Shown here piece by piece: positions 1 to 64,000 of a stretch of 64,000 bases of DNA. The DNA comes from Verrucomicrobiota bacterium (GTDB lineage: Bacteria; Verrucomicrobiota; Verrucomicrobiia; Limisphaerales; UBA9464). The notes under the pieces are model-generated. The model was not told where the DNA came from and did no database searches. It worked only from the letters and a program-made list of their open reading frames with translations. The stretch is from NCBI GenBank assembly GCA_947471985.1, contig CANIZL010000001.1, forward strand, positions 1 to 64,000, in the 5' to 3' direction. How positions within the stretch are numbered: position 1 is the stretch's first letter; each line of letters begins with the position of its first letter. Both the position numbers and the translations under genes were made by a program.

Positions 1-1357
1 CGGATACGTTGCCTTCTGATTGGGTCATGGCGCGATGGACGAGCTGGAGGATGGCCTGTTCGAGTTGGAATCCGGAATCCGGAAAATGAAAGGTCGGATT
101 GAACCATTGGTCCGGACTGAGTGCGGAAGTCTGGCTGTCGGCGGTGGCGATGCGGGGAGTCGTGCCGCCAATACCGAGCAGATTTTCCAGCTGGATTTCC
201 GGGGCGTCTTCAAACACCAGCGCCCGCTCCAGTTCATGGGCGAGCTCGCGGACATTCCCCGGCCATGCGTAGGCCAGCAGCCGTCGCCTCCCGGCGACCG
301 AAAGCGGTTTGAGTTGCAGACGGTGGCGCCGGGCCAGGCGGGCCATCAACGTTTGCGCCAAGGCTTCCAAATCCGGTCCCCGTTCGCGCAGGGGCGGCAG
401 TGCGAGACGGAATAGATCCAATCGATGGAAGAGGTCCTCGCGGAATCGTCCCTCCGCCATCGCCTGGCGCAGGTCCACGTTGGCGGCGGCAATGATGCGG
501 ACATCCACCGGCAAATCCTTGGTGCCGCCGACGCGACGGATGCGTCCAGATTCCAGGACGGTGAGCAGTTTGGCCTGGTGGGCGAGGGTCAGGGAGGCGA
601 GCTCATCCAGGAACAAGGTGCCGCCATGGGCGGCTTCAAACAGGCCAATGCGGGCATTTCGGGCGTCGGTGAAGGCGCCCTTTTCGTGGCCGAATAATTC
701 CGATTCAGCCAGGGATTCGGGAATGGCCGCGCAATTCGCCTCCACCAGTGGGGCTTCCGCCCGTGGACCATTCTGGTGCAGCCACCGGGCGAGTACGGTC
801 TTGCCGGTGCCGGTTTCGCCGTGGATCAAAACCGGCGGTGGTGGCGATCCGGTTCCCTGCAGGCGGCGATCGGCGGCGATAATCTTTCCCAGAGTGTTCT
901 GAATGCCGGAAAGAGACGCGCCGAAAAACAGCGACTGCTCCGGTGACTCTTCGCGCTTGTGTTCCGCGGCCCGTGCGGTCTGCCGGGCCTGCCGGACCCG
1001 GGCTATCACATGAGCCAAAGCGGCGGGTTCAAAGGGTTTTGTCAGGTAGTCCAACGCACCCGCCTTCATCGCCTCCACGGCACCCGTCACTCCGCCTTCG
1101 GCCGTCATGACGATCACTCCCGTGGCGGGCGGAAAAGTGCCGTCCCGCAATAGGTCGGTGCCCAATCCATCCGGCAGATGGACGTCGAGGAGCGCAAAAT
1201 CGAATCCCTGTTCCGCCGCCAATTGGCGCGCGCCCTGCAGTGATTCCGCGGCGTGGACATCGGCTCCCAGCCGCTCCAAGTGGGCGGTGATGCCGCGGCG
1301 GAGGAGCGGTTCGTCATCAAGGACCAACACGGAGAGACCAGTCAGCGGCGGCGGCAT
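1..1357 (-). CDS. NtrC-family sigma-54-type response regulator, C-terminus cut by window edge
   Basis: About 452 residues are visible from the ATG at 1357. A receiver domain comes first (residues 8-120: acidic pair D14/D15, phosphoacceptor D58 in ALLDVHLPDG, the switch threonine in VIVMTAEGG, the conserved lysine in LTKPFEP). A AAA+ domain follows with Walker A GETGTGKT and Walker B GGTLFLDE. The start of the Fis-type helix-turn-helix is just visible before the edge. Such proteins remodel sigma-54 RNA polymerase after phosphorylation by a sensor kinase; no kinase lies in the window. The sigma-54 contact loop, normally GAFTGA, reads GAFTDA. It follows moeA on the same strand by 61 bp, at the end of an exopolysaccharide-type gene run, so it may regulate that run (inference). 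Confidence 0.93.
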   Translation of the reverse strand, partial: MPPPLTGLSVLVLDDEPLLRRGITAHLERLGADVHAAESLQGARQLAAEQGFDFALLDVHLPDGLGTDLLRDGTFPPATGVIVMTAEGGVTGAVEAMKAGALDYLTKPFEPAALAHVIARVRQARQTARAAEHKREESPEQSLFFGASLSGIQNTLGKIIAADRRLQGTGSPPPPVLIHGETGTGKTVLARWLHQNGPRAEAPLVEANCAAIPESLAESELFGHEKGAFTDARNARIGLFEAAHGGTLFLDELASLTLAHQAKLLTVLESGRIRRVGGTKDLPVDVRIIAAANVDLRQAMAEGRFREDLFHRLDLFRLALPPLRERGPDLEALAQTLMARLARRHRLQLKPLSVAGRRRLLAYAWPGNVRELAHELERALVFEDAPEIQLENLLGIGGTTPRIATADSQTSALSPDQWFNPTFHFPDSGFQLEQAILQLVHRAMTQSEGNVS

Positions 1358-1418
1358 GAGGGACGGTAGTTGGGGCGCGGAGCGGTGTCAGGTTTCCGAT
1401 GCCGGGTCGTGTCCGGAT

Positions 1419-2633
1419 TCACGCACTCCAGCGCAGGACTTGAACCACGGTGCCGGCAGGCCAACGGGTGCGGGGGGGGACATCCACCAGTCCGTTGGCG
1501 GCGGCCAGGGAGTTCAGAAGATGCGAGCCCTGCGGTCCGCTGGATCGGACGGCCCCCTGAGGGTCACAACAGACGCGAATAAAATGCCGGCGACCGTCCG
1601 GATTATTGAGCTCTTCGGCGAGTTGCCCCGGGTGGGTGAATCCCTCGCAGTGCGCTGCCCCCAGGAGTTTTCTTACGGCGGGGAGAACCAGGAGAATCGT
1701 GGTGACAAACGCGGAAACGGGATTTCCCGGCACGCCGAAGAGATATTTCTTTTGGGCGGATCCGTTGCTTGCCGGCAGGGTGCCAAAGAAAAACGGTTTT
1801 CCGGGTTTGAGCGCCACGCGCCAGAAATCCACCGTTCCCCCCAGAGCTTCGAAGGCGGGTTTGACCAGATCATGTTCACCGACCGAAGCGCCGCCTGCGG
1901 TAATGACGATGTCTGACCCCGCGAAAGCCGTCGCGAGCGCCGCTTGGAGGGCGGGTAGGTCGTCCCGCGGAGGATCGAAACGCCGAGTGAGGGCACCGGT
2001 ACGGGCCACCAAATCGGCTAGGGCGATTCCGTTGCTCTCGTAGATCCCACCCGGCGGCAAGGGCTGACCGCTGGCCACCAGTTCCGAGCCGTTGGGCAGG
2101 ATTCCCACCCGGACCGTCCGATGCAGTCGCACGGCAGAGATACCGGCGGCGGCCAGCAGGGCCAGATGCTGAGCTTCAAGGCGAGTGCCTGCAGGAATCA
2201 ACGGAGTGCCTTTTCGGAGGTCTTCGCCCTGCAGACGGACGTTCTCCCATGGCTTGGCAACGTCCAGAATGCGGACCCCGGTCGTTTCGATCGGCTCCGC
2301 ATCCTCCTGCATGACGACGGCATCGGCGCCGGCGGGCAACGGAGAACCGGTGAAGATGCGGATGGCGCACCCGGGCGCCAAAACTCCGGCATACACACCG
2401 CCCGCGCTGACCCGACCCTGAACGGTCAGGGTGACGGGTGGATTCGCGATATCTGCCGAGCGCACCGCCCATCCGTCCATCGCGGAGTTATCGAAGGGCG
2501 GAAGATCGATGAGACCGACGGGCGCCCTGGCGAGATAGGCTCCCCCGCTGGTTTCGATGGGCGAAGATACTTCCCCGACGGGACCGTCAATGGCAGCCAG
2601 AAGCCGTTCCCGTGCTGCTTCAAGAGTCAGCAT
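1419..2633 (-). CDS. moeA: molybdopterin molybdenumtransferase MoeA
   Basis: MoeA inserts molybdate into adenylylated molybdopterin in the last step of molybdenum cofactor synthesis, in the cytoplasm. The 404-residue protein has the usual full length. It carries the N-terminal signature PPFDNSAMDGWAVR (residues 45-58), the domain motif IFTGSPLPAGADAV (93-106), the MPT-binding motif GGASVGEHDLV and the GVPGNPVSAF motif near residue 305. It starts 9 bp after the stop of the WecA-like gene, so it is probably co-transcribed with the glycosyltransferases although the functions are unrelated. No other Moco gene is in the window. The family assignment is secure; the operon link is inferred from spacing. 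Confidence 0.96.
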   Translation of the reverse strand: MLTLEAARERLLAAIDGPVGEVSSPIETSGGAYLARAPVGLIDLPPFDNSAMDGWAVRSADIANPPVTLTVQGRVSAGGVYAGVLAPGCAIRIFTGSPLPAGADAVVMQEDAEPIETTGVRILDVAKPWENVRLQGEDLRKGTPLIPAGTRLEAQHLALLAAAGISAVRLHRTVRVGILPNGSELVASGQPLPPGGIYESNGIALADLVARTGALTRRFDPPRDDLPALQAALATAFAGSDIVITAGGASVGEHDLVKPAFEALGGTVDFWRVALKPGKPFFFGTLPASNGSAQKKYLFGVPGNPVSAFVTTILLVLPAVRKLLGAAHCEGFTHPGQLAEELNNPDGRRHFIRVCCDPQGAVRSSGPQGSHLLNSLAAANGLVDVPPRTRWPAGTVVQVLRWSA

Positions 2634-2642
2634 GGGCCGGGT

Positions 2643-3749
2643 TCAAGGCGCAGGCGGTGTGGTGATCTCGTCAGCCGCGGAGTCCGGACGATTGCGAAAA
2701 CCAATGCGCCAGACCATCAAGGCTCCGCCGGCGACCGCGGCGAAGAATACGCTCATCGTCAATTGCCGGTCCAACGGCATACGGCTTAAGGCCACCGCGA
2801 AGGCGCCTGTGCCGGCCGCGACCACGTAGAGGGTCCAAGCCGCCTGTTGGTGATTCATTCCCAAGGCGAGCAGATGGTGGTGCACATGGCTCTTGTCCGC
2901 CTTGAATGGGGAACCGCCCTTTAACATGCGGGAGATCATGACCCTCAACGTGTCAAAGACCGGCAGTGCGAAGAGGATCAAGGGTACGCTCAACAGCGGG
3001 CTCGCCTTGGTGGCGCCGGCATCGAAAAGAGAAATGATGCTGATACAGGCCAGCACAATGCCGATGGTCAGACTGCCAGAATCACCGAGGAAGATGCGGG
3101 CAGGCGCGTGGTTCCAGAGGAGAAAGCCTAGACAGGCACCCGCCAGGCACAGCGTCAGCAGGGCGGGGACGATGTCATTGGACAGGACGTTGATCACGGC
3201 CAAGGCCGTCGCCAGCACGGCAGTGACCCCGGAAACCAAGCCGTCGATGCCATCCAGCAGGTTGATCGCATTGGTCACACCCACGATCCAGAGCACCGTA
3301 AAGGGCAGACTGAGCCACGGCGGAAGGACAATCTGGCCGCCCCAAGGATTCCGAATTTCGTCGATGGAGTAGCCCAAAAACCACAACCCGATGGCGACGG
3401 AAATTTGAATGATAAACTTGGTGCCTGCATTGGCCCCCTTGATATCGTCGTAAATCCCGAGCAATAGCATCGTGGTCGCCGCCAGCACGAGCCCGGCAAA
3501 AAGCGTGTCAAACTCGCGGAATTTGGCCTCGACGGGATTGTGGAGGAAGTAGAGTCCGATCCAAGGAAGGAGAAATCCCATGAAAACCGCCACTCCGCCC
3601 AACCGGGGCATTGGCTTGGCGTGAACCTTTCGCGGCCCCGGTTGATCCACGGCACCCCAACGATGAGCCAGACGGATCGCGATGGGCGTCAGCACCCAAG
3701 AACCCAATGCCGATATGATCAGCATGGCGAGATAGGTCTTGTAACTCAT
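2643..3749 (-). CDS. MraY/WecA-type undecaprenyl-phosphate sugar-1-phosphate transferase
   Basis: This is a polytopic membrane enzyme of 368 residues from the polyprenyl-phosphate N-acetylhexosamine-1-phosphate transferase family, which loads the first sugar phosphate onto undecaprenyl phosphate. Visible motifs are RKVHAKPMPRLGG (40-52), DD at 101-102, NAINLLDGIDG (160-170), ARIFLGDSGS (217-226) and the cytoplasmic histidine motif KSHVHHHLL (286-294), with about ten hydrophobic segments. The reading frame is open 61 codons further upstream, but the ATG at 3749 is chosen because it gives a 4-bp ATGA overlap with the preceding glycosyltransferase and starts directly before the first membrane segment. 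WecA, TagO and RgpG-like roles cannot be told apart by eye. The neighbours suggest lipid-linked exopolysaccharide or O-antigen initiation. Confidence 0.92.
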   Translation of the reverse strand: MSYKTYLAMLIISALGSWVLTPIAIRLAHRWGAVDQPGPRKVHAKPMPRLGGVAVFMGFLLPWIGLYFLHNPVEAKFREFDTLFAGLVLAATTMLLLGIYDDIKGANAGTKFIIQISVAIGLWFLGYSIDEIRNPWGGQIVLPPWLSLPFTVLWIVGVTNAINLLDGIDGLVSGVTAVLATALAVINVLSNDIVPALLTLCLAGACLGFLLWNHAPARIFLGDSGSLTIGIVLACISIISLFDAGATKASPLLSVPLILFALPVFDTLRVMISRMLKGGSPFKADKSHVHHHLLALGMNHQQAAWTLYVVAAGTGAFAVALSRMPLDRQLTMSVFFAAVAGGALMVWRIGFRNRPDSAADEITTPPAP

Positions 3750-4882
3750 GACTTGCGGTATAGGAGCAACAGCTCGGTAAATAATTCCAGAGTTTGATTC
3801 ACCATCACGGGGGCCGAAAACTCGTGCCACGCCCGCTCGAATCCGGCACGTCCCAAGCGGACGGCTAATTCCGGATGCTGGAGTATCCTCTGAACCACGC
3901 GGGCGAAATCTTCGGAGTCCCCGGGTTGGCAAATCAACCCGTTGATCTCATCCGCGCACACATATGGCACACCGGACGCGAGTTTACAAGCAACTAAAGG
4001 TTTTCCGCAAGCCATGGCTTCCACCAATACCAATCCAAAAGCTTCATTGGTCGTCACCGAGGGAAAAACGAAGACGTCGCAGGCGTGGAGCAGGGCGGGG
4101 AGGTCCTCGTCGGAAACTTCACCCCAGAATTTTACCTTATCGGTGACGCCACATTGGGCGGCCAGCGCCTGCAGCTCCGTCCGCAGCGGGCCTTCGCCGG
4201 CGAGCCATAACTCGGCGTCCAGGCTCCGCATGGCCTGAATCGCGTACTGCTGGCCTTTGTACCCCACCAGCCGCCCCACGTTGAGCAGGATCTTTCGGCC
4301 CGGTATCTGGGAGGCCTTCCGGAATTCCGCCGCCTTGGCGAGAATTGCCGGGGTCGCCCGGAAACGATCCAGTTCCAGCCCGAAGGGAATGACCCGCACC
4401 TTCTCCCGGTAGGGCCCCAGCCAGCGACTGTGCTCCAGGTGCAGCGGTGTGGCCACCACGATCCGGTCGGCCCGCTGCAGGAGGCGGTTCTGCAGGAGGG
4501 GGGCGTAAAAACGCATCAACGATTGCTGGCGGATGATGTCGCTGTGCCAATGCAGCACCAAGGGCACCCGCTTGGGACCGGTGACACAGGCCAGATCCGC
4601 CAACGGGTTGGGATAGTGGGCGTGCCAGATGTCGGCAGGATACCGGTGGGTGGCGCGGAGATACCGGGGCGAAAGGGACGTCGACATCGCCGATCCAAAA
4701 CTTGCCAGTCGATGGACGCGGACCCCGTGAATGTTTTCCGTAACCGAACGATTTTGACGGTGGGCCACCACGCAATCGACTTCGTGGCCGGCGCGGACAA
4801 ACCCCTCGGCCCAGATGCGCAGGACCGTCTCAATCCCCCCGCGCTCCGGTGCGTAAAACTTGCCCAGTTCGAGGATTTTCAT
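3746..4882 (-). CDS. GT4-family glycosyltransferase
   Basis: The protein has 378 residues and a GT-B fold. The N-terminal domain begins MKILELGKFYAPERGGIE, with the glycine-rich acceptor-side loop typical of GT4 enzymes. The C-terminal donor domain shows ILLNVGRLVGYKGQ and the retaining E-x7-E motif in EAFGLVLVEAMACGKP. It probably transfers a sugar from a nucleotide donor to a lipid-linked acceptor on the cytoplasmic face of the inner membrane. The ATG at 4882 is preferred over one 13 codons upstream because it gives an exact ATGA overlap with the upstream glycosyltransferase gene. Its own stop overlaps the WecA-like start in the same way, which implies translational coupling. Donor and acceptor are unknown. 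Confidence 0.92.
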   Translation of the reverse strand: MKILELGKFYAPERGGIETVLRIWAEGFVRAGHEVDCVVAHRQNRSVTENIHGVRVHRLASFGSAMSTSLSPRYLRATHRYPADIWHAHYPNPLADLACVTGPKRVPLVLHWHSDIIRQQSLMRFYAPLLQNRLLQRADRIVVATPLHLEHSRWLGPYREKVRVIPFGLELDRFRATPAILAKAAEFRKASQIPGRKILLNVGRLVGYKGQQYAIQAMRSLDAELWLAGEGPLRTELQALAAQCGVTDKVKFWGEVSDEDLPALLHACDVFVFPSVTTNEAFGLVLVEAMACGKPLVACKLASGVPYVCADEINGLICQPGDSEDFARVVQRILQHPELAVRLGRAGFERAWHEFSAPVMVNQTLELFTELLLLYRKS

Positions 4883-6078
4883 CGCGCCGATGGCTCCCAT
4901 CCATGCCGCTCCCAGGCGCATTCAAAAGCGGTGACTGGCCGTTCCCAAGGAAAAGCGTGCCGGGCGTAGTCGGCGCAGCGTTCCCTGGTGGGCAGGCGCT
5001 GCCGGCCGGCGACGATCTCGGTGAGCCGGGCCGCGAGAGTCGTCAAATCCGTGGACGGGTACAATAGCCCGGGATCCAGTGGCCCCACCAGTTCCGGGTT
5101 GGCCCCGGCGTCGGAGGCCAGAACCGGGGTGCCACACGCCAGGGATTCCACGGTGGCCAGACCGAATCCTTCCAAATCCAACGAAGGCATGATGGTGCAA
5201 TCTGCCAGACCGTAAACCCGTGCCAATTCTGCTTCCGGGACATATCCCAGAAGCGAAACCCGGTCTCCCAAGCCCGCCGTGGCAATGCGCTCCGCGAGTT
5301 CCGCCTGCTGGGGGCCGCGACCCGCGAGCAGAAGTTTTGCCCGGGGCTGAAGCTTCACCACCTGCGCGAAGGCATTCAGCAACCCCGCCAGGCCCATGCG
5401 GGGATCCAAGCGGCGCACGGTCAGGAAAACCGTCTCGTCGGGGTGGATCCCCCGCGCCGCCCGGTCTGCTTGGCGATCCAAAGGCGGTTGAAACTGCTGG
5501 AAATTCGCGCCACCCGAGACGACTTCCACGGGAGATTTTACCTGCGGATGCCAGCGAGGTAACTGGCGGCGGGTGTAGTCGCTGGCGACCAGAATCTGCG
5601 GGGCCCGCTTCAGGGCTGCGCCTTCGGCGGCGTGCAACCGGCGGGCGATGAACGGATCCAACCAGCGTCGGCAGCGTCCGCGCGCTTTGGCCTGCTGACT
5701 AAAGGCATATTCCAAACCCCAGGGCCCTTGAAACATGAAGACCGTCGGCCAGCTCCGGGAAGCCGGCCCAAAATAGGCTTGGTGGGTGGCCAGCAGGGTG
5801 CGCGGTGAACCTGGCACGAGCAATTCCTGCAGCTTCGAACGCGCGGCGGCGTTCTCGGATCGGTAGTTGGCCAGGAATCCCCCCGTGCCATCGGGCATCC
5901 GGTGCAATTCCACACCACGACGGGATTCGTGAGCGGGGAATTGATTCTTGGGATTGGGATAGACGGCATGGACCTCATGGCCCCGGGCCGCGAGACGCTC
6001 CGCCACCTCTGTCGCATAGCGGTATCCGCCGCCGTCTAGGTCGGGGTGGTAGCCCAGCGTCAAAAATACAAACCGCAT
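4879..6078 (-). CDS. GT4-family glycosyltransferase
   Basis: This is a 399-residue GT-B glycosyltransferase, first in the coupled three-gene cassette. The N-terminal motif RFVFLTLGYHPDLDGGGYR fits a GT4 acceptor domain. The donor domain contains TVRRLDPRMGLAGLL, KLLLAGRGPQ and the E-x7-E motif in EGFGLATVESLACGTP. The start is taken as the ATG at 6078, where family similarity begins; the frame is open 22 codons further. A terminator at 6148-6170 separates it from the ribosomal operon upstream, so a promoter for the cassette should lie between about 6079 and 6147, though none stands out. It is similar in architecture to its downstream neighbour but clearly divergent from it, so the two probably add different sugars. 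Confidence 0.92.
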   Translation of the reverse strand: MRFVFLTLGYHPDLDGGGYRYATEVAERLAARGHEVHAVYPNPKNQFPAHESRRGVELHRMPDGTGGFLANYRSENAAARSKLQELLVPGSPRTLLATHQAYFGPASRSWPTVFMFQGPWGLEYAFSQQAKARGRCRRWLDPFIARRLHAAEGAALKRAPQILVASDYTRRQLPRWHPQVKSPVEVVSGGANFQQFQPPLDRQADRAARGIHPDETVFLTVRRLDPRMGLAGLLNAFAQVVKLQPRAKLLLAGRGPQQAELAERIATAGLGDRVSLLGYVPEAELARVYGLADCTIMPSLDLEGFGLATVESLACGTPVLASDAGANPELVGPLDPGLLYPSTDLTTLAARLTEIVAGRQRLPTRERCADYARHAFPWERPVTAFECAWERHGWEPSAR

Positions 6079-6147
6079 GTCGGCTTGGCGGAGAATCGGT
6101 CGGTCGAAGTACGGAGGGAGCCGGGATGAGCCCGCACAACACAAAGA

Positions 6148-6170
6148 GGGCGAGGTTCCAGACCTCGCCC
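6148..6170 (-). terminator. intrinsic terminator after rplS
   Basis: A 9-bp perfect GC-rich stem (arms 6148-6156 and 6162-6170, 5-nt loop) is followed on the minus strand by a T-rich tail (CTCTTTGTGTT). It lies 25 bp past the rplS stop and should end the rpsP-khpA-trmD-rplS transcript before the glycosyltransferase cassette. Confidence 0.75.
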
Positions 6171-6195
6171 GCTTCGCAGCTTTTTATGCCAGCGA

Positions 6196-6573
6196 TTACT
6201 TCGCCGCGCCGGTGGTGACCGGATCCTTTTCCTTGACCGCCATGGCACCTTTGCCGATGCGACCACGGAGGTAGGTGAGTTTCGCACGACGGACGGAGCC
6301 GGCGCGTTCCACTTCGATCTTTTCCACCCGGGGGGAGTGGGTCGGGAAGATACGTTCCACGCCTTCGCCGTAGCTAATACGTCGCACGGTGAAGGTTTGG
6401 TTCAGACCGCGGCCCCGAATGCCCATCACGACTCCGGAGAAGATCTGGATACGCTCCTTGTCACCTTCCACGACCTTGGTGTGGACCTTGACGGAATCAC
6501 CTACGTTGAAATTCTCGGCACCCTTGCGGAATTGCTCGCCTTCAATTTTATCAAACAATGCAGCTTTGTTCAT
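6196..6573 (-). CDS. rplS: 50S ribosomal protein L19
   Basis: L19 sits at the 30S-50S interface. The 125-residue protein begins [18 protein letters not shown] and shows the family core [36 protein letters not shown] and the C-terminal [14 protein letters not shown]. The ATG at 6573 is preferred to an in-frame TTG four codons earlier. It begins 14 bp after the trmD stop and is the last gene of the rpsP-khpA-trmD-rplS run, with a terminator just beyond. There is a short Ala/Lys-rich C-terminal tail after the conserved core. No Shine-Dalgarno sequence is visible. Confidence 0.97.
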
Positions 6574-6587
6574 AACCCAATCCAAAA

Positions 6588-7313
6588 TCAGACTCTTCGT
6601 TTAGCCTTTGGCGGCGGCACACGCCAGCGCCAATGTTCCCATAAATCCGGTCGTCGTTCCGCCGTGCGCCGCAACGCCTGTTGGCGTCGCCACTGCGAGA
6701 TTGCCGCGTGATTGCCCGACAGGAGCATCTCCGGCACCGTCCAACCGCGAAAATCAACCGGCCGCGTGTACTGTGGATACTCCAGCAAGTTCTCGCTGAA
6801 GGACTCCTCCACACTGCTCGCATCGTCGCCCAATGCTCCGGGGAGCAAACGGGTGACCGCATCAATCATGACCATCGCCGGCAACGCTCCGTTGGTCAGG
6901 ACGTAGTCGCCGATGCTCAATTCATCGTCCGCCAAGTGAGCCCGCACTCGTTCGTCAAAACCTTCATAGCTTCCGCAGATAACCAGAAGCCGGCTTTGTT
7001 GAGCCAGTTCCCGGGCAATTTCCTGGCGGAAAACCCGACCACTCGGAGAGGTCAGGATTACCTTGGCGCGGCCCCCGGCGCCATCCGCCTGGAGTGCTTC
7101 CACTGCTTCAAAGATCGGCTCCGGTTTGAGCACCATTCCCGGTCCACCGCCGTAAGGCGTGTCATCGACCGTCCGGTGACGGTCATGCGTCCACGCCCTT
7201 AAATCATGAATCCGCAGGTCCAAGACCCCGGATTTGCGGGCGCGCTGAATGATGCTTTCGTCCAGCGGTCCGGCGAACATCGCCGGAAACAGAGTCAGAA
7301 CATCAATGCGCAT
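6588..7313 (-). CDS. trmD: tRNA (guanine-37-N1)-methyltransferase TrmD
   Basis: TrmD methylates G37 of tRNAs with a G at position 36, using S-adenosylmethionine, and prevents +1 frameshifting. The 241-residue protein starts [13 protein letters not shown] and has the SPOUT trefoil-knot segments: [31 protein letters not shown] and [21 protein letters not shown], plus the C-terminal [18 protein letters not shown]. Its length is normal. It lies between khpA and rplS. In most bacteria rimM sits directly upstream of trmD; here only 78 bp separate khpA from trmD, so rimM is absent from its usual place. Confidence 0.97.
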
Positions 7314-7391
7314 GGCCGATCCAAGGTGCGGCCGCAGGCAGAGCTCCCGGAAAATCCACTGGATCCGAAGCTGCGCCCGCCACCGGGAGGG

Positions 7392-7625
7392 TCAGTCTTC
7401 CACCAAGTCGAGCGTTACCCGCCGCCCTGATTTGGCTCCACCCACCTGCACCAGCGCCCGCAGTGCGTTAATGGTCGCACCGCGGCGGCCGATGATCTTT
7501 CCAGCGTCGCCTTCGGCCACCCGCAGTTGGAACGAGGTCAAACCGCCCCGTTCACGGATGGAGACCTCCACGGACTCCGGCTCATCGACGAGGCCCTTAG
7601 CGACAAACTCAATGAAGTCGTTCAC
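7392..7625 (-). CDS. khpA: KH-domain RNA-binding protein KhpA (YlqC family)
   Basis: This 77-residue protein is a single KH domain with the RNA-binding GxxG loop in GKIIGRRGATINALR (residues 43-57). KhpA binds RNA, usually with KhpB, and links translation with cell elongation in Gram-positive bacteria. The start is GTG at 7625; the region before it on the minus strand is a pyrimidine run, with no ribosome-binding site. It lies 48 bp after rpsP, its usual neighbour. KhpB (Jag) is not in the window. Confidence 0.95.
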   Translation of the reverse strand: MNDFIEFVAKGLVDEPESVEVSIRERGGLTSFQLRVAEGDAGKIIGRRGATINALRALVQVGGAKSGRRVTLDLVED

Positions 7626-7673
7626 GGCCAGTCAGGGGAGGGGAGAGGGGGAAAGGTGGAGACAGGAGGCGGA

Positions 7674-7925
7674 TTAGGCCTTGGCTGCCTTGGTGGCTGC
7701 CTTGATCAGGCTGGCCACGGTGTCACTCGGTTGAGCGCCAACCTTCAGCCAGTATTGCGCCCGTTCCACGTTGATCTTGAAGTTGGGGTCGGGCTGCGTC
7801 GGGGCGTAGGAGCCCAGTTCTTCGATGAACTTGCCGTCGCGCGGACTCCGGCTATCAGCTACCACGATGCGATACGCCGGGTTGTTTTTGGCCCCGCCGC
7901 GCTTGAGTCGGATCTTAACAGACAT
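7674..7925 (-). CDS. rpsP: 30S ribosomal protein S16
   Basis: The 83-residue protein begins [19 protein letters not shown] and continues with [19 protein letters not shown], the canonical S16 N-terminus, followed by the [17 protein letters not shown] segment. S16 is needed for 30S assembly. The frame is open 85 codons upstream, but family similarity begins at the ATG at 7925. It is the first gene of rpsP-khpA-trmD-rplS; a possible promoter lies at 7965-7994. The tail after the core is short and Ala/Lys-rich. Confidence 0.97.
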
Positions 7926-8342
7926 ACAGATATTGAAAGCATTTCCCCGTTCTGGGGAGCCGTGACCATAGAAGTTTCCCAAAGCCCCACGCAAGGGAGT
8001 TTTCGGGTTTTGCTGCAGTGGGGCGGAACCCGACAGTGACTCCAGTCGGCGGGAGCATGGAAGCTTCCGGCAATGGGAGTTGCGGGATTCATGCGGAGTC
8101 GCTTTGCCCCAACGATCGCGGCAAATTTGACCCGTAAAATGGCCCGTAAAAACAACATGGCGGGCCTGGGGGTGACACACGGTTTACACCGCCCAGACCC
8201 GCCGACCGATCCCACACAGGATCGGCAAAATTCTTCATCGCTTTTCCGCCCGCACCTTTAATTAACTCCACCGAGGTCCTGAGACACAAGGATTAACTTG
8301 AGGTAATTACCCGACCTGCCGCCCTTCCCGGAGCAGGAAGGA
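7926..8342. other. intergenic region upstream of rpsP
   Basis: This 417-bp stretch has no convincing gene. It holds the leader and probable promoter of the rpsP operon near its left end, and a 7-bp inverted repeat (arms 8206-8212 and 8219-8225) with no T-run on either side. The right end is the 3' flank of the lipoprotein gene. No tRNA, SRP RNA or other RNA signature was recognised. Confidence 0.6.
7965..7994 (-). promoter_or_regulatory. possible sigma-70-type promoter for rpsP operon
   Basis: On the minus strand TTGCGT (7989-7994) and TATGGT (7965-7970) are separated by 18 bp, about 40 bp before the rpsP start. Both are 4-of-6 matches, so this is a candidate only. Confidence 0.3.
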
Positions 8343-8720
8343 TCATTTCGATGCCCGATGCATCTCCATAATCTGGTTGGCTTTGGCATCCCCCGCTGCC
8401 GCCTGTTCCTGCAACTTTCGCATCACCGCAATCCGGGATTGCGCCAATGCCTGGCGTTGTTCTGGTGACAAATCGGCGCGTGCGCTGAGGTCGGCAATCC
8501 GGCCCAGCGAAACATCATAGGCCCCTTCGGCCAAGGCTTGGCTGGCTTCATCGGCCGCCTTTTTCAATTCTGCCCCCGATGAGTCGAAGGCCTGGCGCAC
8601 CTTGCCTGGGGCCTCGCCCACCGGCACGGCCTCCGGAGCGGCGCCGCCGCGGCCACACCCCATCAATCCGGCGGCCAGCAGAAGGCCCGCCAAGGGACCC
8701 AAGACGAGAGACGATTTCAT
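8343..8720 (-). CDS. small lipoprotein of unknown function
   Basis: This predicted lipoprotein of 125 residues has a hydrophobic signal ending in the lipobox LMGC (MKSSLVLGPLAGLLLAAG precedes it), which would place it in the inner or outer membrane after acylation of the cysteine. The mature part is Ala-rich and helical, with regularly spaced Lys/Glu/Gln residues and no recognised domain. The ATG at 8720 is chosen to fit the signal peptide. It begins 17 bp after the stop of the prepilin-like gene, so the two are probably co-transcribed. Function is unknown; a role near the pseudopilus or envelope is only a guess from the neighbour. Confidence 0.75.
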   Translation of the reverse strand: MKSSLVLGPLAGLLLAAGLMGCGRGGAAPEAVPVGEAPGKVRQAFDSSGAELKKAADEASQALAEGAYDVSLGRIADLSARADLSPEQRQALAQSRIAVMRKLQEQAAAGDAKANQIMEMHRASK

Positions 8721-8737
8721 GAGCGACAGGGAAAGAA

Positions 8738-9556
8738 TCAAAAGATGGGGGAATCCTTGGGGGCTTCGCCGGTGTACCAGCGGTAGTCGACGCCTTCCTT
8801 GGTGTAGGCGATGGAGCTAACGTTACCGGGTGCCCAGATTGTCGCACAGCGGCGATTATGACGGAACCATTCAAATTCCATCTTCTTGCCTGGATAGAGA
8901 CCGGCCAGGTCATACTTCCATTGCGTCAGGCACTCGGCGTAGCCCGGGAATTTTCCCAAGGTATCCGTGGCGCCCTCCATCTTTTGCTCGGCGGAATCCT
9001 GGGCGAAAATCGTCGTTTGTGGACTGCCCAGCGACGAGATCTTGCGCGGTTTCCCGGTGGTCGGGTCGGTGACGGCGAATTGACTGATGCCGATGCTGGA
9101 ATTCAACCACCACTCGGAAGGATAGGTCAGGCCGGTCTCCCGCCATTCATCGACGGTCTTGGCCGTGGGACACCGAAAGGTGCGCCGGGTGCCGCCAAAA
9201 TATTTTAGATACGGTAGAGCCCAGTAGCACAGGGAACGGTCGTTCGCGTTATCGGGATTCAGCAGGACGTCGGACTTCGGCGACGACGTCCATTGACCGT
9301 GATTGAGCACGGACGGGTCGCCGCTGCTGTCCAGATAATAGTGAAACAGGTCCCCGTTGTCCGAGGCGTACAGGGTGGTGCCGATGCCGATTTGGTGCAG
9401 GTTGCTGATGCAAACGGCATGCTGGCCCTTGGACTTGGCGCGGGACAGGGCGGGGAGGAGCATCCCGGCAAGGATGGCGATGATCGCGATTACGACCAGG
9501 AGTTCGATCAGCGTGAAACCGAGGTGGTGTTTCGCCGTGGACTTCCGAAAAGTCAT
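8738..9556 (-). CDS. prepilin-type N-terminal cleavage/methylation domain protein
   Basis: The 272-residue protein has a type IV prepilin signal: a short basic leader ending in G, then [18 protein letters not shown], with cleavage expected between G and F and E at +5 of the mature protein. A globular domain follows with the pattern SKGQHAVCISNLHQIGIG, typical of the very abundant DUF1559-like pseudopilins of Verrucomicrobiota and Planctomycetota. It would be processed by a PilD-type peptidase (not in the window) and displayed at the envelope. Start at ATG 9556; a longer frame exists but lies before the signal. It precedes the lipoprotein gene. Its substrate or partner is unknown. Confidence 0.88.
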   Translation of the reverse strand: MTFRKSTAKHHLGFTLIELLVVIAIIAILAGMLLPALSRAKSKGQHAVCISNLHQIGIGTTLYASDNGDLFHYYLDSSGDPSVLNHGQWTSSPKSDVLLNPDNANDRSLCYWALPYLKYFGGTRRTFRCPTAKTVDEWRETGLTYPSEWWLNSSIGISQFAVTDPTTGKPRKISSLGSPQTTIFAQDSAEQKMEGATDTLGKFPGYAECLTQWKYDLAGLYPGKKMEFEWFRHNRRCATIWAPGNVSSIAYTKEGVDYRWYTGEAPKDSPIF

Positions 9557-9819
9557 GAAACCAGCGTTCGTGCAGCAGTTGTGGTTCGTCAAGCGATGGG
9601 TTGGCAATGGGGTCATCTGGATATGAGAGAGTGGAGAAGTCCGCCAGGCGGGTTGTGTCCTGTTTCGCACCTCGCACCCATCGCACGTCACTTGTCCTGG
9701 AACACTGACAATTGGGCGACAGCGGTGTGTCAATCAGGCGACTGCGATCAGCTTCGTTCGTTGCGGGACTTCGTTGCCCGGGTGAGTGTTGGCCCGCGCA
9801 AATCGATACCGGCGTAGCC

Positions 9820-10767
9820 CTAACTTCCGTTGGCGGCCCCGTTTAGGAGGTAAAGGATCGCCATCCGCACCGCGAGTCCGTTGGTGACCTGCTCGAGGAT
9901 TACGGACTGATTTCCATCCGCGAGCTCGCTCTCCAGTTCCACACCTCGATTGATCGGCCCCGGGTGCATGATCAGGCAATCCGGTTTCAATCGTTTGGCC
10001 CGCGACTGGGTCAGCCCGAAAAGTGAGGCGAATTCGCCAATGTTGGGGAACATGGCACTGCCCTGCCGTTCCTGCTGGATGCGGAGGAAGTTCACCACGT
10101 CGGCGCCGTCCAAAGCTTCCTCGATCCGGTGGGTCACCCGGCAGCCCATACGTTCAAAATGTGCGGGGACCAGCGTGCTGGGGCCGCACAGGGTGACTTC
10201 GGCTCCCAGTCGCGTCAGGGCCCAGATATCCGAGCGGGCGACCCGGCTAAAGAGAATATCCCCGATGATGGAAACCTTCAGCCCTTTCAAGGTGCCATCC
10301 GGCCGCGGCTTGTGCTCACGGATCGTGAAGACGTCGAGGAGCCCCTGGCTGGGATGTTCGTGGGAACCATCGCCGGCATTGATCACATGGGACCGGGCAA
10401 AGCGGGCGAGGAAATGGGGCGCTCCGCTGGCGCTGTGGCGCAGGATGATGAAATCCGCATTCAGCGCCTCCAAATTGCGCACGGTGTCCTTGAGGGTTTC
10501 CCCCTTTTTCAGCGAGGAAACGTTGGCGTCAAAGTTGATGACGTCCGCGCTGAGTCGCAGCGCCGCCAGTTCAAAACTGATCCGCGTGCGGGTGGAGTTT
10601 TCGACAAAGAGGTTGATCACCGTCTTCCCCCGAAGGGCCGGCACTTTCTTGATCTCCCGTTGACCCACGCCCTTGAATTCCCGGGCGGCGTCCAGGAGGG
10701 TGATAATTTCCCCGGCCGACAACGATTGCAGGTCCAGGAGGTGATGGCGGTTCCAAGTGGTGGTCAT
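9820..10767 (-). CDS. pyrB: aspartate carbamoyltransferase, catalytic subunit
   Basis: PyrB condenses carbamoyl phosphate with aspartate, the committed step of pyrimidine synthesis, in the cytoplasm. The 315-residue protein carries the carbamoyl-phosphate signature ENSTRTRISFE (STRTR at 58-62), the HPSQGLLDVFTI segment, and the aspartate-side MHPGPINRGVE, which marks it as an aspartate rather than ornithine transferase. The length is typical of the catalytic chain. It follows pyrR by 38 bp, the usual pyrR-pyrB pair; pyrC and pyrI are not in the window. Regulation by PyrR is likely, but no PyrR-binding attenuator was recognised in the short leader. Confidence 0.97.
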   Translation of the reverse strand: MTTTWNRHHLLDLQSLSAGEIITLLDAAREFKGVGQREIKKVPALRGKTVINLFVENSTRTRISFELAALRLSADVINFDANVSSLKKGETLKDTVRNLEALNADFIILRHSASGAPHFLARFARSHVINAGDGSHEHPSQGLLDVFTIREHKPRPDGTLKGLKVSIIGDILFSRVARSDIWALTRLGAEVTLCGPSTLVPAHFERMGCRVTHRIEEALDGADVVNFLRIQQERQGSAMFPNIGEFASLFGLTQSRAKRLKPDCLIMHPGPINRGVELESELADGNQSVILEQVTNGLAVRMAILYLLNGAANGS

Positions 10768-10805
10768 TGGGGGCGAAGAGGAGGAGGTTCAGTGGGCAAC
10801 CGCAA

Positions 10806-11333
10806 TCAGGCGCGCTCCAGGGTCACGAGATCGTCGGCGCCGTCTTCGCGCCATTGCACATCCACACGCCCGTTGGTAGTGATGGGGCTGCTCACCCCGG
10901 TGAAGTCCGCCTGGATGGGGAGCTCTCGTTGTCCGCGGTCCACCAGCACCGCCAGTTGGACCGCCCGGGGCCGGCCGTAATCATTCAGGGCATCCAAAGC
11001 CGCGCGGGTCGTACGTCCCGTGTACAGGACATCGTCCACCAGAACGACGGTCTTGCCCCCGATGTCGAACGGGATACGGGTTGGATGCATGAGGAGCGGG
11101 CCGCGGGCGTCCAAGTCATCCCGATGCATGGCCACGTCGAGTTCGCCATGCGGCACCGTGTGCCCCCAGAGTCGTTCCAGGATGGGCACCAAGCGGCGGA
11201 TGAAATGATACCCGCCGCGTTGAACCCCGATCAGGGCCACGTCCAGGCCCGCGGGGTTCCGCTCGGCGATTTCGTGGGCGACCCGATCGATGGTTCGACT
11301 CAACTGCAAGTTGTCCAGCAACACCTGCTTCAT
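10806..11333 (-). CDS. pyrR: PyrR bifunctional pyrimidine regulator / uracil phosphoribosyltransferase
   Basis: PyrR senses UMP/PRPP, acts on pyr mRNA attenuation in many bacteria and has weak uracil phosphoribosyltransferase activity. The 175-residue protein has the type I PRTase fold with the PRPP-binding motif VVLVDDVLYTGRTTRAAL (96-113) and the family N-terminus beginning MKQVLLDNLQLSRTIDR. The spacing to pyrB suggests co-transcription. The 76-bp gap upstream to the aldo/keto reductase gene shows no clear antiterminator/terminator pair, so regulation by attenuation here remains open. Confidence 0.95.
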   Translation of the reverse strand: MKQVLLDNLQLSRTIDRVAHEIAERNPAGLDVALIGVQRGGYHFIRRLVPILERLWGHTVPHGELDVAMHRDDLDARGPLLMHPTRIPFDIGGKTVVLVDDVLYTGRTTRAALDALNDYGRPRAVQLAVLVDRGQRELPIQADFTGVSSPITTNGRVDVQWREDGADDLVTLERA

Positions 11334-11409
11334 GCGGCGGGTACAGTGGACAAAGGGACAGGTAACGCCAGTGATCAGTCGCAGTGGATCGCCGATCCGT
11401 CCGGGGGCT

Positions 11410-12591
11410 TCAGGTCTGGCTCAGGCGCTTGACGGGGGCGTCGTGATACCGGGCGTGAGCTTCGTCGAGAATGCCGAGGATCCGGGCGGCGAAGGGGCTC
11501 TTGGTGAGGGCCGTCGCGATGCGGGTGCGGTCGAGTTTCGCGACGTGTTCGCCCGGAAACCAATGGTCGGCATTGCCCAGCATGTTGTAACGAAAACGGG
11601 CCCATTCATCGAGTTCCAAGGGCTGGGCATAGGTCCAAAGACGTAGAATTTCGACGATATTGACCTCCCCGGGGACGTTGAAGTATTCCGGCAGACCGGT
11701 CCACCAACGCTGCATCCAGTCGTGCCCATGGACGCGATGGAGTTCGTCCTGCAGCCGCCGCTCGATCGGGGCCACGGTCGCGGCCGCGGTTTCGTAGTGC
11801 GCCAGACCGGCGACGTGCTCGTCGAAATCGGAGGGCTTGGCGGCACCCAGCGAAAGAGTGTGAATTTCCGGTCGGGCGAGGCAGTACAGATCATTGAACT
11901 GCATGGGCGTGAGCGGCGCGCAGAGCGAGCGCATCTTGGGCAGGCCGAGATAGAGCTTACCGCCCTTGTCATTGGGGCTGATGATGAAGACGCCCATGTC
12001 GCGCTGGGCGGCCTCCGCCACGCAGGTGCGGTTCAGATCATTCACGAAGTACCAGTGCAGGTTCACGTAATCGAACTCGTCCGTGCGAATGGCCGCGGAA
12101 ATGAGGTCGGGGGTGGCGTGGGTGCTGAAGCCGACGGAGCGCACCCGGCCGTCACGCTGCAATTCCCGGCAGACTTCCAGGCAGCCACCGGGGCGCAGAG
12201 TGAAGTCCAGCAGTTCCTGGTTGTTGATGCCATGAAGCGACAACAATTCCACGTGCTCCAGCCCCAGATACTTCATCGAAGTCTCAAAGGTTTCGCGAAA
12301 CTCCCGGGCCGTGGCCTTCGGCATCACCTTGGTCTGGATGATCATTTTTTCCCGGGGCAGCCGCTGCAACACCGGACCCAGTTGCATCTCGGAACTGCCG
12401 TAACCGCGGGCGGTTTCGATATGGTTGATCCCCACTTCCAAGGACCGGTGAATGGTGGCCTCCAGGTTGGCCTGGCCATCCTTGGGCACCTGATCCCAAG
12501 GGATGTCGGACCAGGATTGCTGGTAACGCATCCCGCCGCAGGAAAAGACGGGCATCGCGAGGTTGGTACGACCGAAACGACGATAGTGCAT
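11410..12591 (-). CDS. aldo/keto reductase with degenerate ferredoxin-like tail
   Basis: The protein has 393 residues from ATG 12591. The N-terminal TIM-barrel shows the aldo/keto reductase pattern: YRRFGRTNLAMPVFSCGGMR, HIETARGYGSSEMQLG (catalytic tyrosine region), IIQTKVMPK (lysine) and ELLSLHGINN (histidine). It would reduce a carbonyl with NAD(P)H; the substrate is unknown. The C-terminal region around WTGLPEYFNVPGEVNIVEIL is laid out like the ferredoxin-type tail of iron-sulfur aldo/keto reductases but lacks the clustered cysteines. It sits between glcE and pyrR on the same strand. Confidence 0.88.
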   Translation of the reverse strand: MHYRRFGRTNLAMPVFSCGGMRYQQSWSDIPWDQVPKDGQANLEATIHRSLEVGINHIETARGYGSSEMQLGPVLQRLPREKMIIQTKVMPKATAREFRETFETSMKYLGLEHVELLSLHGINNQELLDFTLRPGGCLEVCRELQRDGRVRSVGFSTHATPDLISAAIRTDEFDYVNLHWYFVNDLNRTCVAEAAQRDMGVFIISPNDKGGKLYLGLPKMRSLCAPLTPMQFNDLYCLARPEIHTLSLGAAKPSDFDEHVAGLAHYETAAATVAPIERRLQDELHRVHGHDWMQRWWTGLPEYFNVPGEVNIVEILRLWTYAQPLELDEWARFRYNMLGNADHWFPGEHVAKLDRTRIATALTKSPFAARILGILDEAHARYHDAPVKRLSQT

Positions 12592-12685
12592 GCCCCAAGA
12601 TGACGCCGGGGGCGGCATTGTCAGGCAACACTCAGCAGATCTGTCCACGGCGGTGCCCGGGATTCGGGCCGCACCTCGAACGGGC

Positions 12686-13771
12686 CTACGGGAACAGATC
12701 CGGGAAGCGGTGTTGGGGGTCCAAGGCGTGCTTTACCGCCGCGTGGATTTGGGTTTCAGATCGCCCGCCCACCCACAGCGGCCCGGCGCCGCGGACCGAG
12801 AGTCCACGGAGTCCCAGGGAACTCCAGTGGGCGTCCAGTGCTTCGTCGGGCGGCCCGCCGGCCAACGAAACGTAGGCCAGATTTCCGCCGGAGCTGAGGT
12901 GGATCCGGGCGTCGTCCTTGGACCGCCGCGCCACGGAGTCCTGGAGCGCCGGAAACTGCTGCGGGTGCAGAATCACTTTTCCCAACCAGCCGTCCGGGTG
13001 GATCCAGCGGAATTCCCGCAAGTCTTCCCAGAATCGTTCCGCCTCGGTCGCCGACAGAATCGCTCCGGGCCAGCGACCCAGAATTTCCTCAGCCAACGCC
13101 GGCAGGGCTGCCTCGGCCGCCGACAAACGGACGTAAACGCCGCCGCCGGGCGGATGATCCAGGGCCTCCGGTTCCCAGCGGCCGCGAGCCAGATCCAGGA
13201 GCAACTGGGTGGCGTGCCCAGCATCGGTAACGTCCAGGCGCAAGGTGCGTGTCGCCGCCGGGCGGGGGAAAACCTTGAAGGTCAGTTCCGCCAGCACCCC
13301 AAAACGTCCGAGACTGCCGACGAAGAACTTGGGGAGATCGAAGCCGGCCGCGTTCTTCACCACCTTGCCGCCGAGCCGGAGCAATCGCCCCGTGCCGTCC
13401 ACGAAGCGCACCCCGAGGATGAAATCCCGCAACCCGCCGTAACGCAGTCGGCCGGGTCCGTTCAAGCCCGACGCGACGGTGCCACCAAGCGTAGCTCCGG
13501 CCGCGAGGAGCAGGGGATCAAAGGGCAGATACTGACCGCGGGCGGCCAGCGCTGCGGCTAATTCGTGAACTGGGGTTCCGGCGCGGGCAGTAAACGTGAA
13601 TTCGTCCGGTTCATACTCGACGATTCCGCGCAGCCCGCGCAGCGAGAGCTTGGGCACATCCACCGCGGTGAGGCGCGGCTTGGTCCCTGCGCCAACGGGT
13701 AAGAGCCGGGGTGTCTGGTGCACGGCGGCCACCAGTTCGTCGAGGGACGTGGGTTCGATCAATTGGCTCAT
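12686..13771 (-). CDS. glcE: glycolate oxidase FAD-binding subunit GlcE
   Basis: The 361-residue protein is a PCMH-type FAD-binding protein with the GlcE pattern: LLPVGAGTKPRL near residue 26, GATLGGTVASGLNGPGRLRY, GLRDFILGVRFVDGTG and KVVKNAAGFDLPKFFVGSLG. GlcE works with GlcD and the iron-sulfur subunit GlcF to oxidise glycolate to glyoxylate and pass electrons to the respiratory chain. ATG 13771 is chosen over a TTG three codons upstream. It follows glcD by 87 bp. GlcF, which normally completes the set, is not found beside the two genes in this window. Confidence 0.93.
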   Translation of the reverse strand: MSQLIEPTSLDELVAAVHQTPRLLPVGAGTKPRLTAVDVPKLSLRGLRGIVEYEPDEFTFTARAGTPVHELAAALAARGQYLPFDPLLLAAGATLGGTVASGLNGPGRLRYGGLRDFILGVRFVDGTGRLLRLGGKVVKNAAGFDLPKFFVGSLGRFGVLAELTFKVFPRPAATRTLRLDVTDAGHATQLLLDLARGRWEPEALDHPPGGGVYVRLSAAEAALPALAEEILGRWPGAILSATEAERFWEDLREFRWIHPDGWLGKVILHPQQFPALQDSVARRSKDDARIHLSSGGNLAYVSLAGGPPDEALDAHWSSLGLRGLSVRGAGPLWVGGRSETQIHAAVKHALDPQHRFPDLFP

Positions 13772-13858
13772 GACCGGCAAGTTCTGCGGGTTCCGGTGCG
13801 GGCGGCTGATCGGCGGCCCGGTGCCCGCCGGGCCGCGAACGAGTGGGTGTTTTCCGGC

Positions 13859-15241
13859 TCAATAATCCAACATCTTGTCCGGATTCAGGATGTGATGTGG
13901 ATCCAGCGCGCGCCGCAGTTCGCGCATCACCCGCATCTGGGCGCTGCCGGCGAACTTGGGCAGGAACGATTTCTTGGCCACCCCAACACCGTGTTCTCCT
14001 GTGATGGTTCCGCCGAGCCGGATGGCTTCCTCGAAAATCTCGTGAAACGCCGCTTCCACCCGGTGCATCTCCTCGTGGTTGCGTTCGTCGGTGAGGAACG
14101 TGGGATGCAGATTGCCGTCGCCCATGTGGCCGAAAGTCCCGACGCGCAGGCGGTACTTTTTGGCGGTTTGCTCCACAAACCGAACCATGCGGGCCAACTC
14201 GCTGCGCGGCACCGTGGCATCCTCCAGAATCGTGGTGGGAGCGACCCGGGCCAGGGCGCTGAAGGCGGAACGGCGGGCGGCGGCGAGTTTGTTCGCTTCG
14301 GCATCGTCCTTGGCGACCCGAACTTCCAGACACCCGTTCCGGCGGGCGATCTCCTCCATCTGCCGGGCTTCGTCGGCCACCTGCGCGGGATGCCCGTCGG
14401 TCTCCATCAACAGCAGGGCTTCGCAATCGGGCAGTCCCACCTTGGCGAAATCCTCCACGCAACGAATCGTCATGCGGTCGAGGAACTCCAACGTGCAGGG
14501 AATGATCTGCGCAGCGATGATGTCGCTGACCGTCTGGGCCGCGGCGTCCATGGCGGAAAACGTCGCCACCATCGTTCGCTTCGAGGCGGGCTTGGGAATC
14601 AATTTCAACAGCACCTGGGTGATCACCCCGAGGGTGCCTTCGCTGCCGATGAACAGATCCTTCAAGGAGTAGCCGGCGACGTCCTTGACGCACTTGTTGC
14701 CGGTGAAGAGGATTTCGCCGTCGGGCAGCACGACTTCCAGTCCCATCACGTAATTGCGCGTGATGCCGTACTTCAATCCGCGCAGGCCTCCGGAGTTTTC
14801 CGCCACGTTGCCGCCGATCGTGCTGATCTTCATCGAGCCGGGATCGGGAGGGTAAAACAAACCGACCGCGGCCGCCGCGTCGGCGATCTGGAGTGTGGTG
14901 ACCCCGGGCTCGGTCAACAGCGTCAGATTGGCCTTATCCACCTCCAAAATGCGGGTCAGCCGCACGGTGCACAGGACCAGGCAACCGGGCGATGGCAGGC
15001 TGCCGCCGCTCAGGCCCGTGCCGGACCCGCGGGTCACGACCGGAATCCGTTCGCGGTGGGCGAGTTTCAACACCGCGGACACTTCTGCCGTGCTGTGTAC
15101 GAAGAGCACCGCTCCGGGCATCTGCTGTAAAGCGGCGGTGCCGTCGAAGGAATACGGAATCAGATCCTCCGTCGCGGTTAGCACGGCGGCGGTTCCCACA
15201 ATACTTCGAAGTTCGTCCAGCAACGCAGGCGTCAGCGGCAT
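13859..15241 (-). CDS. glcD: glycolate oxidase subunit GlcD (FAD-linked oxidase)
   Basis: The 460-residue protein has the FAD-binding PCMH domain (VVTRGSGTGLSGGSLPSPG, STIGGNVAENSGGLRGLKYG, GYSLKDLFIGSEGTLGVIT) and the C-terminal FAD-linked oxidase domain (RVGTFGHMGDGNLHPTFL, GTITGEHGVGVAKKSFL, LDPHHILNPDKML). This is the GlcD/D-lactate dehydrogenase family; the adjacent glcE argues for glycolate oxidase. It acts at the cytoplasmic face of the inner membrane with GlcE/GlcF. It is the first gene of a minus-strand run continuing to pyrB. Substrate choice between glycolate and D-2-hydroxy acids cannot be settled by reading. Confidence 0.94.
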   Translation of the reverse strand: MPLTPALLDELRSIVGTAAVLTATEDLIPYSFDGTAALQQMPGAVLFVHSTAEVSAVLKLAHRERIPVVTRGSGTGLSGGSLPSPGCLVLCTVRLTRILEVDKANLTLLTEPGVTTLQIADAAAAVGLFYPPDPGSMKISTIGGNVAENSGGLRGLKYGITRNYVMGLEVVLPDGEILFTGNKCVKDVAGYSLKDLFIGSEGTLGVITQVLLKLIPKPASKRTMVATFSAMDAAAQTVSDIIAAQIIPCTLEFLDRMTIRCVEDFAKVGLPDCEALLLMETDGHPAQVADEARQMEEIARRNGCLEVRVAKDDAEANKLAAARRSAFSALARVAPTTILEDATVPRSELARMVRFVEQTAKKYRLRVGTFGHMGDGNLHPTFLTDERNHEEMHRVEAAFHEIFEEAIRLGGTITGEHGVGVAKKSFLPKFAGSAQMRVMRELRRALDPHHILNPDKMLDY

Positions 15242-15363
15242 GATTCCATGACGGTGTGGGATGCCGACGCCGGATTCAAGCCGGTGGCGTCAGCTTTCGC
15301 GCGCCGGGTGTCGGATGGAATCCGGCCAACGAGGCGTCCCGGGCGCTGACCTCAACTCCCGCT

Positions 15364-16281
15364 TCAACGCGGAGTGACGGGCAATTCGGGCAACACGACC
15401 GGGGGACCCAGATCAATGCGGGAATTGACGGCCCGTGACGCTTTCAGGTCACCGCCGGTGGCCAGGAAGAATCCGTCGCCGACGGGTCCGCCATCGATGC
15501 GGTTCGGGTCCTCCCATTCCGCGCCCGAGCCGGTGAACCGGGCGCGGGTCAGGGACACCCAGTCGCCCTTGGGCAGGCGCACCCAACCGTTTCGGAAGCG
15601 CGCGCGCCGGGTTTCCTGCACGCTGTGCCCGTCCCGGCGGAAATCCTCCACAAATGAATAGTATCCCTTGAGGGGATCGCCGCCCGTCCGGGTGCGGAAG
15701 GTGGCCAGATGCCACCAGCTTTGCTCCCGGGGTTGCCACACGTAGGCGGAATAGGCGGTCTTGTTGGTTTGCACCTCGCCGCGGATCAGGAAGCGGTTGG
15801 TCTCCCCCAGTTGCCACGGGAAGGGCGCCATGCATTGGCCTCCGGTGCCCTCGCCACCGAAGCGCTTGATGCGGACCCCTGGACCCGTGTGCAGCAGTTC
15901 CACCCGGTCCTCCGTGCGGACCTCCTTCGGATCGTCACCTTTGGTGGGGTCCCAAACGGAAAAGATGACGACCTTATTGGTGGCGGAATCCAGTTGTTGG
16001 ATGCCGAAATACCCGGTGTTCCAGCCGGCGGCCATGAAATACGAGCCGTTGACGGATTGTTCGACGACCATTTCCTGATAGAAGAGTTCGCCCTCGGGTG
16101 CGGGATAACCCAAATGCACGGAACGGGCGGCCCGATACTCCGCGGCGGAGGTTGCCACGGCGGTCAGCAAACCCAATCCGCAGAGCCACGGCTTCCAAAA
16201 GTTGGCCAGGCTTCCCGGTCGCGAGTGATGCGCGGGTGCCGGGCTACGGGATGGTGGCGTCGTCGAGGCGAGCAAACTCAT
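15364..16281 (-). CDS. secreted DUF3472-type protein
   Basis: This exported protein of 305 residues has a long N-terminus followed by a hydrophobic segment (LCGLGLLTAVATSAAEYRA) that looks like a signal peptide cut near AA|E. The mature part contains GSYFMAAGWNTGYFGIQQL and VIFSVWDPTKGDD, the pattern of DUF3472 proteins, which are beta-rich and found next to carbohydrate-active proteins in Verrucomicrobiota and Bacteroidota. The family function is not established; carbohydrate binding is likely. It is transcribed away from the alcohol dehydrogenase gene, and the 153 bp between them should hold both promoters. A start further inside is possible because the first 28 residues are Ser/Pro-rich. 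Confidence 0.72.
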   Translation of the reverse strand: MSLLASTTPPSRSPAPAHHSRPGSLANFWKPWLCGLGLLTAVATSAAEYRAARSVHLGYPAPEGELFYQEMVVEQSVNGSYFMAAGWNTGYFGIQQLDSATNKVVIFSVWDPTKGDDPKEVRTEDRVELLHTGPGVRIKRFGGEGTGGQCMAPFPWQLGETNRFLIRGEVQTNKTAYSAYVWQPREQSWWHLATFRTRTGGDPLKGYYSFVEDFRRDGHSVQETRRARFRNGWVRLPKGDWVSLTRARFTGSGAEWEDPNRIDGGPVGDGFFLATGGDLKASRAVNSRIDLGPPVVLPELPVTPR

Positions 16282-16434
16282 GCGGGACCGATAGCGCCCG
16301 GACTTCGCCCGTCCAAGGCGAGGCGCGGGGTAGGGACGTTTTTGCGGGAACCCGGCGGCGGGTGGTTTGGCCGCGGATTCATTCGCCCCAAGGAGTAGGT
16401 GATTGCCCCGGGAAATCCGCCTACGGTGGCACGC

Positions 16435-17547
16435 ATGAGTCGCAAAAAAGCGCCGGTGATTCCGGAGTTCATGCAGGCCGTGGTTTATCGGGGGATTCAG
16501 GATCTACGATTGGAAACCCTGCCGGTGCCATCGATTCAACGGGGGGAAATCCTGGTGCAGGTGGCGGCGTGTGGGGTTTGTCCCACCGACATTAAGAAGA
16601 TCCAGCAAGGCACCCTGCCGGGCCCGCGGGTTTACGGGCATGAGACGGCGGGAACGATTGTTCAAGTGGGCGACGCGGTGCAGGGATTTCGCGTGGGCGA
16701 GCGGGTGGGGCTGCATCATCACGTGCCGTGTTTGAAGTGTCACTATTGCCTTCACCGGGCCTTTGCCCAATGCGAGACCTACCGGCGCACAGGGATCACG
16801 GCGGGATTTGAACCGGCCGGGGGCGGCTACGCCGAATATGTCCGGGTAATGGATTTCTGTCTGCCGGGAGTGGTCCGCATTCCGCGCCAGAATTCGTTTC
16901 AGGAAGGGGCGATGCTGGAACCGGTCAACACGGTCCTCAAAGGCATTGAAATGCTGCCGCTGCTGCCGAATGACGTGGTGCTCGTGGCGGGCGCCGGACC
17001 GATCGGCTTGCTGTTCATTCAATTGCTGACCCTGCGCGGTATTCAGGTGATCGCCACCGATCTGCTGCCCACCCGACGCGAGCGGGCGGTCGCGGCCGGG
17101 GCGCGTCATGTGCTCGACGGCGCGCGACCGGACCTGGTGGATGAGCTGCGTCGACTCAGCAGCGGGCGGGGGCTCGATGCCGCCGTCGTTTGTGTGCCCG
17201 TGGACGCGGTGGTCAGCCAATCGCAGGCGGCGTTGCGCGGTGGTGGAACCGTCCTGCTGTTTGCCCACACCGTTCGCGGGAAAACAGCGCCGATGGATCT
17301 CGGTGTGATCTGTGTGGACGAGAAGACCCTGGCGGGCAGTTACAGCGCCGACTTCACGCTGCAACGGCAGGTCGCCCGACTGGTCTTCTCGCGCAAGTTG
17401 GATGTCCGGCCGCTGATCACCCACACCTTCCCGCTGGCCCGGACGGCGGAGGCGGTTGCCCTGGCGGCTTCACCCTTGCCGGATTCGCTGAAGATTATTG
17501 TGGAAAACACCCACACCCCGAGCCACACGAATGGCTCGGCGGAGTGA
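16435..17547 (+). CDS. zinc-dependent alcohol dehydrogenase (MDR superfamily)
   Basis: This 370-residue medium-chain dehydrogenase has the catalytic zinc ligands in AACGVCPTDIKK (Cys) and YGHETAG (His-Glu), the structural zinc cysteines in PCLKCHYCLHRAFAQC, and the Rossmann loop VLVAGAGPIGLLFIQLL. It resembles the sorbitol/L-threonine 3-dehydrogenase branch and would oxidise a polyol or secondary alcohol with NAD(P). The ATG at 16435 is preferred to an upstream in-frame GTG at 16399 because it begins MSRKKAPVIPEFMQAVVY, close to the family start. Its last 53 bp overlap the end of the convergent FmdB-like gene. The substrate is unknown. Confidence 0.92.
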   Translation: MSRKKAPVIPEFMQAVVYRGIQDLRLETLPVPSIQRGEILVQVAACGVCPTDIKKIQQGTLPGPRVYGHETAGTIVQVGDAVQGFRVGERVGLHHHVPCLKCHYCLHRAFAQCETYRRTGITAGFEPAGGGYAEYVRVMDFCLPGVVRIPRQNSFQEGAMLEPVNTVLKGIEMLPLLPNDVVLVAGAGPIGLLFIQLLTLRGIQVIATDLLPTRRERAVAAGARHVLDGARPDLVDELRRLSSGRGLDAAVVCVPVDAVVSQSQAALRGGGTVLLFAHTVRGKTAPMDLGVICVDEKTLAGSYSADFTLQRQVARLVFSRKLDVRPLITHTFPLARTAEAVALAASPLPDSLKIIVENTHTPSHTNGSAE

Positions 17548-17755
17548 CGGCACAGGAACCGTCGGAGCAATCGCTGCCGCCCACGCCGTCGCCTTTGACC
17601 ATCAGCCCGTAGCCACCGGAGATGACGCGCCGGACGGGTTGACCGGACTGCGGATCCCGGGTCAAGGCGGGCTCGCTCATGGACTGTTTGACTTCAAAAC
17701 GCCGCACCGGTTGATCGGGCAGCGGCGGGATGGTTTCGTAAACGTAAACGGGCAT
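17495..17755 (-). CDS. FmdB-like small protein, zinc ribbon degenerate, Cys-rich tail
   Basis: The 86-residue protein starts MPVYVYETIPPLPDQPVRRF and continues VKQSMSEPALTRDPQSGQ, which follows the FmdB regulatory-protein layout (MPxYxYxC...F...Q.M.EP...) but has none of the two CxxC pairs of a normal zinc ribbon. Instead the C-terminus is Cys/Gly-rich, with SDCSDGSCAV and HSCGSGCGCFPQ, six cysteines in the last 26 residues, which could bind a metal. It overlaps the convergent alcohol dehydrogenase gene by 53 bp. A canonical FmdB paralogue lies at 19963-20208, on the other side of the DUF4175-like gene. Function is unknown. Confidence 0.72.
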   Translation of the reverse strand: MPVYVYETIPPLPDQPVRRFEVKQSMSEPALTRDPQSGQPVRRVISGGYGLMVKGDGVGGSDCSDGSCAVTPPSHSCGSGCGCFPQ

Positions 17756-17957
17756 GGCGAAAAGGGGTTAGGCGTGGGACGGTGTGCGCTGGCAATGACC
17801 GGCTCTCGGCGCAGGGGAGCGGGCAGCGAGAAAAGAGCGCTGCCGAGCTTCCGACGGATGGAGAAACGGAATCATCATACTCGGGCGATTTCTACGGAGA
17901 CCGGGCCGGATTGTCCAGCCCGGGGCAAGGCCTTTCTGCTGGGGCGAACGACGGCGG

Positions 17958-19922
17958 CTACTTCAGGTCGTCGAAGTAGTCCCGGACGGCGTTTTTGTAG
18001 GCCTTCGGTACCTGCTCCTGATTCAAGGCGGCTTGGGCATCGCTCTGGGCGGTGGTGACCGCCTCGCTGTACGAGACCTTGCTGTCGCCTTTGATGCTGA
18101 CGCCCTTCAGCGTGATGCTGGGCATTGGGCCGCCCGGCTGGAACTGCCCCTTGATCTTGGTCGGCGCTAGATTGTCCGGGGTCGAGGCATCGCGGTCGGT
18201 CAGGCCCCGGGCATCCTTGTCCTGGCGATTGAGTCCGGAGTTGTCCCAGGACTCGGAAATCTGATCGGGCAAAGCCCACGGATCCTCGCTGGACCAATCA
18301 CCGAACCCGCGTTGACCTTTCCCGGTGGGTTTGCCGCTCTTGCCGCCTGCGCCGCCTTTGCTGCCGGACTGGCACCACGATTGGCCGTTGCCAATGCACA
18401 TCTGGGCCTTTTGCAGAGCCTGCAGCGCCGCCGCGAGTTGTTCGGCGTCGCTCATCTCGCTCATCATCTCGTCCAGCTCCTTTTTCGCAGCGGCCATCGA
18501 TTGCTTCGAGCCGGCCTTGTCGCCTTTCTTGGCTTGTTGCGCGGCCTTCTTGAGCATCTCACCGACCTTGCCGAATTTCTCGCCGGGCTTGGATCCGTTC
18601 TGGCACTCCTGGGCGATCTGGTCCAACTGCTCCTTGCTGAGGTCGCTCTTCTGGAGTGATTCCATCATTTTTTGCAGGGTTTGCTGGGCCGCCTGGGCCT
18701 GGCCGTTTTTCAGCTGCTCCGCCAGGTCCTTGCCGATCTTTTCCGCCTGGGCCTGCATCTGCTGCAGTTGACGCGCCATATCCGCCATCTTTTCCAGGTC
18801 CTGACCGGCCACCTCGAGGTTTTTGAGAAATTGTTCGACGTTCGCCGCCTTCAATTGCTCCGCGGCCTCCTTGAGGGCCTCCAGCGGCATGCCCTGATCG
18901 ATGGCCTTCTGGGCCAGTTCGGAAAGGGATTTGGACATCTCCGCTCGGGCGGCCTTGGCTTCCGCCCCCTCCTTGTTGGCCAAACCCTTGGCGGCGTCCT
19001 TCAGTTTTTGGAGATCCTTCTGCAGGTCTCGAATGCCGTCGGTGGCTTCCTTGCCATTTTTGCCCAATTCCTTCTGCATCTGGTCGATCTGCTTTTGCAG
19101 CTGTTCGGCGGTCTGATTAAGGGAACTGCCGGACTGACGGGCGGCCCGTTCGAGCTGGCGGACGCCCGGATTCTTGGCCAAATCCTGTGCCTGCTGGCGG
19201 ATCGTGTCGGTGGCCTTGGTCAGGTCTTTCAGGGCGTCCTCCCGGCTCAGCTTGGCCGTCTGGAGTTTCTCGCCGAGCAGACCCACGTCCTCCACCGCTT
19301 TCTTCGCGGCCTCCGTTTGCGGGGGCCGGGTCGACATCTCCCGTTTGGTAAATTGCACCAAGCCGCGTCCAGTGTCCTGCAGGACGGACTTGGCGGTGGC
19401 GGCATTTTTCTGCGCGGCGGTGCGATATTCCGGGACAAAACCCAGACCCGCGGCCAGACCCAGGACCACGACTGCCCAGCGGGCGGACGGCGGCAGCGCC
19501 ACGGGGAGCAGGCGCTGAGGTTGGACTTGTTGGGACGCAGTCGCTGCATCCGTCACGACGAGTTCGCGCCAGCGCTGTTGCCATTCGCCGGCCGCCGGCT
19601 GGGTGTTTCCGCTGACCTCCAGAGCCGTGGTCAGGCGTTCCTGCAACCCCGCGGTTGAATCCAGAAAGCGGGCCGCGTCGGCGCGGGTGATCGGGCGGAG
19701 CCAGCCCCACAAAAAGCCCAAGGGCAGGGCTGCCAGGGCGGCCAAGCCGGTCCACCACACGACGGTCCAGGGAACCGGAGTCAGTTTGTAGGCCGCTAGG
19801 GCGATCAGATAGGCCAGTCCGGCGGCCATGAGCGTGCGCCAGAAGGCGGACCAGCCGGCCATCCGTCGACGTCGGGCGATGGTGCGATCCAGTAGCTGGT
19901 GGACTTGGTTCATTTCACTCAT
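17958..19922 (-). CDS. DUF4175-like coiled-coil membrane protein
   Basis: This 654-residue protein has two adjacent membrane segments near the N-terminus (about residues 25-45 and 50-72) and a third near 165-185. A long Ala/Lys/Gln/Glu-rich region from about 190 to 510 has heptad-like spacing and should form coiled coils. A Gly/Ser/Lys-rich linker (KGGAGGKSGKPTGKGQRGFG) follows, then a conserved-looking end, VPKAYKNAVRDYFDDL. The layout matches large DUF4175-type proteins often found near MoxR/DUF58 gene sets in Bacteroidota and Verrucomicrobiota; family membership is inferred from layout only. It lies between two FmdB-type genes. The biochemical role is unknown. Confidence 0.72.
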   Translation of the reverse strand: MSEMNQVHQLLDRTIARRRRMAGWSAFWRTLMAAGLAYLIALAAYKLTPVPWTVVWWTGLAALAALPLGFLWGWLRPITRADAARFLDSTAGLQERLTTALEVSGNTQPAAGEWQQRWRELVVTDAATASQQVQPQRLLPVALPPSARWAVVVLGLAAGLGFVPEYRTAAQKNAATAKSVLQDTGRGLVQFTKREMSTRPPQTEAAKKAVEDVGLLGEKLQTAKLSREDALKDLTKATDTIRQQAQDLAKNPGVRQLERAARQSGSSLNQTAEQLQKQIDQMQKELGKNGKEATDGIRDLQKDLQKLKDAAKGLANKEGAEAKAARAEMSKSLSELAQKAIDQGMPLEALKEAAEQLKAANVEQFLKNLEVAGQDLEKMADMARQLQQMQAQAEKIGKDLAEQLKNGQAQAAQQTLQKMMESLQKSDLSKEQLDQIAQECQNGSKPGEKFGKVGEMLKKAAQQAKKGDKAGSKQSMAAAKKELDEMMSEMSDAEQLAAALQALQKAQMCIGNGQSWCQSGSKGGAGGKSGKPTGKGQRGFGDWSSEDPWALPDQISESWDNSGLNRQDKDARGLTDRDASTPDNLAPTKIKGQFQPGGPMPSITLKGVSIKGDSKVSYSEAVTTAQSDAQAALNQEQVPKAYKNAVRDYFDDLK

Positions 19923-19962
19923 GGCGGGTGCGGGCTGACGTGGTGGCCTTAAACGGTTGACC

Positions 19963-20208
19963 TTATTGACGCTCGTACTCCCCTTTGCTCACGCGTTTTA
20001 ACACGGTGAAGCCGGCTTTTTTGGCGTCCGAGATGGAAACGGGCTTGGTAATGGTCGGGGTGTTGAAGTTGGAAAGCACCTTCCGGACGGGCTTGCGGCA
20101 GGCCGGGCAGGCGGTGAGTGGCGGAGCGGTCAGGGGACGGCGCAGAGTGAACCGCCCGCCGCAGGGGGCGCAGGCGCCTTCGCAGAGCTCGTATTCGTAA
20201 ACGGGCAC
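19963..20208 (-). CDS. FmdB-family zinc ribbon protein
   Basis: The 81-residue protein begins MPVYEYELCEGACAPCGG and contains TACPACRKPVRKVLSNF, so a C-x2-C knuckle (CAPC) and a second CPAC knuckle form the expected four-cysteine zinc ribbon. FmdB-type proteins are small putative regulators of unresolved role; the first member was linked to formamidase expression. A second start two codons upstream (near 20215, in another frame) is not supported. It precedes the DUF4175-like gene by 40 bp. The C-terminal half (SISDAKKAGFTVLKRVSKGE) is basic and could contact nucleic acid, which is a guess. Confidence 0.85.
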   Translation of the reverse strand: MPVYEYELCEGACAPCGGRFTLRRPLTAPPLTACPACRKPVRKVLSNFNTPTITKPVSISDAKKAGFTVLKRVSKGEYERQ

Positions 20209-20522
20209 GGGTCAACCCTGAGCTAAACCCGGCCTATGTCGAGCAATTACTGGAGGCGCCGCCGCGCCCAGTCACGGCGGTCCGTCCGGTTCCGGACGGG
20301 GGGGAGGGGGAAATAAAAATGACGGGCCGGAGAATTCCCGACAAGCACTAGTCGGACCGGCCCGTCATTCAACCTACTGTCAACCTACGCAGGGTTCCAA
20401 TTCATCCCTGCACCTTGGGACTCACAAGTGGCCGGTTTTCTTCCCGTCAAAGTTAAAATAATTCAAGACGTCCCCCCGGGGCGGGTGAGGCCGGGCGCTT
20501 TCGGGATCGTTCTCGCCGAACT
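20209..20522. other. intergenic region with terminator hairpin
   Basis: This 314-bp stretch between the cyclophilin gene and the FmdB gene has no gene. It contains the strong terminator hairpin at 20319-20368, a smaller 6-bp hairpin near 20393-20415 (GCAGGG/CCCTGC), and two copies of TCAACCTAC around 20368-20391. The left part should hold the promoter of the FmdB/DUF4175 pair, but no clear -35/-10 pair was seen. Confidence 0.6.
20319..20368 (-). terminator. intrinsic terminator after cyclophilin gene
   Basis: Perfect 12-bp arms (20319-20330 and 20357-20368) enclose a second 5-bp inner stem (20338-20342 with 20351-20355). On the minus strand the stem is followed by TTTTATTT. It lies about 155 bp past the cyclophilin stop, far enough to leave a 3' UTR. 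Confidence 0.7.
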
Positions 20523-21443
20523 TCAGTAGTCCACCCGGACCCGGTAGAAGCGGTCGTCGTCGTCGTCGGTCGTGTCGATGACCGCGGAGCGCCCCGCCGT
20601 GGGATGTATCAGGTTGGTCAGCGATTGCCAGACGGGCGGAAATACCGTGGTGAACTCGACGTGATTGGTGCCCCCGGGGGCGCTGTTCCAGGAGATTTCG
20701 TGTCCCCCATTGGCGACGTGATCAACCCGTACGGACAGCAGGGTCACGTCGACGTACACCATGACGTCATTGTGGGGATTGCCCGCGGCATTCACCTTGA
20801 AGCCTAGCAGCGGTAGTTCGGAAAAAACGCCGCCGGCATTGACAATAATATTCGTCGCGCTGGTGGGAGTGACGTTGGTGACGACGACCTGATTGGCATT
20901 GGTAAAGACATTGGTGACCCGCAAGGCCACGGCCCGGAAGCTGTTCAGCAAACCCAGGATGTTGGTGTCCCCTTTCACCACGCCGAAGACGGTGAAGCCT
21001 CCGGCATTGTTGGTACTGTCCAGTGACCGGGAATTGTCGACCAGATTGAAAAAGAACTGCGACGTGGCGGAGTTGGGATCGGAGGTCTTCGCCATGGCGA
21101 TGGTTCCGGCGACGTTGCTTCGGAAGGGGCCGACCTTGAACTCATTGGTCACCTGTGGAAACGCGGGAATGGGCGCAACGGACGTGGTCACCGGGTCGGC
21201 GACTGTGAATCCGCCGCCCTGCAGGACGAAATTGTGAACGGCCCGATGGAAGAAGGAGTTGTGGTACAACCCCGCCTCCACATAGCGCTTGAAATTGGCG
21301 ACGGTGGCGGGTTTTTCCTGGTCTAGCAGTTCGACTTCCACGTCACCCAGGACGGTTCGGAACTGGACCAAGGAATTGGCGTGGGCCGCCAGGCCGAAAC
21401 TCAAGAGTATTCGCAACGACAGACAACGAAAAAACCGAATCAC
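20523..21443 (-). CDS. exported cyclophilin-type peptidyl-prolyl isomerase with C-terminal extension
   Basis: A signal peptide (residues 1-22, ending AAHA|N) leads to a cyclophilin domain with NFKRYVEAGLYHNSFFHRAV, NFVLQGGGF, AGTIAMAKTSDPNSATSQFF and GGFTVFGVV. It should catalyse prolyl cis-trans isomerisation on periplasmic proteins. After residue about 180 comes an Asn/Thr/Val-rich stretch with repeated VTNV units, then an 80-residue end module closing WQSLTNLIHPTAG and DDRFYRVRVDY. That module resembles C-terminal modules seen on many secreted verrucomicrobial proteins. Total length is 306, against about 165-190 for a plain cyclophilin. It is probably a single-gene transcript. Confidence 0.9.
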   Translation of the reverse strand: MIRFFRCLSLRILLSFGLAAHANSLVQFRTVLGDVEVELLDQEKPATVANFKRYVEAGLYHNSFFHRAVHNFVLQGGGFTVADPVTTSVAPIPAFPQVTNEFKVGPFRSNVAGTIAMAKTSDPNSATSQFFFNLVDNSRSLDSTNNAGGFTVFGVVKGDTNILGLLNSFRAVALRVTNVFTNANQVVVTNVTPTSATNIIVNAGGVFSELPLLGFKVNAAGNPHNDVMVYVDVTLLSVRVDHVANGGHEISWNSAPGGTNHVEFTTVFPPVWQSLTNLIHPTAGRSAVIDTTDDDDDRFYRVRVDY

Positions 21444-21530
21444 GGCGCCAGTCTAGCCGAGGGACGTCGGAAATGGAAACGGATCCGCGGACTCCGGGGG
21501 GGCCTGCTGTTCCCCGCGGGGTGACCGGAG

Positions 21531-22181
21531 TTACGGAACCGGAATGACTTGGAAGTCATCGAACCGCAGGGGCGTGCCACTGAAGGGCAGTCCCCACAGC
21601 CCGGCCCGACCCGCGGGGAGCGGCGCTGAACGTTCCTGCTTCAGGAGCCACCCCTCCGGCTCCTTGGCGCCCTGCCAAGCCTTGCCTTCGGCGACGATTC
21701 CCGTTCCGACGGTACGCACTTGGAGCCGCAGGGTGGTCCATTCCCCGGACTGCCATTGAAACGGCGCGGTGGTCAACACCTCTTCGCCCAGCAGCAATTC
21801 CATCACTTGCTTGGCGGGGGAAATGCGGAGCTTGAAGCCGCCCTGGCCATTGAGTCCGAGGGCGAACACCGGCTGTTTGCGCCCCGCCTTGGTGCCCCAG
21901 ACGCGGGCTTGGGCTTGAAATCCGGAAGCGGTGCTGGGACCGAAGAGCAACCAATAGGTCTCCAGAGGCGCCCCGGGTAATTCGAGGAACTTGTTGCCCG
22001 CCTCTTCACGCACGGCGAACTGGCCGTCCACCATCAGTTCGTCTGGCGGATCCCCAACGGGGATTTTGGAAAAATCCTGCCCATATTTGCCGGGCGCGGC
22101 CGGGGCCGGGCTGGACGAGGAGTCCGCCGCCTGAAGGTTGGCGATCAGACAGGTTACGGCGAGAACGGCGGCCCAATTCAT
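21531..22181 (-). CDS. exported protein of unknown function, jelly-roll-like
   Basis: The 216-residue protein starts at ATG 22181, giving a signal peptide MNWAAVLAVTCLIANLQAA cut near QAA|D. The mature part is beta-rich (KFLELPGAPLETYWLLFGP, FALGLNGQGGFKLRIS, GEWTTLRLQVRTVGTGIV) and ends LWGLPFSGTPLRFDDFQVI, a pattern like the 3-keto-disaccharide hydrolase / LamG-type sandwich domains that end in an RFDD(F/I) strand. Family assignment is tentative. It lies after the coiled-coil gene (gap 142 bp) on the same strand. A longer open frame upstream is not used because it precedes the signal peptide. Confidence 0.7.
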   Translation of the reverse strand: MNWAAVLAVTCLIANLQAADSSSSPAPAAPGKYGQDFSKIPVGDPPDELMVDGQFAVREEAGNKFLELPGAPLETYWLLFGPSTASGFQAQARVWGTKAGRKQPVFALGLNGQGGFKLRISPAKQVMELLLGEEVLTTAPFQWQSGEWTTLRLQVRTVGTGIVAEGKAWQGAKEPEGWLLKQERSAPLPAGRAGLWGLPFSGTPLRFDDFQVIPVP

Positions 22182-22323
22182 AAGAGTCACAGTGCGCGGA
22201 CTGCGACGCCTGGCAAGTCCCGCGTCTTCGATCCGATTTCCGCCGGAGTGCCTGGGTGCCTGGGTGCCGCTGGGCCTCCGAGTTGCAGTTCGCCGTGGTC
22301 CCCCCGGTGTCGTCATCGGTGGC

Positions 22324-24177
22324 CTAGCGATTGAAGCCCGGTATTGGCGGCGGCAAGGTCGCCTCGATGGAGCCTTCCGCGGCGAAGGCCCGGAGCTGCC
22401 GGAATTGGAGAAATTCGGCGGCGCGGTCGCGCGGTGAAACCGCCCGGCGATTGCGCGCCGTGGCTTGGGCGAGGGGACTGCGCTGAGCCAGTCCGGCGAG
22501 TTGCTTGCGCAGGTTCTCGCGTTCGTTTTCGAGCTGACGGACCTGCAATTCCAGTTCCGTGGCCGACATGCCGCCGGCAGACAAGGCCGCCACGGGTGCC
22601 AGTATCCGCGATTTTTCCACGCGATTGGCGGCCAATTCCACGTTGGCGGCGGCGAGGCGTTTTTCGATTTCGACTTTTTCTTTTTCCAGACGATGCCGCA
22701 GGGCGGACTCCTGGCTCAGGGCGCTGGTCAGTTCGGTTTCGCGCTGCGTGCTGGATTTCACGGCGTCGCGCAGTTTCTGCACCTCCGCCTGCAATCCCTT
22801 TACCTGCGTGTCGCGGAGCAGCGCTGCTCCGATCGACTCCGCCGTCGCATCGGCGGCCGCGGCGCCTGGGGCACGGGGCGCCACCACCGCGGCTTGCAGC
22901 GAGGCCAGCTTCTGCTCCGCGGCCTTCAGTTCGGCTTCCGCCTGCGTCCGCTCGGACTTCTCGGCCGCCAGGGCGTCCTGCAATTGCTTCATCACGGTGG
23001 CATCGCTGGCGGAGCTGGCGGTGAGATCGGCGACGCGTTTGGCCAGCGACTGGTTTTCCGTCTGCAGCGTGGTGCGGGCCTGCTTTTCCTGCGTCAGGCG
23101 GGCCGAAATTTCCTCCACCCGGGCGCCCTGTCGGGCGGCGTCCGATTGGGCGACGGCCAACTGGGACTCCAGTTGGGCAATCTTGACGATGCCTTCCTCG
23201 GCAGATTTGGCGTGGAGGTCTTCCAACTGTTTTTCGAGGGAGGCCTTATCGGCGGCCAGGGTGGTGTTTTTCTGCTGCAACTCCTGAAGCCCGGCTTCGA
23301 GGCGGGTCAGTTGCGCGGTTAGATCGGCCACCTGACGCCCCTTATCGGTGTCGGACTTTAATCCGGTCACCTGTTGCTTGAGGGTGGTGTTTTCGAGTTT
23401 TAGGGGTTTGACGGTTTCGTCCTGTAGACGCTTAAGCTCCGCCGCGGCGGCAGTGCGTTCCCGGTCCAGTTGCTCGGCTTTCTCGCGCTGACTGGCGAGA
23501 GCCCGATTGGCGTCCGCCAACGCTTTCTGCGTTTCCTCGACCACGACTTTATCGACCAGGTTGGACCGCTCGGCCAATTGCTGCTGGAGGTTGGCGATCA
23601 GCGTTTTGTTGGTTTGCTGCAGGGTGGCGATTCGCTCGATGGCGGCCTGGAATTCCCGGGGATCCACGGGAGCGGGTTGCGCCGAAAGGGCTTCCCGGAG
23701 TTTGGCCTCCAACAATTTCTTGTCGGTCTGGAGCAGGCGGATCTGCTGGGACAATTCGTTGAACTGGGTGATCACCTCACCGCTGCCGGCCAGGGCCGTG
23801 GGGGGCGGGGTGGCGACGGTCACTGCGGGCGCCGGTTCCGGGGCGGCGTTGGCCAGCGCACTGAGCTTGTCCGCGGTGTAGCGGAGGCGGTAGCTGATGA
23901 CCCGCTCATTCCAGGCGGGATAATCCCGCTGCATCACCCGCAGGCGTTCCTGCGCGTCCTCGTAGAGTTGGCGCGCCGCCCGGCGATCCGGCGATTGATC
24001 CGCCCGCTGGATCAGGTTGTAGACCTCGATGAAGCGGTCGTCCGGACCCTCCGCCCGCGCGGGTCCGACGACCTGCAGCAGCAGGCATACGGCGGCGACC
24101 CGCCGAAGCCAGCCCGGGACGCACGTGGACATTCCGCGCCCGAGGAACTCAATAATCCGCGACATGGCGGAATTCAT
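22324..24177 (-). CDS. exported long coiled-coil protein
   Basis: The 617-residue protein has a signal peptide within residues 16-42 (RRVAAVCLLLQVVGPARAEG). A short helical N-domain (DDRFIEVYNLIQRADQS, QLYEDAQERLRVMQRDYP) looks like a single tetratricopeptide-style hairpin. From about 135 to 575 it is almost unbroken Ala/Leu/Glu/Lys/Gln heptad sequence. It may act as a periplasmic scaffold or spacer; there is no enzyme motif. Starts at 24177, 24165 or 24132 are all possible; the last sits closest to the signal peptide. It is divergent from trpA with 138 bp between. Function is unknown. Confidence 0.75.
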   Translation of the reverse strand: MNSAMSRIIEFLGRGMSTCVPGWLRRVAAVCLLLQVVGPARAEGPDDRFIEVYNLIQRADQSPDRRAARQLYEDAQERLRVMQRDYPAWNERVISYRLRYTADKLSALANAAPEPAPAVTVATPPPTALAGSGEVITQFNELSQQIRLLQTDKKLLEAKLREALSAQPAPVDPREFQAAIERIATLQQTNKTLIANLQQQLAERSNLVDKVVVEETQKALADANRALASQREKAEQLDRERTAAAAELKRLQDETVKPLKLENTTLKQQVTGLKSDTDKGRQVADLTAQLTRLEAGLQELQQKNTTLAADKASLEKQLEDLHAKSAEEGIVKIAQLESQLAVAQSDAARQGARVEEISARLTQEKQARTTLQTENQSLAKRVADLTASSASDATVMKQLQDALAAEKSERTQAEAELKAAEQKLASLQAAVVAPRAPGAAAADATAESIGAALLRDTQVKGLQAEVQKLRDAVKSSTQRETELTSALSQESALRHRLEKEKVEIEKRLAAANVELAANRVEKSRILAPVAALSAGGMSATELELQVRQLENERENLRKQLAGLAQRSPLAQATARNRRAVSPRDRAAEFLQFRQLRAFAAEGSIEATLPPPIPGFNR

Positions 24178-24315
24178 AGCGGCGAAAGCGCCGGTTGTCA
24201 GCCCTCGCTCGACGGGAACCGTGGGGACGGCGCGGTGCGGAGTCCTCGCTCAAGGCGGCCGGCTGGGGTCGTTCAGGTTTTGCCCGCGGCCTTTTCGTTC
24301 CCCATCATTGCACCA

Positions 24316-25113
24316 GTGAATCGCATTGAACGCCGCTTCGCCGATCTCCGTGCCGCCGGCCGCAAAGGTCTGGTGGTCTACATTGGAGCCGGCGACCCGA
24401 ATCTCGAAGCCACCCGGCAACTGGCGCTCGCCTTTGATGGCGCCGGAGTGGACGTGTTGGAACTGGGCGTCCCCTTCAGCGATCCGCTGGCCGACGGTCT
24501 GGTGAATCAACTGGCGGCCCAACGCGGGCTGGAATCCGGTACCACGCCGCCCCGACTTCTGGCGACGATCGCCGCCATCCGTCGTGAATCGCAAATCCCC
24601 ATCGTCCTCTACGTTTACTATAATCTGCTGCACCGCGTCGGACTCGACCGGTTTGTGGCCGAGGCGGCCGCCGCGGGAGTGGATGGATTATTAATCCTCG
24701 ATCTGCCGCCCGAGGAGGCCGACGAATACGAACGGCTGATGACGGCGGCCGGGCTGTGCCCGATCTGGTTGGTGGCCCCGACGACGCCGGAGGAACGGAT
24801 TGCCAAGATCTGTCGGCGTGCCAAGGGGTTCATTTACTATGTGAGTCGCGAAGGCGTGACCGGCATGCAGGCGCAGGTCAGCGAAACTATCGGCCAGATG
24901 ACGGCCCAGATCCGGGCGCACAGCGCGGTGCCGATCGCCGTGGGGTTTGGCATTTCCAATGCCGAACAGGCCCGCAGCGTCGCTCAGCACGCGGAAGCCA
25001 TTGTGGTCGGCAGCGCGATCGTGAATCGGATCGCCGCCCACGGAAAATCTGCCGACCTGGTTCCGACCGTCACCGCCTTTGTCCGTGAACTCTCACAAGC
25101 CATAAAGTCATGA
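24316..25113 (+). CDS. trpA: tryptophan synthase alpha chain
   Basis: TrpA cleaves indole-3-glycerol phosphate to indole and glyceraldehyde 3-phosphate and passes indole to TrpB. The 265-residue protein starts at GTG 24316 (MNRIERRFADL when initiated) and shows LVVYIGAGDPNLEAT, the catalytic glutamate and aspartate in LELGVPFSDPLADG, and the phosphate-binding IAVGFGISNAEQA. The open frame continues upstream antisense to the coiled-coil gene, but homology begins at the GTG; no ribosome-binding site is visible. Its TGA overlaps the ATG of the next gene (ATGA), which implies translational coupling to a mannose-1-phosphate guanylyltransferase. No other trp gene is nearby. Confidence 0.94.
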   Translation: MNRIERRFADLRAAGRKGLVVYIGAGDPNLEATRQLALAFDGAGVDVLELGVPFSDPLADGLVNQLAAQRGLESGTTPPRLLATIAAIRRESQIPIVLYVYYNLLHRVGLDRFVAEAAAAGVDGLLILDLPPEEADEYERLMTAAGLCPIWLVAPTTPEERIAKICRRAKGFIYYVSREGVTGMQAQVSETIGQMTAQIRAHSAVPIAVGFGISNAEQARSVAQHAEAIVVGSAIVNRIAAHGKSADLVPTVTAFVRELSQAIKS

Positions 25114-26339
25114 GCACTTCCAGTCCCCGGAAATCCCCGACCGCGTCCCGAAAGTCCGCTGCGGTCCCGGCCAAAACCAAGGCCAAGGCCGCCGCCAAAC
25201 CGTCTGCGGCCAAGCGACGGAATTCGAATCATTTCGTGGTGATCATGGCGGGTGGGCGGGGGGCTCGTTTCTGGCCGGTCAGCCGCGAAAAAACCCCCAA
25301 GCAGCTGATCAAACTGTTGGGGAACCGATCCTTCCTGCAACAGGCGGTGGACCGGGTCCGTCCCTTGGTGCCGGTGGCCAACATTCTGATCATCACGAAT
25401 GCCGCGCAGGCCGCTGAAGTGCGGCGTCAATTGCCGGAGCTGCCGCGGGAGAATGTCGTAGCGGAACCCGTGGGCCGCGATACCTGTGCCGCCGTGGTTC
25501 TGGCGGCGGCGGTGGTCGGCGCCCGTTCTTCGGACGCCACCATGGCGGTGCTCCCCGCCGATCACGTGATTCCCGAGGCCAAGAAATTTCAGCAGATCCT
25601 CGGGGATGCCCTGGATCTGGCGTCACGCGATCATCTCATCGTCACTATTGGTATCCAGCCCACCAGTCCGGAGACCGGCTATGGATATATCCGCCATGGC
25701 CAGGTGGAGATTCCGCCGCCGGCCGGGGCGGGGATTTATCACACGGCGATGTATCGGGCGGAGCAATTCGTGGAGAAACCACCGCTGGAGCGGGCGATGG
25801 AGTACCTCGCGGCCGGCAATTACCGGTGGAACGCGGGCATGTTTGTCTGGTCCTATCCGACGCTGATCCACTCCCTCGAAAAGTATGTGCCGGAGATGCA
25901 TGCCGCCTGCCAGCGCTGGCTCGCCGCGGCCGCCAAATCTCCCGCCGCCTTAAACAAAGTTCTCGCCCGGGAGTATCCGCAGATTCCCCGGGTCAGCGTC
26001 GACTACGCCTTGATGGAAAAGGCCCACAATGTTGTGGTCGCGGACGGATCTTTTGCCTGGGACGACCTGGGAGCCTGGCCCGCGTTGAGTCGCCATCTGA
26101 AGAGTGACTCGGAAGGCAATGCCGTGGTGGGCGAGCTGCGACAGGTCGATTCGGCCGGCAACTTGGTTTACGATGCGCGGAAAGCCGCCCGAACCTTGGT
26201 GGCGCTGGTCGGAGTCCGGGATTCGATCGTCGTTTTGACGGATGACGCCGTTTTGATTGCGGCGAAGTCGGAGGCCCAAAAGATCAAGGATCTGGTGTCG
26301 AAAATTTCGGCGGATCCCGCCATGGCGCACCTGGCCTGA
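25110..26339 (+). CDS. manC: mannose-1-phosphate guanylyltransferase
   Basis: The enzyme makes GDP-mannose from mannose 1-phosphate and GTP for glycan synthesis. The 409-residue protein has a 40-residue Lys/Ala/Ser-rich N-terminal extension, then the nucleotidyltransferase core: VVIMAGGRGARFWPVSREKT, KQLIKLLGNRSFLQQAVDR, AVLPADHVIPE, EQFVEKPPLE and NYRWNAGMFVW. The C-terminal isomerase domain of bifunctional ManC/AlgA is absent, so it is monofunctional. The GDP-mannose product would suit the glycosyltransferases at 3.7-6.1 kb. It is coupled to trpA by ATGA. The basic extension is unusual and could bind nucleic acid or be a spurious N-terminus, but the ATGA overlap supports it. Confidence 0.93.
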   Translation: MSTSSPRKSPTASRKSAAVPAKTKAKAAAKPSAAKRRNSNHFVVIMAGGRGARFWPVSREKTPKQLIKLLGNRSFLQQAVDRVRPLVPVANILIITNAAQAAEVRRQLPELPRENVVAEPVGRDTCAAVVLAAAVVGARSSDATMAVLPADHVIPEAKKFQQILGDALDLASRDHLIVTIGIQPTSPETGYGYIRHGQVEIPPPAGAGIYHTAMYRAEQFVEKPPLERAMEYLAAGNYRWNAGMFVWSYPTLIHSLEKYVPEMHAACQRWLAAAAKSPAALNKVLAREYPQIPRVSVDYALMEKAHNVVVADGSFAWDDLGAWPALSRHLKSDSEGNAVVGELRQVDSAGNLVYDARKAARTLVALVGVRDSIVVLTDDAVLIAAKSEAQKIKDLVSKISADPAMAHLA

Positions 26340-26361
26340 GGCGGAGCCGGACGCTCTCGGG

Positions 26362-27438
26362 TCAACGCAGCTGCAGTCGCAGCGAATAGAACTTCTGCGA
26401 CGGCTGTGGCGACGCGGTGTCCTCGACCCACCAGCGGATCCATTCGCCGTTTTCCCCCTCCGGGGGGGCGGTGGGTTCGCTCCGCAAGGCCGGCAGTGGT
26501 TCCGCGTTCCCGGTCCCGAGGGCGATCCGTGAACTGACGGTCGGCAGCACTTGTTCCCGTCGAGCGGCAGGGGTCACATACGAGATGCGCACGGCGCCGT
26601 CGGGAGTGAAGTCGATACTTGTCCGGCTTTTGTCGGCTGCTTTTGTCGGGTCAGTCCCAAAGAAGAATTCCGCGAGATTCGACCCGCCATCGCGATCCGG
26701 ATCCGCTTCCGGGCCCGTGATGGCTGGATCTGAGCTGTTGGGAAAGTGAGCGCTTTGCCAAGCCTCAAACGGGGTCAAGGCGGGCAGCGGTTCCACCGCA
26801 AAAAGAAAGGGAGTGGGCTGACTGAGAATGCTGGATCCGGACGGGGTCTTGAGTTCCACCTGAAGGGTCATTTGGTAATATCCCGGGGCGGTGAATCCCC
26901 AATTCATATGTTCGTGGCTGCCCAGGAGTGTGAGCTTGAGGTCGGTGGGGGAAATTCCGTCCCGGGAATTGAAGTTCACGTCCAGTGAACCGAACTCCGT
27001 CGCCTGCCAGGCAAAGAAGAATCCCGGTCCGGTAACGTTCAACAGGTGGAAACGGATGTCCCGCCGAAAGCTTCCCGTGGGCAGCCCTTCAGCGGAAAGG
27101 CCGAGGAACGGCTGCCCGGCAACCTGGCTCTGCTGGAGGACCCAAAGCGGGGAACCGACGGCGCCAAACACGTCAAACCCCTCCGGTATTTCCAGGCGCG
27201 CCGATTCGGGTACGACGATGACGATGTTGGTGGCAGCGTAGTTCGTGCGTTGATCCTCGTTCCGCAGCACGAGACTCAGGGGCGGCTCCGCGGCGGGATC
27301 GTAGACGGCTCGGATGTCCGAGTGTTCCTGCGTGAGGCGCACGAGGTCCTCCGGAGGCGTGGCTCCACTTGCGGACGACGCGAGCAGCCATATTCCGACC
27401 AGGCGCAGCAGCCGCTGTGTTTGGATCAAGCAGTTCAT
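26362..27438 (-). CDS. choice-of-anchor-M-like exported protein with Ca-binding-type C-terminal module
   Basis: The 358-residue protein starts at ATG 27438, overlapping the stop of the upstream paralogue as ATGA. A signal peptide (LLRLVGIWLLASSASGA) is followed by a domain that lines up with the upstream protein: LTQEHSDIRAVYDP, GPGFFFAWQATEFGSL, NFNSRDGISPTDL and GSHEHMNWGFTAPGYYQMTL, the last like the HxHxNWxFxxxGxY repeat of actinobacterial surface-anchored proteins (TIGR03769 type). After residue about 240 comes a module with DPDRDGGSNLAEFFFGTDP, an Asp-rich loop as in calcium-binding type-3 repeats. It has no PEP-CTERM anchor. Function is unknown; metal or ligand binding at the cell surface is inferred. 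Confidence 0.8.
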   Translation of the reverse strand: MNCLIQTQRLLRLVGIWLLASSASGATPPEDLVRLTQEHSDIRAVYDPAAEPPLSLVLRNEDQRTNYAATNIVIVVPESARLEIPEGFDVFGAVGSPLWVLQQSQVAGQPFLGLSAEGLPTGSFRRDIRFHLLNVTGPGFFFAWQATEFGSLDVNFNSRDGISPTDLKLTLLGSHEHMNWGFTAPGYYQMTLQVELKTPSGSSILSQPTPFLFAVEPLPALTPFEAWQSAHFPNSSDPAITGPEADPDRDGGSNLAEFFFGTDPTKAADKSRTSIDFTPDGAVRISYVTPAARREQVLPTVSSRIALGTGNAEPLPALRSEPTAPPEGENGEWIRWWVEDTASPQPSQKFYSLRLQLR

Positions 27439-28214
27439 GGGTGAAGTGTCCGCGGAGACCGGGCGCATTGAACTTGGCGCCGACGGCAAAACATTCCGAT
27501 CAGGCCGGCGACGCCCAGGACCAGCAAGGAAATGGTGCCGGGTTCGGGAACCGCGCCGACGGTCAATTGATACGTTCCCGTTCCGATTTTCCTCCCGTCC
27601 AGGGCGTGTTCGCCGCTGACTTCAAAGGTCAACTGGTAGTCCCCGGCCTGGTCGAAGGCGAAATTCAAGTGGCCGTGCCCTCCTGGCACCAAGGCATAGA
27701 CGTCGGCCGGTCCCAGGCCATCGCCGCTGTTGAAGCGGACCCGGGTGTTGCCGAAGGCATCCAGGTCCCACGCGAAGAAATGGCCGGGCCCGTCGACGCC
27801 ACTCAGGCGCAGGCTGAGATTGCCGGTCCAATCCGCGGGGTTGAGCTCCTCGCTGCCGAAGCCCAGATAGAGCCGATCCGCTTGCGGCGTATTGGGCAGC
27901 AGGTAGACGGGCGTTCCCGGCGCGCCCAGAAAGCTGAAACGGACACCCTGGGGGATCGGGGTGAGCAGCTTGTCCCCCAGCACCAGAACGGCATCGCCCG
28001 GGGCAAATTCGCGGTCATTCGTCTCGTCATGGACGTGGACGTCCCAATCCGGGGTCGCGTAAGCGAAGCCGAAATCCACGTGGCCGTCCGTCAGATACAC
28101 CGGCGCGGCCATCGCCTGGCCGACGAAGAAGAAGACCGAAAGGGCTCGCGGGAGGATTCGCCGGGTGCGATTCGGGGGAGGGGAATCGAAAGAAATCGGA
28201 GCGTGGACCTGCAT
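27435..28214 (-). CDS. choice-of-anchor-M domain protein with PEP-CTERM signal
   Basis: The 259-residue protein has an N-terminal export signal (RALSVFFFVGQAMAA), then VYLTDGHVDFGFAYATPDWD and HVHDETNDREF, GPGHFFAWDLDAFGNTR, FNSGDGLGPADV and GGHGHLNFAFDQAGDYQLTF, matching choice-of-anchor-M proteins. The C-terminus carries VPEPGTISLLVLGVAGLIG followed by CRRR, a PEP-CTERM sorting signal for an exosortase, extended by about 13 residues that overlap the next gene. Several histidines are placed as in metal-binding sites (GHVD, HVHDE, GGHGH). It stands second in a run of prepilin, PEP-CTERM protein and paralogue. No exosortase is in the window. Confidence 0.85.
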   Translation of the reverse strand: MQVHAPISFDSPPPNRTRRILPRALSVFFFVGQAMAAPVYLTDGHVDFGFAYATPDWDVHVHDETNDREFAPGDAVLVLGDKLLTPIPQGVRFSFLGAPGTPVYLLPNTPQADRLYLGFGSEELNPADWTGNLSLRLSGVDGPGHFFAWDLDAFGNTRVRFNSGDGLGPADVYALVPGGHGHLNFAFDQAGDYQLTFEVSGEHALDGRKIGTGTYQLTVGAVPEPGTISLLVLGVAGLIGMFCRRRQVQCARSPRTLHP

Positions 28215-28237
28215 ACTGGGGGTTACTTCAGAAGGGA

Positions 28238-29020
28238 TTATTCGGCCGGCAGCGAAAAATTGTCGCCTGTGTCGACGCGCCGTTTCAGAACCTGTGCCCG
28301 TTGGCTTTCGACATGAGCTTCGGCATACAGGTAGTTGGCCGACCCGGCGGTGTGTTCCCCGACGGCGGTATAGCCCATTCGATCCGGTTGCAGATCGTTC
28401 AGCACAGCCGTCCAGGATCCTGTGCCGTTTACCACCCAGCTCCGTCCGTGCGTGTGATCCGCCTTGGCATCGCGGGGATCCTTCTGGTTGGGATCATGGC
28501 TGGCGGGCAGAACGGTGATGAAGGTGGCGGGCGTTCGCAGTTGGTCGCGATTGGGGAAGGAAAGGACATCCGTGCGAACCCTTCCGAAGGGATCCAGTTC
28601 CGCCTGGGTAAAAGCGTTCAGCAGGAAGCTGGTGGTGTGGTTGGTCAGCCGGGCGGGGCCCAGCGGATCTGCGGGTGAAATGCGAATGCGATCCACATTG
28701 CCCACGTACGGGGCGAGGGTGAAGACCCAGGAGCGGTTGGTGTCTTGAAGGACGTGCAGGGTCTCGGGGAAAAGTCCGTGGTGATCGTCCGCGTACATGG
28801 CCAGTCCCAGCCCCAACTGGCGGAGATTGGAGGCATCGGCGGTTCCTTTGGCGCGCCGGTTGGCGGCGCTCAGGGCTGGGAGTAACAGGCCCGCCAGGAT
28901 GGCGATGATGGCGATGACCACCAGCAGCTCAATGAGCGTAAACGCACCCATCCCGCGCCGGGGATCGGGGCTTAACCCCGGTGATCCAGGACCTAATTCT
29001 TGGTGAGTGCTCAAATGCAA
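28238..29020 (-). CDS. prepilin-type N-terminal cleavage/methylation domain protein
   Basis: The 260-residue protein has a 26-residue leader ending MGA, then [18 protein letters not shown], the type IV prepilin motif (here preceded by Ala rather than the usual Gly, with Gly two positions before). The mature domain has [20 protein letters not shown] and ends [20 protein letters not shown], like the DxH-type end of DUF1559-like pseudopilins. It is first of three minus-strand genes; 23 bp separate it from the PEP-CTERM gene. It may supply a surface pseudopilus element acting with the two anchor-M proteins (inference from operon only). Confidence 0.87.
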
Positions 29021-29288
29021 ATCGATTGCAACATGTGATTCCGAGATCGTTTTGCAAGGGCTGAAGGGCGGATATTTTTATCCAGGGGCGAGATCGATGG
29101 TGGTGGTGGGCTTTGTGGTGATTAGAGGTGGTTCGAAAGTGTCCCGAGGGTGACGGTCGACGCGCTGGCCCTCAATTCGTACGCCGTGGGGTTCTTGCGC
29201 TGTTAGGCGGCGACTGTTGATCAGTTTGCGGGTTGGAACCGGCGATCTTGCGGTTGTCGGTGAACCCTCTGGCAGGTACGGAAGAGGG

Positions 29289-31124
29289 ATGATGGCGGGC
29301 GGGAGTGGGCGAATCTTGGGGGGCAGGGCGGTTGCCTGCCTCGCGTGGATCTTTTGCGCCTCCCTCGGCACCCGGGCCGCGGACGGATTGAATCCGCGGG
29401 TGGGCCCCCGCGTGATTCCGGGGGTGGATCCGATTGAGTTGACCGCCGATCGCCGGGCACAGGCAGAACCCCATATCGCCCGGAATCCGAGGAATCCCGA
29501 TGACCTGCTCGCCACCTTTCAGGAGGGACGTTTCACCGATGGTGGTGCGCTGAGTTGCGGCTACGCCCATAGCACCGATGGCGGCTTGAGTTGGAGTCGT
29601 TCCCTGCTTCCCCAGCTCACCCGGATCAGCGGCGGGAATTTTGATCGAGCGACGGATCCAGTCGCTGCGTTCGATGGCTTCGGCAACGCCTTTCTGTGTA
29701 CGCTGGGGCTCAGTGGCGCGAACACGGAATTGGGGGTCTTGCTGCTGCACCGATCCAGCGATGGCGGGGCGACGTTTGCGGCCCCGGTGGAAGTTTACCG
29801 TCCGCCCACCAGCGCCATTTTTCCGGACAAGGGATGGCTGGCCGTCAATCCTCGGACCAATGGAGCCTATGCGGGTCGACTGGCGGTCACCTTTACGCGC
29901 TTTGAGGGAACGGTGAACCCGTTGGCGATCACGCTGAGTGATGATCAAGGGAGCACCTGGACGGAGCCGTCGATCTTTACGCCGGCACGGGGCAGTTGTC
30001 AGGGCAGCCAGCCGGTGTGGCTGCCGGACGGAAACTTGCTGGTGGTCTATTGGAATTTTGGCGATGCCCAGTCGGGCACTGGTGACCGGATTGAATGCGT
30101 TCGCTCGGTGGACGGCGGGCGGACGTTTGGCCCGGTGACGCCCGTCAATGCCCGGGTACGAATCTACGACGCCCCCTCGGTGCGTGATGGCGCATTTTTG
30201 CCCAGTGCTGCCGTCGCGACGGAGAGCGGGGCGATTCTGGTCGCCTATCAGGCGTTGGATGCCGACGGGCTGCCCCGGGTGCTGGTGCAACGCTCGTTGG
30301 ATGCCGGGGTTGCGTGGAGCGCGCCGGTTGCGGTGTCGGATAATGTCCGTCGGGACGCCGTGGGGGTGACTCCCGAAAATTGGGTGTCGACGGGGGATTC
30401 CTTCAACCCGGCCATTGCGGTTTCACCCGACGGCCGCCGGGTGGTGGTGGCGTTTTTCGATTCCCGCATCCAGCAGTTGCCGTGGGTGGATACTTTTGCG
30501 GCAGAATCGAAGGATGGCGGCCTCACTTGGGGCGCAAATCTGCGACTGACGGATCACTCAACGGACGTGCGGCTCGCACCGCGGACCGGCAGTGGCTACA
30601 TGCTGGGCGACTATCTTGGTGTCGTTGCGCCGGTGGATGCGGATACGCCGGCCGTGGTGATGACGATGGTGGAAAACCAGGGGGGCATCGATCCTCTGGC
30701 TGTTCGCTGGGGCGTGGGAAGCGGTTTAACGTTTGAGACGTGGCGCGCGGCCCGGTGGTCGCACGAAGCGATTCACGATCCGGCGGTGGCCACGGCCGAC
30801 AGTGATGCGGATGGAGACGGATTCTCGCTGCGAAGCGAATACGTCTTCGGGCTGGATCCCGGGAAATCGGAACCCGCAGCGGCGGCGGGGTTGCACTGGG
30901 AACGGAGTCCGTCCGGTGCACTCGTCGCGGGGCTCGCTCTCCGCGTGGGTATGACGGACTTTTCCTATCGACTCGAGCACCAAGTGGAAGATGCGTTCGG
31001 GTGGCTGCCTTGGTCCGCACCCGACGAGACGGCGGGTGCGGACGGACGGCTGAACCTGCGTTGGCCGGTGGCTCCCACCAACGCCGTCGAGATGTTCCGG
31101 TTTCGCGGCGAGATTATGCCGTAA
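29289..31124 (+). CDS. exported BNR/Asp-box (sialidase-like) repeat protein
   Basis: The 611-residue protein starts at ATG 29289 (or the adjacent ATG 29292) just after GGAAGAGG, one of the few clear ribosome-binding sites in the window. The signal peptide ends ASLGTRA|AD. The body has six Asp-box-like turns: STDGGLSWS, SSDGGATF, SDDQGSTW, SVDGGRTF, SLDAGVAW and SKDGGLTWG, predicting a six-bladed propeller like sialidases. The sialidase arginine triad cannot be assigned by eye, so activity is unproven. Near residue 500 the module DSDADGDGFSLRSEYVFGLD resembles that in the gene ending at 26362. It is divergent from the prepilin operon. Confidence 0.85.
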   Translation: MMAGGSGRILGGRAVACLAWIFCASLGTRAADGLNPRVGPRVIPGVDPIELTADRRAQAEPHIARNPRNPDDLLATFQEGRFTDGGALSCGYAHSTDGGLSWSRSLLPQLTRISGGNFDRATDPVAAFDGFGNAFLCTLGLSGANTELGVLLLHRSSDGGATFAAPVEVYRPPTSAIFPDKGWLAVNPRTNGAYAGRLAVTFTRFEGTVNPLAITLSDDQGSTWTEPSIFTPARGSCQGSQPVWLPDGNLLVVYWNFGDAQSGTGDRIECVRSVDGGRTFGPVTPVNARVRIYDAPSVRDGAFLPSAAVATESGAILVAYQALDADGLPRVLVQRSLDAGVAWSAPVAVSDNVRRDAVGVTPENWVSTGDSFNPAIAVSPDGRRVVVAFFDSRIQQLPWVDTFAAESKDGGLTWGANLRLTDHSTDVRLAPRTGSGYMLGDYLGVVAPVDADTPAVVMTMVENQGGIDPLAVRWGVGSGLTFETWRAARWSHEAIHDPAVATADSDADGDGFSLRSEYVFGLDPGKSEPAAAAGLHWERSPSGALVAGLALRVGMTDFSYRLEHQVEDAFGWLPWSAPDETAGADGRLNLRWPVAPTNAVEMFRFRGEIMP

Positions 31125-31133
31125 GGCTGCAGC

Positions 31134-32912
31134 TTACATGACCTCGCTGACCTCGATCCCCAAGCAGTCCAAGCCTTCGCGCAGCACTTGCGCGGTAAGC
31201 TGGCAGAGCACGAGACGCGTGGTGCGGGTGACGCCGATGATTTCCGGTTTCAGCACCGGACACGCTTCGTAAAAGCGCGAGAAGGTGCTCGCCAGTTCGT
31301 ACAGATAATTGCAGAGGAAATTGGGCCGGCATTCCTCGGCCACCTTTTCCAGGGTCTGACCAAACGCCAGCAGATGTTTGGCGAGGACGATTTCGGCGGC
31401 GTGGGGGAGTTCCAGGTCCCCGGTCGCAGTCGGTATGCCCCCGCTGTCACGCACGACTTTTGTGGCGCGGGTATATTGATACTGCACGTAGGGCGAGGTG
31501 TTGCCTTGCAGGGCGAGCATCTTATCCCACGAGAACTGATAGTCGCTCTCGCGGTTGGGCAGCAGATCCTGCCATTTGACCGCCCCGAGGCCAACAATGC
31601 GGGCGATTTCCACCTTCTGCGGCTCCGGCAATTCCGGGCGCTTTTCCGTCACCACCTTGAGCGCACGCACTTCCGCTTCATCCATGAGGTCGACCAAGCG
31701 AATGGTGTCGCCGCTCCGGGTTTTGAACGGTTTGCCGTCGTCGCCGAGGATCTTTCCGAAGCCAATGTGCCGTAGTCGGGTGTGGGTGGCCGCACCCGGT
31801 TGCCAGCGGTGGAAGACGTGGAAAAGGGAACGGAAATGACCCGATTGCCGATCGTCCACCACGTAGAGAATTTCCGCCGGCGCCCAGTTTTTGAGCCGGT
31901 AGTCGATGGTCGCCAGATCGGTGGTCGTGTAATTGAAGCCGCCGTCGCCCTTTTGAATCAAGGCCGGGACGTCGACCCATTCCCCGTCCTTTTGCACCAG
32001 CAGAGGATCCTCCTTGGGCGGCAACTCCGGACGCCGTTCACTGAACACGGCGATGGCCCCCGCGCTTTCGCGGGCGACGCCGCTGGCGAGCAGATCGCTG
32101 ACCACCCCGGCCAACTGCGGATTGTAAAAGCTTTCGCCCAGCGTGTGATCGAAGCGGACCCCGAGGCGTCCATAAACCGAGTCGAACTGCACCTTCGACA
32201 GGCGAATCATCTCCTGCCAGATGGCGAGATTGGCGGGGTCGCCCTGCTGCAGTTTGACCAGTTCATGGCGGGCGGCTTCCAAGACCGCGGGATCGGCGTC
32301 GCAGGCGGCATTCACCACCTTGTAGAGACGTTCCAGCTCGGCAATCGGGTCGGCGGCCAGGGCGGCAGGATCGAGGTGGCGTTGCCAGCCGATGATGAGT
32401 TTGCCGAACTGGGTTCCCCAATCCCCGAGATGATTGTCGGAAATCACGCGATGTCCGAGCCGGCGGAAAATGCGCTGGAGGGCGTCACCGATGCCCGTCG
32501 AACGAATGTGACCGACGTGCATCGGCTTGGCGACGTTGGGCGAGCTGAAGTCGATGACCACCGTGCGGGGAGTCGCCGTGGGCGGACAAAAAAGTTGGGC
32601 GGCGGCGGCGCTACCGAGAACGTGAGCGACTGCCGCCGGCAACAACCGGAAATTGAGAAAACCGGCGCCGGCGATTTCGACGGGAGCGCAAAGGTCCGCG
32701 ACGTCCAGGCGGGCCACCACCTCGGTGGCGAGCTGACGGGGATTCAACCGGCGTTGCTTGGCCAGACCCATCAAGGCGTTGCATTGGAGGTCGCCAAAGC
32801 GGGGATCGGTGGCCGGTAGGACCTGCACCGAGGCAAGAGCGGCCGCGGTGACGTCGGGCAGGACCGCCTGCACGGCGGCCTGGACACGTTCCTGGAGGAT
32901 GAGGTGGAGCAT
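31134..32912 (-). CDS. argS: arginyl-tRNA synthetase
   Basis: ArgRS charges tRNA-Arg with arginine. The 592-residue protein has the N-terminal tRNA-binding domain, the class I HIGH-type motif in NVAKPMHVGHIRSTGIGDAL, GDWGTQFGKLI, the KMSK-equivalent FKTRSGDTIRLVDLMDEA (not a canonical KMSK, common in ArgRS), and the DALR anticodon-binding domain at the end. The start is ATG 32912. It lies 67 bp downstream of the PTS IIA gene but behind an intrinsic terminator (32928-32949), so it probably needs read-through or its own promoter. It ends 9 bp from the convergent BNR gene. Confidence 0.97.
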   Translation of the reverse strand: MLHLILQERVQAAVQAVLPDVTAAALASVQVLPATDPRFGDLQCNALMGLAKQRRLNPRQLATEVVARLDVADLCAPVEIAGAGFLNFRLLPAAVAHVLGSAAAAQLFCPPTATPRTVVIDFSSPNVAKPMHVGHIRSTGIGDALQRIFRRLGHRVISDNHLGDWGTQFGKLIIGWQRHLDPAALAADPIAELERLYKVVNAACDADPAVLEAARHELVKLQQGDPANLAIWQEMIRLSKVQFDSVYGRLGVRFDHTLGESFYNPQLAGVVSDLLASGVARESAGAIAVFSERRPELPPKEDPLLVQKDGEWVDVPALIQKGDGGFNYTTTDLATIDYRLKNWAPAEILYVVDDRQSGHFRSLFHVFHRWQPGAATHTRLRHIGFGKILGDDGKPFKTRSGDTIRLVDLMDEAEVRALKVVTEKRPELPEPQKVEIARIVGLGAVKWQDLLPNRESDYQFSWDKMLALQGNTSPYVQYQYTRATKVVRDSGGIPTATGDLELPHAAEIVLAKHLLAFGQTLEKVAEECRPNFLCNYLYELASTFSRFYEACPVLKPEIIGVTRTTRLVLCQLTAQVLREGLDCLGIEVSEVM

Positions 32913-32927
32913 GTTGAAAATGAAAAA

Positions 32928-32949
32928 ACGCGGAAGCTGGCTTCCGCGT
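32928..32949 (-). terminator. intrinsic terminator between PTS IIA gene and argS
   Basis: CGCGGAAG/CTTCCGCG arms close on a 4-nt loop and are followed on the minus strand by TTTTTT. The element ends 16 bp before the argS start codon, so it may also attenuate argS. Confidence 0.75.
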
Positions 32950-32979
32950 GACAGGGTGAGATCGGCGGAAGCGGCGGGT

Positions 32980-33447
32980 CTAGCGCATGGAGGAATAACG
33001 ACGGATCACTTCGTGCATCGCCGTCTTGTCGGCGGCGGTACCCAGATCCCGGGTGAATTCATCCTTCCGCAGCACTTTGGCAATGCCGGCGAGCGTGTGC
33101 AGATGCTTCTGAAACTGGCCCTGCGGCACCAGAAACAAGGTCACGAGATGGACCGGCTGGTTGTCGAGGGAATCGAAATTAACGCCCGCCTGCGAGCGTC
33201 CGAAAGCCGCCACCACCTCGGTTACCAAATCCGTGGAGGCGTGTGGGATGCCGATCCCGAAGCCGATCCCGGTCGACATCGAGGTCTCTCGTTTTTTGAC
33301 GGCGGCGGTTACCGCAGCCTGCTGCTCCGGCTTGAGTTTCCCGGATTGCACAAGCATCCCGATCAACTCGTCTATGGCCTCCCAACGATTGGAGGCCCGG
33401 AGTTGCGGGATGATTTGTTCCGGGGTGAGGATGTCACCAAGTGTCAT
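32980..33447 (-). CDS. PTS IIA domain protein (fructose/nitrogen type)
   Basis: The 155-residue single-domain EIIA of the PtsN/FruA class has the phosphorylated histidine in GFGIGIPHASTDLV (H at about 69) and the helix around LVPQGQFQKHLHTLAGIAKVL. It accepts phosphate from HPr-type carriers; stand-alone forms usually regulate metabolism or potassium transport rather than carry sugar. No EI, HPr or EIIBC gene is in the window. It starts at ATG 33447, 67 bp after holB on the same strand, and its transcript should stop at 32928-32949. PtsN is the likeliest role, but this is not proven. Confidence 0.9.
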   Translation of the reverse strand: MTLGDILTPEQIIPQLRASNRWEAIDELIGMLVQSGKLKPEQQAAVTAAVKKRETSMSTGIGFGIGIPHASTDLVTEVVAAFGRSQAGVNFDSLDNQPVHLVTLFLVPQGQFQKHLHTLAGIAKVLRKDEFTRDLGTAADKTAMHEVIRRYSSMR

Positions 33448-33514
33448 ACGTGCCGAAGAGCGGGGGGTATTTGGCGGGAAGAACGTGGGGTGTTCAAGTG
33501 GATTCCGTCTGAAT

Positions 33515-34576
33515 TCACAAGCGAAGTTTTAGCAGGCCCACCTCAAGTGCGAGCCCTTCCTGTACATTGGAGAAGAGCAAACGCTGTGTTCGCTCCCAGA
33601 TTTCGAGGTTTTCGGCGGCTTCCTGAGGAGGGCGACGTTGACCGACCGTCGTCGTATCCGCGGCGAAGTCGGGAAAATTCGCCAAGTCGCCCGGCTGCCC
33701 GAGGGACGCCAGCCAGACATCGCGCAGCCACGCCTGGAGGCCGATCAGGTATTCGCCGCGCCGCAGGCGATACTCCGATTCCACCGCGGCCTTCAATTCG
33801 TCCTCCCAACGTTCCTTCTGTTCCGGTGAGGCGTCCGGATACTTTTCCAAGGGCGAGGCGGCCGCCAATGAGGTTTCCAACTCCTCCCGCAGAGCCGCCA
33901 GGGCGACGAGCAAGGTGCTGAGGAGTTGATAGCGGGGCAGGAGGCCGGCTCCGGGGCGGGCCGCTTGACGGGCGAAATCCCGCAGCCAAGCGGTCACTCC
34001 AGGGGCCAGTTTCAACCGGGCTCCCGTGCCAAAATTCAAGCGCTGACACCGCGAGAGGATCGTCTCCAACAGTCGATCCGGCTCGGTGCTTAGCAGCAGG
34101 ATGATCGAACCCGCCGGGGGTTCCTCCAGCGTTTTGAGGAACGCGTTGGCGGCGGCGGTGTTCAGCCGATCCGCCCCCACAAATACCGCCACCTTGTGCG
34201 GGGCCTCGGTCGCCTTCATCGACAGCTGATGAATGACCTCGCGCGCCTGATCGACGTCGATCTGGCGCATCTTGTTTTGCGGCCGGATCCAAACGACGTC
34301 CGGGTGGCTCCGTTGGGCAATGCGCCGGCAGGTTGAACAGCGGCCGCAGGACCGGAGAGGCCGGCCATTTTCCGCCCGCTCGGGCGGCGCTTCACAATTC
34401 ATCTGGCTGGCCAGGGCGAGCGCGGCTTCGGTGAGCACTTCGGCGTCGTCGCCCAGAAACAAATAGGCATGCGCCAGCCGCCCGCCCGCCAGGGAGCGGC
34501 GCAACAACTCGGCCGGGGTCGGTACGGCGGCGGCCGCCGGATCGAGGGCAAAGACGGATGGATCAAAGGAGGACAC
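33515..34576 (-). CDS. holB: DNA polymerase III delta-prime-type subunit
   Basis: The 353-residue protein is a clamp-loader subunit of the DnaX/HolB family. It has the zinc-binding cysteines in MNCEAPPERA and SCGRCSTCRRI, IRPQNKMRQIDVDQAREVI, AFLKTLEEPPAGSIILLL and the SRC motif in ETILSRCQRLNF. The Walker A loop is lost (AHAYLFLGDDAEVLTEAAL), as expected for a delta-prime subunit that does not bind ATP. GTG 34576 is proposed as the start since no ATG fits; a TTG 30 codons upstream is less likely. It runs into the PTS IIA gene. The C-terminal part is less conserved. Confidence 0.88.
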   Translation of the reverse strand: MSSFDPSVFALDPAAAAVPTPAELLRRSLAGGRLAHAYLFLGDDAEVLTEAALALASQMNCEAPPERAENGRPLRSCGRCSTCRRIAQRSHPDVVWIRPQNKMRQIDVDQAREVIHQLSMKATEAPHKVAVFVGADRLNTAAANAFLKTLEEPPAGSIILLLSTEPDRLLETILSRCQRLNFGTGARLKLAPGVTAWLRDFARQAARPGAGLLPRYQLLSTLLVALAALREELETSLAAASPLEKYPDASPEQKERWEDELKAAVESEYRLRRGEYLIGLQAWLRDVWLASLGQPGDLANFPDFAADTTTVGQRRPPQEAAENLEIWERTQRLLFSNVQEGLALEVGLLKLRL

Positions 34577-34701
34577 CCAGGAGACTCTTCTAGCCTGCCG
34601 GATCCCCTTCAACAACAGGTTATCGGCGGGGCGAAGTTCGGCCGCCCCAGCATTCCGACTTTGCAAAAGGCAACGGCGCCCCAGTGTGCCGGTGCATCAT
34701 C

Positions 34702-35403
34702 ATGAGTCGTTCGTTGGCTCCCACGTTTGTCCGCATCAACATGGCCCTCACCGCCGATGGCAAGGTGGCCTCGGCGGATCGCCAGATCACGACGTTCGGC
34801 AGCGCGCGCGATGCCCGGCACATGTATGAATTGCGGACGGAAGCTGATGCCATTCTGTGCGGGGCCCGGACGATTGAAGAGTCTCATTCCACTCTGGGTA
34901 ACGGCGGTGACGGGTTCACCCGCCGGCGACTGCGGGCGGGGCTGTCCCGCTTTCCCCTGCGGGTGGTGGTGTCGGGTTCCGGCAGTATTTCCCCCGCGGC
35001 AGAACTCTGGGGACGCGATTACGGGCCGATCGTGGTGGTGACGACCGATCGCGCGCCGGCGCGTCGTTTGCGTTGGTTACGCGAAAACGCGGCCGCGGTG
35101 TATGTGTCCGCGACCCGGGAAATTGATTGGACGGTTTTCCTGGCGTGGTTGCGACAAGAGCACGGCGCCGCGCGGATTTTAAGCGAAGGCGGAGGCGTAT
35201 TGAATGATGCCCTAATCCGGGCCGGGGTGGTCGACGAACTGCACCTGACCTGGTGTCCCTTGCTTTTGGGGGGACGGACGGCCCCCACGATGGCCGACGG
35301 TCGGGGAGTGGCGAATTTGTCGGCGGCCCGGGGATTTGAACTTTCCCGGATCCGTCGGGTCGGTGCGGAGCGGTTTCTGGTGTATCGGGCGAACGTTCTT
35401 TGA
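34702..35403 (+). CDS. RibD C-terminal-type reductase (dihydrofolate reductase-like)
   Basis: The 233-residue protein is a stand-alone RibD-C domain: FVRINMALTADGKVASADRQ, ARHMYELRTEADAILCGART, the NADPH-binding ILSEGGGVLNDALIRAG and VDELHLTWCPLLLGG. In riboflavin synthesis this domain reduces 5-amino-6-ribosylamino-uracil 5'-phosphate; the deaminase half of RibD is missing, so it may be a split RibD partner or an unrelated reductase. It starts at ATG 34702 and is divergent from holB (125 bp between). No rib gene is nearby. Confidence 0.9.
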   Translation: MSRSLAPTFVRINMALTADGKVASADRQITTFGSARDARHMYELRTEADAILCGARTIEESHSTLGNGGDGFTRRRLRAGLSRFPLRVVVSGSGSISPAAELWGRDYGPIVVVTTDRAPARRLRWLRENAAAVYVSATREIDWTVFLAWLRQEHGAARILSEGGGVLNDALIRAGVVDELHLTWCPLLLGGRTAPTMADGRGVANLSAARGFELSRIRRVGAERFLVYRANVL

Positions 35404-35550
35404 AGCCGTGCCGGGGTTGATTCCGTACGTGCCGGCAATCAAATCTTGAACGGACGTTTGCTTCCGGCGTCGGAACGGGGAACTTCCCCGCTCCCGCCAG
35501 GTGGCCCGATTCCGGGTCGGTGGCGGGCACGCCGCAGCAATTAACGCACT

Positions 35551-36546
35551 ATGTCCAGTTCACCGGAATTCGCCTCCCAGCTCAAGGCTGCCGCCGAGCA
35601 TCTCGGCCGCGTGCGCACGGAGGTGGGCAGGGTCATTGTCGGCCAGCGCGCCCTGGTCCACCGCCTCGTCGTCGGCTTGGTTGCCCGCGGCCATATCCTT
35701 CTGGAAGGATTGCCGGGCCTGGCCAAGACGGCCAGCGTGAGCGCCCTCAGCGGGGCGACCCATTGCCAGTTTGCCCGCATTCAGTTCACGCCCGACCTCC
35801 TGCCAGGCGACATTACGGGCTCGCTCATTTACGATCCCGTTCAGGGCACCTATTCCACGCGCAAAGGCCCCATCTTTTCGAATCTCGTCCTCGCGGATGA
35901 AATCAACCGGGCTCCCAGCAAGGTGCAATCCGCCCTGCTGGAGGCGATGCAGGAGCGTCAGGTGACCATTGGTGACACCACGTTCAAGTTGCCCGATCCG
36001 TTCCTCGTTTTGGCCACCCAGAATCCGATCGAGCAGGAGGGTACGTATCCGCTGCCCGAGGCGCAGATGGATCGGTTCATGTTGAAGGTGATCGTGGGCT
36101 ATCCGACGGCCGAAGAGGAACTCCAGATCCTGGAACGCATGGCCACGACCAAGCCGAGTTTCTCGTTGAACTCCGTGGTGACGCCGGAGGAAATCGTCGG
36201 GTATCAATCGCTGGTTAACGGCGTGCACGTGGATCCGCTGCTGCGCGACTACATTGTGCGATTGGTATTGTCCACGCGCGACGCCGCGGCGGGCAAAGGG
36301 GTGGCGCCGGAGTTGAAGCGCTTTATCCGGATCGGTGCGAGCCCGCGGGCGACCATCAACCTGGCCCTCGCGGCCCGGGCCTGCGCGGTGATGGAAGGTC
36401 GGTCTCACGTTACGCCGGATGACGTCAAGCTGATTGCGCCGGACGTGCTGCGGCATCGCCTGTTGCTGACCTACGAAGCCGAGGCGGAGGAAGTGACGAC
36501 GGAAACCCTGGTGCAGACGTTGCTGAGCCGGGTGAAGGTGCCCTGA
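35551..36546 (+). CDS. MoxR-family AAA+ ATPase
   Basis: The 331-residue AAA+ chaperone-type ATPase has Walker A in LLEGLPGLAKTASV, Walker B in LVLADEINRAPSKVQSALLE, sensor 1 in LATQNPIEQEGTYPLPEA and the C-terminal helical lid. MoxR proteins assemble or activate von Willebrand factor A partner proteins. It heads a plus-strand run MoxR, DUF58, DUF4381-like, BatA (gaps 12 and 10 bp, then an ATGA overlap), the classic Bat-type set linked to envelope stress or aerotolerance. No recognisable promoter was seen in the 147 bp upstream. Confidence 0.94.
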   Translation: MSSSPEFASQLKAAAEHLGRVRTEVGRVIVGQRALVHRLVVGLVARGHILLEGLPGLAKTASVSALSGATHCQFARIQFTPDLLPGDITGSLIYDPVQGTYSTRKGPIFSNLVLADEINRAPSKVQSALLEAMQERQVTIGDTTFKLPDPFLVLATQNPIEQEGTYPLPEAQMDRFMLKVIVGYPTAEEELQILERMATTKPSFSLNSVVTPEEIVGYQSLVNGVHVDPLLRDYIVRLVLSTRDAAAGKGVAPELKRFIRIGASPRATINLALAARACAVMEGRSHVTPDDVKLIAPDVLRHRLLLTYEAEAEEVTTETLVQTLLSRVKVP

Positions 36547-36558
36547 GCCGCCGTCGAC

Positions 36559-37467
36559 ATGCTTCCCGCTGATTATCTCAAGCGACTGCGCCAGGTGGAG
36601 GTGCGGGCCCGGGTGGTGAGCGAACAGCTCATGGGCGGCCGTCTGACCAGCGTTTTCAAGGGGCGCGGGATGGATTTTGCGGATGTGCGGGAGTATGTGC
36701 CCGGGGACGACGTCCGGCGCATCGACTGGAATGTCACGGCCCGCCTGCGCAAGCCGTACATCAAGCGCCACATCGAGGAGCGGGAGTTGGTGGTAATGCT
36801 CCTGGTGGACGTTTCGGCCAGTGGACACTTCGGAACTGTGGACGGTCCCGAAGCCCAAGCCGCCACCAAGCGCGAATTGGGCGCGGTGCTGGCGGGAGCC
36901 TTGGCGTTCAGTGCCGTACGGGAAGGGGATCGGGTGGGGTTGATCACTTTTACCGACCGGGTGGAGCGTTACGTCCCACCGCGCAAGACGCGTTCGCACG
37001 TCACGCGCTTGCTGCACGAACTGCTCTTCAGCGAAATCAAGTCGCGGGGCACTTCCCTGACGGCTCCGTTGAATTTCCTGAACAATCTGTTCCACCGGCC
37101 GGCGTTGGTGTTTGTCATCTCGGATTTTCACGATGCCGATGAGGCGAAGTGGACCCAGGCCTTGAAGGCCACCAATCAGCGCCATGAGGTCGTGGCGCTG
37201 CGCCTGTTGGATCCGCGGGAAGCCCAATTGCCGGATGTGGGCGTGGTCCTGGTGCAGGATGCCGAGACCGGGGAAGTGCGGGAAATGGATACGAGTGATC
37301 CGCAGATTCGGGCGGCGTATGCGCAGGCTGCCGAAGATCGTTCGACGAAACTGCGGGCGGTTTGCCGGGCGGGCGGGATCCCGGATTTGACGGTGCGCCT
37401 GGACGAAGCGTGGCCGCAGCGCGTGCAGCGTTTTCTCGACGCGGCTGCCCGGAGGCGGGTGGCGTGA
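36559..37467 (+). CDS. DUF58 domain protein
   Basis: The 302-residue cytoplasmic protein has the DUF58 signature DVREYVPGDDVRRIDWNVTA followed by RKPYIKRHIEERELVVMLLV and a von Willebrand A-like fold with DVSASGHFGT (MIDAS-type DxSxS). Members are the partner of MoxR in many genomes, thought to bind metal and relay ATPase-driven changes. It follows moxR by 12 bp with ATG 36559. Function in detail is unknown. Confidence 0.92.
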   Translation: MLPADYLKRLRQVEVRARVVSEQLMGGRLTSVFKGRGMDFADVREYVPGDDVRRIDWNVTARLRKPYIKRHIEERELVVMLLVDVSASGHFGTVDGPEAQAATKRELGAVLAGALAFSAVREGDRVGLITFTDRVERYVPPRKTRSHVTRLLHELLFSEIKSRGTSLTAPLNFLNNLFHRPALVFVISDFHDADEAKWTQALKATNQRHEVVALRLLDPREAQLPDVGVVLVQDAETGEVREMDTSDPQIRAAYAQAAEDRSTKLRAVCRAGGIPDLTVRLDEAWPQRVQRFLDAAARRRVA

Positions 37468-37477
37468 GGCAAATCGC

Positions 37478-38008
37478 GTGAACCGAACCAATATCATCGA
37501 CGACCTGACACTGGTCGCCCTTCCGGAATGGTGGCAGAACCCTTGGCTCTGGCTGGTGGGTGTTTTGGTGCTGGCCGTTGGTGGGTGGTGGCTGGCCCGC
37601 TGGCTGGGTCGGGCGCGACCGGTGGTTCCACCGGCCTATGCCGGGGCGCACCCGCCCATACCTGGGGCCGAGGCCTTGCGTCGGTTGCGGGAGCTCAAAG
37701 CGCGCCTGCCGGAGATGAAGGACTATGATCTGGCGATCGAGGCGAGCGATATCCTGCGGGCGTTCATCGAAGGCCAGCATCAATTGCCCATTCGCTACCA
37801 GACCACCCGGGAGTTTCTGGAGGACGCGGCCGGAAGTCCTCAGATCAACGGAGGGCAAAGGGAGACTTTGGCGCAATTCCTCAGGTTTTGCGATTTGAGT
37901 AAATTTGCCCGCCAACCCGTTACGGTGGAGGAAATGCACCAAACGGTGGATACCGCCATTCAGTTCATCCAAAGCTCCACCGCGGGACCATCGGGAGGTG
38001 CGGCATGA
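37478..38008 (+). CDS. DUF4381-like membrane protein
   Basis: The 176-residue protein has a GTG start at 37478. It has one membrane segment (WLWLVGVLVLAVGGWWLARWL, about 23-43) after a short amphipathic N-terminus, then a soluble helical part with AIEASDILRAFIEGQHQLP and TTREFLEDAAGS, the usual DUF4381-style pattern (residues like YR..TT.EFL). It is the small protein commonly placed between DUF58 and VWA genes in Bat-type clusters. Its stop overlaps the BatA start by ATGA. The precise role is unknown. Confidence 0.8.
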   Translation: MNRTNIIDDLTLVALPEWWQNPWLWLVGVLVLAVGGWWLARWLGRARPVVPPAYAGAHPPIPGAEALRRLRELKARLPEMKDYDLAIEASDILRAFIEGQHQLPIRYQTTREFLEDAAGSPQINGGQRETLAQFLRFCDLSKFARQPVTVEEMHQTVDTAIQFIQSSTAGPSGGAA

Positions 38009-38961
38009 GTCTTCCCGGTAACGTGGCGTTCCTCTATCCGTGGGTGTTGCTGGGCCTTTTGGCGTTACCGGCCTTGGCCTGGTGGTTTGGACGCCGTCGG
38101 CCGATGCCGTCGATTACCGTGCCCACTTTGGTGGGCCTGGGTCCTTTGCCGCCCGGACCCCGGCGCCAACGGGGTGCGGCCCGTTGGGTTCTGGCCCTCT
38201 TGCCGCTGGCCTTGATTCTGATTGCATTGGCGCGTCCCCGGATTCCGCGCGGGGAATCGCCGGATCCCAGCAAAGGCATCGATATCATGCTGACCCTCGA
38301 CTTCAGTCGCTCCATGGCGGAGGAGGATTTTCGACTGGATCACCGGCGGGTGAGTCGTCGTACGGCGCTGGAAACGGTCACCACCAAGTTCATCGCGGGC
38401 CGGCCCAATGACCGAATCGGGATCGTGTGCTTTGCCCGGACGCCGTTTTTGGTCAGCCCGCTGACGCTGGATCACAACTACGCGCTGACGGCGCTGCGCG
38501 AGACTGAATTGGCCACGGGCACGGGCATCGGCTGGGCGCTATTGGCCAGCGCGAACTTCCTCAAAAAGGATTCGGATCGCAGCCGGGTTCTGATTTTGAT
38601 CACGGACGGCGAAAATTCCGCGGGTCCGCGGCCCAACGATCCGGGAGTGGTCAATGCCGCCATCCGCGCGCACATCAAGATCTATACAGTCCTCATCGGA
38701 CCGGAAACCGTGCCGCCTTCCGCAGCGGCCAATCACGATCTCAGCAAGGCGGCGCGGGCGACCGGTGGACAATTCTTTCAAGCGCGCGATTCCCACACGC
38801 TGGACGGCATTTACCGGCAGATCGACGTTCTGGAAAAGCGCGAGCTGGTGCAGAAGCGCTTTGTGCAATGGCGCGAGCTGTACGCGTGGTTCGTGGTTCC
38901 GGCCCTGGTGTTGTTCCTCGTCCAGGTTGTGGGAATGACGGTCCGCCGACGGATTCCCTGA
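38005..38961 (+). CDS. batA: BatA-type von Willebrand factor A membrane protein
   Basis: The 318-residue protein has two N-terminal membrane segments (about 9-28 and 58-76), a periplasmic or cytoplasmic VWA domain with the MIDAS motif DFSRSMAEEDF and a TDGENSAG second metal loop, and a C-terminal membrane segment (about 292-312). Layout and order match BatA of Bacteroides-type aerotolerance operons. It is coupled to the DUF4381-like gene through ATGA. BatB, BatC and BatD, which often follow, are absent; the next gene is convergent. Confidence 0.9.
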   Translation: MSLPGNVAFLYPWVLLGLLALPALAWWFGRRRPMPSITVPTLVGLGPLPPGPRRQRGAARWVLALLPLALILIALARPRIPRGESPDPSKGIDIMLTLDFSRSMAEEDFRLDHRRVSRRTALETVTTKFIAGRPNDRIGIVCFARTPFLVSPLTLDHNYALTALRETELATGTGIGWALLASANFLKKDSDRSRVLILITDGENSAGPRPNDPGVVNAAIRAHIKIYTVLIGPETVPPSAAANHDLSKAARATGGQFFQARDSHTLDGIYRQIDVLEKRELVQKRFVQWRELYAWFVVPALVLFLVQVVGMTVRRRIP

Positions 38962-39031
38962 AGGCTCGAAGAAGGTTGCCAGCGGTAGCCTCGGGTCGTG
39001 CCGCCCCACGGTCGAACCCAGCACCGACGGG

Positions 39032-40108
39032 CTACGGCGACAGCGCTTTTTTCAGGTGTGGCGCGAGGCGCTTGGTGAACTCGATCGAGTCTGCGTTCGA
39101 GAGATGCGACCATTCCGGGCACTCGAATCCAGCCAATTCCGGGAAATCTTCGAAGTAAATCCCCGGCGCGCCGCTCTCCGCCAGAAGGCGTGTCCACGGT
39201 CCCTGCCGGGGCGTGGCTTGGTCTTCGATTTTCTTCACTTCACCGGACACGGGGAAGCGCACGAAGACCACCTTGCCGCCACGGGCGCGGATCGCCTTGA
39301 CCGCCGCCGCTGCGTCCTTGAAGCGGGCTTCAACAGCCTGTTTCACGCCCGCAAGAAAGGCCTCCCGGGGCACGAAGCTTGGAGGCGGGGGCGGGGTGAA
39401 CAGGGGCAGCCAACCCAGCTTCACCCGGTTCTGCAGCGGTCCCGGCTGGGCGCAGGGTTCAAACATGCGGGGGCGTCGTTCCCGGTCCGCCGTGCTGAAA
39501 TAGGGAGGAAGCGGGGGCGGGGCCAGCGCTCCTGGACGGTTAGGGATGGGCAGCCGCTTCAAGAGCTGGCCGAGCGTCAGATCGTCCTGCTTAAGAAAGG
39601 CTAAACGCTCTTCGAGCAGCATGACCAACTGATGACCGGACCGCTGAGCCAGTGTCCGCGTCCGATACTTCTTCAGGGCATCCTCGGCATTTGCGATCAA
39701 GGGGCCGCCGGGAGCGAAAAACATCAAGGGCACGACACTGCAGATCACGGTGCCGCGGAATTGCGGGTCGGCCGCCAGATTCGCCAGGACCGGATAGGCG
39801 CAGCTGCCGGCAATGGCGAGCTGAATGGGGCGTTGCCCCAGACCCTTTTCCAATTGATCCAAATCCACGTCAAAAAGCGGTCGCGAATCGCCGATGATGA
39901 CCAGCGAATCCGGGCGCACCGCTTCGCGCCGTTCCGCCCAGAGATCCGGCGTGTCGTTGAGCGTCGGGCCGTAGCCGAGGCTGCGACAATACAGCTCCCA
40001 CGCGACGACCGCCGCGGGCGTCAACGCGACGGCGATTCCGGCCAGCCGGTTCCAGGGCTGGGCCGGTATGGTTCGTTCAAAACTGGAAATAGATGAAGGC
40101 ATTGCCAT
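39032..40108 (-). CDS. SGNH/AlgX-like protein of the MBOAT pair
   Basis: The 358-residue protein has one N-terminal membrane segment (LAGIAVALTPAAVVAWELY) and then an SGNH-hydrolase-like fold with the block I motif VIIGDSRPLFDVD. The C-terminal PEWSHLSNADSIEF resembles the catalytic-histidine block but has Glu rather than Asp three residues before His. Such proteins work with MBOAT acyltransferases (AlgI with AlgX/AlgJ, DltB with DltD) to O-acylate exported polysaccharide in the periplasm. It overlaps the MBOAT gene's end by 32 bp (or 26 bp from the ATG at 40102). Pro-rich stretches (FTPPPPPSFVP) are unusual. Confidence 0.78.
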   Translation of the reverse strand: MAMPSSISSFERTIPAQPWNRLAGIAVALTPAAVVAWELYCRSLGYGPTLNDTPDLWAERREAVRPDSLVIIGDSRPLFDVDLDQLEKGLGQRPIQLAIAGSCAYPVLANLAADPQFRGTVICSVVPLMFFAPGGPLIANAEDALKKYRTRTLAQRSGHQLVMLLEERLAFLKQDDLTLGQLLKRLPIPNRPGALAPPPLPPYFSTADRERRPRMFEPCAQPGPLQNRVKLGWLPLFTPPPPPSFVPREAFLAGVKQAVEARFKDAAAAVKAIRARGGKVVFVRFPVSGEVKKIEDQATPRQGPWTRLLAESGAPGIYFEDFPELAGFECPEWSHLSNADSIEFTKRLAPHLKKALSP

Positions 40109-41498
40109 TCCCTTGGATGAGGATGATTGCGCCGGCGAGGAAGGTCCAACCGGCGGCCATCAGCCAGCGGGGTAGTCGCACCACCATCGCTTCAATCGAA
40201 GTGGAGCGCAGGACCCAGTGAGAAAGGAGCAGTCCAGCCGTTACCAGGGCGACCTGGAGAATTTCCCGGGTGGAGAGAATTGCATCGCCGCGGGGAAAAG
40301 AACCCACCATGGCTCCGATCAGTCGCAGGGCGGTGTTAAAATCGGTGGCGCGGAAAAACACCCACGCAAAACAGACCACAACGTAGGTCGCGAGCCCGAA
40401 TAGCAGCTGGGCGGCCGTCGATTGCGTCCATTTAGCTTCGTGGAAGAGGGATCGCAGCACCCGTTCCGCCACCAGGCAGACGCCGTGGATCAATCCCCAG
40501 ACCACAAAGGTCCAAGCCGCTCCGTGCCAGAGGCCGCCGACGAACATTACGATCATCAGGTTGATGGCCGCCCGTACGGGTCCGGAGCGATTACCCCCGA
40601 GGGGGATGTAGGGATAGTCCCGGAGGAAGGTGGAGAGCGAAAAATGCCACCGACGCCAGAAGTCCGAGAAGCCCACGGCGGCGTAGGGAAACCGGAAATT
40701 ATCCTTCAGGCTGAAGCCCAGGCAAAGCGCCGCACCGATGGCGCAGGTCGAATAGCCGGCGAAATCGAAGAAGATCTGTCCCGCGAAGGCCAGGACGCCG
40801 GACCAGGCATCCAGGGTCTGAATCGGGCCCCCGTGACCGAAGACCGTATCCACGGAGCTGGAGAGCAGGGCGTCCGCCAGGACGACCTTTTCAAACATGC
40901 CGAACGTCAGGAGGAAAAGGCCCCAGTAAAACCGATTCCGCACGGGCACGGGCGGAGCCACACATTGCGGGAGAAAATCCGCCGCGCGCACAATGGGGCC
41001 GGCCACCAGCTGGGGAAAAAACGAGACGGCGAGGACGAAATCCCGCAACGACTTGGTCGGCTGCGTTTCGCCGCGGTAAACGTCCAGCGTGTAGGACAGG
41101 GAATGAAAGGTGTAGAAGGAGATGCCGATGGGCAGAAAGACATCCAGGTGGGGCGGTTGGTATTGGACGCCCACGCGGGCCACCAGCCACTGGAAATTCT
41201 CGAGCAGAAAGTTCCCGTATTTAAAGAATCCCAGCATGCTGAGGTTCACCGCCACGCTGGCGATCAACCAACCCCGCCGCGTGCGGGGCGTGGACGCTTG
41301 GGCGATCTGCGCCCCCAGCACGAAATCCAGGGCGGTGGTCGCGAACAACAACAGCGCGAAGGGCGGATTCCAAGCTCCGTAAAAAATATAGCTGGCGACC
41401 AACAGCAGGTTCTTGCGGGCGTTCCAGAAGGTGAGACTCCAGTAGCCGGCCAGAACCAGGGTGAAGAAGACGACAAACGTCAGCGAATTGAAAAGTAT
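40077..41498 (-). CDS. MBOAT-family O-acyltransferase (AlgI-like), start codon anomalous
   Basis: This polytopic membrane acyltransferase has the MBOAT catalytic histidine in FVGGLWHGAAWTFVVWGLIHG and the family motifs FFPQLVAGPIVRA, FDFAGYSTCAIGAAL and NFRFPYAAVGFSDFWRRWH. It would move acyl groups across the membrane for polysaccharide O-acetylation with its SGNH partner. The conserved N-terminus (LFNSLTFVVFFTLVLAGYWS) is encoded, but the codon expected to be ATG reads ATA at 41498, and no ATG, GTG or TTG lies in frame back to the TAA of the upstream hydrolase. The first conventional start is TTG 41402, which would lose the first membrane helix. Length from ATA is 473 residues. Confidence 0.85.
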   Translation of the reverse strand: MLFNSLTFVVFFTLVLAGYWSLTFWNARKNLLLVASYIFYGAWNPPFALLLFATTALDFVLGAQIAQASTPRTRRGWLIASVAVNLSMLGFFKYGNFLLENFQWLVARVGVQYQPPHLDVFLPIGISFYTFHSLSYTLDVYRGETQPTKSLRDFVLAVSFFPQLVAGPIVRAADFLPQCVAPPVPVRNRFYWGLFLLTFGMFEKVVLADALLSSSVDTVFGHGGPIQTLDAWSGVLAFAGQIFFDFAGYSTCAIGAALCLGFSLKDNFRFPYAAVGFSDFWRRWHFSLSTFLRDYPYIPLGGNRSGPVRAAINLMIVMFVGGLWHGAAWTFVVWGLIHGVCLVAERVLRSLFHEAKWTQSTAAQLLFGLATYVVVCFAWVFFRATDFNTALRLIGAMVGSFPRGDAILSTREILQVALVTAGLLLSHWVLRSTSIEAMVVRLPRWLMAAGWTFLAGAIILIQGNGNAFIYFQF

Positions 41499-41600
41499 CG
41501 GTAGGAGCGATTCTTTTGGGAAGGGTGCGCAATTTCCACAGGCCGAGGTCGCCGGTGATGCCCGGGTGCTTAAGAACTCGAACCAAGGATTCGCTGACGG

Positions 41601-42488
41601 TTACACCACGCCGTTTTTTCGGAACCAAGCGAGCATTTGTTTCCAGCCGTCTTTCGCGGCTTCGGCACGATAGCTCGGGCGATAGTCTGCGTGAAAAGCG
41701 TGGGGCATTCCGGGGTAGACGTGGATCCGGGATTGCTTGTCCTTGCCGGCGGCGGCGAGGGCGGCGTTCAGTTTGTCGATGGCCGCCTGCGGAATGCCCT
41801 GGTCGGCCCCGCCGTAAAGCCCCAATACGGGGCCATTGAGTTGGGCCGCGACGTCCGCCGGCGTCAGGGGCATCGCGGGCGGGGCGGCGTTGAGACCACC
41901 GTACCAGGCCACCCCGGCTTTGATTCCCGCGTGGTGCGCCGTGTACATCCAGGTGGTGCGCCCACCCCGGCAGAAGCCGGTTATACCGAGCCGTTTAATG
42001 TCGGCCTTGGCCTGTTTGCCGGCCCACTCGACGGTCGAGTCCAGATCGGCAAAGCATTGCTCATCGCTCAACTTGTTGGCCCCACCGATGACGTCCTTGA
42101 TCTCCGTCAGTTTGGTAAGATCCCCAATCCGGGAATAGGGTTCGGTGACGATGGCGAAGTAACCTTCCAGAGCGAGGCGGCGGGCCACGTCCTTGATGTG
42201 TTCGTGCGCTCCCCAGATCTCCGGGATTACGAGCACGGTGGCATATTTGCCGGCCTTTTTTGGCGCGGCGAAATAGAGGGGCAGGGACGCCTGGTCCTTG
42301 CCGGGAATCTTGAGATCGCCGGTGTCGAGGCCGTCGGCGGGGGTGACAATCAATTGTTGGGCCTGAATCGGACCCGCAGAAAGCGCCATGCCGGCGACCG
42401 CGGTGGTCACGAGAAAATCCCGGCGCGAACGCACGGTCAGCGGGTTCAGGCTTTGGTAGTGCGGATCCTGTGTGGGCGGCTTGTTCAT
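41601..42488 (-). CDS. Tat-exported dienelactone hydrolase-family protein
   Basis: The 295-residue protein has a twin-arginine signal RSRRDFLVTTAVAGMAL and a dienelactone-hydrolase-like alpha/beta-hydrolase fold: VLVIPEIWGAHEHIKDVARR, the cysteine nucleophile in ITGFCRGGRT, an acid in LYGGADQGIP and the histidine in GMPHAFHADYRP. It would hydrolyse an ester or lactone in the periplasm. It stands upstream of the MBOAT gene in the same frame and may share its transcript. The substrate is unknown. It is divergent from the CotH gene. Confidence 0.9.
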   Translation of the reverse strand: MNKPPTQDPHYQSLNPLTVRSRRDFLVTTAVAGMALSAGPIQAQQLIVTPADGLDTGDLKIPGKDQASLPLYFAAPKKAGKYATVLVIPEIWGAHEHIKDVARRLALEGYFAIVTEPYSRIGDLTKLTEIKDVIGGANKLSDEQCFADLDSTVEWAGKQAKADIKRLGITGFCRGGRTTWMYTAHHAGIKAGVAWYGGLNAAPPAMPLTPADVAAQLNGPVLGLYGGADQGIPQAAIDKLNAALAAAGKDKQSRIHVYPGMPHAFHADYRPSYRAEAAKDGWKQMLAWFRKNGVV

Positions 42489-42695
42489 AGTGTGGTGACC
42501 CGGCCAAGTTGCGGAAGGCAGCGTCAGCCGGGAATAAATTCCGTTCAGTCTAGGCGGCAGGATATCAGAGGATTGAAGGGGTTAAAGGGCATTTCGGCGG
42601 GTCTCCTCCGGCGCCGCGGCAGGTGATCGCGGCGCGGCGGATTATTACGGGCGTTGCCTCCCGGCGTTTCCGTCCCAGTGTGGGTCCGTGTTCGG

Positions 42696-44333
42696 ATGAA
42701 ACTGGCGCGCGTGCTTTTGATGCTGGGTCTGGGATGCCTCCTGGTCCGGGCCCTGGGTGCTGAAGGCGTGCTCCCGCCGGCGGGCTCACCGCCGTCTCCC
42801 GATGAGGTCTTGTTCAATGGGCCGATGCTGCATTTTGTCCTGACGGTGCCCCCGCAGGACCTCGCGATTTTGTCCGAAAATCGGGGCCGGGAAGCCGGGC
42901 AGGAATCGGCCCACGGCACGGTGGTGGTTGGTTCGAATATCTTTAACGAAGTCCGACTGCAGTTGAAGGGATCCGGTAGTTTTCGCGGACTCGGGTACCG
43001 TCCTTCGTGGACCCTGAAGTTCAAAAACTCGGCGCCCTGTTTTGGGCTTACCAAGCTGCATCTAAATAATTCCGTCCACGATCCGGCCCGGTTGAATGAA
43101 ATGCTGGGCGGCGAGTTGCACCGACAGGCGGGCGTACCCTCACCACGGGCGACGCCGGTACGTGTCACGTTCAATGGACGGGATCTCGGGGTTTATGTCT
43201 TAAAGGAAGGCTTTGATCAACGCTTTCTGGCCCGGCATTTTCCGGATCCGTCCGGCAATCTTTATGATCCCTCCTGGGGGGAGGATATTAATGCGCGGTT
43301 GGAGATCGATTCCGGGCCCGACCGGCGCCCACGGCCGGGAGGGGCGGTTGCGGGTACGGCGGCGGAAGCGCCCCAAACAGACCGCGAACAATTACGGGCG
43401 GCCACCCTTGTCCCGGTGGAACAGCGCCTGGCGGCATTGTCCTCGCGGTTGGATATGGATCGTTTTCTCACCACCATGGCCCTGCAACTCCTGACCGATG
43501 ACTGGGATGGATATGTGCGGCATCGCAACAACTTCCGGCTTTACCATGATCCCGCGACGGATCGCATGGTGTTTCTGCCGCATGGCATGGATCATCTCTT
43601 TAGCGCGCCGCGTAGCCGGCTGTATTGGCCGGAGATCACCGGAATTGTGGCAGCCAAGTTGATGGCCGTGCCGGGGATATCCGATCGCCTGCGCGGGCGG
43701 ATGGAGGAACTGGGTCGGACGGTATTTGCGGAGACCAATGTACTGGCGCTGGTGGATCGCACGGAAGCTCGCTTGCTCTCCGGTTTGGCGGGGCGGCCGG
43801 AGCGGGAGCGGGAATTCTATCGAAATCAGGGAGCCTTGCTGCGTGAAAGGATCCGCGAGCGGATCGCCTGGTGTCGTTCGGAGCCACCGACGTCCTCCAA
43901 AGCGCCCTTCGCCGGGACGGCTATACTGGCGGACTGGAAACCGTGGGCGGAAGTTCCGGATACCGATTTGGAAAAGCGGGTTCGCCCCGACGGCCAGGCG
44001 GTACTCTTCATCGCGGCCCATTCTCCGGCCACTTGTGCCTCCTGGCGTACTCGCCTGCGCCTGCCCGCAGGAAACTATCGTTTCGAAGGAGAGGTGGCGA
44101 CCCGCGGCGTCCGGTTGGTGCCCGAGGCGCGGGATCCCGGGGTGGGATTGCGAGTAGTGCCGGCTCGGCGTGGTATCGGACTATCCGGAACGGTGGGCGA
44201 CACCCCGATGTCCCATGATTTTCGTGTGGATCACGCGACCGAAGTCGTATTCGTGGCGGAACTCAGCGGCCACGCCGGGAGCGTCGAATTCCTCCGGGAC
44301 TCCTTACGGGTCGTGCGATTGGCGGACCCGTGA
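42696..44333 (+). CDS. exported CotH-kinase-family protein
   Basis: The 545-residue protein starts at ATG 42696, giving a signal peptide (KLARVLLMLGLGCLLVRALG). The CotH-kinase-like body shows MLHFVLTVPPQDLAILSEN, VRLQLKGSGSFRGLGYRPSW, KLHLNNSVHDPARLNEMLG, GRDLGVYVLKEGFD, DDWDGYVRHRNNFRLY and FLPHGMDHLF. CotH proteins of Bacillus are protein kinases for spore coat proteins; homologues occur widely in non-sporulating bacteria with unknown targets. A C-terminal beta-rich domain of about 120 residues follows. An in-frame TTG at 42654 is rejected since it precedes the signal peptide. Confidence 0.88.
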   Translation: MKLARVLLMLGLGCLLVRALGAEGVLPPAGSPPSPDEVLFNGPMLHFVLTVPPQDLAILSENRGREAGQESAHGTVVVGSNIFNEVRLQLKGSGSFRGLGYRPSWTLKFKNSAPCFGLTKLHLNNSVHDPARLNEMLGGELHRQAGVPSPRATPVRVTFNGRDLGVYVLKEGFDQRFLARHFPDPSGNLYDPSWGEDINARLEIDSGPDRRPRPGGAVAGTAAEAPQTDREQLRAATLVPVEQRLAALSSRLDMDRFLTTMALQLLTDDWDGYVRHRNNFRLYHDPATDRMVFLPHGMDHLFSAPRSRLYWPEITGIVAAKLMAVPGISDRLRGRMEELGRTVFAETNVLALVDRTEARLLSGLAGRPEREREFYRNQGALLRERIRERIAWCRSEPPTSSKAPFAGTAILADWKPWAEVPDTDLEKRVRPDGQAVLFIAAHSPATCASWRTRLRLPAGNYRFEGEVATRGVRLVPEARDPGVGLRVVPARRGIGLSGTVGDTPMSHDFRVDHATEVVFVAELSGHAGSVEFLRDSLRVVRLADP

Positions 44334-44369
44334 ACCCAGCACCGCGGGATCGAAATCGTCGCGCGCCGG

Positions 44370-45605
44370 TTAGGCGGCGCCCCGGGTGGTGGCGTCGTCG
44401 GTGACGGCCTCGCGGATCAACTGCCGGAATTTCGGAATTCCTTCGTCAAAGGCGGCCGAAATCGGCAGGATGGTGACCTTCCGCACTTTCCGCTTGAACG
44501 ATTTGAGGTTCGCCTCGGCGGCGGGTTCATCCATTTTGTTGGCCACCACCAGGCGCGGCTTGTCCAGCAGGGCGGGATCGTAGAGTTCCAGTTCCTTCAG
44601 CAGACCTTGATAGTCGTCCCATGGGTGCCGGCCATCGGTGCCCGCCATATCCAGGAGGAAAACGAGTACCCGGCACCGGCGGATGTGCCGCAAAAAGGCG
44701 TGCCCCAAGCCGACATTTTGATGGGCGCCGTCGATCAACCCGGGTACGTCGCAGACGGTCAGGCGAAACCAATCGTCGTATTCCACGATGCCAATCTGCG
44801 GGGTCAGCGTGGTGAAGGGGTAGGGGGCGATCTTGGGGCGGGCCTTCGAAATGGCGGTGAGGAGCGTCGACTTTCCGGCGTTGGGATACCCCACGAGTCC
44901 GACTTGGGCGACGATGCGGAGTTCGAAGAGGTATTCCCCTTCGATACCGGTTTCCCCTGGTTGGGCGAAGCGGGGCGTTTGGTTCCGGGAGGTGGCAAAA
45001 TTGCGGTTTCCCAACCCGCCACGGCCGCCCTTGCACAGGACAAACCGTTGACCGTTTTCCGTCAGATCGCAGATCAGTTCCTTCGGCACCTCGAAAGAAT
45101 CCTTTTTCGTGGTATCCTCGTCTTCCGACCCCAAATCCAATTCCATGGCGCGGAGTCCGGCGAAATTACGGATAACCGGTCGCCCGGCTGCAGCGGTGCC
45201 GATCCGGGCCGGCCCGGAGTCTTCCTCTGCCTCGGGATCGGTCTCGGAGTCCTCGTCGTCGTCTCCCTCGCCCCGGGCGGTGACGCCCGGAGGGAGCGGG
45301 GCGGTGTCGCGGAGGCGCCAGACGATGGTTCCGCAGGGAACCTTGATGATGAGATCCTTGCCGGCTTTACCGTCTTTGCCTTTGCTCATGCCCTGCCCGC
45401 CGTTTTCGGCGATCAACCGGGGCTGGAAGTACTGCCCGATGAGATTGTTCAGATCGTGATCGGCTTCCAGAATGACATCGCCTCCCAGTCCACCGTTGCC
45501 TCCGGCGGGGCCCCCTTTGGGGCGATAGGCTTCGCGCAGGAATGAAACGCAGCCTTTGCCGCCGTGACCGGCCTTGGCGTATACCTTGATCTCGTCGATG
45601 AACAT
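44370..45605 (-). CDS. obg: GTPase Obg with acidic insertion
   Basis: Obg is an essential ribosome-assembly and stress GTPase. The 411-residue protein starts MFIDEIKVYAKAGHGGKGC at ATG 45605. The glycine-rich Obg fold (SFLREAYRPKGGPAGGNGG) is interrupted after VPCGTIVWRL by about 75 extra residues with an acidic run (GEGDDDEDSETDPEAEEDSG) before resuming at LTENGQRFVLCKGGRGGLG. The G domain has GYPNAGKST, the DVPG switch and NKMD. The C-terminal OCT domain is absent. It follows rpmA, its usual neighbour, but behind a terminator hairpin. Confidence 0.95.
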   Translation of the reverse strand: MFIDEIKVYAKAGHGGKGCVSFLREAYRPKGGPAGGNGGLGGDVILEADHDLNNLIGQYFQPRLIAENGGQGMSKGKDGKAGKDLIIKVPCGTIVWRLRDTAPLPPGVTARGEGDDDEDSETDPEAEEDSGPARIGTAAAGRPVIRNFAGLRAMELDLGSEDEDTTKKDSFEVPKELICDLTENGQRFVLCKGGRGGLGNRNFATSRNQTPRFAQPGETGIEGEYLFELRIVAQVGLVGYPNAGKSTLLTAISKARPKIAPYPFTTLTPQIGIVEYDDWFRLTVCDVPGLIDGAHQNVGLGHAFLRHIRRCRVLVFLLDMAGTDGRHPWDDYQGLLKELELYDPALLDKPRLVVANKMDEPAAEANLKSFKRKVRKVTILPISAAFDEGIPKFRQLIREAVTDDATTRGAA

Positions 45606-45640
45606 GAATGGAAAGGTGGAGGACTGGGGAGAAAACAAAA

Positions 45641-45663
45641 GGGCGAGGCAACGTGCCTCGCCC
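45641..45663 (-). terminator. intrinsic terminator between rpmA and obg
   Basis: A 10-bp perfect stem with a 3-nt loop (arms 45641-45650 and 45654-45663) is followed on the minus strand by TTTTGTTTTC. It lies 26 bp past the rpmA stop and 36 bp before the obg start, so it should terminate or attenuate transcription between them. Confidence 0.78.
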
Positions 45664-45689
45664 TGAGGGATGAAAAAGTGCGGGCGGAA

Positions 45690-45950
45690 TCAGTTGGCAG
45701 CAATGGCCTCGGGCACGATGGCCACGCGGCGCGCATCGCGGTCGAATTTGACCCGTCCATCCTTGAGGGCGAACAGGGTCCAATCGCGGCCGACACCCAC
45801 GTTGGCGCCGGCGGTGAATTTGGAACCGCGCTGGCGGACGATGATGCTGCCGGCGGTGATGAGTTCACTGCCGAACGCTTTCACGCCGAGCCGCTTGCTG
45901 ACGCTGTCGCGGCCGTTGCGCGAACTGCCTTGTCCTTTTTTATGAGCCAT
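45690..45950 (-). CDS. rpmA: 50S ribosomal protein L27
   Basis: The 86-residue protein starts [20 protein letters not shown] and continues [21 protein letters not shown], the classic L27 sequence whose N-terminal tail reaches the peptidyl-transferase centre. It has no cleavable N-terminal extension of the Firmicutes type. It lies 51 bp after rplU, preceded by an A/T-rich stretch without a Shine-Dalgarno site. Confidence 0.97.
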
Positions 45951-46001
45951 AAACGAAGTGTTTTGTTATAAAATGTTTCCGGAGGGCGGGCACGCGCCGG
46001 A

Positions 46002-46313
46002 TCAGGCGGTGATTTCCTTGACCTGAATCACGGTCAGATTCTGGCGGTGACCCACCTTGCGATGGTAGCCCTTGCGGCGCTTCATCTTGAAGGCGACGAC
46101 CTTGGGGCCGCGGTGGTGTTCGATCACGTCGGCGACGACGCGCGCACCGGGCACGTGAGGCGCACCCACGGTGACTTTGCCGTCCGTGCAGACAAGCAAG
46201 ATACGATCGAGAGTGACGGGCTGACCGGCGGCGACGTCGAGACGTTCGACGGCGAGCTTGGTGCCAGCAACTACGCGGTATTGTTTACCGCCGGTTTCAA
46301 GGACTGCGTACAT
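46002..46313 (-). CDS. rplU: 50S ribosomal protein L21
   Basis: The 103-residue protein starts MYAVLETGGKQYRVVAGTK and ends with the rRNA-binding segment MKRRKGYHRKVGHRQNLTV, standard for L21, which binds 23S rRNA. It is first in rplU-rpmA(-obg), behind a good sigma-70-type promoter at 46337-46365. The region between it and yicC is divergent. Confidence 0.97.
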   Translation of the reverse strand: MYAVLETGGKQYRVVAGTKLAVERLDVAAGQPVTLDRILLVCTDGKVTVGAPHVPGARVVADVIEHHRGPKVVAFKMKRRKGYHRKVGHRQNLTVIQVKEITA

Positions 46314-46336
46314 AGTATCTTTCGAAAAAGAGGGCG

Positions 46337-46365
46337 GAAATAGGCAGACTGTACTGAAGTGTCAA
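46337..46365 (-). promoter_or_regulatory. sigma-70-type promoter for rplU-rpmA
   Basis: On the minus strand a perfect -35 box TTGACA (46360-46365) is followed after exactly 17 bp by TATTTC (46337-46342), with the rplU start codon about 24 bp further. The -10 box matches only half the consensus. Confidence 0.5.
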
Positions 46366-46537
46366 ACCGAATCGGGAGATAAGCGATGGATTCAGGAGGC
46401 GTCGCTTGTCCCGGAGCGGGATGCCCAGATGCCGCGCGGCCGCTTGCCTTAGCGGAAAACGGGGGGCAGGGGAACTCAAAAGGGACCCGGGGCACTCCTC
46501 CCTTGGATTTTCACCGATCTTCACCAATGCTGCGCCG

Positions 46538-47416
46538 ATGCGTTCGATGACGGGTTATGGGCGGGGCGATCAAGCGGGCGATGGCTGCCGGCTGGAAGTG
46601 GAATTGAAGGCGGTGAACCGTAAGCAGGCGGAGATCCAGCTCAGTCTGCCGCGGGAACTGGAATCCCTGGAAGGACCCGTGCGGGATGTGTTGGCGGGCG
46701 CGATCACCCGTGGCCGGGTGGAGGCTCGGGTAAACCTCACGCTGCCACCCGGAGTGGGGGCAGCCCGGATTAATTCGGCGGTGGTTCGCTCCTATCTGGC
46801 GGAGATGCAGCAGCTGTCCCCGACGCTGACGGGGCCGATCTCGCCGGTTTCCTGGGATGGGTTGTTGCGGCTGCCCGGAGTTTTGGAGGTGCCGACCGCC
46901 GAATCCCAATCCGAGCGCTGTTGGCCGCTGCTGGAAGCCGCCCTGCGGGGTGCGGTGGAGCAATTGAATCAGATGCGCTGTCGCGAGGGCGCGGCGCTGG
47001 CGGCGGATTTGACCCAGCGGATTGCCCTCATGCAGGGGGCCTTGGTCCGGATTGCAACGCAGGCTCCGGGAGTCCTGACCCGCTATCGCGCCACCCTGTT
47101 GCAGCGGGTGCAGGCGGCAGGGGTGCCGGGGGTGACGGCCGACGATGAGCGCCTGCTCAAGGAAATCGTCCTGTTTGCCGATCGCTGCGATGTCGCCGAG
47201 GAAATCTCCCGATTGACCAGCCACTTTACCCAGTTCGGCGACTGCGTCCGGGCACGCGACGCGGTCGGCCGGAAACTGGATTTCCTGGCCCAGGAGATGA
47301 ATCGCGAGATTAACACGATCGGTTCCAAGGCCAATGATGCGGCCATTGCGATCGAAGTAGTGACACTTAAAACGGAGCTGGAGCGATTTCGCGAGCAGGC
47401 GCAGAACGTGGAGTGA
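46538..47416 (+). CDS. YicC/YloC-family endoribonuclease
   Basis: The 292-residue protein starts at ATG 46538 with MRSMTGYGRG, the hallmark YicC N-terminus, and has ELKAVNRKQAEIQLSLPREL and the C-terminal DRCDVAEEISRLTSHF, DFLAQEMNREINTIGSKA. Members are endoribonucleases that affect small-RNA and mRNA turnover. In many genomes gmk follows; here DUF177 and rpmF follow instead. A frame opening at 46406 is not used. Confidence 0.95.
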   Translation: MRSMTGYGRGDQAGDGCRLEVELKAVNRKQAEIQLSLPRELESLEGPVRDVLAGAITRGRVEARVNLTLPPGVGAARINSAVVRSYLAEMQQLSPTLTGPISPVSWDGLLRLPGVLEVPTAESQSERCWPLLEAALRGAVEQLNQMRCREGAALAADLTQRIALMQGALVRIATQAPGVLTRYRATLLQRVQAAGVPGVTADDERLLKEIVLFADRCDVAEEISRLTSHFTQFGDCVRARDAVGRKLDFLAQEMNREINTIGSKANDAAIAIEVVTLKTELERFREQAQNVE

Positions 47417-47495
47417 AGCTGGTTTCCGTGGTTTTTTCCGGCGTCCGGCGAGCCATCGCATTTTCTTTTCGTCATTCTTCGGCCATCTTCTCAAC

Positions 47496-47993
47496 ATGCC
47501 ACTCCTCATCAACCTCCAGTTGCTGCGTCAAAAGGCGCAACAGGTCACCGGCGAACTGCCGGTCGCCGAGTTCGCGGAAGGTTTCCAGGACGACCTGGTG
47601 CGCTTCGTGGCGCCGCTCCATCACGACCTCGAAATTCGCTACGAAGGCGAAGAATTATTTATTCGTGGTCTCCTGAAAACCGAGCTGGAGTGCAACTGCT
47701 CGCGGTGCCTGAAAACGTTTCGGCTGCGGCTGGAGTTGCCGGATTTCGCTGTTCTCGCTCCGCTGCAGGGCGAGGAAGCCGTGCCGATCGAGGGTGATTT
47801 CGCGAACTTGACGTCGCTGCTCCGGGAAGACAGCTTGCTAGCCTTGCCAACGGCTCCGTTGTGCAAGCCTGACTGTCGCGGACTGGCGGTGAAGGCCCCG
47901 GCCCGCGATTCGCGTTCCCGGGACCTGAGTCCTGCCGGGCCGGCAGATGGGAAGTCCCCTTGGGACGCACTGGAGCAGCTGAAGTTAAAGTAA
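47496..47993 (+). CDS. DUF177 (YceD)-family protein
   Basis: The 165-residue protein has the DUF177 pattern: an N-terminal beta region, then ECNCSRCLKTFRLRL and a later CKPDCRGL, four-plus cysteines suited to zinc. YceD/DUF177 genes sit immediately before rpmF in most bacteria and are needed for 23S rRNA processing in plants and some bacteria. Here it lies 19 bp before rpmF. An Arg/Ser/Pro-rich insertion near the end (PARDSRSRDLSPAGPADG) precedes the usual PWDALEQLKLK end. Confidence 0.92.
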   Translation: MPLLINLQLLRQKAQQVTGELPVAEFAEGFQDDLVRFVAPLHHDLEIRYEGEELFIRGLLKTELECNCSRCLKTFRLRLELPDFAVLAPLQGEEAVPIEGDFANLTSLLREDSLLALPTAPLCKPDCRGLAVKAPARDSRSRDLSPAGPADGKSPWDALEQLKLK

Positions 47994-48012
47994 ACGATAC
48001 ACGCTACAATTT

Positions 48013-48201
48013 ATGGGTCTGCCAAAACGAAAGCCGTCGCACAGCCGCCAACGCATGCGCCGCGCTTACAACTCCGTCCTGACACTGCCGCAACTCACCA
48101 CCTGTCCGCAGTGCGCGTCGCCGGCATTGCCGCACCGGGTGTGCCCGGCCTGTGGTTACTATAACGGCCGCCAGGTGATCGCCGTTAAGAACGTCGCGTA
48201 A
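48013..48201 (+). CDS. rpmF: 50S ribosomal protein L32
   Basis: The 62-residue protein starts MGLPKRKPSHSRQRMRRAYN and carries a zinc ribbon (CPQC and CPAC) as in cysteine-containing L32. It lies between DUF177 and plsX, the conserved yceD-rpmF-plsX-fabH order. Confidence 0.97.
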   Translation: MGLPKRKPSHSRQRMRRAYNSVLTLPQLTTCPQCASPALPHRVCPACGYYNGRQVIAVKNVA

Positions 48202-48258
48202 TCGCTCGCAATCGCGCCGTCCCGTGAGTTAACCTCCGGCCGGCGCGCTTTCATTTCC

Positions 48259-49335
48259 ATGCGCCTCGCGGTCGACGTCATGGGCGGCGACCATGGCCCG
48301 GAGGAGTTGCTCCAGGGCGTAAAACTTGGCCTCGCCGCCGAGCCGGGCATTCAACGCTGCTACATCGTAGGCCGCGAAAGCGATCTCGTGCCCTTGCGCG
48401 TCAAACTGGGGCTGGATGATCCGCGTCTCGAATTCCGTCCGGCGTCCGAAATCATCACCATGGAGGATGATCCGGCGTTGGGCGTGCGTCGAAAGAAGGA
48501 TTCTTCGGTCCTTCGGGCCATCGAACTGGTGCGGGACGGCCTGGCGGACGTGGTGATCTCCCCGGGCAACACCGGGGGCTTGCTGGCCGGAGCCACGTTT
48601 CGTTTGGGGCGTCTGGAGGGAGTCAAGCGGCCTGCCTTGGCTTGCATTATGCCCAACCGCAAAGGGGCTTGGGTGTTGCTCGATGGTGGGGCGAATCCTG
48701 GTTGTACCCCGGAGATGCTGCTCCAGTTCGCGGTCATGGGCTCCACCTACGCCGGGGCCATGCTGGATTTGAAAAATCCCCGCGTGGGTGTGCTGGCCAA
48801 CGGTAGCGAGGAAACCAAAGGCACTGAGTTGACCCGTTCCACCTTGGCGCTGCTCCGGCGCACCACCCTCAATTGCCAGGGGTACTGCGAGGGTTATGAG
48901 CTGTTCCTGGACGGCGTGGATGTCTGCGTCTGTGACGGATTTGTCGGCAATATCGTGCTCAAGACTTCGGAAAGTCTCGGCAAGGCCATCGGCTACATGT
49001 TGCGCGAGGAGCTCAAAGCGAATCCGCTCCGCCTGCTGGGCGCACTTTTGGCCAAGGGAGGTTTGGATCGAATCAAGCAGCGGATGAATCCCGAGGCCTA
49101 CGGCGGGGCGCCCCTGTTGGGTCTCAATGGCTACGTGATCAAGATTCACGGCGGGGCCAAACGTACGGCGCTGCGCTGGGCGATGCACCAGGCCCAGCGG
49201 GTCGCCCACCTGCGTCTGAACGATACCATGACCCAGGCCATTGCCGCGGCCTCCCTGGCCACTGTCGTGACACCGACTGTCGCGCCTCAATTACCCGGTG
49301 ACGGGGACGCGGCCTCCGCCAAGGTTCCAGCCTGA
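48259..49335 (+). CDS. plsX: phosphate acyltransferase PlsX
   Basis: PlsX makes acyl-phosphate from acyl-ACP for phospholipid synthesis. The 358-residue protein starts MRLAVDVMGGDHGPEELLQG and has VISPGNTGGLLAGATFRLG, GVLANGSEETKGTEL and CVCDGFVGNIVLKTSES. The length is normal. It follows rpmF and precedes fabH by 9 bp. The Tail (about 30 residues) is Ala/Thr/Pro-rich. Confidence 0.97.
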   Translation: MRLAVDVMGGDHGPEELLQGVKLGLAAEPGIQRCYIVGRESDLVPLRVKLGLDDPRLEFRPASEIITMEDDPALGVRRKKDSSVLRAIELVRDGLADVVISPGNTGGLLAGATFRLGRLEGVKRPALACIMPNRKGAWVLLDGGANPGCTPEMLLQFAVMGSTYAGAMLDLKNPRVGVLANGSEETKGTELTRSTLALLRRTTLNCQGYCEGYELFLDGVDVCVCDGFVGNIVLKTSESLGKAIGYMLREELKANPLRLLGALLAKGGLDRIKQRMNPEAYGGAPLLGLNGYVIKIHGGAKRTALRWAMHQAQRVAHLRLNDTMTQAIAAASLATVVTPTVAPQLPGDGDAASAKVPA

Positions 49336-49344
49336 CTTTTCACC

Positions 49345-50364
49345 ATGCCGACGCCCCTTCATCCTCGTACCAGTCGGCCGCATCTGCGGAGTGTGTCCAT
49401 CACCGGAGTGGGTTCGTACGTTCCGGCCCGGGTACTCACCAATGCCGATTTGGAGAAGATGGTGGACACCACGGACGAATGGATCACCAGCCGCACCGGG
49501 ATCCGGGAACGACGGATGGCGGCACCGGACGAAGCGACCTCGGATCTCGCAGTGGCCGCCGCCCGTCGGGCGCTGACCGCGGCCGGATTGACCGCTGCCG
49601 ACGTGGATCTGATCATTGTCGCGACCATTACGCCCGACATGATGTTCCCCAGCACCGCGTGTCTCGTGCAGCAAAAGCTCGGGGCACAGCGTGCCGCTGC
49701 GTTTGACATCGAGGCCGCCTGTTCGGGTTTTGTCTACGCGCTCGACATCGGTGCGCATTTTGTTCAATCCCACACGTACAACACCGTGCTGGTGATCGGC
49801 GCCGAGAAAATGAGTTCAGTGGTCGACTGGCAGGATCGCAATACCTGCGTCCTGTTCGGCGATGGGGCCGGGGCGGCGGTCCTGCAAAACCGGCCCAGCG
49901 CGCACGGCTTGCTCACCACGTGCCTGGGCTCGGATGGCGGCAAGGCGAGTCTGTTGGAACTTCCCGCGGGAGGCAGTGCTCAGCCCACCAGCGCCGTCAC
50001 CGTGGCCAGCCGATTGCACTACCTGCGCATGGATGGCAAGGAGACCTTCAAAAATGCCGTGAATGCCATGGTGGGTGCGGCCACGGTGGCCTTGGAGAAG
50101 TGTGGCCTGACCGTCGACCGCATCCGCTGCATCATCCCGCATCAGGCGAACCTACGCATCCTTTCCGCCGTGGCGGAGCGCTTGGGGGCGACCGAGGAAC
50201 AGGTCTTCGTCAACGTGGATCGTTACGGCAATACCAGCGCGGCCAGTGTGGCCATTGCGCTGGACGAAGCCGTGCAGCAGGGGCGGATTCAGCGGGGAGA
50301 TCTGGTTTTGCTGGTGGTCTTCGGTGCCGGATTGACCTGGGGCGCGGCGGTAATTGAGTGGTGA
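49345..50364 (+). CDS. fabH: beta-ketoacyl-ACP synthase III
   Basis: FabH condenses acetyl-CoA with malonyl-ACP to start fatty acid synthesis. The 339-residue protein has VGSYVPARVLTNADLEKMVD, DEWITSRTGIRERR, the nucleophile cysteine in IEAACSGFVYAL, the histidine in IIPHQANLRIL and the asparagine in RYGNTSAASVAIALDEA. A 15-residue N-terminal tail precedes the core. It ends the yicC-DUF177-rpmF-plsX-fabH run; no fabD or acpP follows. Confidence 0.97.
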   Translation: MPTPLHPRTSRPHLRSVSITGVGSYVPARVLTNADLEKMVDTTDEWITSRTGIRERRMAAPDEATSDLAVAAARRALTAAGLTAADVDLIIVATITPDMMFPSTACLVQQKLGAQRAAAFDIEAACSGFVYALDIGAHFVQSHTYNTVLVIGAEKMSSVVDWQDRNTCVLFGDGAGAAVLQNRPSAHGLLTTCLGSDGGKASLLELPAGGSAQPTSAVTVASRLHYLRMDGKETFKNAVNAMVGAATVALEKCGLTVDRIRCIIPHQANLRILSAVAERLGATEEQVFVNVDRYGNTSAASVAIALDEAVQQGRIQRGDLVLLVVFGAGLTWGAAVIEW

Positions 50365-50453
50365 TCCCGGGTTCACGGCGGACGGTGAAAAAAACGCCAA
50401 ACAAGACGTCTCCACCGTTGACGTCCTAGTGGAATTGGGCGGAGTGTTCGTCC

Positions 50454-51890
50454 GTGAATCCCACTTCGAAAAAGGAACCCGCGGCTGCCGCTGGCGCTGC
50501 CGGTTCGAACTCCGGTCCCGTTTCAACGCGTCGTGATTTCCTTAAATCCACCGCCACCATCACGGCGGCAGGGGCCTTGGCGGGCGTCACGTTGCCCCAC
50601 GTTTTTGCCGCTGAAGATAACACCATCCGAATCGCCCTCGTGGGTGCCGGCGGCCGTGGCTCCGGTGCGGCGAAGAACGCGCTGAGCGTGGAAAACGCGC
50701 CGACCCGTCTGGTCGCGATGGCGGACGTCTTCGAGAACAAGCTCAAGGCGAGCTATGAAGGGTTGAAGAACAATGAGGAGGTCAGTTCGCGCGTGGACGT
50801 GTCGGATGAACACAAATTCCTCGGTTTCAATGCGGCTGCCGAAGCCATGTCCGTGCTGCGCCCGGGCGACATTGTCATCCTGACCACTCCGCCCGCCTTC
50901 CGCTGGGCCCATTTCACGCTGGCCATCGAAAAGGGTCTCAACGTGTTCATGGAAAAACCCGTTTGTGTGGATGGCCCCGCCGGCCGCAAGATGCTCGCGC
51001 TGGCCGAAAAGGCTTCCGCCAAGAACCTCAAGGTCGGGGTCGGTCTTATGATCCGGCACTGCAAGGTGCGCCAGGATTTGTTCAACAAGATCCAGGACGG
51101 AGCGATCGGCGACATCGTCATGATGCGGGGCTACCGCATGCACGGACCGGTCGCCTCGGCGTTCTCCAAGGCGCCTCCGGAAGGTAGTGACGAATTGCTT
51201 TATCAGATCAACCGCTTTCACAGCTTCATCTGGGCGAGCGGCGGCTGCTTCAGCGATTACTACATCCACAACATCGATGAGTGCTGCTGGATGAAAAACA
51301 GCTGGCCCGTGAAGGCTCAGGCCAGCGGTGGTCGGAACTACCGCGGTGATTACGTCGACCAGAACTTCGACAGCTACTCCGTCGAATACAGCTTCGACGA
51401 CGGTGCCAAGTTGATGTTCTACGGGCGGACCATGGCGGGTTGCAAGGATGAGTTCGCCAGCTACGCGCACGGCACCAAGGGGCTGGCGGTCATTTCTTCC
51501 GACGGTCACTGGCCGTCCAAGGCCCGCATTTACAAGGCGCAGAAGATGGCGAACTCCGAGATCGTCTGGCGCGCGCCGAAGGAAGAGGGTCCGGATATGG
51601 ATCCGTACCAGGTGGAATGGCATGACCTTGTCGAAGCGATCCGCCGTGATCGTCCCTACAACGAGGTGCCGCGCGGTGTGGCCGCGAGCTTGACGGCGGC
51701 GATGGGCCGGATGGCCGCGCACACGGGCCAGGAAGTCACCTACGATCAAATGCTCAACCACGAGCACGAACTCGCCCCGGGCGTGGATAAATTCAAGGCG
51801 GGATCGCCCGCGCCCCTGCAGCGTGGACCCGATGGCAAGTATCCCATCCCGCAGCCGGGCATCGTCAAGAATCGCGAGTACGCCTCCTGA
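50454..51890 (+). CDS. Tat-exported Gfo/Idh/MocA-family oxidoreductase
   Basis: The 478-residue protein starts at GTG 50454. An Ala/Gly-rich N-terminus leads to a twin-arginine signal STRRDFLKSTATITAAGALA. The Rossmann domain has IRIALVGAGGRGSGAAK and LNVFMEKPVCVDGPAGRKM (the EKP motif), then the substrate domain with GGCFSDYYIHNIDECCWM. Members act on sugars or inositols with tightly bound NAD(P); the exported verrucomicrobial and planctomycetal sets are numerous and mostly unassigned. A strong intrinsic terminator lies 39 bp past its stop. Confidence 0.92.
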   Translation: MNPTSKKEPAAAAGAAGSNSGPVSTRRDFLKSTATITAAGALAGVTLPHVFAAEDNTIRIALVGAGGRGSGAAKNALSVENAPTRLVAMADVFENKLKASYEGLKNNEEVSSRVDVSDEHKFLGFNAAAEAMSVLRPGDIVILTTPPAFRWAHFTLAIEKGLNVFMEKPVCVDGPAGRKMLALAEKASAKNLKVGVGLMIRHCKVRQDLFNKIQDGAIGDIVMMRGYRMHGPVASAFSKAPPEGSDELLYQINRFHSFIWASGGCFSDYYIHNIDECCWMKNSWPVKAQASGGRNYRGDYVDQNFDSYSVEYSFDDGAKLMFYGRTMAGCKDEFASYAHGTKGLAVISSDGHWPSKARIYKAQKMANSEIVWRAPKEEGPDMDPYQVEWHDLVEAIRRDRPYNEVPRGVAASLTAAMGRMAAHTGQEVTYDQMLNHEHELAPGVDKFKAGSPAPLQRGPDGKYPIPQPGIVKNREYAS

Positions 51891-51929
51891 TTCCGGCGAC
51901 GCGAGTTCCCCTGTGGAACCGTCGAATGT

Positions 51930-51963
51930 GCCGGCCTCCTCCGGGAGGCCGGCCTCTTTTTTT
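51930..51963 (+). terminator. strong intrinsic terminator
   Basis: A 10-bp perfect GC-rich stem (arms 51930-51939 and 51944-51953, loop TCCG) is followed by CTCTTTTTTT, ending the transcript of the Gfo/Idh/MocA gene. Confidence 0.9.
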
Positions 51964-52132
51964 AGGCCGCCGCCACCGTGGCCCTGCGCGGGATATTTGG
52001 TTGCGGCGTGATCAAGCCAATCGAGGGGGCGAATTTTGTGCTTAAATGGTTCCAGTTTAGGTAAATAATGGCAATTGGCCCGAAACTGGCTTTCCGTTTG
52101 GGCAGATCTGCGGCACCCATTCCGGGTTAGGT

Positions 52133-53440
52133 GTGAAACGATTCGTCTATAACTGTCTCTTTAACGTCGGCTTCTACGCCGTCGCGCCCTTCTATTTTTT
52201 CAAGATGGCGCGGCGGGGCGACTGGAAACGGGGTTTTGGCCAACGCTTTGGTCACTACGAAACGGGTCTGAAACACTCGTTGACCAATCGCGATGTCGTG
52301 TGGCTGCACGCAGTGAGTGTGGGCGAGGTCAACCTGGTGCTGGGCTTGATTGGCGCCCTCGAGAAGCGCCTGCCCAATCACAAATTTGTGGTTTCCACGA
52401 CCACCTCCACGGGCATGGCGGTCCTGCGGCAGCGGCTGCCCGATCGCGTGAGTCGCATCTACTATCCCATTGATCGTCGTAAACATGTCCAGCGGGCCAT
52501 GGGGACGATCCATCCCGAGGCCGTGGTCCTGGTCGAGGCGGAGTTGTGGCCCAATTTCCTGTGGTCCCTCCAACGCCGCAATGTTCCGTACTTCCTCGTT
52601 AACGCTCGGATCAGCGACCGATCCGCCCGGGGATATCGTCGCTTCGGGTTCCTCTTTCGGCAGCTTTTTGCCGGGTTTTCCGGCGTAACCGCGCAGAACG
52701 AGGCGGACGCGCAACGCCTCCGCGACCTGGGGGTGCCCGCCGACGTCATCCATGTTGTGGGTTCGCTGAAGTTTGATGCGGCCAAACTGGCGACGCCGAA
52801 GCGGCTCGACGTTCCCGGATTGCTGGGGCAATTGGGTGTGGGCACCGACAGTCTGGTTCTGGTGGGTGGCAGCACCCATTCGGGCGAGGAAGAGATCCTG
52901 GCGGAGATGCTGCCCCGGTTGCGTCGTCACTTTCCCAAGCTCTTTCTGGTGCTGGTGCCCCGGCATCATGAGCGTGGTCGCGCGGTGGGTGATGAATTGA
53001 AGCGGTGCGGGGTGCCTTTTGCGTACCGGACCGAAATCACGGCAGATACCCGACGCGAGCCGGGATCGGTGGAGTGCCTGTTGGTGAACACCACCGGCGA
53101 GTTGCTGGCCTTTTACGAGCGGGCCGATGTGGTCTTTGTCGGGAAATCGCTTACCGCCGAAGGTGGACAGAATCCCATCGAGCCGGCGGCGCTGGGCAAG
53201 GCCGTGGTATTTGGACCGCACATGGAGAATTTTCCGCAGGTCGTGCCCCAATTTCTGGAAGCGGGTGGAGCGATCCAAGTCGCCGATGCTCCGGCGCTGG
53301 AGCGTGCGCTGGAGGACCTGCTGGCCCATCCGGAACGTCGCGCGGCGGTGGGCGAACGTGGGTTGGCGGTGGTCCAGAAGAATGCGGGTTCCCTGGAGGA
53401 GACGGCCGATATGATCGCCCGTCGCGTTAAAGTGCGCTGA
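52133..53440 (+). CDS. waaA: 3-deoxy-D-manno-octulosonic acid (Kdo) transferase
   Basis: WaaA/KdtA adds Kdo to lipid A precursor on the cytoplasmic face of the inner membrane. The 435-residue protein starts at GTG 52133 with a membrane-binding segment (FNVGFYAVAPFYFFKMARRG). It has DVVWLHAVSVGEVNL, VSTTTSTGMAVL, VEAELWPNFLW, VGGSTHSGEEEIL, LVPRHHERGRA and GQNPIEPAALGKAVVFGPH. Its presence with lpxD confirms an LPS-bearing envelope. It sits after an A/T-rich stretch that may hold the promoter. Confidence 0.95.
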   Translation: MKRFVYNCLFNVGFYAVAPFYFFKMARRGDWKRGFGQRFGHYETGLKHSLTNRDVVWLHAVSVGEVNLVLGLIGALEKRLPNHKFVVSTTTSTGMAVLRQRLPDRVSRIYYPIDRRKHVQRAMGTIHPEAVVLVEAELWPNFLWSLQRRNVPYFLVNARISDRSARGYRRFGFLFRQLFAGFSGVTAQNEADAQRLRDLGVPADVIHVVGSLKFDAAKLATPKRLDVPGLLGQLGVGTDSLVLVGGSTHSGEEEILAEMLPRLRRHFPKLFLVLVPRHHERGRAVGDELKRCGVPFAYRTEITADTRREPGSVECLLVNTTGELLAFYERADVVFVGKSLTAEGGQNPIEPAALGKAVVFGPHMENFPQVVPQFLEAGGAIQVADAPALERALEDLLAHPERRAAVGERGLAVVQKNAGSLEETADMIARRVKVR

Positions 53441-53443
53441 AAG

Positions 53444-53474
53444 CCGGTGCGACGGCGGCATTGCCCCGCACCGG
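53444..53474. terminator. hairpin between convergent waaA and purF, possible bidirectional terminator
   Basis: Perfect 8-bp arms CCGGTGCG (53444-53451) and CGCACCGG (53467-53474) lie in the 48 bp between two convergent genes. There is no T-run on either strand, so function as a terminator is uncertain. Confidence 0.35.
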
Positions 53475-53488
53475 CCGGTAAGGTGCGG

Positions 53489-54955
53489 CTACAGCAGGGT
53501 GCGCTGCCGCACTTCCGCATCGATTTCCGCCGAAAAACTGCTCCGATTTGCCCGGCGGCGTTCGGTGATGTGCTTGTCCGTCGACGGGTCGAATTTGACC
53601 GGGTAGTCGCCGTTGTAACACGCCAGACAGAAGGCGCTCTTGGGTTGCCCCGTGGCCGCCACCATGCCGTCTTCGCTCAGGTAGCCCAAGGAGTCCGCAT
53701 TCAGGTACTTGCGAATCTCGTCGTGCGTGTGATTCGCCGCCATGAGCTTGGAGCGCTCCGGAAAGTCGATTCCGTAAACGCAGGGATTCAGATGCGGCGG
53801 ACAGGAAATCAGAACGTGGACCTCCTTGGCCCCGGCTTCCTTGAGGCTGGTCACGCGGGCCTTGCTGGTCGTGCCGCGGACGATGGAATCGTCGACGATC
53901 ACCACCCGTTTGCCCCGGACGAGATCGGCGATGAGGTTCAATTTTACCCGTACGGCGAAGTCGCGGATAAACTGGCTGGGCTGGAGGAAACTCCGGCCGA
54001 CGTAGTGATTGCGCACAAACGCCATTTCGTAAGGGATGCCGCTCTCCATGGAGTAGCCGAGCGCGGCGCAGTTGCCCGAGTCGGGTACCGGCACCACTAC
54101 GTCGGCTTCGATGCGATGCTCCCGGGCAAGTTGCCGGCCCATGTCCACGCGCACCTTGTAGACGTTGCGTCCGCTGAGGTTGGAGTCGGGTCGGGCGAAA
54201 TAGACGTATTCGAAGATGCACATCCCGCGCCGGGTGTGCTCGGGAAAGGCCTGCACGCTGCGGACGCCGGTGTCGTCGATCAGGACAATTTCGCCGGGCT
54301 CGATGTCGCGGACGAACTGGGCCTGAATCAGGTCAAACGCACAGGTCTCGGAGGCCAGTACGTACGCGCCGTTGGCCATTCGTCCGAGACTGAGCGGCCG
54401 AAATCCGTGCGGATCACGCACACCGATCAACTCCCGTTCCGTCAGGATCACCAGGGAATAAGCCCCTTCGATGCGCCGCATCGTTTCGATCAGTGCGCTT
54501 TCGTGGGTGCGCGTCGGCTGGGCCAGCAGATGGACGATGATCTCGGAGTCCACCGTTGTCTGGAAGATGGAGCCCTGATTTTCCAGTTCGTCCCGCAACT
54601 GGGCGGCGTTGGTGAGGTTGCCGTTGTGCCCGATCGCGATGCGGCCTTTGGCCGTGTCGACCACGAGGGGCTGGGCGTTGATCAGGTTGGAGGATCCGGT
54701 GGTCGAGTAGCGGGTGTGACCAATGGCCGATGATCCGACGAGGTCATGAAGCACACTGCCGCTGAAGACCTGCGGTACGAGCCCCATCCCCCGGTGGGTA
54801 TGGAACGTCTTGCCATCGCTGGTGACGATCCCCGCGCTTTCCTGGCCGCGGTGTTGCAGAGCGTAGAGCCCATAGTAGGTGAGCTCGGCGGCGTTCGGGT
54901 GACCGTAAATGCCAAAAACGCCGCAATAGTGCTTCGGGTAGTGGTTTGCTTCCAC
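53489..54955 (-). CDS. purF: amidophosphoribosyltransferase
   Basis: PurF makes 5-phosphoribosylamine from PRPP and glutamine, the first step of purine synthesis. The 488-residue protein from GTG 54955 has a 10-residue propeptide and then CGVFGIYGHPNAAEL with the nucleophile cysteine, LYALQHRGQESAGI, GHNGNLTNAAQL and the PRPP loop KRVVIVDDSIVRGTTSKA. Cysteines in RGMCIFEYVYFARPDS, HLNPCVYGID and AFCLACYNGDYP match the four ligands of the 4Fe-4S (Bacillus-type) form. A TTG 42 codons upstream is less likely. It is convergent to waaA. Confidence 0.96.
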   Translation of the reverse strand: MEANHYPKHYCGVFGIYGHPNAAELTYYGLYALQHRGQESAGIVTSDGKTFHTHRGMGLVPQVFSGSVLHDLVGSSAIGHTRYSTTGSSNLINAQPLVVDTAKGRIAIGHNGNLTNAAQLRDELENQGSIFQTTVDSEIIVHLLAQPTRTHESALIETMRRIEGAYSLVILTERELIGVRDPHGFRPLSLGRMANGAYVLASETCAFDLIQAQFVRDIEPGEIVLIDDTGVRSVQAFPEHTRRGMCIFEYVYFARPDSNLSGRNVYKVRVDMGRQLAREHRIEADVVVPVPDSGNCAALGYSMESGIPYEMAFVRNHYVGRSFLQPSQFIRDFAVRVKLNLIADLVRGKRVVIVDDSIVRGTTSKARVTSLKEAGAKEVHVLISCPPHLNPCVYGIDFPERSKLMAANHTHDEIRKYLNADSLGYLSEDGMVAATGQPKSAFCLACYNGDYPVKFDPSTDKHITERRRANRSSFSAEIDAEVRQRTLL

Positions 54956-55222
54956 GTGCGCTGATTCAGGACCGGGTGTCCCAACCCGGAATTGCCCTGT
55001 GCCTGGTCGCTCGACCAAGTCGTGCTCTTCCGTGTCAGCCCCAACCGGCTGGAAGCGTGACAGAGGAACCACCCCGGGCAAAGCTGTCCGCGCAATTTCG
55101 GTGCGGTGCCGTGACGGGATGCCCTAAGGTAACGGCCCTCCATTTTCGGTCGGCGGGACGGTTTCAGCTCAGGGGACGTCCGCGGCCGGAATCGAACAGC
55201 ACGATCCGTTCCCGCGGCCGGT

Positions 55223-56251
55223 TCAGCCCAACCGAGCGGTCAGCTCCGCGACCTGCTTTTCCAGCTCGCGGAGCCGGCGGGTGGTCTCGGGAAGCTGCTG
55301 GACCGCAATCCATTGGCGCTTGGCCTGTTTATCGGGGGCGGCGGGAATGCCCAGTACCGTACCCTGGTCCGGCACGTCCCGCATGACCCCGGACTTCGCT
55401 CCCACCGTGACCTGGCGCCCCAATTTGAGGTGCCCGGCGATGCCCGACTGGGAGGCGATCACGCAATAGTCGCCGAGTTGGGTGCTGCCGGCGAATCCAA
55501 CCTGACCCATGATCAAACAATGCCGGCCCAGAACCACGTTGTGGGCGATGTGGACGAGGTTGTCGATTTTCGTGCCCTGCCCAATGATCGTCGAACCCAA
55601 TGCCCCCCGATCAATCGCGGCGTTGGCACCGATTTCCACGTCGTCGTGCAGGATGACATTCCCGACCTGCAGCACCTTGCGATGCCGGCCTTCGTCGAAA
55701 ACGTAGCCATACCCGTCCGAGCCGATGACCGTTCCGGCGTGGATGGTTACGCGGTGGCCGACCTGGGTTCGGGCGTACAAGACAACGTTCGGATGGAGGC
55801 AAACGTCCTGCCCCACCCGGCAGCCGGTGCCAAGATGATTTCCTCCCATCAGAACCGAACGCGGTCCCACGGTAACCCCGTCGCCGATGACGCAACCGGG
55901 ACCGATGCTGGCGGTGGGATCCACCTGCGCGGTGGTGGCGACGGTGGCGGTCTCGTGGATGCCGGCCACGACGGGATCGGCCGGATGGAAGAGGGGTAAA
56001 AGGCGGGCGACGGCGATCCGTACGTTGGCCACCCGGATGAGGACTTTGCTGGAAGGGCCGGGATTTCCGGCGACCAGGATCGCGGCGGCGGCTCCGGCGT
56101 TGGCCGACGCGAGGTAGGCGGGCTGGTCTGCAAAGGTCAGATCGCCCGCTCCCGCAACGTCGGCGGCGGCCAATCCGGTGAGCGGCGTCGACGATTCGCC
56201 AATGACTTCGCCGGCAAGTTTCTCGGCAATTTGAGCAGCGGTATAGGTCAT
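55223..56251 (-). CDS. lpxD: UDP-3-O-acyl-glucosamine N-acyltransferase LpxD
   Basis: LpxD adds the second acyl chain in lipid A synthesis. The 342-residue protein has the N-terminal uridine-binding domain ([19 protein letters not shown]), a left-handed beta-helix of hexapeptide repeats ([39 protein letters not shown]) with the catalytic histidine near [17 protein letters not shown], and a C-terminal helix ending [16 protein letters not shown]. The length is normal. It is alone; lpxC, fabZ and lpxA, often clustered with it, are not in the window. Confidence 0.96.
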
Positions 56252-56350
56252 GAAAATCAGACGTAGGCTTCTCGTCAGGAGCGTCGGGACCGGGAGGTCG
56301 GGGGGGGGCTGTGCCCGAGCGGTCGTTGACCGCCACTTGGACGAACGGGT

Positions 56351-57316
56351 TTAGATTCCTGACATGCGTTGAGCCTCCACGTCCCAGACTTTCAGGCGCA
56401 GGCACCGCAGAATCTCGCCGGGATGCAGCGAAGTGCTTCGCGGGGACTGCAGTTCCGGCGTTGCCCGGCAGGCTTCGGGAAGGCGGTAGAACGGGATGTG
56501 GGAATTGAGGTGGTGAACGTGGTGGTAGCCGATGTTGGCTGTGAACCAGGCCATGATCCGTCCGGTTTTCAGAAAACTGGAGGATTCGAGAGCCGCCTTC
56601 TCATAGGTCCAGCCACCATTGTCGCGGAAGCTCACCCCGGGGAAATTGTGCTGGGCGTAGAACAGATACGTGCCAATCGCGTAGGTGATGAAATGGGGGA
56701 TCACCTGAGTCAGGAGCAGGGCCGTCCAGCCACCGAAGTACAGCAGCGCAGCGCTGATGGCCAGATGCACCACGAGAGCGAGCAGGCAATCCCAGTGCTT
56801 GCGCGGGCGGCTGAGGAAGGGGTTGAGACACATCCCGAACAGAAACATGAACACGTAGCCGAAAAGAATCGTGAGCGGATGCCGTACAAACAGGTAATGC
56901 CGACGGTCGGCCGCGGTGGACTTGTGGAACTGCTCCTTCGTCATCAACGGGAACGAACCGATGTGGGAACCGCGCAGCCGCGAATTGTGATTGTGATGAT
57001 GGTTGTGCGAGCTGCGCCAGATGCTGCTGGGGCTGAGGGCAAGGATGCCAAAAACGCGCATCATGCCTTCCGCCAGTCGCGAGGTGGGCAGAATGGCATG
57101 ATGTTGCTGGTCGTGGTAGATCACGAATGACCGCAATAGGACCAACCCGGCCAGCAGACTGCCGGGAATGCGCACGAAAAGGGGCAGATTCCATGCCGTG
57201 CTGGCCAAGGCAATCGCCAGCAGGGCGAACGTTGAGAGGATGCACCACCAACTCTTCAGCGGAATATCCCGGGCAAAAGGCTTGGTGGCCAGGATCAACT
57301 CGGTACCGGTTCTCAT
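56351..57316 (-). CDS. membrane fatty acid desaturase-family protein
   Basis: The 321-residue protein has four or more membrane segments and the three histidine boxes of membrane di-iron enzymes: VIYHDQQHHAIL, SSHNHHHNHNSR and GYHHVHHLNSHIP. It would desaturate or hydroxylate a lipid acyl chain or carotenoid using O2. It lies 99 bp downstream of lpxD on the same strand, so co-transcription is possible and lipid A or membrane lipid is a possible target. Substrate and regiospecificity cannot be read from sequence. Confidence 0.9.
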   Translation of the reverse strand: MRTGTELILATKPFARDIPLKSWWCILSTFALLAIALASTAWNLPLFVRIPGSLLAGLVLLRSFVIYHDQQHHAILPTSRLAEGMMRVFGILALSPSSIWRSSHNHHHNHNSRLRGSHIGSFPLMTKEQFHKSTAADRRHYLFVRHPLTILFGYVFMFLFGMCLNPFLSRPRKHWDCLLALVVHLAISAALLYFGGWTALLLTQVIPHFITYAIGTYLFYAQHNFPGVSFRDNGGWTYEKAALESSSFLKTGRIMAWFTANIGYHHVHHLNSHIPFYRLPEACRATPELQSPRSTSLHPGEILRCLRLKVWDVEAQRMSGI

Positions 57317-57543
57317 GCGGGGACTATGAGTGCCGATAGCGGGAGGACGCGGTGGCGGAGGGCGCTACGAATAGAAGCAAGCGAAATTTAATCAGGTGAA
57401 ATCTACGGATATCGCGAGGAATGTCAACCGGCGTCCGGGCGCCCGGACGACTTCGACGTGTAGTTGAAATCCTGAGCCGGCAGCTTTTCCGCCAACAGAT
57501 GACTCCGCAGTGATTGTACCCGCGCCGGCGAACATCCTGGCTT

Positions 57544-60500
57544 TTAAGGGGATTGCGTGGGTGTCGACGGCATGTGCCGGTCAATAATCGGTTCACCCCG
57601 GTACTCGGTCCGTTCCAGCAAACCGCCCGGCCACTGTATTCGGACTGCGAGGGGCTTTTCCGGCGTCGCCAGAACAATTGAGGTGGCGTCCTGCGACCAA
57701 AACCCGGCGCCGAGTCGAATTTCGTGTACGGGCCCGCGCCGTCCGGCTCCGAACTCCAACGAAACTTGGGCGCCGACGGCTTGCAGGTTGCCGGGCGGGC
57801 CGGTGAGCTGGATTCGGATTCCGGGCCGGCCTCGGACATTGTGGAAAATACGGGTGGCTCCGCGATTTTGTCCGACCGCCAGATCCAGCCGGCCATCATG
57901 GTCGTAATCGCCAACGGCCACGCCTCGGCCTTCGCCCATGATCGAAAGTCCACTTTCGAGCGGGGGCTTGGCAGCGAAGGTTCCGTCGCCGCGGCCGCGC
58001 AACCACAAACCGCAACCGGCGTCGAGTCGCCCGTCCGTCGTGGTCGTGGCAAAGAAGTTTTGGGCCAGGAAAAGATCCTCGTTGCCGTCTCCGTCCAGAT
58101 CTCCCACTCCCAGTCCGAATACCGGTGCCCACTGCGCTTCTGGCGGAAGGGGAACCACCTCAAACCGGTCGCCCCGGTTTAACAGGACGACGGTATCCAG
58201 AACCGCGGCTTCGACCCGCTGCATCGGAGGCAGGCCGGCGCCCAGTACCTCTGGCAGGGTTGCGTGGGCGAAGGAGGCGAAGGTGGTAAAGGCATCCAGT
58301 AATAACGAAAACTCGGCGCTCAGGGCATTTCGATCGCGCCAAGGCGCATAATTCCGGGTAGTCGGCAGGTACACGGATTCCACGAGAGAAAGGGACTCCA
58401 GTCCCGGGATTTGTCCGAAATGGAGCTGCAGCGGACGGGCCGTGAACCGTTCACGCGAGGTGTTGCGCCCCCAATTGCCGACGATCAGATCCATCCGCCC
58501 ATCATTGTCAAAATCGCCTGCCTGAACGGAATTCCACCAACCCGTAAGCTGACTGAGGTGGGTGAGTGTAGCGGCCTTGCTGGAGTCGCCGATCCAGGTG
58601 ATGGCAGGATCCCAAGCCTTTAGTTGACCGCCCTCAAATCGAAAAATACGCAGGGCCTGCCAATCGCACGCCAGTACCAATTCCGGATGTCCGTCGCCCG
58701 TCAGGTCGGTGAAGGTCGCCCCGTTCACCATGCCCACCCGCTCCAGCGGGCGGCTGAGCTCCTTCGCGAATTCCAAACGATTACCCACGTTTCTCAGAAT
58801 GGCTGAAGTGGCGGACTCAGGGTACCGGCCGGCAATCACCCGACCGCCGACAAACAAGTCGAGTGCCCCGTCCCCATCGACATCGCCCATAGTCAATGGA
58901 CCGGTGGCGCTGGATGAGCGGAGCAGGGTGTCATCCACAGCTCCAGTGGTTAGGGAGAATTGCCGCAACGCGGGTGCATTTGTAGCGGTGCCTTCGTAGG
59001 CGTCGAGGCCGATCAAGAGGTTGAGATTTGTGGGGCTGGATCGCCAGCCCAGCACGGTGGTCATGTCCTGGTCGAGCACCGTCTCCAGGAGCTTCGCCCG
59101 CTGGGGTATGAATCCGCCGTGGCCATTGTTCCGAAATCCCGCCAGACGGCCGCCGCGACCGGTGCTGATTAAAAGGTCCTCCCAACCGTCGTTGTTGAAG
59201 TCAAACCAGGTGATTCCCGGGCCGAGGTTGCTAAGTTTTCGAGGCAGCAAGGGCTGGCGCTCAAAGTCATCAAAGGGTTCGTCCACCTGCACATGCCCCA
59301 GCACAGGAGCGATTTCTTCGAATAAGACCGGCACTTTTTCGGCGCCGGCTGCCTGTCCCCGGATCGGCTCCCCTGGTGTCGGTTCCCAGAGTTCAAGGAT
59401 CTGATTGGCGGCAATGTTGGAGACGGATTGGTGGGTGCCACTCCGCCAGATGACCTCCAGGGAAAGTCGATTGGTCGCAGTACCGGCAGCGAAGGTGCGG
59501 AGTGCCTCGTCGCTGGAAAGATAGCGCCCGCCAGCGATCATCTCCTGCGTCTGCACGGGCAGCCCGGGTCCGGTTACCCGCAGCCGTGCGCCGATTCCCC
59601 GGGTATTGGGGGCTGCCCCCCGCAGTCGCACCGCCAGTCGGGGCGCCGGGGAATTATTGCGGTACAGCAGAGGTCCGTCATTCAAGCAGGTCACGACCAC
59701 ATCCAGATCCCCGTCGTTGTCCAGATCCACGAGCACCTGACCGTGTGAAATGCGGTGGGAATCGAATCCCCACGCCGGTCCCTGGTCGGCAAACGTCAGG
59801 TCCCCGCGATTGCGAAATGCGACGTTCGGCGTGTGCAGCTTGGGAAAGCGTCGCCGCTGGCGCAGTTGCTCCGCAGGAGACCACCGCTTTTCCTTGGCCT
59901 CAAGGTCCAGTTCACGGGAAATATCGACATTTTGGGCATCGCGCCCGTGCCCGGTGGTGATCAGTAAATCCTCAAAGCCATCCAGATCGACATCGAGAAA
60001 CACCGGACACCACGACCATTCGGAAGCGTCCACGCCGGAAAAGTGCGCCACCTCGGCGTAGGTGCCATTGCCCCGATTAAGAAATAACATATTCCGCGAG
60101 TACTGAGGCCGATCGCTCCCCGCGTTTCGTATCTGGGAGAACGCCGCTTGATCCATGACTTGGATCTGCCGCTGGACGGGGTCGCGGCTCAACATGTCGA
60201 CCACAAAAAAGTCATCGAGCCCGTCGCGATTGATATCGGCAAAATCGACGCCCATCGAGAATAAGCTGGTGTGACGGAGGGCGGGGCGGGGCAGTTCGCG
60301 AAAATGACCGTGTCCATCATTGAGCCAGATTCGATCCGGGGATTGAAAGTCATTGCACACATACAAGTCCGGGCTGCCGTCGCCATCGATGTCCCGGAAC
60401 ATGGCGGACAAGCCCCAATCGTAGGGCGTGGTCGCGGGATTGCCCCGGGCGTCCAGGAAAGCGCCATTCGTCCAACTGACCCGTTCGAACCGGCCCCGAC

Positions 60501-61305
60501 CCAGATTGTGCCACAGCACATCAGCTTCCCCGTTCTCGAGGATCCCACCGGCCGCCTCCAGCGTGAATCGGCCGACGAGATCCGGTTCGCTGACGCTGCG
60601 TCCGTTCACGGTTACCAACGTCCGGACTCCATTGGTGACCCCCACAGTGAAGGGGAGGCTTGGCATATCCCGCAGGGTGTCGTTCCGGTAGTTAACCACA
60701 TAGATGTCCAGAAGGCCGTCGCCGTCGATGTCGGCCAGGGCGAGCGAACTGGATCCCGAGGTGCTGTTCAATCCCGCCTCCCGGGTTACCTCCGTAAAAA
60801 CCCCGTGCCCGTCGTTGAGAAACAAACGAGTACCGTGATAGAGCCCATTCACCAGCAGGTCGAGGTCGCCATCGCCGTCAATATCCACCAGGGCGGCCCC
60901 GGTGGATGCCTGATCGGCGCAGGCGACGTGAGCCGCTTGGGTACGGTCTTCAAAGCGGCCCCCACCCAGGTTGCGATAAAGCACGTTGGGGCTCTCCAGA
61001 CCGCAAAAAAACAAATCGCAAAACCCATCGCCATCGACGTCCCCCGCTGCCACCCCGGAACCGTTCAAAAACACCTGGTTGGTCAGGGATCTGGCTTCGG
61101 ACAGCCAGTTGGTGAAGTGAATCCCGCTGATGTCCGGAGGGATCGAGGTGAAGCCCGCCGTGCCGGCGTCCGGCACGAGGAGTGGTGCGCTTCGATAACC
61201 GGCATGTTGTTGCCATTCAAGGGCGAAGGCGCTAGTGGCGATGGTAAGGATCAGCAGCAGTGATGTTAACCATCCCCCGGGGATGATCCGCGGACCGGGC
61301 CGCAT
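57544..61305 (-). CDS. large exported FG-GAP/VCBS and ASPIC/UnbV (CRTAC1-like) protein, two-module
   Basis: The 1253-residue protein from ATG 61305 has a signal peptide (GGWLTSLLLILTIATSAFA). Two similar modules follow. The first (about 60-560) has FG-GAP calcium-binding turns (DVDGDGFCDLFF, DIDGDGDLDLLV, DIDGDGLLDIYV, DINRDGLDDFFV, DLDNDGDLDVVV) and an ASPIC/UnbV domain (about 565-645, GIGARLRVTGPGLPVQTQEM). The second (about 660-1150) has further turns (DFNNDGWEDLLI, DVDGDGALDLFV, DFDNDGRMDLIV, DLDGDGNEDLFL) and a second ASPIC-like end (about 1165-1235). Around thirteen turns fit two beta-propellers. It is probably a surface or periplasmic binding protein; no enzyme motif is seen. Confidence 0.9.
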   Translation of the reverse strand: MRPGPRIIPGGWLTSLLLILTIATSAFALEWQQHAGYRSAPLLVPDAGTAGFTSIPPDISGIHFTNWLSEARSLTNQVFLNGSGVAAGDVDGDGFCDLFFCGLESPNVLYRNLGGGRFEDRTQAAHVACADQASTGAALVDIDGDGDLDLLVNGLYHGTRLFLNDGHGVFTEVTREAGLNSTSGSSSLALADIDGDGLLDIYVVNYRNDTLRDMPSLPFTVGVTNGVRTLVTVNGRSVSEPDLVGRFTLEAAGGILENGEADVLWHNLGRGRFERVSWTNGAFLDARGNPATTPYDWGLSAMFRDIDGDGSPDLYVCNDFQSPDRIWLNDGHGHFRELPRPALRHTSLFSMGVDFADINRDGLDDFFVVDMLSRDPVQRQIQVMDQAAFSQIRNAGSDRPQYSRNMLFLNRGNGTYAEVAHFSGVDASEWSWCPVFLDVDLDGFEDLLITTGHGRDAQNVDISRELDLEAKEKRWSPAEQLRQRRRFPKLHTPNVAFRNRGDLTFADQGPAWGFDSHRISHGQVLVDLDNDGDLDVVVTCLNDGPLLYRNNSPAPRLAVRLRGAAPNTRGIGARLRVTGPGLPVQTQEMIAGGRYLSSDEALRTFAAGTATNRLSLEVIWRSGTHQSVSNIAANQILELWEPTPGEPIRGQAAGAEKVPVLFEEIAPVLGHVQVDEPFDDFERQPLLPRKLSNLGPGITWFDFNNDGWEDLLISTGRGGRLAGFRNNGHGGFIPQRAKLLETVLDQDMTTVLGWRSSPTNLNLLIGLDAYEGTATNAPALRQFSLTTGAVDDTLLRSSSATGPLTMGDVDGDGALDLFVGGRVIAGRYPESATSAILRNVGNRLEFAKELSRPLERVGMVNGATFTDLTGDGHPELVLACDWQALRIFRFEGGQLKAWDPAITWIGDSSKAATLTHLSQLTGWWNSVQAGDFDNDGRMDLIVGNWGRNTSRERFTARPLQLHFGQIPGLESLSLVESVYLPTTRNYAPWRDRNALSAEFSLLLDAFTTFASFAHATLPEVLGAGLPPMQRVEAAVLDTVVLLNRGDRFEVVPLPPEAQWAPVFGLGVGDLDGDGNEDLFLAQNFFATTTTDGRLDAGCGLWLRGRGDGTFAAKPPLESGLSIMGEGRGVAVGDYDHDGRLDLAVGQNRGATRIFHNVRGRPGIRIQLTGPPGNLQAVGAQVSLEFGAGRRGPVHEIRLGAGFWSQDATSIVLATPEKPLAVRIQWPGGLLERTEYRGEPIIDRHMPSTPTQSP

Positions 61306-61631
61306 GGGCCGCTGCCAGCATTTGTAAGTTCGCCGAGCGAAGTTTGTCGGGAGAAATTGGACAAACAGCTGCCGCCCGTGGGGGCACTTGAAAAGGGGAG
61401 GCAGGCCGGTCGGCGTCATTGCGGAGAAGCGCCGGAACTATGAAGGGCATCCCAGGGCGCAAGCCAGTCGATTGCACTGGGGATTTTGGTGCCGGCCGAC
61501 CCCGCCATTGGTCGAGACGGCAGCGGTTACGAGGGCAAAATACTCGGCTTCTGACGTTGACATTCAAGCGGAGGTTGCGGCACCATTCGCTCGTCCCCCC
61601 ACTTAAATTCAAAAAAAGGCAGACTTTTTCT
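61306..61631. other. divergent intergenic region
   Basis: These 326 bp separate the FG-GAP gene from the repeat-protein gene and should hold both promoters. An isolated TTGACA (61557-61562) on the plus strand has no matching -10 box at 16-18 bp. A/T-rich sequence (61605-61631) precedes the repeat-protein start. No gene or RNA was recognised. Confidence 0.55.
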
Positions 61632-64000
61632 ATGAAGCATGGATTATCCCGTCTTTCGGCGGCAGCCGTGGCGTGTGTTGCGTTATGCACCGCCGCGGTC
61701 CAGTCGGTGCATGCGCAAATCTCCACGGTTGTCTTTCAGGACGACTTTTCAGCCAATACCATTGATCCCGCAAAATATCAGGCGGACGCCCCGTTCTTTG
61801 AGGGTGGCACCGGCGATATCCATGCGGAGGCGGGCAATGGCGTCATGAAATTTGTCGGCACCACCACGGCCCAGTGGTGGTCGGGCGGCACCCTGCGTGT
61901 CGTCCCCACTTTTGAGGCCAGCGATTCCACTCCGGTCAAGATTTCCATTGATCGCGTGGCTGAGGTCGGTGTGGGCAGCGCGTCCCGCAGTGCGCTGTGG
62001 ATCCTGGATGAAACCAAGACCAAATACGTCTTGTTCGCCGATGTCCGCGGTGAGGGAGGCTGGCACTACAACCGCAAGATCGGTGAGGATGGCGACGTTC
62101 CGACCGGAGGCGGCAATAACATCGCCGTCTTTGACGGAGCGGCCTTTGACGACGGCGGGAACCACCGGATGAGCCTGCTGGCGGACGGAAAGACGGTTAA
62201 ACTGATGCTCGACGGGCAGGTCGGGGCAGAGGTGAAATTCCCCTTTACGAAGATTCAGTTCCAATTTGGTAGTTATGCGCGGGCCAACAACGATACGGCC
62301 GACACCACTTGGGATAATCTCAAGATCGAGACCAACCTGAAAACCGCGGTTGTCTTCTCGGATGACTTTTCCTCAAACACGGTAAATCCTGCCAAATTTC
62401 AGCCGGATGCGCCCTTTTTTGAAGGCGGAACCGGGGACATCCATGCGGAGGCCAGCGGGGGTGTGATGAAGTTTGTCGGTGCGACCACCCAGCAGTGGTG
62501 GTCCGGCGGCACCCTGCGGGCGTTGCCGATCTTTGACGCCTCGGAAGCTACGCCGGTGGCGGTGAGCGTGGATCGCGTCGCCGAAGTGGGCGTCGGGTCC
62601 GCCTCGCGCAGCGCGCTGTGGATCCTGGATGAAACCAAGACCAAGTATGTGCTCTTCGCGGACGTCCGCAACGAGGGGGGTTGGCGCTATAATCGGAAGA
62701 TTGGTGAGAATGGCGATGTGCCGACCGGCAGCGGAACGGACATCGGGCTGTTTAACGGCGCTTCCTATGACGATGGCGGAATCCACAAGATGCAAATCAT
62801 TGCAGACGGCAAGACCGTCAAGTTGGTGCTGGACGGTCAGGTTGGGACAGAGGTGAAATTCCCGTTTTCCAAGGTGCAGTTTCAATTTGGCTCGTACGCC
62901 CGGGCCAACAATGACACCGCGGATACGACCTGGGACAATTTCAAGGTCGAAACGGTATTGAAGGCCACCAGCGTCGTGTTTCAGGACGACTTTTCGGCGA
63001 ACACCATTGATCCCGCCAAGTACCAGGCGGACGCCCCGTTCTTTGAGGGCGGTGTGGGGGATATCCATGCCCAAGCGGACGGCGGAGTCATGAAATTTGT
63101 CGGCACCACGACCACCCAGTGGTGGTCCGGTGGTACTTTGGGCATCGTGCCGCAATTCGCGCCGTCCGAGGCCGAGAAAATCACCATCTCCATTGATCGT
63201 GTGGCGGAAGCCGGAGTCGGTTCAGCATCCCGTAGCGCGTTGTGGATTCTGGATGCCACCAAGACCAAATACGTTCTGTTTGCCGACGTCCGCGGCGAAG
63301 GTGGCTGGCATTACAATCGGAAGATCGGCCAGGCTGGCGACGTTCCGACCGGCGGGGGTAACAACATCGCCCTCTTCGACGGAGCGGCCTTTGACGACGG
63401 CGGCCTGCACCGGATGAGCATGGTGGCGGATGGCAAGACGGTGAAACTCCTCCTCGATGGCGTCCAGGGTGCCGAGGTTAACTTCCCATTTTCCCCGGTC
63501 GTATTTCAGTTTGGCAGCTATGCGCGGGCCAACAACGACACGGCGGACACCACTTGGGACAACCTGAAAATCGAGACGGCCGGCGGAGCCACGTTCCTGC
63601 AAACGGCGTCGTCGGTGCGAGTGGGAGCCAACAGCCCGGAGATCACGGTACGCATCCCGGCGGGATTGAATTCACAGAATGCGGTGCATCTCAAGGTCGT
63701 GAGCAGTGACCCGTCGATCGCCATTCCGGTGGGCGGGACGGGCGGTTCCTTGGATCTGACATTCCCGGCCGGGGGTGCCAATACGTTGACCTTCCGTACC
63801 CGTGGGGTTGCCTTGGGTGGAGCCCAATTCACTCTCGAGGGTGATTTTCCTGGTGCCAACAAGCTCGGCGTCGCCGTGATTTCCGGCCCGGGAATCGCGC
63901 TGGACGACCCGTTCACTGGAAACACTCTCGACGCGGCCAAATGGCAGAAGTCGACACAGGGGTTTGAAACCACCGGTGTGGGCACCTTCGACGTTTCCCA
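61632..64000 (+). CDS. exported protein of tandem lectin/LamG-like repeats, C-terminus beyond window
   Basis: About 789 residues are visible from ATG 61632, with no stop before the edge. The signal peptide (LSRLSAAAVACVALCTAAVQ) ends near VHAQ. Three near-identical repeats start at residues 33, 240 and 448, each beginning VVFxDDFSxNTxxPAKxQ and ending like FGSYARANNDTADTTWDNLK. A linker domain (about 655-755, EITVRIPAGLNSQNAVHLKV) and the start of a fourth, divergent unit (DDPFTGNTLDAAKWQ) follow. Strand patterns and the DDF...KW opening suggest concanavalin/LamG-type jelly rolls, perhaps binding glycans. Function is unknown. Confidence 0.85.
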   Translation, partial: MKHGLSRLSAAAVACVALCTAAVQSVHAQISTVVFQDDFSANTIDPAKYQADAPFFEGGTGDIHAEAGNGVMKFVGTTTAQWWSGGTLRVVPTFEASDSTPVKISIDRVAEVGVGSASRSALWILDETKTKYVLFADVRGEGGWHYNRKIGEDGDVPTGGGNNIAVFDGAAFDDGGNHRMSLLADGKTVKLMLDGQVGAEVKFPFTKIQFQFGSYARANNDTADTTWDNLKIETNLKTAVVFSDDFSSNTVNPAKFQPDAPFFEGGTGDIHAEASGGVMKFVGATTQQWWSGGTLRALPIFDASEATPVAVSVDRVAEVGVGSASRSALWILDETKTKYVLFADVRNEGGWRYNRKIGENGDVPTGSGTDIGLFNGASYDDGGIHKMQIIADGKTVKLVLDGQVGTEVKFPFSKVQFQFGSYARANNDTADTTWDNFKVETVLKATSVVFQDDFSANTIDPAKYQADAPFFEGGVGDIHAQADGGVMKFVGTTTTQWWSGGTLGIVPQFAPSEAEKITISIDRVAEAGVGSASRSALWILDATKTKYVLFADVRGEGGWHYNRKIGQAGDVPTGGGNNIALFDGAAFDDGGLHRMSMVADGKTVKLLLDGVQGAEVNFPFSPVVFQFGSYARANNDTADTTWDNLKIETAGGATFLQTASSVRVGANSPEITVRIPAGLNSQNAVHLKVVSSDPSIAIPVGGTGGSLDLTFPAGGANTLTFRTRGVALGGAQFTLEGDFPGANKLGVAVISGPGIALDDPFTGNTLDAAKWQKSTQGFETTGVGTFDVS
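61728..63590 (+). repeat. three tandem ~622-bp coding repeats
   Basis: Units run from 61728, 62349 and 62973 to about 63590 (621, 624 and about 618 bp). They are in frame and highly similar at DNA level over long stretches. Units 1 and 3 share wording that unit 2 lacks, for instance around the repeat start and the RGEGGWHYNRK and NNIA segments. Confidence 0.9.

Follow-up and report, generated by a model that had tools for sequence, protein, structure and literature searches.

An ATA codon at the start site of an MBOAT O-acyltransferase gene in a draft genome of a Verrucomicrobiota bacterium

Initiation at AUA has been described for single genes in bacteria. A 2015 review places AUA among the bacterial start triplets, yet as a non-canonical one that is discriminated against by IF3 (PMC4611024, as excerpted). 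According to extracts of a study on Staphylococcus aureus (PMC13009471), AUA starts occur there in infC, in ccpN and, confined to one strain lineage, in citZ; three tested non-canonical sites gave ~10% of the AUG level in poor medium, and an extended SD was predicted for the infC, cvfC1 and ccpN sites. In Escherichia coli, a change of the rpoS start codon from ATG to ATA lowered the protein up to 5-fold, and the excerpted text of the same report quotes an efficiency of up to 1% for ATA from Hecht et al. 2017 (PMC12864459). Single ATA start codons, strain-specific ones included, are therefore already on record in bacteria, as judged from these extracts (PMC13009471, PMC12864459).

The case described here lies in the window, the 64,000-nucleotide stretch of contig CANIZL010000001.1 that was analysed, and concerns a gene of the MBOAT family, to which the O-acyltransferases of the DltB/AlgI type belong.

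The ATA codon and the start position in relatives

The codon at positions 41498-41496 of the minus strand reads ATA and is followed by CTT TTC AAT TCG CTG. Counted from this codon, the coding frame of the MBOAT O-acyltransferase (40077..41498, minus strand) consists of 473 codons and a stop, and no stop interrupts it between a TAA at 41603-41601 and its own stop, which ends at 40077. This TAA belongs to the upstream dienelactone-hydrolase-family gene (41601..42488, minus strand), and none of the 34 codons between it and the ATA is ATG, GTG, TTG, CTG, ATT, ATC or a further ATA. As in genes that initiate at AUA, the homologous start position (41496..41498, minus strand) thus carries ATA, with no canonical start upstream. 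A sequence-only reading had claimed an MBOAT gene with ATA where ATG is expected and no ATG, GTG or TTG back to the hydrolase stop, and both claims are borne out; the range that it gave, 40077-41628, covers the MBOAT frame, while the stretch up to 41628 takes in the tail of the hydrolase gene.

When the full NCBI table-11 start set is used, 40077-41600 contains a single ORF that reaches 400 aa, and it opens with the ATA at 41498. With ATG, GTG and TTG only, the ORF begins at a TTG at codon 33 (41400..41402, minus strand), the first canonical in-frame start, and is 441 aa long. The CTG noted earlier five codons in is indeed present as codon 6 (41481..41483, minus strand), a possible alternative weak start on our reading of the sequence; it is also found in several relatives beside a normal start and is hence not specific to the window genome. 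In the assembly, the third base of the ATA codon is one transition away from ATG. No homopolymer or other error-prone context was seen in the sequence at this codon, the window is free of N, and the MBOAT frame is otherwise clean.

The start position was compared in two collections, which may omit records of the same genome or of a very near one. Of the 80 loci in the genome_contigs sample, four (L090, L091, L095 and L115) were not alignable at codon 1, and the 76 others have ATG (62), GTG (13) or TTG (1) there; among the 55 relatives with at least 60% identity, 45 have ATG and 10 GTG. The second set of 38 loci contains the window itself twice and three loci (L004, L007 and L008) not alignable at codon 1, leaving 33 further loci with 32 ATG and one GTG. 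One gene, listed as L010 and L067, was taken from both collections. ATA is thus conserved in 0/76 alignable relatives and in 0/33 further loci. Both close copies from the same family (genomes G026 and G033) have ATG at codon 1, and their DNA similarity to the window is strong from the start codon onward and drops just before it. Within the window genome, five clear and one weak other MBOAT loci were found, and the four that are alignable at codon 1 have ATG. Codon 1 of the relatives and the drop in similarity in G026 and G033 go beyond chance and fix the start position well, with ATA in the window alone, and the sequence comparison shows the codon at 41498-41496 to be the ancestral start of the MBOAT gene. 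Relatives that start elsewhere, which would have spoken against the sequence-only reading, were not encountered among the 76. That reading, which had named initiation at ATA or CTG, a point mutation or a miscalled base as possibilities and had suggested a comparison with relatives, is thereby supported.

The encoded protein and its upkeep

The product was assigned to the MBOAT O-acyltransferase family (PF03062; 1.2e-23) by a score of 84.3 bits against a Pfam gathering score of 27. AlphaFold2 was given 27 aligned sequences, and its model (mean pLDDT 85.7) has a multi-helix membrane fold like that of DltB and is closest to the DltB structures 6bug and 8jem, the best PDB match being 6bug_C (E 1e-12, TM 0.61/0.69). 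Residues 123-344 also match DltB by sequence, including the WHG histidine. This residue, H325, does not vary across the 27 rows and lies opposite a WHG in DltB; we take its role to be catalytic. The score for the DltB equivalog (TIGR04091) is 138.3 bits and falls short of the curated cut-off of 375. On sequence and predicted fold, the gene is therefore classed as an AlgI/DltB-like MBOAT encoding a putative O-acyltransferase.

In the predicted fold, residues 6-21 form helix 1 and residues 25-41 helix 2. Initiation at codon 33 would therefore leave out the whole of helix 1 and the first half of helix 2. The earlier warning that automatic callers beginning at TTG 41402 would lose the first helix is accordingly upheld by the 441-aa ORF and the model. 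For annotation, this means that callers restricted to ATG, GTG and TTG would trim 32 residues together with the first membrane helix.

Beyond codon 32, dN/dS is 0.093 to 0.156 against eight relatives, out of 54 others aligned. For the same eight, pN is 0.13-0.22 in codons 2-32 and 0.14-0.20 in the remainder. Codons 2-32 are thus kept as well as the rest, which would fit continued translation from near 41498 and a recent mutation alike. An ancient loss of the start with N-terminal decay is unsupported, as codons 2-32 show no decay. The window protein deviates from four of the 216 columns that are near-invariant. With L096 set aside, this is the joint highest number in 54 rows (two other rows have 4 and all the rest 0-3), and it may be a faint hint of longer relaxation. 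Its end branch in the tree is 0.26 long, compared with a median of 0.083, and is matched by those of L067 (0.31), L075 (0.32) and L085 (0.54). The excepted locus, L096 (3001-4419), has 31 near-invariant columns altered and a different sequence after the first helix, and looks damaged or misassembled.

Downstream, the MBOAT gene overlaps by 32 bases a partner gene of 358 aa (39032..40108, minus strand) that has no Pfam or NCBIfam match. The partner is matched, fully or partly, in 80/81 loci around MBOAT relatives, and its matches reach down to ~30% identity in Flavobacteriia and Gammaproteobacteria. The upstream hydrolase gene stands beside none of the 81 MBOAT relatives. The pair formed by the MBOAT gene and its partner (39032-41498 in the window) is patchy, a copy of at least 70% identity being present only in G026 and G033 among 34 genomes of the same family. 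In the tree, the copy in the window is separated from that of G026 (L067), and both lie among Opitutia-type sequences. This distribution could reflect horizontal transfer or repeated loss.

Survey of the genome and its initiation machinery

The survey for similar cases covered 1,967,638 bases (31%) of the 6,384,696-base genome, with 1,271 predicted genes. Genes were scored by the extent of codon-usage signal upstream of the first ATG, GTG or TTG; gene prediction was crude, and short upstream extensions are missed by this score. The MBOAT gene ranks first in the initial 763 predicted genes and second in all 1,271, five of which, itself included, have an upstream coding score of at least 10. The gene ranked first, C21:39072, was rejected, as an antisense repeat-protein ORF over its N-terminal half outscores the sense strand (155 vs 50); the remainder of the sense ORF encodes a CotH/LTD protein, and the antisense translation, named by eye, is presumably a Sel1/TPR-like repeat protein. 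Antisense frames also score higher at C1:117846 and C24:58389. The remaining candidate, C23:18659, was read by eye, from a motif, as a putative RsmE-like protein with a normal start further in. A genome-wide habit of ATA starts is thus not seen: the surveyed 31% holds no second credible case, and with the MBOAT gene standing alone among 1,271 predicted genes, a single event is favoured.

Two further features of the assembly were observed. A large CotH/lamin-tail-domain ORF overlaps an opposite-strand ORF that reads by eye as Sel1-type-like (L265 44-4651; G000:C21:38865-40310), and a gene caller could fuse this shadow with the CotH gene. At G000:C2:53634-55634, the sequence consists of 2,001 consecutive N.

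A missing or broken IF3 was ruled out, as IF3 is encoded on contig C91, with a start read by eye as TTG after an SD-like GGAGG. The genome has 42 tRNA matches; in the 30 of these loci that were scanned, ARAGORN identified three tRNAs with the anticodon CAU. One of them, in L166, has the initiator form on our own reading of its sequence, and an altered anticodon of the initiator tRNA was likewise ruled out. There is no SD before the ATA, the duplex energy with the anti-SD being 0.2 kcal/mol, and none before the CTG at codon 6 or the TTG at codon 33. Among 399 leftmost-ATG starts, SD-like 4-mers precede 48, compared with 40 after shuffling, a comparison that is diluted by wrongly chosen starts. 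The RNA around the ATA is predicted to be weakly structured, at -7.2 kcal/mol, compared with a median of -11.1 across genome starts.

The putative initiator tRNA (L166 1498-1574; G000:C36:16741-16814, minus strand) has the anticodon stem TCAGG/CCTGA, with the pair A29-U41 at the position where the E. coli initiator tRNA has G29-C41 (PMC11497404, as excerpted). A pattern left free at positions 29 and 30 and their partners gave 50 matches, putative initiator tRNAs assigned by that pattern, in 47 of 58 genomes (that of the window with its family and order relatives); all have A-U, and 11 of the 58 are without a match. A29-U41 may be a variant, shared across the lineage, of the initiator signature of three G-C pairs. 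Literature searches on ATA/AUA starts and on initiator tRNA variants brought up precedents for the former and, among the papers listed, nothing on the A29-U41 pair.

Origin of the ATA codon and comparison with known cases

We hold, with a little more belief than doubt, that a recent and real change from ATG to ATA in the sequenced strain or population has left a weakly translated allele. The normal start codon of the 76 alignable relatives, the ATG in G026 and G033, the stop-free frame, the low dN/dS, the undecayed codons 2-32, the presence of IF3 and of a CAU initiator tRNA, and the S. aureus and E. coli precedents all speak for this reading. Such a change would have struck the codon at 41498-41496; as measurements in other bacteria suggest, protein production would continue at a low rate via an initiator tRNA pairing imperfectly with AUA, perhaps with a small contribution from the CTG at codon 6. 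The MBOAT gene would then be a weak allele heading to loss or reversion, and not a new kind of start. Against this reading, initiation at the AUA of the window gene may in fact be almost absent, since an extended SD was predicted at the S. aureus infC, cvfC1 and ccpN sites and the window gene has none; the four deviating near-invariant columns also weigh faintly against a recent change.

The same single substitution would suffice for a quite different origin, an error of consensus or binning or a minority strain variant chosen by the assembler, with a normal start codon in the organism itself. In its favour stand the draft state of the assembly (180 contigs), the lack of a second such case in the 1,271 predicted genes, and purifying selection on the rest of the gene, with all alignable relatives normal; the clean, N-free surroundings and the ordinary sequence context of the codon count against an error, which we regard as a serious though rather unlikely rival. 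That AUA is instead a functional start, kept because it holds expression of the acyltransferase low as in known AUA- or AUU-start genes, is doubtful. The preserved codons 2-32 and the weak structure around the start would suit it, as would the GTG and TTG starts of 14 of the 76 relatives, which show tolerance of weaker starts, and the near-absence of an SD signal genome-wide makes the lack of an SD normal here; however, no alignable relative has ATA and hence there is no conservation, and no other credible gene was found in the surveyed part of the genome. Translation might also have moved to CTG 6 (41483) or TTG 33 (41402), giving a shortened protein. Both codons are in frame, and for E. coli efficiencies of 0.86% (CUG) and 29.8% (UUG) of AUG are cited in the excerpted text of PMC11497404; yet neither is preceded by an SD, a start at TTG 33 would cost the protein the first helix and half of the second in the model, and codons 2-32 have not decayed, so we consider this improbable. 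We give still less weight to the broadest proposal, that AUA is a working, selected start in a lineage that initiates most genes without an SD and has an A29-U41 initiator tRNA, where this altered tRNA would render the choice of start codon more permissive and so let non-canonical starts arise and persist.

With the recent ATG-to-ATA change as the favoured explanation, the ATA of the MBOAT gene is an oddity that involves one base in one draft genome, and precedents for it are known. Should the codon prove genuine and in use, it would provide a further natural weak-start allele, here in a genome that seemingly makes little use of SD-led initiation. The encoded protein resembles the DltB/AlgI-type MBOAT O-acyltransferases in its Pfam match, its DltB-like predicted fold and the retained WHG histidine, and differs from them only in the start codon of its gene; its score lies well below the NCBIfam cut-off for DltB itself (138 vs 375 bits). 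Like citZ and ccpN of S. aureus, the first of which has its AUA start in one strain lineage only, it is a single bacterial gene with ATA at its start; initiation was measured there by ribosome profiling and reporters, as the extracts state (PMC13009471), whereas the window gene is known from sequence and lacks an SD. The rpoS variant of E. coli O104:H4 has undergone the same transition at its start codon, with the rest of the gene intact; according to the excerpted report, it arose in laboratory culture and its effect was measured (PMC12864459), in contrast to the ATA described here, which was read from an assembly.
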